Both the position numbers and the translations under genes were made by a program. This document shows positions 1 through 40,092 of a DNA stretch of 40,092 bases, piece after piece; position 1 is the stretch's first letter, and every line of letters starts with the position of its first letter. The stretch is from Clostridium sp. (GTDB taxonomy: Bacteria > Bacteroidota > Bacteroidia > Bacteroidales > Muribaculaceae), in the NCBI GenBank assembly GCA_023666615.1, contig JAMPBQ010000001.1:172630-212721 (forward strand), written 5' to 3'. Below the pieces are notes generated by a model, which did no database searches, was not told where the DNA came from, and saw only the letters and a list, made by a program, of their open reading frames with translations.

Positions 1-718
1 CCAGCTTGCCCGGCTTTCGGTCCGCGGCCAGCTTGCGCGCCTGTTTGCGCCGAGCCGATCTCTGGCCGATGATGTCCTTATGGTAGAACCTCAAGAATCG
101 CCCGAATCCGCTTTCAGATACGCCGCATTCATGAGCCACCTCGGCTATGGTCTTCTCCGTGCTTCGGTACATCTCCATAGCGTGGGCGTATGCCTCGGAG
201 CTCTGCTTTCGCGCGCCCCGGTGGGTGTTGTCGGCGATGCCCAGCCTCCGGCGCAGCTTTTCGCGCATGGGGATTACGTCAGGATAATGCATCCTGAGCT
301 GCGAGGCCAGGGCCGGGCCGTCCAAGCCGAACATTGCCGCCACCTGCGCCACGTTGTATTCTATGTATGCCACATCTCCGCAAGCTTCTATCGCAGCCTT
401 ATATTTAAGGTGTGACAAGAGGGATTGTCCCTTTGGAGCCTTCACCTTCAGGCCTCGCATATCGGCGTCATTCTCTTGCAGGCCATAACGGGCCAGGAGC
501 AGTGGGCGGTGGTGCTTCCCGATATGGGAGGCAAGCCCCTCTGCGGTGACTCCGCACTCCCGGGCTATTTCGCGCACGGGGAGAGCGGTGGCGGCATACA
601 TTTCCACGGCCTCAGCATACTTTTGCTCTGCCGCCTGCGTCCTCATGGACGCAGGCAAACGTTTTATGATATTTTGGAAACCCGCCCCGGGGTTAGTCAA
701 TTCTATCGCTCCATTCAT
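1..718 (-). CDS. Triple helix-turn-helix-like DNA-binding protein, partial (C-terminus beyond window)
   Basis: Reads leftwards from ATG 718 and is still open at base 1, so 239 residues are visible. Three similar units are seen at about residues 33-79, 105-160 and 176-220. Each begins with a (K/A)YAxA(V/M)EMY-like helix, followed by an HTH-like core (REIARECGVTAEGL, AQVAAMFGLDGPAL, AEVAHECGVSESGF) and a basic His/Tyr-rich tail (KHHRPLL, MHYPDVI, FYHKDII). The third and first units are most alike. No membrane segment or signal peptide is present; a cytoplasmic DNA-binding regulator is inferred, target unknown. GGAG lies 6 bases before the ATG. A TTG five codons upstream is a possible alternative start. 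No Bacteroidetes promoter is visible between 719 and 877; the nearest one is inside the invertible segment at 878-1077 and currently points away. It lies downstream of, and on the same strand as, the recombinase gene. I recognise the general type from Bacteroidales but no named gene. Confidence 0.75.
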   Translation of the reverse strand, partial: MNGAIELTNPGAGFQNIIKRLPASMRTQAAEQKYAEAVEMYAATALPVREIARECGVTAEGLASHIGKHHRPLLLARYGLQENDADMRGLKVKAPKGQSLLSHLKYKAAIEACGDVAYIEYNVAQVAAMFGLDGPALASQLRMHYPDVIPMREKLRRRLGIADNTHRGARKQSSEAYAHAMEMYRSTEKTIAEVAHECGVSESGFGRFLRFYHKDIIGQRSARRKQARKLAADRKPGKL

Positions 719-750
719 CGCAATCTCCAAGACCCGCTTAAACCGATTTT

Positions 751-764
751 AACACGATTGTGTT
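751..764. promoter_or_regulatory. Small palindrome AACAC-gatt-GTGTT upstream of the HTH gene
   Basis: A perfect 5-bp inverted repeat with a 4-base spacer sits 33 bases upstream of the HTH gene start. It could be an operator for autoregulation or a minor hairpin in the 5' leader. On the plus strand it is followed by T5, but no plus-strand gene needs a terminator here. Confidence 0.3.
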
Positions 765-790
765 TTTAAGTATCAACTATCTGTGTGCCA

Positions 791-822
791 GGCAATTAGG
801 GGGGGGGGTAAACCCCTTTGCC
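791..822. other. G10 homopolymer inside a hairpin-forming leader segment
   Basis: Ten consecutive G (799-808; C10 on the coding strand of the HTH gene) lie 81-90 bases upstream of its start. The run is framed by GGCAA (791-795) and TTGCC (818-822), and CCCC (813-816) can pair with part of the run. Such a tract can change length by slippage, but it may also be a site of sequencing error. Confidence 0.4.
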
Positions 823-877
823 GATTATGGTGGCATATCTTTCTTGTCCTATTTTAGCGTCATAAAAATTTAGGTTA

Positions 878-894
878 CTCTAAACAAGAGATAC
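878..894 (+). repeat. Left inverted repeat of the putative invertible segment (IR-L)
   Basis: Sequence CTCTAAACAAGAGATAC; its exact reverse complement occurs at 1061-1077. The core is itself a dyad, CTCT-aaaca-AGAG, as expected of a tyrosine-recombinase crossover site with two arms around a short spacer. Outside the 17 bp the two copies diverge at once. Confidence 0.75.
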
Positions 895-1008
895 CACCAG
901 CACAATAAATCGGTGCTAGTCAGCGTTATTTGGATGATATGGAATCGGACTTTCTAAACAATTGATGTCAAAATTTAAAAATTTAGGAATCTTGCGCAAT
1001 TTTTAACT

Positions 1009-1021
1009 ACCAAAATTTGGT
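1009..1021. promoter_or_regulatory. Palindrome ACCAAA-a-TTTGGT over the -33 box
   Basis: A perfect 6-bp dyad with a single central base that overlaps the TTTG -33 element of the promoter in the invertible segment. This position suits a repressor or activator site. It may also be chance symmetry in AT-rich DNA. Confidence 0.35.
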
Positions 1022-1047
1022 CATTATTAGGAATTTGAGTAACTTTG
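1016..1047 (+). promoter_or_regulatory. Promoter inside the invertible segment
   Basis: TTTG at 1016-1019, 20 bases, then TAACTTTG at 1040-1047: a full match to the Bacteroidetes pattern. Transcription should start near 1052-1055, just inside the right inverted repeat, and runs rightwards into a hairpin and U8. No other comparable promoter in either direction was found in the segment. Confidence 0.7.
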
Positions 1048-1058
1048 CACTCTGAAAT

Positions 1059-1093
1059 GAGTATCTCTTGTTTAGAGATACTCGCTTTTTTTT
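1059..1093 (+). terminator. Intrinsic terminator formed by the right inverted repeat
   Basis: Stem GAGTATCTCT (1059-1068) and AGAGATACTC (1074-1083), loop TGTTT, then GC and eight T (1086-1093). It lies immediately downstream of the segment promoter, so in this orientation the transcript should end after about 40 nt and not run antisense into the recombinase gene. Confidence 0.6.
1061..1077 (-). repeat. Right inverted repeat of the putative invertible segment (IR-R)
   Basis: Exact reverse complement of 878-894. This copy sits in a longer perfect dyad (10-bp arms, 1059-1068 and 1074-1083, around a 5-base spacer), which makes it the more symmetric of the two putative crossover sites. Confidence 0.75.
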
Positions 1094-1120
1094 CAAGCGC
1101 TCTGCGAGAAAAGAGCCGCC

Positions 1121-2323
1121 CTACAGCGAGGCGATGATTGCGGCGTTTGCCTTGTCCACCACGGAAGTCTCAAGGGAGGCAAGGTAGATGCGGGTAGTTG
1201 CCTCGTTCTCGTGGCCCATGCCTTCGCTGATCACGCTAAGCGGGAATCCTTTCGCCCTTGCCGCGCTTGCCCATGAATGGCGGGCCACGTACATCGTAAG
1301 CGAATCCGGGGCCATCGCCATCTTCGCCACCTCCTTAAGGCCACGGTTGATTTTCTCAGCCATACGCTTGTAGGCGCATCGCTCGTTGCATCCGGCCCGA
1401 CTGATTATAGGCAATAGGTATTGGTTAGTATTTGTCGGGTATTTGCCGAGTATTTTCTGCATCTCTTCAGTCCAAGCTATTGTGAGACGCTGGCCCGTCT
1501 TGCGCCTGCGGTAGGAGATAGCGCCTTCCTTGAGATCGCTTTTTTTCAGAAAGGCCATGTCGACGAAGCTCATGCCGCGCAGGAGGAAACTCAACATGAA
1601 CATATCGCGAGCGAAATCAAGGGCCGGCGAGGCCGACAAATCCAAATTCCTTATCTTTCGAATGACGTCGAGGGGCAAAGCGCGCTTAGCTGTTTTCTCC
1701 ACCCCGGTGAATACCCGCCGAAAGGGTCGGCGGTCCTCTATGACGCCATCCTCCACTACGCGGTTGTAGGCCGCGCGAAGCACACGAAGATAGAATGAAA
1801 TCGTATTGGAGGAGTTTCCCTTGCTTTTGTGCCAGGCCGAGTAGGCCTCCATCATATCGGATGAAACACTGTCCATCATCACATCCTCACCCTTTCGGAA
1901 CTGCCTAAAGCTGTTAAGAGCCGCGGCATACGTCTCGGATGTGCGTATTCTGCCGTTTCGCCTCAGCTTTACTATCTGCCCCTCCATGAAATTGAAAAGG
2001 GAATATTCGCAGGCAAATCGCCTGTACTGGTCTATGATATCATCCACCGTGTGGCAGCCGCCTCTTTCCTCAAGCCTTCTGGCGGTCCTCGCCAGCCGCT
2101 CCACATCAGAGCGTATCCCTTGCCGTATGTCTTGAATTAGAGGCAGCCTCCCCATGCCGTTCGCATTCTTCACCATAGAACGCGCCGCATCCCACTCTTC
2201 GGGCAGCACGCGATATTCCGTGGTGAGCTGCCTCACCTTTCTTTCGTGTATAATCTGATAAAAAATCACGCCTTCGCGGGAGGACACCGCAGAAGGCCGA
2301 AACTTCACTTTTATTGAGGTCAT
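1121..2323 (-). CDS. Tyrosine-type site-specific recombinase (integrase/invertase family)
   Basis: 400 residues from ATG 2323. An upstream extension is open but lies across the predicted promoter, and MTSIKVKFRPS is a usual Bacteroidetes integrase start. The N-terminal arm-binding region is followed by a SAM-like core-binding domain (about 95-205) and a catalytic domain. Active-site residues seen: Arg249 (LLRGMSF), Lys275 (RRRKTGQ), Arg348 (YVARHSW; first His of the usual HxxR replaced by Tyr, common in this family), His371 (GMGHENE) and Tyr380 (RIYLAS). It cuts and rejoins DNA at paired short dyad sites. The adjacent 17-bp inverted repeats, 44 bp past its stop, are the obvious candidate substrate, so it is probably the invertase of a promoter switch. 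No other element genes (mobilization, excisionase) are visible. Confidence 0.88.
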   Translation of the reverse strand: MTSIKVKFRPSAVSSREGVIFYQIIHERKVRQLTTEYRVLPEEWDAARSMVKNANGMGRLPLIQDIRQGIRSDVERLARTARRLEERGGCHTVDDIIDQYRRFACEYSLFNFMEGQIVKLRRNGRIRTSETYAAALNSFRQFRKGEDVMMDSVSSDMMEAYSAWHKSKGNSSNTISFYLRVLRAAYNRVVEDGVIEDRRPFRRVFTGVEKTAKRALPLDVIRKIRNLDLSASPALDFARDMFMLSFLLRGMSFVDMAFLKKSDLKEGAISYRRRKTGQRLTIAWTEEMQKILGKYPTNTNQYLLPIISRAGCNERCAYKRMAEKINRGLKEVAKMAMAPDSLTMYVARHSWASAARAKGFPLSVISEGMGHENEATTRIYLASLETSVVDKANAAIIASL

Positions 2324-2353
2324 GTATGTTTGAATTTTGTCAGAGTTGGGCAG

Positions 2354-2361
2354 CAAAGATA
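2354..2361 (-). promoter_or_regulatory. Recombinase promoter -7 element
   Basis: TATCTTTG read from 2361 to 2354, about 30 bases before the recombinase ATG. No clear TTTG is seen at the -33 position; that region is occupied by the long dyad at 2367-2395, suggesting that the promoter depends on or is blocked by a regulator. Confidence 0.5.
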
Positions 2362-2366
2362 GCAAA

Positions 2367-2395
2367 GTGATGCCGCCCCTAGCGGGTGGCATCAC
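2367..2395. promoter_or_regulatory. Long inverted repeat upstream of the recombinase -7 box (candidate operator)
   Basis: GTGATGCC (2367-2374) and GGCATCAC (2388-2395) are perfect 8-bp arms. Pairing can extend inward by three GC pairs and one G-T pair around a CTAGC centre. No T-run follows, so a terminator is unlikely. The dyad covers the -33 region of the recombinase promoter. Confidence 0.5.
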
Positions 2396-2422
2396 TTCAA
2401 CCCTTAAAAAATTCAAAACATT

Positions 2423-2462
2423 GAAACAAAAACATCCCCCGCGAGCATGCTCGCGGGGGATG
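2423..2462 (-). terminator. pckA intrinsic terminator
   Basis: A perfect 30-base palindrome (2433-2462; CATCCCCCGCGAGCA and its complement) follows the pckA stop by 43 bases. On the minus strand it is followed by TTTTTGTTT. Confidence 0.85.
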
Positions 2463-2505
2463 GATTATTCATCCGCGGGGCGGATGATTGTGCTTTAAGA
2501 ATGCT

Positions 2506-4149
2506 TTAGAGCTTGGGGCCGGCGGCTACGAGGGCCTTTCCTGCTTCGTTGTTGGTGTACTTGTCGAAGTTCTTAATGAAGCGTGCGGCGAGGTCGTTTG
2601 CCTTGGTGTTCCAGTCCTCAACGTTAGCGTATGTGTCGCGGGGGTCGAGGATGGCGGGATCAACGCCGGGGAGCTCGGTGGGCACTTCGAAGTCGAAGAT
2701 GGGGAGCTTCTTTGTGGGGGCGTTGAGGATGTCGCCGTTGAGGATGGCATCGATGATACCGCGGGTGTCGCGGATAGAGATGCGCTTGCCGGTGCCGTTC
2801 CAGCCAGTGTTTACGAGGTAAGCCTTTGCGCCGCTCTGGTCCATGCGCTTAACGAGCTCTTCAGCGTATTTTGTGGGGTGGAGCTCAAGGAAAGCCTGGC
2901 CGAAGCAAGCCGAGAATGTGGGAGTGGGCTCAGTGATGCCGCGCTCTGTGCCGGCGAGCTTAGCGGTGAAGCCGCTGAGGAAGTAATACTTTGTCTGCTC
3001 GGGAGTCAGGATTGAAACGGGAGGCAGCACGCCGAATGCGTCGGCTGAAAGGAAGATTACGTTCTTAGCCGCGGGGCCTTCGGAGAGGGGGCGCACGATC
3101 TTCTCGATGTGGTCGATAGGATAAGAAACGCGTGTGTTCTCGGTCACGCTCTTATCAGCGAAATCAATCTTGCCTTCGGCATCAACGGTAACGTTCTCCA
3201 GGAGGGCGTCGCGGCGGATAGCGTTGTAGATATCGGGCTCGCTTTCCTTATCGAGGTTGATAACCTTAGCATAGCAACCGCCTTCGAAGTTGAATACGCC
3301 TTCGTCGTCCCAGCCGTGCTCGTCGTCGCCGATGAGGAGACGCTTGGGGTCGGTGGAAAGAGTGGTCTTGCCGGTGCCTGAAAGGCCGAAGAAGATGGCT
3401 GTGTTCTTGCCTTCCATATCGGTGTTGGCTGAGCAGTGCATTGAGGCTATGCCCTGGAGGGGAAGGTAGTAGTTCATCATAGAGAACATGCCCTTCTTCA
3501 TTTCGCCGCCGTACCATGTGTTGATGATAACCTGTTCGCGAGAGGTGAGGTTGAAGACAACGGCTGTCTCGCTGTTGAGGCCGAGCTCCTTGAAGTTGGT
3601 GAGCTTAGCCTTTGAGGCGTTGTAAACGACGAAGTCGGGGGTGAAGTTCTCGAGGTCCTCAGCTGTGGGGCGGATGAACATGTTTGTAACGAAGTGAGCC
3701 TGCCAAGCCACCTCAACGATGAAGCGAACGGCCATGCGGGTAGCCTTGTGCGTGCCGCAGAAGCCGTCGACAACGTATAGCTTCTTGCCGGAGAGCTCTT
3801 TGAGGGCGAGGTCCTTGCAAGCGGCCCAAGCCTCCTGGGAAGCGGGCTTGTTATCGTTCTTGTATTCGGGAGTAGTCCACCACACGGTGTCCTTGCTTAT
3901 GTCATCCATTACGATGAACTTGTCTTTGGGGGAGCGGCCAGTGTAGACGCCGGTCATAACGTTAACGGCGTTCAGCTCAGTGTTTTGGCCTTTTTCGTAG
4001 CCTTGGAGAGCGGGGTCAGTTTCGTCAACGAACAGCTCTTCGTAGGTGGGGTTGTAGATAACCTCGGCCACGCCAGTGATGCCGCGCTTGGCGAGGTCTT
4101 CCTTTACGCCTGCCAAGCGAGCCTTCTTGATTTCTTCAATTTTGCTCAT
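2506..4149 (-). CDS. pckA: Phosphoenolpyruvate carboxykinase (ATP)
   Basis: 547 residues, the usual length of the ATP-dependent family. It interconverts oxaloacetate + ATP and phosphoenolpyruvate + ADP + CO2 in the cytoplasm. In saccharolytic Bacteroidales it generally runs towards oxaloacetate, feeding the succinate pathway that ends in the fumarate reductase encoded at 23.2-27.1 kb. Seen: oxaloacetate-site loop GRSPKDKF (71-78), the PEPCK P-loop GLSGTGKTT (255-263), the metal-binding GDDEHGWDD segment (274-282) and the late TGWNGTGKR motif (about 448-456). Monocistronic: own promoter (4211-4244) and terminator (2423-2462). Confidence 0.97.
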
Positions 4150-4210
4150 GATTGATAGAGTTTAAATTGTATAGAGAATGATATTGATTCCTACTAAACA
4201 TTTTATACGG

Positions 4211-4244
4211 CAAAATTACGAAATTTGCGTGAACTTTTAACAAA
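4211..4244 (-). promoter_or_regulatory. pckA promoter
   Basis: TAATTTTG (4218 to 4211) with TTTG (4244 to 4241) upstream; the 22-base spacer is slightly long. It predicts a leader of about 55 bases before the pckA ATG. Confidence 0.55.
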
Positions 4245-4274
4245 AAAACGGCACGATTTTTGCCGTTTTTTTTT
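4242..4274. terminator. Bidirectional terminator-like hairpin between pckA and the ATPase gene
   Basis: A7-CGGCA (4242-4253), a 7-base loop, TGCCG-T9 (4261-4274). The A and T tracts flank a 5-bp GC-rich stem, so it could end transcription either way. It overlaps the pckA -33 box, so it may insulate the two divergent genes. Confidence 0.4.
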
Positions 4275-4374
4275 AAAGTTAGCTAAATGGGCGCTTTCAA
4301 TTGCCAGGCAGAATCGAATCAGCATCTATGGCCTACAGCATCAACATATAATGCGAACCCGTACACCACGCAAA

Positions 4375-4450
4375 TAGCCGCACTGGTTTTGCATAATTTA
4401 AGTCAATTATCCGCACTTTTTATCCTAAAAACTCGCATTTTAGCCGCACT
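4375..4450 (+). repeat. Three direct repeats TA(G/T)CCGCACT at exact 33-bp spacing
   Basis: Copies start at 4375, 4408 and 4441. The ten repeated bases match at all positions except the third (G, T, G). Spacers differ. The series ends 16 bases before the -7 box of the ATPase gene. Three helical turns of spacing fits cooperative binding of a regulator on one DNA face (inference). It has too few copies and too short a repeat for a CRISPR array. Confidence 0.6.
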
Positions 4451-4466
4451 AGCCGAAAATTATCGC

Positions 4467-4474
4467 TATATTTG
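4467..4474 (+). promoter_or_regulatory. ATPase gene promoter -7 element
   Basis: TATATTTG, 30 bases before ATG 4504. The -33 position carries only TTTT/AGCC, so an activator bound at the adjacent 33-bp repeats is plausible. Confidence 0.5.
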
Positions 4475-4503
4475 CAGTAATTTTCTTTAATCTCTAATAG
4501 ACA

Positions 4504-5790
4504 ATGACACAGACAATAATAGAACAAGTCCTTTTGGATCAGCAAGAAGAATTGTCCTCTATGCGTGAAGACAGATTGGTTTCAAGACCCCAAGAGGAGA
4601 TGATTGACTTAAACAGCAAGCTGGCTCAAGTCGTGATTGGCGTCCGCAGAAGCGGCAAATCCACTCTCTGCTTCAATGCTTTGGAAAAAGCTCGTGTGAG
4701 GTACGCTTACGTCAACTTTGACGATGAACGATTGTCCACTCTTAAAGCTAACGACTTAGACAAAGTGTTAGAGACGCTGTATAGAATTTATGGGAAATTC
4801 GAGCATATTTTCCTTGACGAAATTCAGAATGTGGAGGGATGGCCGCTATTTGTCAATCGTCTATTGCGTCAGAGATTGCATCTCGTAATAACAGGCAGCA
4901 ACGCCAAGCTTCTCAGCAATGAACTATCATCCCATCTTACGGGCAGGCACCATACTATCGAACTTTTCCCTTTCTCGTTCAAGGAATGGTGTGATGCTAA
5001 GAACGTAGAATACGGCCGTCTTACCACTCAAAACCGCGGATTGCTCGCTAAATCCTTTGATGATTATCTGCATTGCGGGGGCTTTCCGGAGCTAATACGC
5101 GGCGAAAATGCGCGATCTTACATTAACACGCTGTTTAATGATATCGTAACCCAAGACATCCAGCATCGCTTTAAAATCCGCAACATCGATGAGCTAAAGA
5201 AATTAGCAAACCACATTTTAAATGAAGCTCCGAATTGTTTCAAGCTGTATTATTTGATGGATATTTGTGGAATAAAAAGCGACCATACTATAACGAAATA
5301 CCTGTCTTATCTTTCTCAAACATATCTTATATCTTCTTTGAGCAAGTACTCGCCCAAAAGCAGGCAAAGAACCCGCAATGAAAAATATTATGCCATTGAC
5401 GTTGCGTTTATGGACAAGCGTGAAAATGCCTTTGTCGGCGAAAATCTCGGGTGGCGCCTTGAGACGATAGTGTATCTTGAACTGAGGCGAAGATACCCTG
5501 CAGAACAATATGACATCTATTATTTCAGTGATAGGAATTCTGAAGCCGACTTTGTTGTATGCGAAGGCAATCACGCGTTAGGCGTGTACCAAGTGTCATA
5601 TGACATATCATCAGACAAGACTAAGCGTCGTGAAATAAAAGGATGCCTTGCAGGCTCAAAAGACACCAAATGCGATAACATTTTTCTAATCACTGACCAC
5701 GAAAGAGACACGATAGTAACCCAAGGCAAGACCATAAAAGTCATACCGGCCTACGAATGGCTGACCGACCCGCCGACAAACAATAAATAG
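4504..5790 (+). CDS. AAA ATPase with C-terminal DUF4143 domain
   Basis: 428 residues. The N-terminal AAA domain has a Walker A GVRRSGKST (46-54), Walker B HIFLDEIQNVEGW (101-113) and a sensor-like LVITGSNAKLL (127-137). The DUF4143 region carries SEADFVV...YQVS near 347-368, a pattern resembling a PD-(D/E)xK nuclease-like fold. This family is abundant and multicopy in gut Bacteroidales and archaea, and its biological role is not established. Its codons look AT-richer than those of pckA and purF on either side, so it may have been acquired separately. It is a single gene with its own promoter. It is convergent with purF, sharing a hairpin that overlaps its stop codon. Confidence 0.9.
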   Translation: MTQTIIEQVLLDQQEELSSMREDRLVSRPQEEMIDLNSKLAQVVIGVRRSGKSTLCFNALEKARVRYAYVNFDDERLSTLKANDLDKVLETLYRIYGKFEHIFLDEIQNVEGWPLFVNRLLRQRLHLVITGSNAKLLSNELSSHLTGRHHTIELFPFSFKEWCDAKNVEYGRLTTQNRGLLAKSFDDYLHCGGFPELIRGENARSYINTLFNDIVTQDIQHRFKIRNIDELKKLANHILNEAPNCFKLYYLMDICGIKSDHTITKYLSYLSQTYLISSLSKYSPKSRQRTRNEKYYAIDVAFMDKRENAFVGENLGWRLETIVYLELRRRYPAEQYDIYYFSDRNSEADFVVCEGNHALGVYQVSYDISSDKTKRREIKGCLAGSKDTKCDNIFLITDHERDTIVTQGKTIKVIPAYEWLTDPPTNNK

Positions 5791-5817
5791 GGATATTCTT
5801 AAAATACCCCTATTTAT
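5783..5817. terminator. Hairpin between convergent ATPase and purF-like genes
   Basis: ATAAATAGGG (5783-5792) pairs perfectly with CCCTATTTAT (5808-5817). The ATPase TAG stop is inside the left arm. There is no long T-run on either strand, so it is a weak or Rho-assisted bidirectional terminator. Confidence 0.45.
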
Positions 5818-5840
5818 GAAATACACCCGAAAGACATCGA

Positions 5841-7247
5841 TTAGAAATGGGAGGAGCCGTCAAAGCAGTGGGTGCAGATGCGGCATTTGGGGAGGCCGAT
5901 TGCCTGGACGAGGTCTTCAATGGTGCTGAATTTTAGGGAATCGAGGCCGAATTTGTCGGCAATCTTCTGGACCAGGGCGTTATACTCGGGCGAGCCGGTT
6001 GTGGCGTAGGCCTGAAGGTTTTTGTTGGGGTCGCCTTCGAGCTCTTCGATGATTCGGCGCGTAATGAGCTCCATATCAGACTTTGACGATGTGAAGCCGA
6101 TGAAAGGGCAGCCGTAGATGAGCGGGGGGCAGGCGATGCGCATGTGGACCTCCTTGGCGCCGGCGTCGAAGAAAGTCTTGACGTTGTCCTTTAGCTGGGT
6201 GCCGCGGACGATAGAGTCGTCGCAGAATGCCACGCGGCGGCCTTGCATCATGTCGCGGTTTGGGATTAGCTTCATTTTGGCCACGAGGTCGCGGCGGCTT
6301 TGGTCGGAGGGCGTGAAGCTTCTGGGCCATGTCGGGGTATATTTTGCCACGCATCGGCGATAAGGGACTCCCTTTCCGCGGCTGTATCCCATGGCCATTC
6401 CGGTGCCGGAATCGGGGATGCCGCAAACGCAGTCGACCTCGGTGTCATCACGCATTCCCATCAATTCGCCGCTGACATAGCGGGCCTCGTCAACGTTTCG
6501 CCCCTCGTAGGTTGATACGGGGAAGCCATAGTAGACCCAGAGGAAAGAACAAACCTGCATTTCAGAGAGGGGCGGGGCGAGCTGCTCGACGCCGTCGGCA
6601 GTGACCTTCACGATTTCGCCGGGGCCGAGGTCGCGCACCGTCTCGTAGTCGAGATTTGGGAAGGCGGTGGTTTCGCTAGTCAGGGCGTATCCGTCGGGCT
6701 TTCGGCCGATGACGATTGGGGTGCGCCCGAGCTTGTCGCGTGCGGCGATGAGGCCGTCGGAGGTGAGCAAGAGCATTGAGCAAGAGCCTTTGATGCGCTC
6801 CTGGGCGTATCGGATGCCGGCGGCGAAATCCTCTCCCTCGTTAATGAGGGTGGCCACCATTTCGCTGGGGTTAGTGTTGCCGGAGCTTGTCTCGGCGAAA
6901 TGGACATGGTTGGCGAGCATATCCTTTTCAAGCTCCTCCATGTTAGCGATTTTCGCGACGGTGACGATAGCGAATTTTCCCAAGTGGGAATTAACGACGA
7001 TTGGCTGAGAATCGTTGTCGCTGATAACTCCGATGCCAAGATTGCCGCTGAATCTGGAAAGAATGCCCTCAAACTTTGTGCGGAAATACGTGTTTTCCAG
7101 GCTGTGAATGCTTCTCACAAAGCCGTCCTTGGGGCTGTATGTGGCCATGCCGCCCCTTTTTGTGCCAAGGTGAGAGTTATAATCCGTTCCGTAGAACAGG
7201 TCGTTTACGCAATCGCGCTTAAGCGCGGCGCCAAAAAAGCCACCCAT
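5841..7247 (-). CDS. PurF-like amidophosphoribosyltransferase paralogue lacking the N-terminal nucleophile Cys
   Basis: 468 residues. Canonical PurF catalyses the first step of purine synthesis (PRPP + glutamine to phosphoribosylamine) using a Cys exposed at position 1 after Met removal (MCGI...). Here the start reads MGGFFG, so that Cys is Gly; the next Cys is at 13. The phosphoribosyltransferase domain keeps the PRPP loop DDSIVRGT (343-350) and GIPDSGTGMA (276-285). Cys233, Cys373 or 380 and the C-terminal CRICTHC (455-461) lie where Bacillus PurF binds its 4Fe-4S cluster. Paralogues of this kind occur in Bacteroidetes beside a true PurF (from memory). It may use ammonia or a different partner, or have another role. 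Own promoter, no operon partners. Confidence 0.82.
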   Translation of the reverse strand: MGGFFGAALKRDCVNDLFYGTDYNSHLGTKRGGMATYSPKDGFVRSIHSLENTYFRTKFEGILSRFSGNLGIGVISDNDSQPIVVNSHLGKFAIVTVAKIANMEELEKDMLANHVHFAETSSGNTNPSEMVATLINEGEDFAAGIRYAQERIKGSCSMLLLTSDGLIAARDKLGRTPIVIGRKPDGYALTSETTAFPNLDYETVRDLGPGEIVKVTADGVEQLAPPLSEMQVCSFLWVYYGFPVSTYEGRNVDEARYVSGELMGMRDDTEVDCVCGIPDSGTGMAMGYSRGKGVPYRRCVAKYTPTWPRSFTPSDQSRRDLVAKMKLIPNRDMMQGRRVAFCDDSIVRGTQLKDNVKTFFDAGAKEVHMRIACPPLIYGCPFIGFTSSKSDMELITRRIIEELEGDPNKNLQAYATTGSPEYNALVQKIADKFGLDSLKFSTIEDLVQAIGLPKCRICTHCFDGSSHF

Positions 7248-7274
7248 AGATTTTTACCTTATGTTTTGAAAGCG

Positions 7275-7282
7275 CAAAGGTA
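7275..7282 (-). promoter_or_regulatory. purF-like gene promoter -7 element
   Basis: TACCTTTG (7282 to 7275), 28 bases before the start codon; the -33 box is weak (TTTCG around 7305). Confidence 0.5.
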
Positions 7283-7364
7283 ATGAAATTTTCTGTTACG
7301 GCGAAATATGGCGGGATGGAAAATTTCCAAAAAAATCAGAAATAATTGATTTGAATGGCTTATT

Positions 7365-7389
7365 GTCTTAACTTTTTGTCTTAACTTTG
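7365..7389 (+). promoter_or_regulatory. Tandem GTCTTAACTTT elements (distal rfbA promoter candidates)
   Basis: The motif GTCTTAACTTT occurs twice 13 bases apart (7366 and 7379), giving TAACTTTT and then TAACTTTG (7382-7389). Either can serve as a -7 box, but no well-spaced TTTG is present. They lie 220 bases before rfbA. Nothing else convincing lies between 7390 and 7532. Confidence 0.35.
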
Positions 7390-7532
7390 CGGGAGGAAAT
7401 GCGCTGATTGAAATTGCGGAGGGGAGTTGGCGGAGGGCGATGTTTCTCGGATTTCCGCGGAGCTTCACGGAAAAAATTTATTTTTTTTGAAAAATTTTTT
7501 CAAGATAACGGTGAAGAGACTGCTTCAGCCCT

Positions 7533-7540
7533 TAACTTTG
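7533..7540 (+). promoter_or_regulatory. rfbA proximal promoter -7 element
   Basis: TAACTTTG, 71 bases before the rfbA start. The -33 region is a T-rich stretch (7500s) rather than a clear TTTG. Confidence 0.45.
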
Positions 7541-7611
7541 CAGAACGAGAATTAAGATTGATTGACGAAGAAACGGAATTACAAAATACAAATCGCTAAA
7601 ATACAGACGAA

Positions 7612-8508
7612 ATGAAAGGCATTGTACTGGCCGGCGGCTCCGGCACAAGACTATATCCGATAACGAAGGGCGTGAGCAAGCAGCTTCTGCCTGTGTTTGA
7701 CAAGCCAATGGTGTACTACCCTATCTCGGTGCTGATGCACGCCGGGATACGCGACATCCTCCTAATCTCGACGCCGCAGGACTTGCCCTCGTTTAAGCGC
7801 CTTCTGGGCGACGGGAGCGACTATGGCATACGCCTGCAATACGCTGAACAGCCATCGCCGGACGGCCTTGCGCAAGCCTTCATCATCGGCGAGGAGTTCA
7901 TAGGCGACGACAGCGTATGCCTTGTGCTTGGCGACAACATTTTCCACGGCAACGGGCTGACACAGCTTCTGCATCAGGCGGTGGCTGACGCTGAGGATAA
8001 GGGGAAGGCTACGGTGTTCGGCTACTGGGTGAAGGACCCGGAAAGATATGGCGTGGCGGAATTTGACGCGGAGGGGAATTGCCTGAGCATTGAGGAGAAG
8101 CCGAAGAGGCCGAAGAGCAACTATGCAGTGGTGGGCCTGTATTTCTACCCGAACGAGGTAGTGGAGATCGCTAAGACGATCAAGCCGTCGGCGCGCGGCG
8201 AGCTTGAGATTACGACGGTTAACCAGGAATTCCTGGGGCGCGGCGAGCTTAAGGTGCAGACGCTAGGCCGCGGATTCGCATGGCTTGACACGGGGACACA
8301 TGATTCGCTGAGCGACGCCAGCACGTTTGTGGAGTGCATAGAGAAGCGCCAAGGACTGAAGATAGCGTGCCTTGAGGGGATAGCCTACGGCAACGGGTGG
8401 ATTTCGACGGAGAGGCTTAGGGAGCTGGCGGCGCCGATGGCGAAGAATGACTATGGGCAGTATTTGCTGCAGATGGCGGAGGAGGAGCTGCGTACGCCTA
8501 TGCTGTGA
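7612..8508 (+). CDS. rfbA: Glucose-1-phosphate thymidylyltransferase
   Basis: 298 residues, full family length. It makes dTDP-glucose from glucose-1-phosphate and dTTP, the first step towards dTDP-L-rhamnose for surface polysaccharide. The nucleotide-binding signature GGSGTRLYP (8-16), [16 protein letters not shown], the [10 protein letters not shown] metal/active-site segment (around 105) and [10 protein letters not shown] are all present. rfbC follows after 141 bases on the same strand; rfbB and rfbD, needed to complete the pathway, are not in this window. Confidence 0.96.
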
Positions 8509-8520
8509 CTGCATTGATTT

Positions 8521-8625
8521 AGCCACGGAATTTGTTGATGGGTGGAGCTTACCACGGATTTCACGGATTCCACGGATTTTTATTTCACCGATGCTGTTGA
8601 TGGTGGGAGTTTACCACGGATTTTG
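8521..8625 (+). repeat. Intergenic direct repeats with CCACGGATT units
   Basis: Between rfbA and rfbC, TGTTGATGG...GGAG(C/T)TTACCACGGATT occurs twice, starting at 8533 and 8595 (62-bp period). CCACGGA(A)TT-type units recur at 8523, 8552, 8570 and 8613, with TCACGGATTC between two of them. The spacer looks built from a short repeated phrase, not from degraded coding sequence. Confidence 0.6.
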
Positions 8626-8649
8626 TTTATTTTTTAAAAATTTGAGAAG

Positions 8650-9210
8650 ATGGAGGTTTTTAAGACGGATATTGAAGGGGCGCTGATACTGGAGCCGAGG
8701 GTATTTACAGATGCCCGGGGATATTTCTTTGAGAGCTTCAGCGAGCGCGATTTTAAGGCGCATGTTGGCGAAACGGCCTTTGTGCAGGACAATGAGAGCA
8801 AGTCGCAGTACGGCGTGATGCGCGGGCTGCATTTCCAGGCGCCGCCCTTTGCGCAGGCAAAGCTTGTAAGGTGCGTACGGGGGAAGGTGCTGGATGTGGC
8901 GGTTGACATCCGCAAGGGGTCGCCCACGTATGGGCAGCACGTGGCTGTTGAGCTTAGCGAGGACAACCATAGGCAATTTTTTATTCCGCGAGGATTTGCG
9001 CATGGCTTCAGCGTGCTTTCGGATGAGGCGATCTTCCAATACAAGTGCGACAATTATTATGCTCCGCAGGCGGAAGGCGGCATCAACCTCATGGACGCAT
9101 CGCTTGGGATAGACTGGCGCGTAGACCCGTCGAAGGCCATCTTGAGCGAAAAAGACCTGCGCCATCCAGATTTCGCGAACTTTGACAGTCCTTTTGTGTT
9201 TTTAAAATAA
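8650..9210 (+). CDS. rfbC: dTDP-4-dehydrorhamnose 3,5-epimerase
   Basis: 186 residues, the normal length of the cupin-fold RmlC family. It epimerises C3 and C5 of dTDP-4-keto-6-deoxyglucose on the way to dTDP-L-rhamnose. Seen: FTDARGYFFESF (19-30), the catalytic His61 in MRGLHFQ, FIPRGFAHGF (111-120) and the tyrosine of YKCDNYY (131), the expected general acid. It is probably cotranscribed with rfbA and with the lipoprotein gene 33 bases downstream. Confidence 0.96.
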   Translation: MEVFKTDIEGALILEPRVFTDARGYFFESFSERDFKAHVGETAFVQDNESKSQYGVMRGLHFQAPPFAQAKLVRCVRGKVLDVAVDIRKGSPTYGQHVAVELSEDNHRQFFIPRGFAHGFSVLSDEAIFQYKCDNYYAPQAEGGINLMDASLGIDWRVDPSKAILSEKDLRHPDFANFDSPFVFLK

Positions 9211-9243
9211 TTGTAAAGGATTTAAGACAAAAAGGAAAACGAG

Positions 9244-10206
9244 ATGAAGAAGATTTTATACTTTCTGACGATAGCGTGCGCCGCTATTTTCGCGGCATCC
9301 TGCGCAAAGGAAAAGGCGGCTGAGGGGCCTAAGGTGGAGAAGCACACCTACCTCTACGCCATCAAGGGCGATGATTCGCTCTATGTAGACAGATATTCAA
9401 AGGCGGACACCGCCCAGCAGCCGGCGCTGATATTCGTGTTCGGCGGCGGATTCAAGGGCGGCAGCCGCTCAAATCAGGAGTATATGCCCTTCTTCAACTT
9501 TATGGCCGAGAGAGGCTATCAGGTGATTTCGATAGATTACCGCACAATGCTGTCGCGCATCAGCCCCGATTCCCTGAAGACGCCCATAGGATTCGTGGGG
9601 GCATTGCAGTGCGCGATTGACACGGCTGTTGTCGACCTCTACGACGCCACGGCCTTTGTGCTGAACAACACGGCGATATGGGGCATTGACAAGGACAGGA
9701 TAGCGGCCTGCGGGTCAAGCGCCGGCGCCATCACGGTGCTCCAGGGGGAGTTTTACCGAGCCAACGGGCTGCCGATTGCCAAGCGCCTGCCGGGGACATT
9801 CAATTATGCCGGCATAATCTCGTGCAGCGGCGCCATCGCATCGCCAACGGCTCCGGCCTGGAAGCATAACCCATGCCCAATAATGCTATTCCACGGCGAC
9901 GCTGACAATGTGGTGCCTTACAAGGAGGCGGCGATACCCGGAGTGGCGGGCCTATGGGGATCGGCGACGATAGCGGATGAACTTAAAGGCCAGCGGGCGT
10001 CATATTCCTTCACCACAATAGAGAACGCCGCGCATGAGGTGGCTGTGGACGCGTTTGTGGATTATCCTTATGTGATGGAACAGTTCTTGCAGACACAGGC
10101 TTTTGGCGGCAAGGAGCTGCAAGCGACGTCGACGATAAGCGATATCCACGCCAAGGAGAAGAATAAGGAGTTTGGGCTTGGGGATTACATAAAGAGCAAT
10201 ATGTAA
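9244..10206 (+). CDS. Lipoprotein alpha/beta hydrolase (carboxylesterase-like)
   Basis: 320 residues. A short hydrophobic signal ends in the lipobox FAASC (Cys20), so it should be lipid-anchored in the envelope. The hydrolase core shows an oxyanion segment VFGGGFKGGS (65-74, resembling HGGG of the hormone-sensitive lipase type), the nucleophile elbow GSSAG (157-161, Ser159), Asp in HGDADNVVPY (219 or 221) and His264 in NAAHEV. The substrate is unknown; esters on surface or dietary glycans are a guess. It is downstream of rfbC in the same direction with no obvious promoter of its own, but a functional link to rhamnose is not evident. Confidence 0.85.
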   Translation: MKKILYFLTIACAAIFAASCAKEKAAEGPKVEKHTYLYAIKGDDSLYVDRYSKADTAQQPALIFVFGGGFKGGSRSNQEYMPFFNFMAERGYQVISIDYRTMLSRISPDSLKTPIGFVGALQCAIDTAVVDLYDATAFVLNNTAIWGIDKDRIAACGSSAGAITVLQGEFYRANGLPIAKRLPGTFNYAGIISCSGAIASPTAPAWKHNPCPIMLFHGDADNVVPYKEAAIPGVAGLWGSATIADELKGQRASYSFTTIENAAHEVAVDAFVDYPYVMEQFLQTQAFGGKELQATSTISDIHAKEKNKEFGLGDYIKSNM

Positions 10207-10258
10207 GAGGCGGCAGACTGGATTTGCCGCAGGCGCTGAAAAGATTTGCAAAAAGGGA

Positions 10259-10298
10259 GGACAAATGCTGTAACCACAACGACGCCTCTACGAGGCTT
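10259..10298 (+). repeat. Dispersed 40-bp repeat, copy A (with TAC-loop hairpin)
   Basis: GGACAAATGCTGTAACCACAA followed by (C)GACGCCTCTACGAGGCTT. It matches copy B at 17194-17232 except for one inserted C. The 3' part is the hairpin GCCTC-TAC-GAGGC. Confidence 0.7.
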
Positions 10299-10312
10299 TG
10301 GTGTGTTTTTTT
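10284..10312 (+). terminator. Terminator after the lipoprotein gene, formed by the dispersed repeat
   Basis: Hairpin GCCTC-TAC-GAGGC (10284-10296), then TTTGGTGTG and T7 ending at 10312. It lies between the plus-strand lipoprotein gene and convergent gluQ. Confidence 0.5.
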
Positions 10313-10320
10313 ACTACTTC

Positions 10321-11262
10321 CTACAATTTGATGAGGGGGCGTGGATTGGGGATTGGGGAGGGATTGAACTTGGGGAGAAGGGAGGCGGGGGCGCATGGGG
10401 TTGGGGCCGGCTGGAGGCCGGCGAGGTGAGCGATGAGGCCGATAATTTCTTCGGGGGCGCGGGTTTTGCGCAGTTCCTCCATGCTTAGGCTGCGGTCACG
10501 CTTTGAGAGGCGCTGGCCTTCGGAGTTGCAAATCAGGGGGACATGGGCGTAGCGGGGGCGCGGCCATCCAAACAGGTCGTAGAGATAACTTTGCTGGGCG
10601 GCTGAGAGCAAGAGGTCGCAACCCCTGACCACCTCAGTGACGCCCATAAGGGCATCATCGACGACCACCGCCAATTGATAGGCCCAACCGCCATCGGCCC
10701 TACGCAAGACGAAATCGCCGCAGTGCTTTGCCAAATTGACCTCTTGACGACCGAAAGCGTCATCCTCCACATAAATAATTTCATCTGGCACATATAGGCG
10801 CCAAGCGCCGATGCCATCGGCGGAGGCGGGGAATGGGGGCTGAGGGGCGGGACGGCATGCGCCACCGTAGACGATGCGTCCGTCAGATTCATGCGGGGCC
10901 TGCTGGGCCAAAATGTCGGCGCGGCGGCATGCGCAGCGGTAGAGCAATCCACGCTCCCTGAGCTCGTCGAAATACTTCTGATACACATCGCCACGCGCGC
11001 TTTGGCTGTAAGGGCCGGCAGGGCCAATATTGTCCAAGCCGCCTTCATCCCAATGAAGCCCGAGCCAACGCAAATCATCCTCGATAAGTCGGGCATACTC
11101 CAGCTTAGACCTTTGGCGGTCAAGATCCTCAATGCGTAGAAGCCACTTTCCGCCCTTTGACTTGGCTGAGAGCCAGGAAAGAAGGGCGGAAAAGACATTG
11201 CCAAGGTGCATCCTGCCGCTTGGCGAGGGAGCGAAGCGCCCCTTAACGAGGTCGGGCGTCAT
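10321..11262 (-). CDS. gluQ: Glutamyl-Q tRNA(Asp) synthetase
   Basis: 313 residues: a GluRS catalytic domain without the anticodon-binding part. The enzyme activates glutamate and attaches it to queuosine at position 34 of tRNA-Asp. Seen: HIGH-type motif FAPSPSGRMHLGN (10-22), RIEDLD (43-48), zinc ligands Cys110, Cys112, Tyr132 and Cys136, and the KMSKS-type LSKRD (about 257). The start codon overlaps the stop of the upstream HD-phosphodiesterase gene by 4 bp, so translation is probably coupled. Last gene of the relA/spoT-pgpH-gluQ operon. The final 30 residues are Pro-rich and unlikely to be catalytic. Confidence 0.93.
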   Translation of the reverse strand: MTPDLVKGRFAPSPSGRMHLGNVFSALLSWLSAKSKGGKWLLRIEDLDRQRSKLEYARLIEDDLRWLGLHWDEGGLDNIGPAGPYSQSARGDVYQKYFDELRERGLLYRCACRRADILAQQAPHESDGRIVYGGACRPAPQPPFPASADGIGAWRLYVPDEIIYVEDDAFGRQEVNLAKHCGDFVLRRADGGWAYQLAVVVDDALMGVTEVVRGCDLLLSAAQQSYLYDLFGWPRPRYAHVPLICNSEGQRLSKRDRSLSMEELRKTRAPEEIIGLIAHLAGLQPAPTPCAPASLLPKFNPSPIPNPRPLIKL

Positions 11263-13355
11263 TCCGATTTAGACTTTTTGTTGGGGTCTTCGGGATAGAC
11301 AATGCGCGAATGGTACATCGTCATCAGTCGCTTAACGAAGGCGGCCTTGATGATGGCGATATCGCGGAAAAGCAGAGGCGAATCATTGTGGAGGCCATCG
11401 GCAATCTGACCGTCAATTATACGGTTGACAAGGCCGGAAATGGCCTCGGGCGTATGCTCAGAAAGCGAGCGGGAGGCAGCCTCGACAGAATCGGCCATCA
11501 TCAACAGCGATGCCTCGCGCGTTTTTGGATTAGGGCCGGGGTATGTGAAGAGCTTCTCGTCAATCTCCTCGCCGGCATGCAGCTTGCAATACGTGAAGAA
11601 GAAATACTTGGCCTTCCCCTTTCCATGGTGCTGGGCAATGAAATCCTTAATAACCGAAGGCAATCCCTCCTTATCGGCACGTTCCAGGCCATCCTTAACG
11701 TGGCCGATAATAATCTCGGCGCTGCGCTCAGGCGGCAAAGCGTCGTGTGGATTCACGCCGCGCTGATTCTCGGTGAAGAAATTGGGGTTATTAATCTTGC
11801 CGATATCGTGGTAGAGCGCGCCGGCGCGCACCAACTGCTCATTTGCGTCAATCTTCAGGGCGGCGTCAGTGGCGAGATTGCTGACGGCCATAGAATGCTG
11901 GAATGTGCCGGGGCACTGCTGCGAAAGCTCACGCAGGATTGGATTATTAGTGTCTGTGAGCTCGATGAGCGTGACAATCGACACAAACCCGAAGCTCCTC
12001 TCCACAGCGACCATCAAGATATAGGCCATAGAGGCCAATGCAGCGCTCACGCCCAAGCTAATCACCATCCGCCACTGGAAGCCGGAGGCATTGCCATTCA
12101 ACATCAGCTCGATGGCAACATATCCACAAATATATGCCAAAAAGACATAGATTGAAGTGCGCAAGAGCTGCGAACGCTTGGCCAGCTCGGTAAGGGAATA
12201 CGTGGCGGCGATGGACGCGGCAAGCTGCAGGAAAATAAATTCCAGGGGGAAAGAAACGACGCCCGCGCAAAGAACCACCAACACCAACGAAGTGAAAATG
12301 GCAGAAGGGGCATCGAAGAACACAATCATCAGCACAGGCACAATGGCGAACGGCACGAGATAGATGCCGCTGTCGAAATAACGGTCAAGGCCCACGCCAA
12401 CGAGGAAGAAAAGCGTAATCATAATGAGCACGAAAGCCATGGCCTGGCGACTCTCCCAAATCTTCGGCTCGGTGAATCGGAAGAAAGTCATCAGCGAGGC
12501 GATGGCGATGGCCACATACAGGAATTGGCCGAACCACATAAGGAGCATGCTGCGCGAGCCGCCGGAGACCTTTTCGTCAATCATCCGCTCATACGTCTGC
12601 AGGTTAGTGAAATCCTGCGACGAAATAACATTTCCCTTATCAATAATGGTTTGGCCCTGCTGAATGACGCCGCTAATGACGGCGCCCATGCGCACGTTGA
12701 GCTGATTGAGCTCATCGGCGTAGAGCCTTTCAGAAGTAGAACGATTATATGCGATGTTGGGCTTGATCACCTCCTCCAGCTTTTCAGATTCAATCCACTT
12801 TTCGGCGGAAACGGAATCGGCGTCGATAGAGCCATCATCGTCAATGACCGAAGCAATGTATCGCGAAAGGAGGCTAGGGGTGGTGATGGGGCCGCCAAGC
12901 TTCTTGCCCACGATGTTATCCTTTTGCAGGCGGACCTGGGCGAGCGAGCCATCGGAAACGCGGGCGGCATAGGAATCGTCAATCACATAGCCCTTATAGG
13001 CATTTTGCAATAGGGCCACGGCACGCTGGCGCATGCGCTTGAGATTTTCCGAGGGCTCCATGGCGGCATCCTGATGCGACCACTTGGCCAGGAGCTCTGT
13101 TACGACCTCCTTCGAGGCATCGGGCTGAGGGGTGAACACCGGCACGAAAATGCGGTCGAGCGAGTCGCGGACAGCCTTCATTGTAGCCGTATCAGGGCGA
13201 ATGGGTATATCGAAGGGGGCAATGAGCTTGGCGTAATTCCAAGGGCGTCCCTGCTCATACTTATAGTGAGTGCTTTCAGGATGCGGGAAAAAATAAACGA
13301 TAATGGCTGTGGCGATCAAGCTCAGAATCGTATTGAAGAGAAGCTTGTTTTTCAT
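11259..13355 (-). CDS. pgpH: 7TM-HD domain phosphodiesterase, PgpH-like (c-di-AMP hydrolase)
   Basis: 698 residues, inner membrane. An N-terminal membrane helix (about 5-23), an extracytoplasmic 7TMR-HDED domain (about 40-265), seven membrane helices (about 270-455), then a cytoplasmic HD domain. Metal ligands seen: His487, HDIGK (516-520), His552, His576/His577 and Asp622. The architecture is that of PgpH, which hydrolyses c-di-AMP to pApA. Function here is inferred from family. It starts 21 bases after the relA/spoT stop and overlaps gluQ by 4 bp. Joint transcription with the (p)ppGpp enzyme is notable because (p)ppGpp is known to inhibit c-di-AMP phosphodiesterases in Firmicutes. Confidence 0.88.
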   Translation of the reverse strand: MKNKLLFNTILSLIATAIIVYFFPHPESTHYKYEQGRPWNYAKLIAPFDIPIRPDTATMKAVRDSLDRIFVPVFTPQPDASKEVVTELLAKWSHQDAAMEPSENLKRMRQRAVALLQNAYKGYVIDDSYAARVSDGSLAQVRLQKDNIVGKKLGGPITTPSLLSRYIASVIDDDGSIDADSVSAEKWIESEKLEEVIKPNIAYNRSTSERLYADELNQLNVRMGAVISGVIQQGQTIIDKGNVISSQDFTNLQTYERMIDEKVSGGSRSMLLMWFGQFLYVAIAIASLMTFFRFTEPKIWESRQAMAFVLIMITLFFLVGVGLDRYFDSGIYLVPFAIVPVLMIVFFDAPSAIFTSLVLVVLCAGVVSFPLEFIFLQLAASIAATYSLTELAKRSQLLRTSIYVFLAYICGYVAIELMLNGNASGFQWRMVISLGVSAALASMAYILMVAVERSFGFVSIVTLIELTDTNNPILRELSQQCPGTFQHSMAVSNLATDAALKIDANEQLVRAGALYHDIGKINNPNFFTENQRGVNPHDALPPERSAEIIIGHVKDGLERADKEGLPSVIKDFIAQHHGKGKAKYFFFTYCKLHAGEEIDEKLFTYPGPNPKTREASLLMMADSVEAASRSLSEHTPEAISGLVNRIIDGQIADGLHNDSPLLFRDIAIIKAAFVKRLMTMYHSRIVYPEDPNKKSKSE

Positions 13356-13376
13356 ACGGAAGCGGATATTAGCGAA

Positions 13377-15641
13377 TCATTCCTGATTCCAATTCTGTAT
13401 GCGGTTTGCGGCCTTCACACCATCAATTTTCTTGACTTTAGCGCAGAGGTCCTCAACGACATGGGCATCAGCCACTCTTACCCACAAATCGCAGTTGAAT
13501 ACTTCATTGTCGGCCTCAATGTTTAGCTTTCGCAAATCCATATTAAGGTGCATGGAAATCATTTGCGTCAGCTCTTGCAGGATGCCGTGGCGGTCAATTC
13601 CCTCGATGTGGACATGGGCAAGGAATGTAGAACCGACGGCATCCCATTTGGCGGTGACGATGCGTGGACCATAGCTGCTCTTCAGGAGCATGGCGCGTGG
13701 GCAAGTGAGGGCATGCACCTCCACCTCATTAGAGTTGGTGACGAATCCAAGTACATCATCGCCGGGAATAGGCTGGCAGCAATCAGCCATCTTATAGTTG
13801 GGGTTGCCGTTCTCGTCGATTCGGAGCACGTAGGTCTCCTTCATATTGATTTTCGGACGTTCTTCGGCGAGAGGCTTGGGTGCGTCGTCCTTATCCTTCT
13901 TCTTGCCGATGGCAAGGAGCTTTTTGAGGAAAGAGTCGGAGGATTTTTCCGAGACACGCTTCAGGGTCTTTAACACATACTCGTTGAGCACGACCTCCTC
14001 GCTGCCAAGCTGATAGCAAAGCTCCTCCATATTCGGGACGTGGAACAGGCCGAGGAGCTTGGTGGAAATCTCGTTTGTCTCCTCGATGCCGTTCTCCTTT
14101 AGGAAATCGTCGATGATGGCCTTACCCTTCGCCACGATTGGCTGGCGCGTCTTTAACAAGGCCTTGCGCAGACGCGTTTTAGCCTTTGCCGTGGCGAGGA
14201 AATTCATCCATTCCGGCTGGGGCTTTTGCTGCTGAGAAGTGAGCACCTCCACCTGGTCGCCGCTCTTCAGGACAGTGCTGAGCGGAACAAGCTTATGGTT
14301 AACCTTTCCGGCTATGCATTTCGAGCCCAGGTCGCTGTGGAGGGCGAAGGCCACGTCGAGGACAGAGGCGTTGGAGGGCAGAGTGAGAAGCTCGCCTTTT
14401 GGGGTGAAAACAATAATTTCAGAGGCGAACAGGTTTAGCTTGAGCGTATCGAGGAAATCAATGGCCGATGGCTCGGGGTCATCGAGAATGTCCTTAATGG
14501 TCTGCAGCCAAACTGTGAGCTCCGACTCCTCGTCGCCCTCACCTATTTTATATTTCCAGTGGGCGGCGAAGCCCTTTTCGGCGATTTCGTCCATGTGGCG
14601 AGAACGAATCTGCACCTCCACCCAATTGCCGTCAGGGCCCATGACGGTAAGGTGCAGGGCCTGATAGCCATTCGCCTTCGGCGAGCTGACCCAATCGCGG
14701 GTACGCTCGGGGTGGAGCTTATAGATGTCAGTGATGGCGCTGTAAATGTTCCAGCAAATCTGCTTTTCCTTCGAAGGATCATCGCAATCAAAGACAATGC
14801 GGACGGCATATAGGTCGTAGACCTCGCTGAAGGGTATGTGCTTTTTCTCCATCTTTTTCCAGATGGAATATACCGACTTCACCCTAGCCTTTGCTTCATA
14901 CTTCAGGCCCATATCCTTAAGGCGCTGGTGGATTGGCAGGGCAAACCTTTCGTAGACATTGGCGCGGTTGGCCTCGGATTCGGCGATTTGCCTTGAAATA
15001 GTCTCGTAGGCGGCGGGGTGCTCGTACTTGAATGCCAGGTCCTCGAGCTCGGTCTTTATGGCGAAAAGGCCAAGCCTATGAGCCAGGGGGGCATAGATGT
15101 AGAGAGTCTCGCCGGCGATCTTGTACTGCTTGTTTGGCGCCATGGAGCCGAGGGTGCGCATATTGTGTAGGCGGTCGGCCATCTTGATGAGGACCACGCG
15201 TATATCCTCGCTCATGGTGAGAAGGAGCTTGCGGAAATTTTCGGCCTGGGCGGAGGCCTTGTCGCCGAAAATGCCGCCGGAAATCTTTGTGAGGCCGGCG
15301 ACGAGCTGGGCGATCTTAGGGCCGAAGTGGCGCTCAATGTCCTCGACGGTGTACTCCGTGTCCTCGACGACATCGTGGAGGAGGGCTGCGCAAATGGAAG
15401 TAGAGCCGAGGCCAATCTCTTGCTGGGCGATCTTAGCGACGGCGATAGGATGCAGGATGTAAGGCTCGCCGGAACGGCGGCGTATGCCTTTGTGGGCCTC
15501 CTTGGCGAAGGTGAAGGCCCGCTCAATGATCTCCACCTTTTTTCGGTGGTTGCTAGCCAGGTATCCGTTGAGGACATCGCGGAAAGCGTCCTCAATCATT
15601 TTGTCCTCTTCGGGAGTGGTGTATTTCGCTGCAGTATCCAT
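13377..15641 (-). CDS. spoT: Bifunctional (p)ppGpp synthetase/hydrolase RelA/SpoT
   Basis: 754 residues from ATG 15641 (MDTAAKYTTPEE). The open frame extends further upstream but without family similarity and across the likely promoter zone. Order: HD hydrolase domain (about 30-185) with intact ILHPIAVA, LLHDVVEDT (HD at 89-90) and ADRLHNMRTL, so hydrolysis is expected; RelA/SpoT synthetase domain (about 230-370) with YAVRIVFD, NGYQALHLTV and EVQIR; TGS domain (about 400-460); helical and zinc-finger-like region; C-terminal ACT domain (about 680-754). It makes and degrades the stringent-response alarmone. First gene of a three-gene operon with pgpH and gluQ. Upstream are two TAATATTGCG copies 13 bases apart (15708-15728 region) that partly resemble -7 boxes. 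Confidence 0.95.
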   Translation of the reverse strand: MDTAAKYTTPEEDKMIEDAFRDVLNGYLASNHRKKVEIIERAFTFAKEAHKGIRRRSGEPYILHPIAVAKIAQQEIGLGSTSICAALLHDVVEDTEYTVEDIERHFGPKIAQLVAGLTKISGGIFGDKASAQAENFRKLLLTMSEDIRVVLIKMADRLHNMRTLGSMAPNKQYKIAGETLYIYAPLAHRLGLFAIKTELEDLAFKYEHPAAYETISRQIAESEANRANVYERFALPIHQRLKDMGLKYEAKARVKSVYSIWKKMEKKHIPFSEVYDLYAVRIVFDCDDPSKEKQICWNIYSAITDIYKLHPERTRDWVSSPKANGYQALHLTVMGPDGNWVEVQIRSRHMDEIAEKGFAAHWKYKIGEGDEESELTVWLQTIKDILDDPEPSAIDFLDTLKLNLFASEIIVFTPKGELLTLPSNASVLDVAFALHSDLGSKCIAGKVNHKLVPLSTVLKSGDQVEVLTSQQQKPQPEWMNFLATAKAKTRLRKALLKTRQPIVAKGKAIIDDFLKENGIEETNEISTKLLGLFHVPNMEELCYQLGSEEVVLNEYVLKTLKRVSEKSSDSFLKKLLAIGKKKDKDDAPKPLAEERPKINMKETYVLRIDENGNPNYKMADCCQPIPGDDVLGFVTNSNEVEVHALTCPRAMLLKSSYGPRIVTAKWDAVGSTFLAHVHIEGIDRHGILQELTQMISMHLNMDLRKLNIEADNEVFNCDLWVRVADAHVVEDLCAKVKKIDGVKAANRIQNWNQE

Positions 15642-15774
15642 ATTCTCCAAGATTTTACGCGGCAAAGGGCGCCGCGACAGCCCAACAGAAAGAAAGCACG
15701 CAATATTAAACGCAATATTACGCGAAAATAATGAAAATTTCCCTAATCCACAAATTTTTCTTTGCGCCTTTACC

Positions 15775-15812
15775 AAAAAAGAATCGCCCTGACGGGAGAG
15801 CCAGGGCGATTC
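15775..15812 (-). terminator. Terminator of the rpmB-rpmG-DUF4295 operon
   Basis: GAATCGCCCTG (15781-15791) pairs perfectly with CAGGGCGATTC (15802-15812); on the minus strand six T follow (15780-15775). It separates the operon from relA/spoT. Confidence 0.85.
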
Positions 15813-15829
15813 GAATATTTTCTATCCAA

Positions 15830-15979
15830 TTATTTAAGGGCGTCTTTAACGGCGTCGTTGGGCACCATTTCCTCTTTGAAGATGTAGGCGCCAGTCTTGG
15901 GCGACTTCACCATCTTAATAACCTTGCTGTAGGTACGGCCCTCGCCTTTCTGCAGAGAGGCCACTGTTTTCTTTGCCAT
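15830..15979 (-). CDS. DUF4295 small protein (Bacteroidetes ribosomal-operon protein)
   Basis: 49 residues, MAKKTVASLQKGEGR...KDALK, translated directly from the minus strand. It is very basic in the first half (Lys-rich, including KVIKMVKSPKTG). Proteins of this type follow rpmB and rpmG in many Bacteroidetes genomes, so a ribosome-associated role is suspected, but the function is not established. The start is 13 bases past the rpmG stop, and the operon terminator follows 18 bases after its own stop. No zinc ligands or membrane segment. Confidence 0.85.
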   Translation of the reverse strand: MAKKTVASLQKGEGRTYSKVIKMVKSPKTGAYIFKEEMVPNDAVKDALK

Positions 15980-15992
15980 ATCTCAGTATGAA

Positions 15993-16181
15993 TTATTTAA
16001 TTTCTTTGTGTATGGTCATGCGCTTAAGGATGGGGTTGTATTTTTTCAACTCCAGGCGCTCGGGGGTGTTTTTGCGGTTCTTAGTTGTGATATAGCGCGA
16101 TGTACCGGGCATACCGCTAGCCTTATGTTCGGTGCATTCGAGGATAACCTGCACTCGATTGCCTTTAGCTTTCTTTGCCAT
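15993..16181 (-). CDS. rpmG: 50S ribosomal protein L33
   Basis: 62 residues. [37 protein letters not shown] and [11 protein letters not shown] match L33. It is the cysteine-poor form: only Cys16 remains of the two CxxC pairs of zinc-binding L33, so it should not bind zinc. It sits 2 bases after the rpmB stop. Confidence 0.96.
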
Positions 16182-16183
16182 AA

Positions 16184-16447
16184 TTAGAAACCTATGATTT
16201 TAATGTCCTTATCAGTGATATATCCCTTTTCGGCAGCCAAGTTTATGGCAGTGTTAAGGCCGAGCTTGTTGATAGTGCGAAGCCCTTGAGCTGAAACAGT
16301 GAGGGTGATCCAGATGCCCTGCTCAACCCAATAGAACTTCTTGTTGAATAGGTTGACGTTGAATCTGCGCTTAGTGTGACGCTTTGAATGCGATACGTTG
16401 CAACCAGTAATCGCCTTCTTGCCTGTAATCTGACAAATTTTTGACAT
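16184..16447 (-). CDS. rpmB: 50S ribosomal protein L28
   Basis: 87 residues. [32 protein letters not shown] and [13 protein letters not shown] are diagnostic of L28. It is the first gene of rpmB-rpmG-DUF4295, with a promoter at 16576-16607 that leaves an mRNA leader of about 120 bases capable of a hairpin (16508-16545 region). Confidence 0.96.
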
Positions 16448-16575
16448 GGCTGTTGATGGTTTATCTAGTTTTTGTTATTATTTTTTGTTCGTTTCTCGAG
16501 GCCGCATCGCAGCTCATATCGCCAACTGACGCATCATTTCAGCCAGCTTTACAGGAGGGGCCGCAAAACAGAGTG

Positions 16576-16607
16576 CAAATTAAGCCATTTTTTTTTGGAT
16601 GACCAAA
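16576..16607 (-). promoter_or_regulatory. rpmB operon promoter
   Basis: TTTG (16607 to 16604), 20 bases, TTAATTTG (16583 to 16576): one mismatch to the -7 pattern. Predicted start near 16571. Apart from this promoter, the leader hairpin and a G8 run (16664-16671), the 230-base gap 16448-16677 shows nothing else. Confidence 0.5.
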
Positions 16608-16677
16608 TTTTTTGGGGAAAAGTTGCCGTAAAGGAGTGATTTTGCTTTTTTTGGCTCGCGCAAGGGGGGGGATATTT

Positions 16678-17157
16678 CTACAGATCGAGGACTTGGCGCT
16701 TGAAGGCGATCATTTTGAGGGCCGCCTCGGCGCATTCCTTGCCTTTGTCGCCTACGGGGCCTCCTGCACGGTCGAGGGCGTCTTGCTCATTGTCTACGGT
16801 GAGGACGCCGAATATCACGGGGATGTCGCAGTCGGCGTTGAGGGCCGTTACGCCCTGGGTAACGCTCTGGCATACATAGTCGAAGTGGGGCGTGCCGCCG
16901 CGGATGACTGTGCCGAATACTATGACGGCGTCGAACAGGGAGGCCTCTATGAGCTGGGAGGCGGCGAATGTGAGCTCTACAGCGCCGGGGACGTGGAAGA
17001 CTTGGCAATCGGCGCCCTGCTCAGCGAGTTTCTTTTGGGCTGAAGCCGCCATGGCGTCGTTGATGTGGCCGTTCCATTCGGCCGATACGATTGCCACGGA
17101 TGCCTGGTCTACTTTTGGGGCGGCATTCTGGGGCATATGCTGTTTTTTTGTTGCCAT
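16678..17157 (-). CDS. ribH: 6,7-dimethyl-8-ribityllumazine synthase
   Basis: 159 residues. It condenses the ribityl-aminopyrimidine with 3,4-dihydroxybutanone phosphate in the penultimate step of riboflavin synthesis. Seen: SAEWNGHI (25-32) for substrate stacking, HVPGAVELTFA (55-65), IRGGTPHFDYVC with the catalytic His (about 91) and PVIFGVLTVDNEQDAL. No other rib gene is in the window. It is flanked upstream by the hairpin-rich gap 17158-17410, in which no convincing promoter was found. Confidence 0.96.
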   Translation of the reverse strand: MATKKQHMPQNAAPKVDQASVAIVSAEWNGHINDAMAASAQKKLAEQGADCQVFHVPGAVELTFAASQLIEASLFDAVIVFGTVIRGGTPHFDYVCQSVTQGVTALNADCDIPVIFGVLTVDNEQDALDRAGGPVGDKGKECAEAALKMIAFKRQVLDL

Positions 17158-17193
17158 TGTTTTTGTTTTTTGTGGGGGGTATTATATTAGGAT

Positions 17194-17232
17194 GGACAAA
17201 TGCTGTAACCACAAGACGCCTCTACGAGGCTT
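17194..17232 (+). repeat. Dispersed 40-bp repeat, copy B
   Basis: Same as copy A (10259-10298) except for one missing C after ACCACAA. It ends in the hairpin GCCTC-TAC-GAGGC. The tail that follows copy A (GAGGCTTTGGTGTG-T7) has its counterpart about 115 bases further on (17348-17370), as if other hairpin units had been added between. Confidence 0.7.
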
Positions 17233-17253
17233 ACCTCCTTTTTATTATCAGAT

Positions 17254-17272
17254 CCCCAGGCTACGCCTGGGG
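17254..17272. repeat. REP-like hairpin CCCCAGGC-TAC-GCCTGGGG
   Basis: A perfect 8-bp stem with loop TAC. It is one of three hairpin types in this gap sharing the same loop, and has no T-run immediately after it. Confidence 0.65.
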
Positions 17273-17283
17273 TTAATCACAAT

Positions 17284-17302
17284 ATAGCCTCTACGAGGCT
17301 AT
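17284..17302. repeat. REP-like hairpin ATAGCCTC-TAC-GAGGCTAT
   Basis: A perfect 8-bp stem, loop TAC, 11 bases after the previous hairpin. Its inner GCCTC-TAC-GAGGC is identical to that of the dispersed repeat copies A and B. Confidence 0.65.
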
Positions 17303-17410
17303 GACTGAGGGTTTACAACACCTCATTATTCTCAATATTGTCTTTGCGAGGCTTTGGGTGAGTTTTTTCAACAGCCTCAAACTTAACGAAAGTGGGAATT
17401 GAACGAAGGC

Positions 17411-18043
17411 TCAACAATTTTCGGCTGCGCCGCGGCTGACTACGCCGAGGTAGCCGCCATGGTGGCGCTTCGCGTAGTCTTCACGGGTGAATCCGGTGGC
17501 GCGCATAGTGTTGACGACGAGCACGTCGCCAATTACGGTCATCATCGTTGTGGAGGTAGTGGGGGTAAGGCCAAGGGGACATACCTCTGGGGCTCCGCCC
17601 GTGGGAAGCACGACGTCGGCCTCGTGGGCGACGGGGCTGTCGGGGTTGCCGGTGATGAGGAGGATTGGGATATCAGAGTATAGTCGTCGGCCAAGGTCGA
17701 TCAATTCGAGGATTTCACGGGTCTTTCCTGAGTTGGAAATCAGCAGGAGGACGTCGTGTGGCTGGAGGATGCCGAGGTCGCCGTGCTGGGCCTCGCTTGG
17801 GTGGAGGTATACGGCGGGGGTGCCTGTGGAGGCGAAGGTGGTAGCGATGTTCATTGCTATCTGGCCGGCTTTTCCCATGCCAGAAGCCACGAGCTTTCCG
17901 CCCTTGGCGTGAACTCGGTCAAGGATAATCCACACGGCCTTGGCGTAAGCGTCCGTCACGGGAATATTCAGAATGGCCCGGCTTTCGGCCTTCAAAATTT
18001 CGCGCATCGAGTTTTCGATGTCGAGGTCTGATATCTTGGTCAT
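17411..18043 (-). CDS. kdsD: Single-domain (SIS) sugar-phosphate isomerase, arabinose-5-phosphate isomerase type
   Basis: 210 residues from ATG 18043 (MTKISDLDIEN). The longer frame would start upstream of the promoter at 18092-18122, so it is rejected. The SIS fold is evident: LVASGMGKAGQIA, YLHPSEAQHGDLG, LLISNSGKTREIL and the late His pair KRHHGGYLG. This pattern matches KdsD/KpsF, which converts ribulose-5-phosphate to arabinose-5-phosphate for Kdo synthesis. The two CBS domains of classical KdsD are absent; CBS-less isomerases are known. The exact substrate is inferred. Confidence 0.85.
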   Translation of the reverse strand: MTKISDLDIENSMREILKAESRAILNIPVTDAYAKAVWIILDRVHAKGGKLVASGMGKAGQIAMNIATTFASTGTPAVYLHPSEAQHGDLGILQPHDVLLLISNSGKTREILELIDLGRRLYSDIPILLITGNPDSPVAHEADVVLPTGGAPEVCPLGLTPTTSTTMMTVIGDVLVVNTMRATGFTREDYAKRHHGGYLGVVSRGAAENC

Positions 18044-18091
18044 GTCAGTGTAGACTCGATTACAAATTTTGTGCATATAAAAGTGCAACCG

Positions 18092-18122
18092 CAAAAATAC
18101 AAAATATTCCTGACATAACAAA
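18092..18122 (-). promoter_or_regulatory. kdsD promoter
   Basis: TTTG (18122 to 18119), 19 bases, TATTTTTG (18099 to 18092): a full match. It predicts a leader of about 43 bases and decides the start codon of the isomerase. Confidence 0.65.
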
Positions 18123-18157
18123 ATCGCAAAAATAACTCTCAAAAATTGAGAGTTATT
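18122..18157 (-). terminator. Terminator of the symporter gene
   Basis: AATAACTCTCAA (18131-18142) pairs perfectly with TTGAGAGTTATT (18146-18157) around a 3-base loop. On the minus strand T-rich sequence follows. It ends the symporter transcript just before the kdsD promoter. Confidence 0.75.
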
Positions 18158-18206
18158 CGGCGAATTATTTATACACTACCGCGTGAAGATATTTGGCGGG
18201 GGAGGG

Positions 18207-19589
18207 CTAGGGCTTGATGATTTGGGCGATGAATACGATGAGGATTAGGGCGGGGGCTAGGTAGCGGATAAGGAAGGCTATGAGGGCGGCGGAACGGCCG
18301 CGGAGGATACCGTGGTTGGTGAGCTCGCCGACGATGAAGCCACGGGGGAGGATCCAGCCAACGTAGATGCATATCAGGAGGGCGCTGATGGGCAGGAGCA
18401 TGTTGGTGGCGAAGGCGTCGAGAAAATCAAACAGCGGCATGGAGAAAAGCCGCAGGGACGGCACAGCGCCAAGGGAGAGGGAGCAAAGCGCACTGGTGAG
18501 GAGCAGGGGAAGCATCACAATAAAGCATGCGGCCTTTCGGGAGAGCCTGAAACGGTCGTGGACGAAGGCGACGGAAACCTCGGCCAATGAAATGGTGGAT
18601 GTGATGGCGGCCACGGCCAGAAGGAGGAAGAACAGCGCAGACCATAGGGTCGGACAGCCCATGCGCGTGAAAATTTCCGGCATGGTGACAAATATGAGGG
18701 TGGTGCCCTCGAGGGATGAAGCGCCATCGCCAATGTGGAAGCTCATCACGGCGGGGAATATTATAAGCCCCATTATGAAGGCCATCATAAAATCGAGGAG
18801 GGAAACGGACAGGGCAGTGCGGGTGAGATTTGTGTCGGAGGGGTAATAGGCGGAATACGTCACAAGTATGCCCATGCCAAGGCTAAGAGAGAAGAAGGCT
18901 TGGCCCAGGGCGTTGATGAGGACTGCGGGGGTAATCTTTGAAAAATCGGGCTTTAGGAAAAAGGCGAGGCCTTCCGAGGCGTTTGGAAGCGAGAGGGATA
19001 CAACACAAAAGATGAGCATCAGCACAAAGAGCAGGGGCATCAGGACATTTGACATTTTCTCTATGCCATTGCGGACGCCCATCAGCAGCACGGCGAGGTT
19101 GATGAACACAACGACGAAAGTCCAAAACAGAGGAGCCCAGGCGGAGGCCACGTATTGGCCCATTTTCTCGGCAAAGAAATTATTTTCCTGCGCCTGCCCC
19201 ATAGGCTCGAAGCCAGAGAAAAGGTCGCCCGAGATGGAGTCGAAGAGGTATTCCACAGTCCATCCGGCCACTACCATATAAAATGACAGAATCAAATATG
19301 AGGCGACGAGGCCAATGACGCCGGCGATCCACCAGCGGCTCTTAGGGGTAAGGTTCTTAAAATTGCCAACGGAGTCGCTGCGGCCGGCGCGGCCGAGCGA
19401 CAATTCGGCGAGCATCACGGGGATGCCCAAAATGAATACGCAGGCGATGTAGACTATGAGGAAGGCCGCTCCGCCATTGTTTTGCGCTTCAGCGGGGAAG
19501 CGCCACACGTTTCCGAGGCCTATGGCAGAGCCGACCGTGGCGGCGACCACGCCAAGCTTGCTGCCGAAGGTGGATTTATCTGATGACAT
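18207..19589 (-). CDS. Sodium-dependent transporter, neurotransmitter:sodium symporter (NSS/LeuT) family
   Basis: 460 residues, inner membrane, about 11-12 hydrophobic segments. The family signature at the first helix, GSAIGLGNVWRFPAEAQNNGG (split by the sodium/substrate site at about residues 20-40), is intact, as is the helix 6-8 region FSLSLGMGIL. Bacterial members carry amino acids with Na+. The substrate cannot be read from the sequence. It has its own promoter and terminator and lies between neuC and kdsD on the same strand. A role in nonulosonate metabolism is not indicated. Confidence 0.92.
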   Translation of the reverse strand: MSSDKSTFGSKLGVVAATVGSAIGLGNVWRFPAEAQNNGGAAFLIVYIACVFILGIPVMLAELSLGRAGRSDSVGNFKNLTPKSRWWIAGVIGLVASYLILSFYMVVAGWTVEYLFDSISGDLFSGFEPMGQAQENNFFAEKMGQYVASAWAPLFWTFVVVFINLAVLLMGVRNGIEKMSNVLMPLLFVLMLIFCVVSLSLPNASEGLAFFLKPDFSKITPAVLINALGQAFFSLSLGMGILVTYSAYYPSDTNLTRTALSVSLLDFMMAFIMGLIIFPAVMSFHIGDGASSLEGTTLIFVTMPEIFTRMGCPTLWSALFFLLLAVAAITSTISLAEVSVAFVHDRFRLSRKAACFIVMLPLLLTSALCSLSLGAVPSLRLFSMPLFDFLDAFATNMLLPISALLICIYVGWILPRGFIVGELTNHGILRGRSAALIAFLIRYLAPALILIVFIAQIIKP

Positions 19590-19626
19590 ATTGTGAATAT
19601 TGCAACCTATTGGATTAATTTTGCTA

Positions 19627-19660
19627 CAAAATTACACAAATTTCGGCATTCCACCAACAA
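19627..19660 (-). promoter_or_regulatory. Symporter gene promoter
   Basis: TAATTTTG (19634 to 19627) with TTTG (19660 to 19657) upstream, 22-base spacer; leader about 35 bases. It has the same form as the pckA promoter. Confidence 0.5.
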
Positions 19661-19706
19661 AACAAAGCTAAAATTAGACTTAAATAGCGACGCTTGCAGC
19701 TATTCT

Positions 19707-20873
19707 TTATGGCAGAGGGGCCAAATCGAAGAAACTTTTGCGGGAGAGGGCAGCTAGGTCGGCGCCCTTAAGGGCGTTGAATATTACCGAGGACGTGCCT
19801 TCCTTTTCGTAGGGATTTTCCGCTGCGCGGGCGATTTCCGCAGCTTCGGGCGAAAGGGCCCGGCGCAGGCCGGATACGATTGAGTCTTCATCGGAGGCGC
19901 AGTCAATCACCGACTTGCCGTGAGCGCGGCCACGCTGACGATCGCCGATGTTGAGGGTGGGCACATGCAATGATGGCGCCTCAATGATGCCGCTGGAGGA
20001 ATTGCCTATCACAGCCTCGGACATTGATATCAGCGACAGATAACGGCGCATGCCAAGCGATGCGAAGCATGAGCATCGTCCGTCACTGTTGCGGCAATAT
20101 TCCTCTATGGCTGAGCGAATGGGGTCGGAGCCGGGGTCGGAATTTGGCAGGGTGAAGATTACGCGCAGCTGCGGGAAATGGCTTAGAGCCCGGAGGAAGG
20201 CGTCGATCTCTTGCTCGGGGGCGAGCCGGCCAAGGGTGGCGGGATGATATGTGGCCACCACAAAGGGGGAATCGAGCCCAATGCCCAAAGAGACTTCCAA
20301 CTCGTCCTTTGGCATTGGGACGAGAGACTTGATATTCTCTACTCCCGGGGCGCCGGCCCATACGACGCGTGCCGGATTCTCGCCGAGCTGAATAACCCTG
20401 CTACGGTATTCCTCAGTGGCGGTGAAATGCAGGGAGGCCATTTTGGTGATGCTGTGGCGTAGGGCGTCGTCGACGGCGCCTTCCGTGATTTCTCCGCCGT
20501 GGATATGGGCGAGGGGGATGCGGCGAAGGAGACACACAACGGCCACGATGAACATTTCATATCGGTCGCCGAGCACCACCACAATGTCGGGGCTGAGCCT
20601 TGCCAAAGCGGCATCCATTCCGATCATCTCGGCCGACATGGCGTGGATTGTGGCGGAGGCGTCATCGCCCTTTCGGGGCATGGGCACCTTTTCGTCGATT
20701 TGGAATCCATCGGCCTCAATATCCCTGTAGGTGCAGCCATATTCAGGCAAGAGGTGCATGTTTGTGGCTATCACTTGCAGCAGGCAGTCGGCATCATCCC
20801 CCACCCTTTTCATTATTGGGGAAAGGAGGCCATAGTCGGCGCGTGTGCCGGTGACGAAGCATATCTTTCTCAT
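19707..20873 (-). CDS. neuC: UDP-N-acetylglucosamine 2-epimerase (hydrolysing), NeuC/LegG family
   Basis: 388 residues. It removes UDP and inverts C2 to give ManNAc (or the 6-deoxy-diacetamido analogue in the LegG branch), the precursor of a nonulosonic acid. Seen: FVTGTRADYGLL (6-17), VVLGDRYEM (98-106), AHIHGGEITEGAVDD (121-135), IGNSSSGIIEAP and the following RQRGRAHG loop. The start overlaps the neuB stop by 4 bp (ATGA). Last gene of neuD-neuB-neuC. Whether the product is sialic or legionaminic acid cannot be decided here. Confidence 0.92.
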   Translation of the reverse strand: MRKICFVTGTRADYGLLSPIMKRVGDDADCLLQVIATNMHLLPEYGCTYRDIEADGFQIDEKVPMPRKGDDASATIHAMSAEMIGMDAALARLSPDIVVVLGDRYEMFIVAVVCLLRRIPLAHIHGGEITEGAVDDALRHSITKMASLHFTATEEYRSRVIQLGENPARVVWAGAPGVENIKSLVPMPKDELEVSLGIGLDSPFVVATYHPATLGRLAPEQEIDAFLRALSHFPQLRVIFTLPNSDPGSDPIRSAIEEYCRNSDGRCSCFASLGMRRYLSLISMSEAVIGNSSSGIIEAPSLHVPTLNIGDRQRGRAHGKSVIDCASDEDSIVSGLRRALSPEAAEIARAAENPYEKEGTSSVIFNALKGADLAALSRKSFFDLAPLP

Positions 20874-21880
20874 AGGCGTATCTGCGAGTCAGGGGGGAAG
20901 TCGTCAATGGCGCGGGCGCCTATCACCGATGGCCACAGCATGGGGCTGAGGCCAGTGCCGGGACGCTTTGCGGTCAAGTTGGCATCAGTGAGCAATTCGC
21001 CCTTGCGAATGAATCGCGAGGCCACGATGCTCTTGCGGGCCACAGCCTTATTTTCAATTTCTGAATTGGAGACGCGTTTATTGCCATCGCCCAAGGCAAG
21101 GTCGATATTCCTAATGGCAGCCACCATAGCGGCGAGCTCTTGGGGAGAGAGCGAGGCCTTGTGGTCGGGGCCGGGGAGCGACTTGTCGAGGGTGAAATGC
21201 TTTTCAATGACCGCGGCGCCGAGGGCGACGGCGGCTATGGGGACCTCAATGCCGAGTGTATGGTCGGAATAGCCAACGTCGAGGCCAAGCTTTTGACGCA
21301 TGTCGAGCATGGCAAGGAGGTTGACGTCGGCCATTGGCGTGGGGTACTGCGTATTGCAGTGCAAAAGGGCAATGTCATCCCTCTTGGCCCCATTCAGAAC
21401 CAGGGCATCCACGGCCTGCGAAATTTCATCGATTGTTGACATGCCGGTGGACATCACTATTTTGCCGCCGTGCCGGGCGATGGCCCTGAGATAGGGGTAA
21501 TTCGTGATTTCGCCTGACGGGATTTTCCAAAAGTCCATATGCAAGGAGGCGAGAAATTCCACGCTTGGAAGGTCAAATGCCGTTGAAAGGAACTTCACCC
21601 CCCTCTCTCCGCACCGGGCGATTATGGCGCGGTGGTCAGCCTCAGAGAGCTCGAGGAGGCTAAGCATTTGGAGCTGTGTGGCATCGCCATTGGAGAGGCT
21701 TTCGCTCTGATAGCGAGCCAATGGAGCCGCGCTTGACACCAAATTTTGCGCCTTGAAGGTTTGGAACTTAACGTAATCAACTCCGGCATCGGCAGCGGCA
21801 TCGACAAGGCGGAGCGCCATATCAAGGCTGCCGCAATGATTCACACCGGCCTCGGCTATAATCACAGTGCGTCTCTTCAT
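20870..21880 (-). CDS. neuB: N-acetylneuraminate (nonulosonate) synthase
   Basis: 336 residues from ATG 21880 (MKRRTVIIAEAGVNH); the longer open frame overlaps neuD and is not family-like. It condenses phosphoenolpyruvate with ManNAc or a related sugar. The TIM-barrel part has IIAEAGVNHCG (6-16), VDYVKFQTF, STAFDLPSV, KIPSGEITNYP, STGMSTIDEI, LLHCNTQYPTP and YSDHTLGIEVP. The C-terminal antifreeze-like SAF domain (about 275-336) has KSIVASRFIRKGELLTDANL. It starts 10 bases after the neuD stop. Confidence 0.93.
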   Translation of the reverse strand: MKRRTVIIAEAGVNHCGSLDMALRLVDAAADAGVDYVKFQTFKAQNLVSSAAPLARYQSESLSNGDATQLQMLSLLELSEADHRAIIARCGERGVKFLSTAFDLPSVEFLASLHMDFWKIPSGEITNYPYLRAIARHGGKIVMSTGMSTIDEISQAVDALVLNGAKRDDIALLHCNTQYPTPMADVNLLAMLDMRQKLGLDVGYSDHTLGIEVPIAAVALGAAVIEKHFTLDKSLPGPDHKASLSPQELAAMVAAIRNIDLALGDGNKRVSNSEIENKAVARKSIVASRFIRKGELLTDANLTAKRPGTGLSPMLWPSVIGARAIDDFPPDSQIRL

Positions 21881-21890
21881 CTTTTCGGGG

Positions 21891-22532
21891 CTATTTGAAA
21901 TTGGGAAGCTTGCGCAGGGGGTGACCGGCGTATATGCCAGGGAGCGAGAGGCGGTGATGCACGAGGCAACCTGAGCCCACGACAATGTCGGAGCCAATGC
22001 TTACGCCCTGATTTACAACGGTGTTGCTGCCAATGAAAACGCGGTCGCCAATCGAGACGTTGCCATTGATGGATGCGCAGGTGGATATGTGGGTATGCGA
22101 TCCCACCACACAGTCGTGGTCTACGTTGGCCAGGGTATTGATTATGGAGTTTTCGCCAATTGATGCGCAGGCGTTTACGCAGGCGTTGTGGAGCACTACA
22201 GCGCCCTTCCCCACCCTCGCGAAAGGCGATACCCTGGCGGTGGATGCGAGGACCGTGGCCATTTGCGCGCCAATTTCAATAAGCATTTGCCACAAGCTGA
22301 CACGAAGGGAGGGGTCATTGATTGAGCCAACAGTCACTACAAACTCGCAATCACGGACGTAGGCCTTGGCGTCAAGATCGGAGCCCACCACAGGGACGCC
22401 AAGCACGGACGAACCCTTAAGGTCCGGACGATCAAGGATGCCCTTAACCTCACGCCCAGCGCTTAGGGCGGCGTCAATGACGGATTTGCAGTGGCCTCCG
22501 CCCCCTACCAATATCAATGGCTTTGTATACAT
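21891..22532 (-). CDS. neuD: Sialic acid O-acetyltransferase NeuD family / sugar acyltransferase
   Basis: 213 residues from ATG 22532 (MYTKPLILVGGGGHCKSV); the promoter at 22550-22581 excludes the longer frame. An N-terminal nucleotide-sugar-binding-like domain with GGGGHCKSVIDA (10-21) is followed by a left-handed beta-helix of hexapeptide repeats (about 95-195; IGENSI, VGSHTH, IGDRVFIGSN, IGSDIVVGSG). The family acetylates nonulosonates or related amino sugars with acetyl-CoA. It may act on the product of NeuB or, as PglD-like enzymes do, on the amino-sugar precursor. Confidence 0.85.
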   Translation of the reverse strand: MYTKPLILVGGGGHCKSVIDAALSAGREVKGILDRPDLKGSSVLGVPVVGSDLDAKAYVRDCEFVVTVGSINDPSLRVSLWQMLIEIGAQMATVLASTARVSPFARVGKGAVVLHNACVNACASIGENSIINTLANVDHDCVVGSHTHISTCASINGNVSIGDRVFIGSNTVVNQGVSIGSDIVVGSGCLVHHRLSLPGIYAGHPLRKLPNFK

Positions 22533-22549
22533 ATGAATCAAATTATTGG

Positions 22550-22581
22550 CAAAGATAAGGCTTTTTGTGGCGACGCACAAA
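22550..22581 (-). promoter_or_regulatory. neuD-neuB-neuC promoter
   Basis: TTTG (22581 to 22578), 20 bases, TATCTTTG (22557 to 22550): a full match. It begins 7 bases past the vsr stop, so the three-gene cluster has its own control. The predicted leader is short, about 10 bases. Confidence 0.7.
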
Positions 22582-22587
22582 TAAATG

Positions 22588-23082
22588 TCAGGATGGGTTG
22601 TAATCAAATTGCGGCTCGGCGGCGATGGAGAGGTCCTGGCTGTCGGTGCGCGCATATGGGCATCCGCCCAATAGGCGCAATGTTTCACCGAGCTTGTCGA
22701 GGGTTTCCTGGCGCCGGCGGGGCGTGAGCTCGCATTCCCAAATAGTGATCACTGTCCAACCCTTTGCGCGCAGCTTTATGCCCACTTCAATGTCGCGCCG
22801 CTTGTTGCCTTCAATCTTCTTTTTCCAATATTCGGCGTTGGTCTGCGGGGTGTGGGTTTTGTGGGCGGAATGGCCGTGCCAGAAACATCCATTTACGAAG
22901 ATTGCCACTTTCAGCTTGCGAATTACGATGTCGGGCTTTCCGGGCAATTTCGCCACGCAGAGGCGATATCGATAGCCGAGACTCCACAGGAAACGGCGCA
23001 CGATAAGCTCCGGCCGGGTGTTTTTCGACCGTATGCGGCTCATGATGCGGCTGCGCTGCTGTGGGGTGATTCTGTCGGCCAT
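22588..23082 (-). CDS. vsr: Very short patch repair endonuclease (Vsr)
   Basis: 164 residues from ATG 23082 (MADRITPQQRS); a TTG three codons upstream is the alternative. Vsr nicks beside T:G mismatches left by deamination of 5-methylcytosine made by a partner methyltransferase. Seen: MSRIRSKNTRPE, LPGKPDIVIRKLKVAIFVNGCFWHGH with the catalytic Asp (about 48) and zinc/active-site His residues, and the PQTNAEYWKKKIEGNKRRD motif. No cytosine methyltransferase is in the window, so it is an orphan locally. Paired ATCATGAT boxes lie 20-50 bases upstream. Its stop adjoins the neuDBC promoter. Confidence 0.93.
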   Translation of the reverse strand: MADRITPQQRSRIMSRIRSKNTRPELIVRRFLWSLGYRYRLCVAKLPGKPDIVIRKLKVAIFVNGCFWHGHSAHKTHTPQTNAEYWKKKIEGNKRRDIEVGIKLRAKGWTVITIWECELTPRRRQETLDKLGETLRLLGGCPYARTDSQDLSIAAEPQFDYNPS

Positions 23083-23101
23083 AGAAATCAATAATCTGAA
23101 A

Positions 23102-23131
23102 AATCATGATGGAATCAACTCAATCATGATT
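23102..23131. promoter_or_regulatory. Paired ATCATGAT palindromes upstream of vsr
   Basis: AATCATGAT at 23102-23110 and ATCATGATT at 23123-23131 form a perfect inverted repeat. Each half is also its own palindrome, so centres are exactly 20 bp apart (two helical turns). They lie between the vsr start and a weak promoter (TATGTTTT, 23146 to 23139), a repressor-like position. Confidence 0.5.
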
Positions 23132-23160
23132 CATACAGAAAACATAAAAGAATAACGCTT

Positions 23161-23197
23161 AATTAAAAGAAAGAGCCCGGCCCATTGCCGAGCTCTT
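23161..23197 (-). terminator. Terminator of the sdhCAB operon
   Basis: AAGAGCCCGGC (23171-23181) pairs with GCCGAGCTCTT (23187-23197) with one G-T pair. On the minus strand TCTTTTAATT follows. Confidence 0.8.
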
Positions 23198-23220
23198 CCG
23201 ATATTTTAGCTTTTGGGGAA

Positions 23221-23976
23221 TCAGTCAGCGAACTTTGCGTTGATGAATTCGCGGTTGAGGCGCGCGATGTTGCTCAGAGGAATGCTCTTGGGGCATTCTG
23301 CAGCGCATGCTCCGGTGTTGGTGCAGTTGCCGAATCCGAGCTCGTCCATTTTCTTCACCATAGCGCGGGCGCGACGCTTGCGCTCCACCTGGCCCTGGGG
23401 CAGGAGGGCGAACTGGCTCACCTTGGCCGAAACGAAGAGCATGGCCGAACCGTTCTTGCATGCTGCCACGCAAGCGCCGCAGCCGATGCAAGTGGCGGAG
23501 TCCATGGCCACGTCGGCCACCTCCTTGGAGATGGGGGTAGAGTTGGCATCGGGAGCGCCGCCGCAGTTGAACGACACGTAGCCGCCTGCCTGCTGGATTT
23601 GGTCGAAGGCGTTGCGGTTCACCATAAGGTCGCGAATCACGGGGAAAGCGGCCGAGCGCCAGGGCTCAATGGTGATGGTCTGGCCATCGTGGAATTTGCG
23701 CATGTGGAGCTGGCAAGTTGTGATGCCCTGCACGGGGCCGTGGGGATGTCCGTCGATGTAGAGTGAGCACATGCCGCAGATGCCTTCGCGGCAGTCGTTG
23801 TCGAAGACCACGGGCTCTTCGCCGTTGTCGACGAGCTGCTGGTTGAGCATGTCGAGCATTTCAAGGAAGCTGCTGCCGGTTGACACGCCGTCGAGATGAT
23901 AGTTCTGGAAGGCGCCCTTCTCTTTTGGGCCGCGCTGACGCCAGATTCTCAAGTTTACGCTTATAGTTGTTTCCAT
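23221..23976 (-). CDS. sdhB: Fumarate reductase/succinate dehydrogenase iron-sulfur subunit
   Basis: 251 residues, peripheral on the cytoplasmic face. It carries electrons between the cytochrome b and the flavoprotein. The N-terminal plant-ferredoxin-like domain has the 2Fe-2S ligands Cys62, Cys67 and Cys70 (CREGICGMC) with Cys88 the likely fourth. The C-terminal domain has [11 protein letters not shown] (163-173) for 4Fe-4S and [11 protein letters not shown] (218-228) for the remaining clusters. It starts 21 bases after sdhA and is followed by the operon terminator. Confidence 0.96.
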
Positions 23977-23997
23977 TTTTGAAATCGAGGTTAGAGA

Positions 23998-26025
23998 TTA
24001 AGACTTGTAGTTGCGCGTCTGCACCTTGATTGCCTCATACTTGAGGGGCTCCTTGATGAGGATGGGCTTAGCGGTGTCGCCGGTGTATTTCCAGCAGCTT
24101 ACGTACATGTAATCCTGGTCGTTGCGGGCGGCCTCGCCATCGGCGGTCTGGTACTCTTCTCGGAAGTGCGCGCCACAGCTCTCGTTGCGGTTGAGGGCGT
24201 CGATTGCCATCATGCGGGCAATTAGGATGAAGTCTTCCAGACGGAGGGCCTTTTCAAGCTCGGTATTCATGTCGTCGGCCTTGCCTACGATGCGCAGGTC
24301 GGAGTAGAACTCCTTGCGCACCTCCTCGATTTCGTCGATGGCCTTAGCCAGGCTCTGCAGGGTGCGCCCCATGCCCACGAGGTTCCACATAACGTGGCCA
24401 AGCTTCTTGTGGATTTGGTCGGGGCTCTTTGTGCCCTTTATGTTCATGAGCTTCTCGATGCGGGCGCGCACGTTCTTCTCGGCCTCGTCAAATTCGGGAG
24501 CGTCGGTAGAGAAATGGGGCACCTTGATCTGGTCGCTCAGGTAATTCTGCATTGTGTAGGGCAGGACGAAGTATCCGTCGGCCAAGCCTTGCATCAGCGC
24601 TGACGCACCAAGGCGGTTGGCGCCGTGGTCGGAGAAGTTGCACTCGCCGATAGCGAAGAGGCCCTTGATAGAGGTCTGCAGCTCGTAGTCCACCCAGATG
24701 CCACCCATGGTGTAGTGGCTAGCGGGGAAGATCTGCATAGGAGTCTCGTAGGGGTTATCATCGCTAATCATCTGGTACATGTCGAAGAGGTTGCCGTAAC
24801 GGTCGGCCACAGCATCCTTTCCAAGGCGCTGGATGGCATACTTGAAATCAAGATATACGGCGTTGCCGGTGCCTACGCCGTAGCCTGCGTCGCAGCGCTC
24901 CTTTGCGGCGCGGCTGGCGATGTCGCGGGGGCAAAGGTTGCCAAATGCCGGGTAACGGCGCTCCAAGTAGAAGTCGCGGTCTTCATCGGGAATATCTGTG
25001 GGCTTCTTCTTTCCTGCGCGGATAGCCTCGGCGTCCTCTTTCTTCTTGGGCACCCAGATGCGGCCGTCGTTGCGGAGAGATTCCGACATAAGGGTGAGCT
25101 TTGACTGGTCTTCGCCATGCACGGGGATGCAGGTGGGGTGGATCTGTGTGAAGGCGAGGTTGGCCAGATATGCGCCTTTCTTGAATGCCTGGATGGCGGC
25201 TGAGCCGTTGCAGCCCATAGCATTTGTGGAAAGGAAGAATGCGCGTCCGTATCCGCCGGTGGCGAGCACAACAGCGTGAGCGGCGTAGCGCTCGATTTCG
25301 CCGGTGATGAGGTTGCGCACGATGATGCCGCGGGCGCGTCCGTCAATGATGACGATGTCGAGCATCTCGCGGCGGTTGAAGCTCTTCACGGTGCCTTTCT
25401 GGATCTGGCGGTTGAGGCTTGAGTAGGCGCCAAGGAGGAGCTGCTGTCCGGTCTGGCCTTTAGCGTAGAATGTGCGCGATACTTGAGCGCCGCCGAATGA
25501 GCGGTTGGCCAGAAGGCCGCCGTATTCGCGGGCAAAGGGAACGCCCTGCTGCACGCATTGGTCGATGATGTTATTGCTGACCTCAGCCAGGCGGTACACG
25601 TTGGCCTCGCGGCTGCGGAAGTCACCGCCTTTTACGGTATCATAGAAGAGGCGATATACAGAGTCGCCGTCGTTCTGATAGTCTTTTGCCGCATTGATGC
25701 CGCCCTGCGCTGCGATAGAGTGGGCGCGGCGGGGGCTGTCCTGGATGCAGAAGTTGAGCACATTGAATCCGAGCTCGCCAAGGGTGGAGGCAGCCGAGCC
25801 GCCAGCCAGGCCCGTGCCAACGACGATAACGTCGAGCAGGCGCTTGTTGGCGGGGTTCACAAGCTTTTGGTGAGCCTTGTAATTGGTCCACTTCTCAGCG
25901 ATAGGACCTTCGGGAATTTTCGAGTCGATCTGGTACTCGGGGAGCTTGCCGGTCTCCATGTCGGCAACTTCCTTCATGATTGGGGTAGAGTCAATCATAC
26001 CCTCTAACTTCTTTATGTCTATCAT
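23998..26025 (-). CDS. sdhA: Fumarate reductase/succinate dehydrogenase flavoprotein subunit
   Basis: 675 residues. Dinucleotide-binding [12 protein letters not shown] (68-79); His102 in [12 protein letters not shown] should carry the covalent FAD. Active-site segments [23 protein letters not shown] and [13 protein letters not shown] are present. It interconverts fumarate and succinate. In anaerobic Bacteroidales the enzyme works mainly as a quinol:fumarate reductase ending the succinate pathway that PckA feeds. The subunit order C-A-B and the large flavoprotein match the b-type (Wolinella/Bacteroides) complexes. Confidence 0.96.
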
Positions 26026-26038
26026 ATCTCAGAGTGGA

Positions 26039-27058
26039 TTAATTGTTGGGGACTTCTACTGCCTCTGCCTCTATGACCTCCTCCTCAATAACAGGAGCTG
26101 AGGCGGGAGCTTCTTCCTCGATGGTTGGCACCATGGGAGCGTATTGGTTGTAAACGTTCACAATCATTTCAGCCTCGGGAATCTTCACGTCCTTGCAAAG
26201 AGCCTGGTATTGCTTAACGATCGGAGCCATCTTTTCGGCATTCTTTATGAGGATGCCCTGCTGGTCGTAGGGGTTCTCGCTCATCTCGGCGTTGATGTCG
26301 TCAATCAGAGCCTGCACGTCAGCCTTGATGGCCTCAGCGTATTGCTCCTGAAGCTTGGGGTCGGTAAGATAGTAGTTCTTGTGAGCCTGCACGGTGAAAA
26401 CGATTGCCTGCGCAACAAAGAGGGCCACTACGATGCTTGTCCACCAGCATCCGATGCATTTCAGGCGATTGATCCACGTGTTGTTGTCCCAGCCCACAGA
26501 GTGGAGCATCGACCAGAAGCCATGGTTGAGGTGGAACCAGAGGGCGCAGAATCCGATGATGTAGACTATGGGGGTCCATACTTCGCTGAAGGCGGCCTGT
26601 ATGAAGAGGGTGCCGAACTGCGGAGCGTATGTGACGCCATTCACGCTATAGTCGCAGCCGATGATTTCCATAAGCTGCATGCGAGCCCAGAACTGAATCA
26701 AATGCACAACGAGGAATGCGAGAATCACAATGCCAAGGATGTACATGTTCTTTGACGACCACTCCACTTGGGGCGGACGCGATGTCACGAGGTAGCGGTC
26801 GTTGCCGCGAGCCTTGCGGTTCTGGATGGTAAGAACCGTTGCGTAGATGATGTGCAGGATGAAGAGCAGAGCAAGGCCCGCAGATGCGATAAGGGCGTAC
26901 CAGTTGGCCCCGAGGAACTCACAAATGACATTGTAAGCCGTGGGCCAAACGATAGCCACCGCATTCATCACGCAGTGAAAAGTTACGAATAGGACGAGGC
27001 AGATGCCCGTAATGGCCATCACGAACTTACGCCCTATAGATGAGCTTGTTAACCACAT
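26039..27058 (-). CDS. sdhC: Fumarate reductase/succinate dehydrogenase cytochrome b subunit, with long C-terminal tail
   Basis: 339 residues, inner membrane. Five hydrophobic helices (about 12-38, 53-78, 103-125, 161-186, 203-225) carry candidate haem ligands His28, His69, His119 and His176/179, as in single-chain dihaem cytochromes b that react with menaquinone. The family is usually about 220-260 residues. Here about 110 more follow the last helix: a charged helical stretch (about 230-300), then an acidic Glu/Pro/Ala tail (EEEAPASAP, EEEVIEAEAVEVPNN). First gene of sdhC-sdhA-sdhB, 13 bases before sdhA. Confidence 0.93.
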   Translation of the reverse strand: MWLTSSSIGRKFVMAITGICLVLFVTFHCVMNAVAIVWPTAYNVICEFLGANWYALIASAGLALLFILHIIYATVLTIQNRKARGNDRYLVTSRPPQVEWSSKNMYILGIVILAFLVVHLIQFWARMQLMEIIGCDYSVNGVTYAPQFGTLFIQAAFSEVWTPIVYIIGFCALWFHLNHGFWSMLHSVGWDNNTWINRLKCIGCWWTSIVVALFVAQAIVFTVQAHKNYYLTDPKLQEQYAEAIKADVQALIDDINAEMSENPYDQQGILIKNAEKMAPIVKQYQALCKDVKIPEAEMIVNVYNQYAPMVPTIEEEAPASAPVIEEEVIEAEAVEVPNN

Positions 27059-27142
27059 AAGATGATTGATTTAAATTAAATTATAGAGTTTGTTTATAGT
27101 CTTTCCATCGCGGCGCGTCAGCCGTGAGCGCGTAATTATCCG

Positions 27143-27172
27143 CAAATTTAGCCAAAAAACCTCAAATTTCAA
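27143..27172 (-). promoter_or_regulatory. sdhCAB promoter
   Basis: TAAATTTG (27150 to 27143) with TTG (27172 to 27170) 19 bases upstream. Predicted leader about 80 bases. Confidence 0.5.
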
Positions 27173-27246
27173 TAAACTTAACTTAAAAAATTTCCGCCTT
27201 CAGGAAAAATGGGGAATCCGAATTAACGTTAAAAAAGGTTAAATGA

Positions 27247-27278
27247 TTTGGTGGTTTAGAAAAAAGTTACGACCTTTG
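27247..27278 (+). promoter_or_regulatory. tRNA-fMet promoter
   Basis: TTTG (27247-27250), 20 bases, GACCTTTG (27271-27278; one mismatch to TAnnTTTG). The predicted start is about 10 bases before the mature tRNA. Confidence 0.5.
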
Positions 27279-27292
27279 CACTACCGAAATAT

Positions 27293-27364
<72 letters not shown>

Positions 27365-27368
27365 CTAA

Positions 27369-27399
27369 AGGGATGCCAAAAAGGCATCCCTAATTTTTT
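27369..27399 (+). terminator. tRNA-fMet terminator
   Basis: AGGGATGCC (27369-27377), loop A5, GGCATCCCT (27383-27391), then AA and T6 (27394-27399). Confidence 0.88.
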
Positions 27400-27476
27400 G
27401 TCTATGCTACGTTAGCTAGGATGCGCATAAACCATTGTTGCTTCTTGATGTCTATTCATCTTCGCTTGGCGTCTCT

Positions 27477-27530
27477 ACAAAATAAGAGCCCCCGGCCGAG
27501 GCTTTCGCCTTTGCCGGGAGCTTTCTTATT
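27477..27530 (-). terminator. Terminator at the end of the ribosomal cluster (after rplQ)
   Basis: A long imperfect stem: AATAAGAGC...CCCGGC...GAGGC on one side and GCCT...GCCGGGAGCTTTCTTATT on the other, with loop TTTC (27481-27530). On the minus strand TTTTG follows. It begins 14 bases past the rplQ stop. Confidence 0.75.
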
Positions 27531-27544
27531 TGGAACAGAAAAAT

Positions 27545-28018
27545 TTATTCTGCGGCTGGAGCCTCTGCAGCGGCGGGGGCTTCTGCGGCGGGAGCCTCGC
27601 TCTTCTTGCGGCGGCTGCGGCGGGTCTTCTTCTCTGCGGCCTTTACTTCATTGTATGTGGGGTTGTAGTCCACGAGCTCGATGAAGCATGTCTTGGCGTT
27701 GTCGCCCAGGCGGTTGCCGGTCTTGAGAATGCGGGTGTAGCCACCGGGACGGTCGCCAATCTTCTGGGCAACGTCGTTGAAGAGCTCAGAAACGGCGTAC
27801 TTGTTCTGCAGGTAGCTGAACACGAGACGGCGGTTGGCCATGGTATCCTCTTTGCTGCGGTTGATCAGGGGCTCAGCGTAGATGCGCAGCGCCTTTGCCT
27901 TGGCAAGGGTTGTGAAGATGCGCTTGTGCATGATCAATGAGATAGTCATGTTGGCCAAAAGCGACTCGCGGTGAGCCTTCTTGCGGCTAAGATGATTAAA
28001 TTTCTTATTGTGTCTCAT
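27545..28018 (-). CDS. rplQ: 50S ribosomal protein L17
   Basis: 157 residues. The conserved core [42 protein letters not shown] and [18 protein letters not shown] is followed by a basic RRSRRKK stretch and a low-complexity Ala/Glu/Pro tail (about 140-157), longer than the E. coli form (127 residues). Last gene of the cluster, 6 bases after rpoA. Confidence 0.97.
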
Positions 28019-28024
28019 CGTTTG

Positions 28025-29020
28025 TTAGTCTTGATTTAATTTGTATTTGGAAATATCCATGCCGAACGACAGGTTGAGCGAGTTGAGGAGGTCTTCAAGC
28101 TCGGTGAGCGACTTCTTGCCAAAGTTGCGGAACTTTAACAGGTCGTTCTTGTTGAAGACAACGAGCTCGCCAAGGGTCTCCACTTCGGCGCTCTTCAGGC
28201 AGTTGAGGGCGCGCACCGAGAGGTTTTGGTCCACAAGCTTTGACTTTAGGAGTTGGCGCATGTGGAGCACCTCCTCATCGAATTCTTCGTTTGTGTCGGT
28301 CTCAGGCTGCTCCAGCGTGATCTTCTCGTCGCTGAAGAGCATGAAGTGGTAAATCAGGATCTTTGCGGCTTCCTTCAGGGCATCCTTAGGATGGATTGTG
28401 CCGTTAGTCCAGATTTCGAGAGTGAGCTTGTCGTAGTCAGTCTTTTGGTCAACGCGGAAGTTGTCGACCACGGCGTTGACGTTTTCAATAGGCGTGTAGA
28501 TCGAGTCTATTGCAATTACATTGAGCTCGTCATCGCCGGGCTGGCGGTTTTCTTCAGCGCGAACCCAACCGCGGCCCTTGTTGATGGTGAGTGTAATAGT
28601 AAAACTTGCACTTGGATCCAAATGACAAATCACGAGCTCTGGATTCGTAACTTCGAATCCGGAAAGCGCCTTGCTGATGTCACCGGCCGTAAACTCCTGC
28701 ACGCCCTGCACTGTGATGGTAGCCTTTTCCGTTTCGGTGCCTTCTACGGTCTGCTTCAGATTTACCTGCTTGAGGTTGAGGATCATTCCCGCAACGTCTT
28801 CAAGCACTCCGGGCACGGTGTCGAATTCGTGCTTCACTCCGTCGATTTTGATCGAGGAGATGGCAAAGCCCTCAAGCGACGCCAGAAGCACGCGGCGAAG
28901 CGCTGTGCCCACTGTTGGGCCGTAGCCCGGCTCTAAAGGCTTGAACTCGAATTTGCCGTAAAAGTTGTTGGCTTCCAACATCAATACTTTGTCGGGCTTC
29001 TGGAATGCAAATATAGCCAT
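28025..29020 (-). CDS. rpoA: RNA polymerase alpha subunit
   Basis: 331 residues. The N-terminal dimerisation domain (about 1-230) has [20 protein letters not shown] (32-51), where alpha docks with beta/beta'. The C-terminal domain (about 255-320), with [21 protein letters not shown] and [13 protein letters not shown], binds upstream DNA and activators. Between rpsD and rplQ, the usual alpha-operon place. Confidence 0.98.
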
Positions 29021-29041
29021 GGATCTTGGGGTTATAAGTTA

Positions 29042-29647
29042 TTACTTTGAATAGAGCTCGACGATAAGCTGCTCCTTGATGTTCTCGGGAATGTCGGCGC
29101 GCTCGGGCACGTGCAGGAATTTGCCGGCCTTCTGAGCTTCGTCCCATTCAATCCAGGGATATTTGCTGTGGTTGAATCCAGCCAGGGCGTCAGCGATAAC
29201 CTCGAGGCTCTTTGAGCGCTCGCGCACGCCGATGATTTGGCCGGGGGCCACTTGGTAAGAAGGAATGCCTACGGTCTTGCCGTCGACAGTGATGTGGCGG
29301 TGCAGAACGAGCTGGCGGGCGGCGGCGCGTGTGGGAGCGATGCCCAAGCGGAACACCACGTTGTCGAGGCGGCTCTCCAGAAGCTGGAGGAGGATCTCGC
29401 CGGTGATGCCCTTCATGCGCGAAGCCTTGTCGAAGAGGTTGGAGAATTGCTTCTCGAGCACACCGTAGGTGTACTTAGCCTTCTGCTTCTCGCGCAGCTG
29501 TGTGCCGTACTCAGATGTCTTGCGGCGCTTGTTGGCGCCATGCTGGCCCGGGGGGAAGTTGCGGCGCTGGAGCGTCTTGTCGGGTCCGAAGATAGGCTCG
29601 CCGAAGCGGCGTGCTATTTTGGTTTTAGGGCCTGTATATCTTGCCAT
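29042..29647 (-). CDS. rpsD: 30S ribosomal protein S4
   Basis: 201 residues. [19 protein letters not shown], the [15 protein letters not shown] region and the S4 RNA-binding domain (about 92-155; [27 protein letters not shown]) are clear. S4 starts 16S rRNA assembly and in many bacteria represses its own operon by binding the mRNA leader. Here it is preceded by an unusual 254-base gap (29648-29901) that could hold such a site. Confidence 0.97.
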
Positions 29648-29901
29648 TGTTAAAAATAATCAGTTATGCTGGGACTTTCGCCGGCCTCGCCGTCTGGTGG
29701 GGATTTACGGCAGGTAGTGCAGCCGCGACTAAGAGAGGTGATGTCTGTAAGTTTAGTCTATTTCACGTTTTTGCCGCAATGTCGGCCATTGCTCGGGGCC
29801 TTGGGCTGATAGTCCTGGTTTAAAGAAAGATTTGTTACTAAAAGATTATGCTTTTGCAAAGCAGAGCATCAGTATCCGAAAATCGGGTGCAACTGATATT
29901 T
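29648..29901 (-). promoter_or_regulatory. 254-base rpsK-rpsD gap: candidate rpsD leader / S4 regulatory region
   Basis: The only long gap in the cluster. It is not simple AT spacer: a GC-rich, structured stretch is present with perfect hairpins GCAATG-TCGGC-CATTGC (29776-29792) and GACTAA...TTAGTC (29727-29758). No full -7 match was found on the minus strand. On the opposite strand a 60-codon frame (29641-29823, hydrophobic, [11 protein letters not shown]...) overlaps the rpsD start and is probably not a gene. An S4-binding leader is inferred, not shown. Confidence 0.4.
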
Positions 29902-30291
29902 TTATACGCGGCGGCGCTTGGGTGGGCGGCAGCCGTTGTGAGGCAGCGGCGTAACGTCTACGATTTCTACGACCTCGATGCCGGCGCCGTGTACGGTGCG
30001 GATAGCTGATTCGCGTCCGTTGCCCGGGCCCTTAACATAAGCCTTCACTTTGCGCAGGCCAAGGTCATAAGCGACCTTTGCGCAGTCCTGAGCGGCCATC
30101 TGGGCGGCGTAGGGGGTGTTCTTCTTTGAGCCACGGAAGCCCATCTTGCCTGCCGACGACCAAGAGATCACTTGACCCTCAGAGTTGGCTAGGCACACGA
30201 TAATGTTGTTGAAAGATGAGTGAACGTGAAGCTGGCCTTCGGCGCTGACCTTAACGTTTCTCTTCTTTGCTGCGACTGTCTTTTTTGCCAT
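29902..30291 (-). CDS. rpsK: 30S ribosomal protein S11
   Basis: 129 residues. [46 protein letters not shown] and the invariant C-terminus [18 protein letters not shown] identify S11, which shapes the mRNA exit side of the platform. The start is 9 bases after the rpsM stop. Confidence 0.98.
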
Positions 30292-30300
30292 AGTCTAAAA

Positions 30301-30681
30301 TTATTTAGTAGCTTTCTTCTTGTTAGCAACGGTTTTCTTGCGGCCCTTGCGGGTGCGGGCGTTGTTCTTAGTGCTCTGTCCGCGCAGGGGGAGGCCGATG
30401 CGGTGGCGGATGCCGCGGTAGCATCCGATGTCCATCAGGCGCTTGATGTTGAGCTGGATTTCACTGCGCAGGTCGCCTTCCACCTTGTATTCGGTGCCGA
30501 TGATCTCGCGCACTTTGGCTGCCTGGGCGTCAGTCCAATCCTGCACCTTGATTTCGCCGGGGACGCCGGCCTTCTCGAGGATGGTCTTGGCTGCGCTGCG
30601 ACCGATGCCGAAGATGTATGTCAAGGCTATGTCACCTCTTTTGTTTTGGGGGAGGTCAACTCCCACGATTCTTACTGCCAT
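30301..30681 (-). CDS. rpsM: 30S ribosomal protein S13
   Basis: 126 residues. [20 protein letters not shown], the H2TH region and [20 protein letters not shown] with a basic tail identify S13, which contacts the P-site tRNA and L5 across the subunit interface. Confidence 0.98.
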
Positions 30682-30723
30682 AAGTCTTATTGCAAGTTGT
30701 TAGGTCTTGAATAATTACAAATG

Positions 30724-30840
30724 TTATCCTTGACGCTGTTTGAGTTTGGGGTTTTTCTTGTTGATCACGTAGAGGCGTCCCTTGCGGCGCACGATTTTGC
30801 TGTCCGGGGTGCGCTTCTTGATTGAAGCTCTTACTTTCAT
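30724..30840 (-). CDS. rpmJ: 50S ribosomal protein L36, zinc-independent form
   Basis: 38 residues, [21 protein letters not shown]...KLKQRQG, translated directly from the minus strand. The CxxC...C...H zinc ligands of the classical protein are all replaced (RTPDSK instead of a CxxC pair), so this is the C-minus form. Canonical position between infA and rpsM. Confidence 0.95.
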
Positions 30841-30872
30841 ATCTTTTAGTATTGATTGGTTAAGCTCTTGTG

Positions 30873-30892
30873 TGCGGCCCGGGCGGGCCGCA
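30873..30892. other. GC-rich hairpin between infA and rpmJ
   Basis: TGCGGCCC (30873-30880), loop GGGC, GGGCCGCA (30885-30892): a perfect 8-bp stem, 5 bases after the infA stop. No T-run follows on either strand, so it may partly stop, stabilise or mark a processing point of the operon mRNA. Confidence 0.5.
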
Positions 30893-30897
30893 GGTGT

Positions 30898-31116
30898 TTA
30901 CTTGTAGCGGAACGCTATTCGGCCTTTCGACAAGTCGTAGGGCGACATCTCCACCCTCACCTTGTCGCCGGGGAGGATTTTGATGTAGTGCATTCGCATC
31001 TTTCCGGAGATGTGGGCGGTGATTTCATGCCCGTTCTCCAGCTCGACGCGGAACATGGCGTTGGAAAGCGCCTCCACTATTGTGCCGTCTTGCTCGATTG
31101 CTGTTTGCTTTGCCAT
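30898..31116 (-). CDS. infA: Translation initiation factor IF-1
   Basis: 72 residues, a single OB fold: [44 protein letters not shown] and [18 protein letters not shown]. It occupies the A site during initiation. 15 bases after map. Confidence 0.98.
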
Positions 31117-31131
31117 ATTGATTGCTTTGAG

Positions 31132-31914
31132 TTAAATGAATCTGTCGCCCAGTGCTTGCTGCACGTAGTCGAATGTTGTCAGGATTTCTGCGCGGTCGCC
31201 ATGGATGGCGATTGTGTGCTCGTAGTGGGCGGAAGGCTTGCGGTCGCGTGTGCGGCATTGCCAGCCGTCCTGTGAGAACACCACGTTTTTGCTGCCAAGG
31301 TTCACCATCGGCTCTATGCAAATCACCATGCCGTTCTTGATGAGGGCGCCGGTGCCGCGTCGGCCGAAATTGGGCACTTCGGGGGCCTCGTGCATGCTCT
31401 TGCCGATGCCGTGGCCGCACATTTCGCGCACAATGCTGTAGCGGCGCTTCTCGCAGAATGTCTGGATGGCGTTGCTGATGTCGCCGATGCGCTTGCCCAC
31501 TTTGCAGGCCTCAATGCCTACGTAGAGGCTTTCTTTGGTGTCGCGCAGGAGCTGCATGACTTCGGGCGCCACCTCCCCCACGGGGAATGTGTAGCAGGAA
31601 TCGCCGTTGTATCCGTCCTTCTCCACCACCGTGTCGATTCCGACGATGTCGCCTTCCCTAAGCTCGTAAGGGCCGGGGAAACCATGCACCACGGTCTCGT
31701 TCACCTCTATGCAGAGGGTGCCGGGAAAGCCTTCATAGCCCAGGCAAGCTGGCTTGCCGCCATTGTCGCGAATGAATTCGTAGGCTATAGAGTCAAGCTT
31801 TCGAGTGGTGACTCCGGGCGCAATGTGCTTGGCCACCTCCCCGAGAGTGCGGCTCACGAGGTCGGCGGCCGAGCGCATTTGCTCGATTTCCTGAGGTGTT
31901 TTCAGATAAATCAT
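31132..31914 (-). CDS. map: Methionine aminopeptidase, type I
   Basis: 260 residues. It removes the initiator Met from nascent proteins. The pita-bread metallopeptidase ligands are visible in order: the Asp residues of VGIDTVVEKDGYNGDSC (second Asp in GDSC), His in GHGIGKSMHE, Glu in CIEPMVN and Glu in AHYEHT. Between secY and infA, its usual place in Bacteroidetes. Confidence 0.97.
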   Translation of the reverse strand: MIYLKTPQEIEQMRSAADLVSRTLGEVAKHIAPGVTTRKLDSIAYEFIRDNGGKPACLGYEGFPGTLCIEVNETVVHGFPGPYELREGDIVGIDTVVEKDGYNGDSCYTFPVGEVAPEVMQLLRDTKESLYVGIEACKVGKRIGDISNAIQTFCEKRRYSIVREMCGHGIGKSMHEAPEVPNFGRRGTGALIKNGMVICIEPMVNLGSKNVVFSQDGWQCRTRDRKPSAHYEHTIAIHGDRAEILTTFDYVQQALGDRFI

Positions 31915-31951
31915 TTAGCTTATAGGTCTCTATATTGCTTTTCCGCTATTG

Positions 31952-33307
31952 TTAGTATCCCTGGCCAGTGGTGCGGCCCTGGATTTTGCCGTCCTTCATC
32001 AGGCCGTCATAATGGTGCATCATAAGGTGCGACTCAATCTGGCGCAGCGTGTCGAGAACGACGCCCACCATAATCAGAAGCGATGTGCCCCCGAAGAACT
32101 GGGCGAAATTCTGGCTGATGCCGAACATGCGGGCGAAGGCGGGCATGATGGCCACGATGCCGAGGAAGATTGATCCCGGGAGGGTGATGCGGCTCATGAT
32201 GGTGTCGAGGTACTCTTCGGTCTTCTTGCCGGGCTTTACGCCTGGGATGTATCCATTGTTGCGCTTCAGGTCTTCAGCCATCTGCTTGGGCCTTACGGTG
32301 ATCGCAGTGTAGAAGTAAGTGAAGGCCACAATCATCAGGAAGAAGATGAAGTTGTACCAGAATCCGTTGATGTCAGAGAACGCGTGGAAGAATCCGCTGC
32401 CGGCCCTTGCCCCAAAGCCCGAGAGGGTGATGGGGATGAACATAATGGCCTGAGCGAAGATGATGGGCATTACGCCTGCGGCGTTCACCTTCAAGGGGAT
32501 GAACTGGCGGGCGCCGCCGTACTGGCGATTGCCCACGATGCGCTTGGCGTACTGCACGGGCACCTTGCGAGTGCCCTGCACCAACAGCACGGCTCCGATA
32601 GTCACCGCGAAGAGGAGCACCATCTCAATCAGGAACATCACAAGGCCGCCCTGGCCGCCGGTGCTTGCGCCCGGAGCGCGAGAGGTGATCTCATAAAGGA
32701 ATGCCCCCGGGAGGCGGGCGATGATGCCGATAAGGATAATGAAGGATATGCCGTTGCCGATGCCGCGGTCGGTGATGCGCTCACCGAGCCACATGATGAA
32801 CATCGAGCCTGCGGCCAGTATGATGGTCAAGGAGAGGTAGTTCCAGAATGTGAACTGCTGCACGGCGCCGGCTCCGGCGTTGAGCACCTGGTACTGCATG
32901 TTGGCCAGATAGGCCGGGGCTTGCACCACAAGGATCAACACTGTGAGGTAGCGAGTGTACTGCGTCAGCTTCTGGCGGCCGCTTTCGCCCTCGCGCTGCA
33001 TCTTCTGGAATGAAGGCAGGATCATGCCGAGCAGCTGGATCACGATCGACGCTGTGATGTAGGGCATGATGCCGAGAGCGAAGATAGAGGCTTGGGAGAA
33101 TGCGCCGCCCGAGAACATGTCGAGCAGCTGCATCATGCCGGTCTTGTTGGTGAAGGCCGACAGAGCCTCGATGGCAGCCGGAGAGATGCCGGGGAGCACC
33201 ACGTAACACCCCACCCTGTAAAGGAATACAAGGAGGAGTGTCACGAGGAGTCGCTCACGCAGCTCTTCGATTGACCAAATGTTTTTGAGTGTTTGGAAGA
33301 ATCTCAT
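31952..33307 (-). CDS. secY: Preprotein translocase subunit SecY
   Basis: 451 residues, ten membrane helices, the protein-conducting channel of the inner membrane. Seen: IEELRERLLVTLLLVFLYRVG at the first helix, plug-region GGAFSQASIFALGIMPYITAS, LTQYTRYLTV, GIGNGISFII, the cytoplasmic loop RKVPVQYAKR and the C-terminal GYIPGVKPGKKTEEYLD region. It starts 4 bases after rplO. Confidence 0.98.
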   Translation of the reverse strand: MRFFQTLKNIWSIEELRERLLVTLLLVFLYRVGCYVVLPGISPAAIEALSAFTNKTGMMQLLDMFSGGAFSQASIFALGIMPYITASIVIQLLGMILPSFQKMQREGESGRQKLTQYTRYLTVLILVVQAPAYLANMQYQVLNAGAGAVQQFTFWNYLSLTIILAAGSMFIMWLGERITDRGIGNGISFIILIGIIARLPGAFLYEITSRAPGASTGGQGGLVMFLIEMVLLFAVTIGAVLLVQGTRKVPVQYAKRIVGNRQYGGARQFIPLKVNAAGVMPIIFAQAIMFIPITLSGFGARAGSGFFHAFSDINGFWYNFIFFLMIVAFTYFYTAITVRPKQMAEDLKRNNGYIPGVKPGKKTEEYLDTIMSRITLPGSIFLGIVAIMPAFARMFGISQNFAQFFGGTSLLIMVGVVLDTLRQIESHLMMHHYDGLMKDGKIQGRTTGQGY

Positions 33308-33311
33308 TTGG

Positions 33312-33758
33312 TTAGAGTTTTACGATTGTGCCGCCGGCTTTTTCAATTGCCTCCTGGGCGCTCTTTGAGAAGGCATGGGCCTCAACGGTGAGGGCTGCTG
33401 TAAGGTTGCCCTTGCCAAGGATCTTAACGAGGCTCTTGCGAGATGCGCGTCCAGCCGCAACGAGCTCTTCCATGCCAATCTTTGTCAGGCCCTTCTCTGT
33501 TGCCAGAAGCTCGAGCACTTCAAGGTTGATGGGACGATACTCAATGCGCTGCAGGGGCTTGAAGCCGAACTTGGGCAGACGGCGCTGAAGGGGCATCTGG
33601 CCACCCTCAAAGCCAATCTTGCGCTTGTAGCCTGAGCGCGACTTTGCGCCCTTGTGGCCGCGGGTTGATGTGCCGCCCTTGCCCGAGCCCGGGCCGCGGC
33701 CTATGCGCTTTCTGGTCTTAACGGACCCAGCGTTTGGTTGCAAGTTACTTAAATCCAT
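33312..33758 (-). CDS. rplO: 50S ribosomal protein L15
   Basis: 148 residues. [31 protein letters not shown]-type N-terminus with the Gly-rich [17 protein letters not shown] extension into rRNA, and the C-terminal globular domain ending [12 protein letters not shown]. Confidence 0.98.
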
Positions 33759-33771
33759 AGTGCTGATGATG

Positions 33772-33951
33772 TTAAGCGTTTGTCACCTCTACCAGGTGGC
33801 GAACTTTGTTTACCATACCCATCACCGAAGGAGTGTCCTCCTTTACCACGGTGTGGTTCATCTTCTTGAGGCCGAGCGCGTCGAGTGTGCGCTTCTGCAC
33901 TGCGGGGCAGTTGATGCGGCTCTTTATTTGCTTGATTTTAATCTGTGCCAT
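33772..33951 (-). CDS. rpmD: 50S ribosomal protein L30
   Basis: 59 residues, [15 protein letters not shown]...VEVTNA, translated directly. The L30 signature lies in the middle ([18 protein letters not shown]) and continues with [14 protein letters not shown]. It falls between rpsE and rplO with 15- and 13-base gaps. Confidence 0.96.
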
Positions 33952-33966
33952 GATTGCGGAAGGGTT

Positions 33967-34482
33967 TTAGCCGTTGAACACTTGTGAGAGGCTGATGCCG
34001 CGGTTGTGCGCAACCTCGATGGGGGAGCGCATCTCGGCCAGGGCCTCGATTGTGGCCTTCACCAGGTTGTGGGGGTTGGATGACCCCTTCGACTTGGCGA
34101 GCACGTCGGTAACGCCTACGCTCTCAAGCACAGCGCGCATAGCGCCGCCGGCCTTCACGCCTGTACCGTGGGAGGCGGGCTTGAGGATCACGCGCGATCC
34201 GCCGAACTTGGCCTCCTGCTCGTGGGGGATTGTGCCTTTGTGCACGGGCACCTGGATAAGGTTCTTCTTAGCTGCCTCTACGCCCTTGGCGATTGCGGCC
34301 TGCACTTCGTTGGCCTTGCCCAGGCCGTAGCCGATGACACCGTTTTCATTTCCCACTACCACGATGGCGGCGAAGGTGAAAGCGCGTCCGCCCTTGGTTA
34401 CCTTGGTGACGCGGTTGATGGCCACCAGGCGGTCCTTGAGCTCGATATCGTTGGTCGATTTTACTCTATTGTATTTTGCCAT
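33967..34482 (-). CDS. rpsE: 30S ribosomal protein S5
   Basis: 171 residues. N-terminal dsRNA-binding-like domain with [21 protein letters not shown] and [18 protein letters not shown]-terminal domain with [19 protein letters not shown]. It acts in decoding accuracy and the mRNA entry helicase region. Confidence 0.98.
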
Positions 34483-34487
34483 TTTCT

Positions 34488-34832
34488 TTAGAATTTAAGT
34501 CCGCCGTTGCGAGCAGCGTCAGCCAGTGATTTTACTCTGCCGTGGAAAAGGTAGCCGTTGCGGTCGAACACCACAGTGTCGATTCCGGCCTCGAGGGCCT
34601 TCTTGGCGATGAGTTCGCCCACCTTGGCGGCGGTGTCGCTCTTTGTGCCGGCAGCTTCAAGGCCGCGGCTCGACGCGCTGGCCAGGGTCTTGCCCTGCAG
34701 GTCGTCGACGAGCTGCACGTAGATCTGCTTGTTTGAGCGGAACACTGTCATGCGCGGACGCTGAGCTGTGCCGGAAATCCTTCCGCGTATGCGGGTCTTG
34801 ATCTTAAGTCTTCTTTGTTTCTTTGATACCAT
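34488..34832 (-). CDS. rplR: 50S ribosomal protein L18
   Basis: 114 residues. [39 protein letters not shown], and [22 protein letters not shown] near the C-terminus match L18, which brings 5S rRNA to the large subunit with L5. Confidence 0.98.
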
Positions 34833-34850
34833 GATTGCGGAAGTTTATAT

Positions 34851-35408
34851 TTATTTGGCGCTAGCCGATTTTCCTGACTTGCGGCGGATGACTTCGCCGA
34901 CAAACTTGATGCCTTTGCCTTTGTAAGGCTCGGGCTTGCGAAGGGAGCGGATCTTTGCGCACACCTGGCCCAGGAGCTGCTTGTCGTCGCTCTCGAGGAT
35001 AACCAGGGGATTCTTGTTGCGCTCGCTCTTCGTCTCAACCTTCACCTCGTCGGGAAGCTTGATGTATATGGCGTGGGAGAAACCCAGCGCGAGCTCGAGC
35101 ACCTGGCCGGTGCTGTTGGCGCGGTAGCCTACGCCCACGAGTTCCATTTCTTTGCGGTATCCCTTCGATACGCCTTCCACCATGTTGTGGATCAGGGCGC
35201 GGTAGAGGCCGTGCATTGCGCGGTGCTCCTTGTCGTCGGAGGGGCGCGTAACGATTACGTGGCCGTCCTCAACCTTAACGGTGATGTCGGGGTTCACGGC
35301 CTGCTGAAGGGTCTTCTTGTTGCCTTTGACGGTGACTACGTTGTCAGCGCTGACTGTAACCTCCACTCCGGCAGGGATTGCGATTGGTGCTTTGCCTATT
35401 CTTGACAT
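34851..35408 (-). CDS. rplF: 50S ribosomal protein L6
   Basis: 185 residues. Two repeated alpha/beta domains; MSRIGKAPIAIPAGVEV at the start and the PEPYKGKGIKFVGEVIRRKSGKS signature near the end. It sits near the factor-binding site of the 50S subunit. Confidence 0.98.
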   Translation of the reverse strand: MSRIGKAPIAIPAGVEVTVSADNVVTVKGNKKTLQQAVNPDITVKVEDGHVIVTRPSDDKEHRAMHGLYRALIHNMVEGVSKGYRKEMELVGVGYRANSTGQVLELALGFSHAIYIKLPDEVKVETKSERNKNPLVILESDDKQLLGQVCAKIRSLRKPEPYKGKGIKFVGEVIRRKSGKSASAK

Positions 35409-35427
35409 AATTCTGCGGTTTGGATGA

Positions 35428-35826
35428 TTAGTAAATGTAGCACAGGACTTCGCCGCCTACCTTAAGCTCAGCGGCCTTCTTGTTAGTCATGACGCCTTTA
35501 GATGTTGAAAGGATGGCGATGCCCAGTCCGTTGAGGACCCGGGGCATGTCCTTGTAGCCAGTGTATTGGCGCAGGCCCGGGCGCGATACGCGCTTCAGGC
35601 CCTTGATTGCGCTCACGTGGTCCTTGGGATCGTATTTGAGCGCGATCTTGATTGTGCCGGCAGGGTTTTCACCCTCTACGAACTTATAGTTGAGGATGTA
35701 GCCCTGCTCGAAAAGGATCTTTGTGATCTCTTTCTTCAAGTTTGAGGCGGGGATCTCGACCACGCGGTGGTTGGCCTTTACCGCATTCCTCACTCTTGTC
35801 AGATAGTCTGCTATTGGATCTGTCAT
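35428..35826 (-). CDS. rpsH: 30S ribosomal protein S8
   Basis: 132 residues. [27 protein letters not shown]-type motif ([18 protein letters not shown]) and the C-terminal [26 protein letters not shown] identify S8, a 16S rRNA central-domain binder and spc-operon autoregulator in E. coli. It is preceded by a 77-base gap containing a small TTGGG-TGAG-CCCAA hairpin. Confidence 0.98.
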
Positions 35827-35903
35827 TTTTTTGATTTGTTAAATTGATTGGGTGAGCCCAACAATATTTAAAATGGAAGCCTGCTGAATCAACGCCCTGG
35901 CGC

Positions 35904-36209
35904 TTACCAGCTTGCTTTCTTTACGCCGGGGATGAGGCCGGCAGATGCCATTTCGCGGAATTGGATGCGCGAGATGCCGAATTGACGCATGTAGCCCTTG
36001 GGGCGGCCGGTGATTGAGCAGCGGTTGTGCATGCGGATTGCGCTGGCGTTCTTGGGCAGCTTCTGCAGCTGCTGGTAGATTTCGTAAGCGCTCTCGCCCT
36101 GCTTGGCGAGCTCCTTTGCCTGCGCCTTGAGCTCAGCCTTGCGCTGGGCGTACTTTGCCACAAGCTTGGCCCTCTTGACCTCGCGGGCCTTCATAGATTC
36201 TTTTGCCAT
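35904..36209 (-). CDS. rpsN: 30S ribosomal protein S14, zinc-independent form
   Basis: 101 residues: the long form without the CxxC-x12-CxxC zinc ribbon (only one Cys, in [12 protein letters not shown]). [21 protein letters not shown] at the start and [25 protein letters not shown] at the end are typical. Between rplE and rpsH. Confidence 0.97.
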
Positions 36210-36218
36210 GGGGTCTCC

Positions 36219-36770
36219 TTATTTTTTGGCGTTCTTGAATGGCAAGCCGAACTCGCGCAGCAGGGCGTATCCCTCTTCGTCGGTGTTCGCCGAAGTCACG
36301 AACGTGATGTTCATGCCTTGGAGCTTGCTGATGTTGTCGATGTTGATCTCGGGAAAGATGATCTGCTCGGTCACGCCCAGGGTGTAGTTGCCGCGGCCGT
36401 CGAGCTTTCCTTCGATGCCCTTGAAGTCGCGGATGCGGGGCAGAGCCACGCGGATCAGGCGCTCCAGGAATTCATACATGTGCTCGCGGCGCAGGGTCAC
36501 CATCGCGCCGATGGGCATGCCCTTGCGGAGCTTGAAGTTGGAGATGTCCTTCTTCGACATGGTGGCCACGGCCTTTTGGCCCGTGATGGCGGTGAGCTCG
36601 TTGATAGCGTTGTCGATGAGCTTCTTGTCCTGTGTGGCGCCGCCCAGTCCCATGTTGACTACTATCTTCTTCAGGCGGGGCACCTGCATGGGAGTGTGGT
36701 AGCTGAATTCTTTTGTAAGGGCCGGGGCGATGCGCTCCTCGTAGTCCTTCTTTACTGTGATATTGCTCAT
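36219..36770 (-). CDS. rplE: 50S ribosomal protein L5
   Basis: 183 residues. [47 protein letters not shown] and the late [24 protein letters not shown] match L5, which binds 5S rRNA and touches P-site tRNA. The start overlaps the rplX stop by one base. Confidence 0.98.
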
Positions 36771-37090
36771 TACTTAATTACCATTCCTGATTTTTTGGAA
36801 ATGCGCACCTTAGTGCCGTCTTCCTCGACGCGCACCCCGATGCGAGTGGGCTTGCCGCTCTTGGGGTCGATGAGCGATAGCTTGCAAAGGCGTATTGGAG
36901 CCTCCATCTTCACCAGGCCGCCCTGCGGGTGCTGTGCGTTGGGCTTCATCGCCTTGGTCACGATATTTACGCCCTCGACGATGGCGCGGCCCTTCTTGCG
37001 GTCAACGGAGAGCACGCGGCCGGTCTTGCCGCGGTCTTCGCCCGAGAGGACGTATACTTGGTCGTCCTTCTTTATGAAAATCTTTGCCAT
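36770..37090 (-). CDS. rplX: 50S ribosomal protein L24
   Basis: 106 residues. KOW motif [21 protein letters not shown] (9-29) and [13 protein letters not shown] identify L24, an early 50S assembly initiator near the exit tunnel. Confidence 0.98.
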
Positions 37091-37116
37091 TTCTAAAGTT
37101 GGTGTTACAAATATTA

Positions 37117-37482
37117 TTAAAGTACCTCGGGGGCGAGCGATACAATCTTCATGTTGGCTGCGCGGAGCTCGCGGGCCACGGGGCCGAAGATGCGGGTGCC
37201 GCGGAGCTCGCCGGCGTTGTTGAGGAGAACGCAGGCGTTGTCGTCAAAGCGGATGTATGATCCGTCGGGGCGGCGGATTTCCTTCTTTGTGCGCACCACC
37301 ATAGCCTTAGAGACGGTGCCCTTCTTCATGTCGGAGCTTGGGATGACGCTCTTGACGGTGACGACGATGATGTCGCCAACGGTGGCGTAGCGGCGTCCGG
37401 TGCCGCCAAGCACATGTATGCACAGTACTTCCTTTGCGCCGCTGTTGTCGGCAACATTTAAACGGGTTTCTGACTGAATCAT
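37117..37482 (-). CDS. rplN: 50S ribosomal protein L14
   Basis: 121 residues. [21 protein letters not shown] at the start, [27 protein letters not shown] in the middle and [10 protein letters not shown] at the end are diagnostic of L14, an interface protein that contacts 16S helix 14. Confidence 0.98.
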
Positions 37483-37486
37483 GATT

Positions 37487-37750
37487 TTACTTCACTTTTT
37501 CGATAATTTCAACTAAGCGCCATCTCTTTGTCTTGCTCAGGGGGCGTGTCTCCATCAGCCTTACGGTGTCGCCTATGCTGCATTCGTTCTTTTCGTCGTG
37601 AGCGTGGTATTTCTTCGTCTTGTTGACGAACTTGCCGTAGATCGGGTGCTTCTCCTTGTACTTGACGGTGACGGTGATCGTCTTGTCGCCTTTATTGGAG
37701 CTCACCACGCCTACACGCTCTTTTCTGAGGTTTCTCTTTACTTCTTCCAT
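37487..37750 (-). CDS. rpsQ: 30S ribosomal protein S17
   Basis: 87 residues, OB fold: [53 protein letters not shown]. It is a primary 16S 5'-domain binder. 4 bases before rplN. Confidence 0.98.
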
Positions 37751-37764
37751 AGTTGGGGGCGGGA

Positions 37765-37962
37765 TTATTTGTTGTTAAGTTCGCGCATGCGCAGCTCTGT
37801 CTTCACGCGGGCGATCATGCGGCGGTCGGCCGTGATCTTTGCGGGATTGTCAAGAGGTGCGATTGAGTGCTGGATTTTCAGCTGGCGGTAGTCAGCCTCC
37901 ATCTTTGCCAGGTGCTCGCGCAGGTCAGCGGTGCTGAACTCCTTGATATCTGCTTTCTTCAT
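37765..37962 (-). CDS. rpmC: 50S ribosomal protein L29
   Basis: 65 residues, mostly helical: [28 protein letters not shown] and the signature [21 protein letters not shown]. It lies at the tunnel exit near the SRP and trigger-factor docking site. Confidence 0.97.
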
Positions 37963-37970
37963 TGCGATTG

Positions 37971-38402
37971 TTATACGTTTTGGGTGGGATCGTAGTCGCG
38001 CGCTACGACGAATTTTGTGGTTACTGGCAGCTTCTGCGCTCCAAGGCGCAGAGCCTCCTTTGCAACTTCGTAGGGCACGCCCTCGACCTCGATGATGATG
38101 CGTCCCGGAGTCACGGGCGCAACGAATCCTTCAGGATTGCCCTTGCCTTTACCCATGCGGACGTCGGCGGGCTTGCGGGTGATGGGCTTATCGGGGAATA
38201 TGCGGATCCAAATCTGTCCCTGGCGCTGCATGTAGCGTGTCACGGCGATACGCGCTGCCTCTATCTGGCGGCCGGTAATCCATTTGGTGTCAAGGGTCTT
38301 GATGCCGAATGATCCGAAAGCCAGCTGGTTGCCGCGCTGGGCTTCGCCCTTCTGGCGGCCCTTCTGCATGCGGCGGAATTTGGTTTTCTTAGGTTGTAGC
38401 AT
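37971..38402 (-). CDS. rplP: 50S ribosomal protein L16
   Basis: 143 residues. [66 protein letters not shown]-type core and [14 protein letters not shown] identify L16, which positions A-site tRNA. Confidence 0.98.
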
Positions 38403-38425
38403 TTGTAATTAGCCTTTTTTCGGGT

Positions 38426-39163
38426 TTAACGATTGTTCTTGGCACCGCGGCGCGCGCCCGAGCGGCGGCCTCCGCCTTGGCCCTGCTGAGCAGAGCGGCC
38501 TTCCTTCTGATTTGCGAACGAGGGAGCCAGGTCGCGCTTGCCGTAGACTTCGCCGCGGCAAATCCACACCTTCACCCCGATCACGCCCACCTTGGTGTGG
38601 GCCTCTACCAGCGCGTAGTCGATGTCGGCGCGGAGGGTGTGCAGCGGGGTGCGCCCTTCCTTGAACATTTCCGAGCGGGCCATTTCAGCGCCGTTCAGGC
38701 GGCCGGAAATCTGCACCTTGATGCCCTCGGCTCCGGCGCGCATCGTAGAGGCAACGGCCATCTTCACGGCGCGGCGGTAAGCGATCTTGCCTTCAATCTG
38801 GCGGGCTATGGTCGAGGCCACGATCTGAGCGTCAAGCTCGGGACGCTTCACCTCGAACACGTTGATCTGGACGTCCTTGTCGGTAATCTTGCGGAGCTCT
38901 TCCTTGAGCATTTCCACATCCTGGCCGCCCTTGCCGATGATCAAACCAGGACGAGCGGTGCAGATTGTGATGGTGATGAGCTTGAGGGTGCGCTCTATAA
39001 CGATGCGTGATACGCTGCACTTCTCAAGGCGCTTGCTCAGGTACTTGCGGAGCTTGGAATCCTCGAGGATGGTGTCGCCGTACTTGCGTCCGCCGAACCA
39101 GTTAGAGTCCCAGCCGCGGATGATTCCCAAGCGGTTGCTGATAGGATTTACTTTCTGTCCCAT
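38426..39163 (-). CDS. rpsC: 30S ribosomal protein S3
   Basis: 245 residues. [25 protein letters not shown] domain with [20 protein letters not shown] (about 68-88), and C-terminal domain with [31 protein letters not shown] basic Gly/Arg-rich tail (about 225-245) follows. It forms the mRNA entry channel with S4 and S5. It starts 2 bases after rplV. Confidence 0.98.
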
Positions 39164-39165
39164 AC

Positions 39166-39576
39166 TTATTCCTTGGTTGTTTTGTTGTCGATCGAGTCAA
39201 CGATCAGGGTTACGTGGTTGGAGCGCTTGCGGATGCGGTAGCCGCGACCCTGTGGAGCCGGGCGCAGGCGCTTGAGCATGGGCGCTGGATTTACGAAAAT
39301 TGTGGAGATGTAGAGTTCTCCGCTCTCTGCCTTCTTATCGTTCTTGGCCTCCCAGTTGGCGATGGCCGAGCGCAGGAGCTTCTCAAGCACGGCTGCGGCC
39401 TCCTTGTTGGAGAACTTCAGGATGCCCAGGGCGCGGAAGCACTCCTTGCCGCGCACGAGGTCGGCCACGAGGCGCATCTTGCGGGGGGATGAAGGTATGT
39501 TTGTGAGCTTTGCGAAGGCGATTTCCTTGCGGGCCTCTTTCATTCGGTCGGCTGCGATTCTTTTTCTTTTACCCAT
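39166..39576 (-). CDS. rplV: 50S ribosomal protein L22
   Basis: 136 residues. [27 protein letters not shown], the tunnel hairpin [30 protein letters not shown] near the C-terminus. The loop residues line the exit tunnel and are the usual macrolide-resistance site; no obvious change is seen. Confidence 0.98.
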
Positions 39577-39617
39577 TTTTTTTAGTTTTTACAGGTTTTT
39601 TGCAAGGTCCCGGGTTT

Positions 39618-39887
39618 TTACTTCTTCTTGTTGCCGGCATGTCCGCGGAATGTGCGGGTGGGGGCAAACTCGCCGAGCTTGTGGCCGACCATGTTCTCAG
39701 TCACGTACACAGGGATGAACTTGTTGCCGTTGTGTACTGCGAAAGTGTGGCCTACGAATTCAGGCGCGATCATAGAGGCGCGGCTCCAGGTCTTGATTAC
39801 GGCCTTCTTGCCGGTGGCATCCATGTCGGCTACCTTCTTCTCCAGCTTTGCGCTGATAAAGGGTCCTTTTTTTAATGAACGACTCAT
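39618..39887 (-). CDS. rpsS: 30S ribosomal protein S19
   Basis: 89 residues. [69 protein letters not shown]-type core ending in a basic GHAGNKKK tail. Located in the head of the 30S subunit, 20 bases after rplB. Confidence 0.98.
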
Positions 39888-39907
39888 ATTCTACACGATT
39901 AATCTTG

Positions 39908-40092
39908 TTACTTTTTCCTTCTCTCGATGATGAGCTTCGAAGACTGCTTCTTCGGAGCGCGAGTCTTGAGGCCCTTTGAGTAGAGGCCCTTGCGGCTGCG
40001 GGGATGTCCGCCTGATGCGCGGCCTTCGCCACCGCCCATGGGGTGGTCTACAGGGTTCATGACGACGCCGCGGTTGTGCGGGCGGCGTCCCA
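39908..40092 (-). CDS. rplB: 50S ribosomal protein L2, partial (C-terminal 61 codons)
   Basis: Read leftwards from the window edge; the 5' part is outside. The visible end has [19 protein letters not shown], containing the conserved VDHP histidine near the peptidyl-transferase centre (the next residue pair is PM where E. coli has PH), then a basic tail ending IIERRKK. It continues the S10 operon upstream of rpsS. Confidence 0.96.

Follow-up and report, generated by a model that had tools for sequence, protein, structure and literature searches.

The segment at about positions 876-1079 of the window, the 40,092-nt stretch of Muribaculaceae DNA analyzed here, is very probably an inverton flipped by a tyrosine recombinase and one of seven elements that share the same arms. 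An invertible promoter had been proposed at this place in an earlier, sequence-only reading, and comparison between genomes supports that proposal through a design shared by the elements, linkage to recombinase genes and the occurrence of homologous segments in both orientations. The repeats, the promoter, the helical phasing of the sites and an accessory motif described below are likewise direct observations. The earlier reading had missed the multi-locus set, the accessory motif, the helical phasing and the terminator-like nature of the right repeat.

The perfect 17-bp inverted repeats reported at 878-894 and 1061-1077 were exact reverse complements when checked against the sequence, and a 17-mer scan of the window with up to three mismatches recovered these two copies alone (0.03 expected from shuffles). 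Their description as crossover-type dyads with a 5-nt spacer was also borne out, and the genome contains six further instances of the dyad-promoter-dyad unit. The right site is stronger than first described, with positions 1059-1083 forming a perfect 9-bp dyad around a 7-nt loop; in the family frame, ATCTCT-N5-AGAGAT, it is perfect, and the two mismatches of the left site fall on the outermost bases. The 5-nt spacer of the right site equals that of the left site in inverted orientation. As claimed, the non-coding segment holds a single Bacteroidetes promoter, on the + strand (TTTG at 1016-1019, 20 nt, then TAACTTTG at 1040-1047). The claim that the HTH gene has no other visible promoter also agrees with our scans: no TAnnTTTG directed toward the gene was found in the 900 nt upstream of it, and the two weak sites returned by a sigma-70-type scan of 600-1300 do not exceed the number found in shuffles. 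A run of ten G residues (799-808; C on the HTH strand) lies in the leader that separates the element from the HTH gene, where it adjoins a GGGG-TTTA-CCCC hairpin and could be a slippage tract.

Table 1. Features of the window element and genes next to the six other elements. Positions refer to the window unless another locus is named.
Feature	Position	Strand	Remarks
Target gene, HTH-repeat protein	1..718	-	Start ATG at 718
Left (target-side) crossover site TACTCTAAACAAGAGAT	876..892	.	2 mismatches to family dyad, outer half
Candidate invertible segment between sites	893..1062	.	Site start-to-start spacing 187 nt
Inner motif CTTTCTAAACAA	950..961	+	2 mismatches to TTTGCTAAACAA; 74 nt from non-promoter site start
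Promoter TTTG-N20-TAACTTTG	1016..1047	+	Points right, away from HTH gene (OFF)
Hairpin of right crossover site, then T8	1058..1093	+	Terminator-like for outward OFF transcript, -14.8 kcal/mol
Right (recombinase-side) crossover site ATCTCTTGTTTAGAGAT	1063..1079	.	Perfect family dyad
Terminator-like hairpin, 3' end of recombinase gene, before element	1115..1134	-	
Tyrosine recombinase, 401 aa	1121..2326	-	Arm-binding, SAM-like core-binding and catalytic domains
C33 neighbor			NusG-like protein; polysaccharide (capsule-type) setting read from ORFs
C11:719 kb neighbor	L078 5356-11001		SspB, SspC, SspD and PbeA matches; PbeA cut by stretch end
C11:617 kb neighbor	L085 9305-17999		FtsK/SpoIIIE with GYF, two weak WXG100, JAB and ThiF/E1 operon
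C2 neighbor			Sub-threshold secretion-sorting-tail match; Fib_succ_major protein
C14 neighbor			DUF6175 protein
C19 neighbor			Outer-membrane beta-barrel protein

All seven elements of the source genome follow one design, with the dyad ATCTCT-N5-AGAGAT at both ends, 5-nt spacers that match pairwise and an outward promoter at a fixed place. The pattern ATCTCTN5AGAG gave 30 strand-counted hits in the genome compared with one for the reversed pattern. The seven inverted pairs, each with spacers matching within the pair, have start-to-start distances of 186, 187, 186, 174, 187, 186 and 175 nt, and an outward TAnnTTTG lies at the family position in every pair; at C33, a second TAnnTTTG overlaps a site. 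The exact 17-mer of the window has a second copy at C11:617083, which is followed 182 nt later by a partner matching at 15/17 positions, and five further pairs beyond this one carry the same arms as the window element. Two perfect single dyads were also present, one at C11:102925 (where a contig ends next to a 100-N gap) and one on C10 (downstream of a recombinase paralogue); further single hits on C7 and C28 are not perfect dyads. Spacers are mostly locus-specific among the seven elements, with the same 5-nt spacer at window 876-1079 and G000:C11:617081-617283, and also at C14 and C19. Because the window and C11:617 kb elements have a common spacer, recombination between their sites, which the scaffold places approximately 443 kb from each other, is conceivable in principle. 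The genes next to the elements are diverse (Table 1), and several of their proteins are secreted, as judged by eye. The C11:719 kb inverton lies directly upstream of the Ssp/Pbe phosphorothioation-defense genes and points away from them in the assembly. By eye, a look-alike of the first gene of the L085 operon seems to follow a recombinase-linked element in L219.

The gene adjoining the window element encodes a tyrosine recombinase, as the sequence-only reading had stated: Phage_int_SAM_5, Phage_integrase and Arm-DNA-bind_5 all exceed the Pfam cut-off. A serine invertase was rejected because every recombinase family matched is of the tyrosine type. R250, K276, R349, H372 and Y381, which we take to be the catalytic residues, are invariant among 32 sequences, as is Y346, which presumably occupies the position where His is usual. 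Arm-DNA-bind_5 was matched at E≤0.01 in 26 of the 32 family members. A profile search of solved structures with the recombinase returned five chains, all of which match the C-terminal half alone and do not cover the arm domain.

Dyad pairs are physically linked to recombinases of this type. An inverted pair (≤3 mismatches per site, matching spacer) follows the recombinase stop codon within 700 nt in 45 of 110 homologous loci (L117-L226), representing 44 distinct segments; no pair was found at any locus in 20 rounds of shuffled downstream sequence or in 100 upstream windows. At least 300 nt of downstream sequence is available in 46 of the 65 loci without a pair, and none of the 19 loci that end <300 nt past the stop has one. 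Single upstream sites (≤2 mismatches) occur in 6/112 loci, two of them in 3-4 kb windows. The recombinase match is partial in one frame in four of the 45 pair-bearing loci (L203, L212, L219 and L225). Pair-bearing loci were found in Phocaeicola sartorii, Candidatus Butyricimonas faecavium, Prevotella and Muribaculaceae MAGs, among others, and pairs with more divergent arms in Paraprevotella clara and P. xylaniphila; the gene beyond the recombinase-linked element varies widely. Recombinase-linked pairs with altered arms at L159, L200 and L202 (e.g., Paraprevotella) raise the possibility that sites and recombinases co-evolve.

Among 49 genus genomes, co-occurrence of dyads with a close recombinase (E≤1e-60) was only moderate: dyads were present in 27/37 genomes with such a recombinase and 4/12 without (Fisher p=0.019), and for two or more dyads the association gave p=0.095. 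G035 (77% complete) and G043 (99% complete) have dyad pairs, and G011 and G024 single dyads, without a close recombinase. Inversion might be real but the work chiefly of a different tyrosine recombinase, such as the C10 paralogue, with the window neighbor as a passenger, which we regard as a genuine if minority possibility. The C10 paralogue is 65% identical, a single perfect dyad follows its gene, and the G043 and G035 elements, which lack a close recombinase, also favor this view; against this stand the physical linkage described above and the C10 copy itself, for which no partner site was found.

The 3' end of the HTH gene is lost in a 100-N assembly gap just beyond the window start. Its earlier description as a regulator gene held in part: HTH matches were found, all below the Pfam cut-off, and a regulator role was not confirmed. 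Four relatives of the protein are 414-434 aa long and, by eye, appear to consist of repeats of one HTH-like unit. Homologues of the gene occur in seven of the 49 genus genomes, the source genome included, at eight main loci, and five of these (window, L288, L289, L290 and L294) have an inverted dyad pair upstream, which makes the HTH gene a recurrent target. The promoter points toward the gene in three (L288, L289 and L294) and away from it in two (window and L290); at L288, the pair lies 671-845 nt from the gene. G035 has two HTH loci in opposite states, with no recombinase on either contig among the matches listed. Flipped homology among the HTH-gene elements was dropped as evidence because as-is and flipped identities were much alike, and orientation alone was counted.

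The window element could itself be a locked relic, its HTH gene permanently off or driven from elsewhere, although we consider this improbable. The two outer mismatches of the left site, the gap that interrupts the HTH gene and the lack of an outer copy of the accessory motif (best match on either flank, 6/12 mismatches) would all suit a relic. However, the inner 17-bp repeats are perfect, though drift would erode them, the promoter and the inner motif are intact and in register, and the C2, C14 and C33 pairs likewise have mismatched outer half-sites.

Segments in opposite orientation were found between related loci. L177 and L212 share 264 of 300 nt in the left flank and are 91% identical over 111 nt in the right flank, and the segment between is identical at 145/156 positions when flipped compared with 97/182 as it stands. 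The two loci represent two species, as the collection holds one genome per species. At L212, the recombinase match covers residues 2-302 only in one frame, so the gene may be broken there. A two-flank test gave 18 locus pairs, 8 inverted and 10 in the same orientation, the inverted pairs coming from six related loci and not being independent. The opposite orientation expected in relatives was seen for these homologous segments, flipped between homologous flanks; for the exact window element, only the assembled orientation was seen. In the source assembly, one contig ends at C11:102941 and another begins at C11:719114; the two overlap exactly over 55 nt, and this overlap extends up to the final base of the crossover dyad and no further. 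A k-mer length of 55 is a common SPAdes value, and the overlap fits a k=55 assembly graph with two continuations past the site, which suggests that the sample probably contained both orientations; the alternative is that the overlap at the C11:719 kb element is a true repeat. If it does reflect two orientations, then the two scaffold ends adjoin each other, and the order given in the scaffold is questionable at this point.

The same class of element is spread across the family. TCTCTN5AGAGA pairs were found in 83 of 397 family genomes at gaps of 140-170 and in 75 of 397 at gaps of 171-201, tallies in which some direct or tandem pairs (a few) are counted; the reversed pattern gave 0/397 in both gap ranges. 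The 60 loci kept contain 64 neighboring dyad pairs, of which 60 are inverted with a matching spacer, three are direct and one is of another kind, with unrelated spacers. All 59 distinct inverted pairs have an outward TAnnTTTG within 80 nt of one end, never at both, and in 57 of them the promoter is 36-40 nt from the outer end. The 91 distinct elements carry 38 different spacers. Spacing between sites is periodic at approximately 11 bp (R=0.56, p≤2e-4 vs uniform and jittered), with peaks near 165, 174-175, 185-186, 198 and 207, in 141 inverted pairs among the matches listed (four direct pairs and six tandem-repeat rows dropped by eye, near-duplicates from related genomes kept). This periodicity suggests that natural elements are selected for helical phase, as would be expected if both sites have to come together within a single short loop.

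Other arrangements of the dyad were also seen. Same-spacer pairs at L245, L273 and L277 are in direct orientation (L277 also has a neighboring inverted pair), for which excision rather than inversion is predicted. L185, L149 and L271 have three sites or two tandem inverton pairs and could be small shufflons. At G371:C83:2204-4176, a dyad series (TCTCTCCAAGAGAGA) is made of near-identical units approximately 182 nt apart, unlike the inverted pairs.

That the repeats are a plain terminator and a chance or duplicated copy of it, rather than recombination sites, is hardly credible: the right repeat is indeed a strong hairpin followed by T8, but of the 91 distinct elements, 10 have a T-run immediately beyond the promoter end and 6 have one beyond the opposite end, and this explanation, which the flipped pair L177/L212 already makes difficult to sustain, leaves the matched within-pair spacers, the helical phasing and the flipped homologues unaccounted for.

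If the element is an inverton, the recombinase, most likely the product of 1121-2326, would pair the two dyad sites, and strand exchange inside the 5-nt spacer would flip the segment. As assembled, the promoter is predicted to fire toward the 3' end of the recombinase gene, and the hairpin and T8 at the right site probably stop the outward transcript (OFF); inversion would let the promoter transcribe the HTH-repeat gene (ON). Since seven elements have common arms, one recombinase, alone or with the C10 paralogue, probably flips the distant promoters too. Such action in trans would switch a capsule-type locus, phosphorothioation defense, a T7SS-like operon and surface-type proteins.

The accessory motif is a 12-mer, TTTGCTAAACAA, that occurs with up to two mismatches in all seven elements of the source genome, 73-74 nt from the start of the non-promoter site; this inner copy sits 56 nt inside that site. 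Its distance to the promoter end varies in relatives, with clusters near 118, 130 and 141 nt. Among the 91 distinct elements, an inner copy (≤3 mismatches) is present in 58 (shuffle 1.0) and an outer copy 5-9 nt outside a site in 34 (shuffle ~0.4 per side), although these positions were set after the alignments had been viewed, for which the shuffles do not correct. Outer copies are at the promoter end only in 26 elements, the other end only in 4 and both ends in 4, and most of those with ≤2 mismatches are exactly 7 nt from the site. The C33 and C11:719 kb elements have an outer copy, with promoters directed away from the NusG-like and SspB genes. As a control, the reverse complement of the inner motif was present in 19/59 elements. 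A second inner motif, TGATAATCA, was rejected (36/59 vs a shuffle mean of 27 and maximum of 35; 17 lie at 37-39 nt).

The Arm-DNA-bind_5 domain of the recombinase makes an arm-site role for the 12-mer attractive; a host-factor site is as possible as an arm site, and a distance of 7 nt is short for a classical arm site. Among the 43 recombinase-linked elements, 26 have a recombinase-side outer copy, three of them together with a target-side one, and none has a target-side copy only. The promoter is clear in 37 of these elements, 27 OFF and 10 ON (binomial p 0.008, related loci not removed), and unclear in six more. The OFF share is 18/24 with a recombinase-side outer copy and 9/13 without (p=0.72), so the copy alone does not explain the OFF skew.

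A more speculative and rather unlikely reading is that the switches are directional and integrase-like, TTTGCTAAACAA being an arm-type or accessory site. In the ON state, the recombinase-side core would carry the outer and inner copies (attP-like) and the target-side core would be bare (attB-like); inversion would split the copies between the cores (attL/attR-like), giving OFF. If this were true, the integrase acting by itself would convert ON into OFF, and a directionality factor would be required to bring many loci back on together. The OFF skew and the excess of promoter-end outer copies (26 vs 4) fit such directionality, the two skews not being independent, but the indifference of the OFF share to the outer copy counts against that copy setting direction.

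With these data, one candidate switch becomes a class recognizable from sequence alone, by the dyad, the spacer match, the 11-bp phasing, the inner 12-mer and the promoter at 36-40 nt. They suggest that, in a gut family that is widespread, a single recombinase could switch a DNA-binding protein as well as secretion, phage defense and a capsule-type locus. Together with the phasing, the accessory motif at its fixed place also provides a testable model of site synapsis and direction preference in tyrosine-recombinase invertons. No such arrangement was reported in the accessible part of the literature on arm-type sites in phase variation or helical spacing of invertible DNA, nor in that on inversion phase variation in Muribaculaceae or invertible phosphorothioation promoters, a scope outside which most subscription papers fall.

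Parallels exist with several known systems. In the fimS switch of E. coli, a short promoter segment is flipped by the tyrosine recombinases FimB and FimE, with accessory sites near and inside the segment; FimB and FimE are not known to have an arm-binding domain. The window-type elements carry a conserved motif, which may be a counterpart of such accessory sites. The sites are different, and fimS is one locus. CTnDOT-type integrases are tyrosine recombinases that do have an arm-binding domain, with motifs arranged asymmetrically around one core site. By comparison, nothing at the window locus suggests a mobile element or integration, and both core sites are in one chromosome. An IntCTnDOT subgroup of integrases has been described in the available portion of PMC8138268.

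PhaseFinder-type surveys have recorded invertase-linked promoters across Bacteroidales (PMC11892184, PMC8748976, each as far as available). Their inverton groups resemble the window system in that inverted repeats flank a TAnnTTTG-type promoter, often beside an invertase and in a fixed arrangement; they differ in that the accessible text mentions no accessory motif or phasing, and the likeness is by description, not by repeat logos. Three master invertases of B. fragilis are described in the available part of PMC4747536. Two of these, Mpi, which flips 13 regions including seven capsule promoters, and Tsr0667, which flips three SusC/SusD clusters and nine others, share with the window system as proposed here, in that same text, the principle of one enzyme acting on many regions; Mpi is a serine recombinase, whereas the window candidate is a tyrosine recombinase.

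The tyrosine recombinase Tsr19 (BF2766) flips a promoter just downstream of its own gene and a distant one, according to the accessible text of PMC4747536. Deletion locks both promoters, and the local promoter is mostly OFF in culture, as far as the available accounts go; in those of PMC3090145, it is OFF in three genome sequences. A tyrosine recombinase, a local element and distant elements with the same repeat are common to the two systems, a likeness by description from these partial sources. Compared with the same descriptions, the window system has seven elements with one dyad and more loci, and its neighbors include an HTH-repeat gene, Ssp/Pbe defense and a T7SS-like operon. The inner and outer motifs and helical phasing, features of the window system, are not mentioned for Tsr19 in the available part of PMC4747536. 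By analogy, the window system appears to be Tsr19-like, working as Tsr19 does with more loci.
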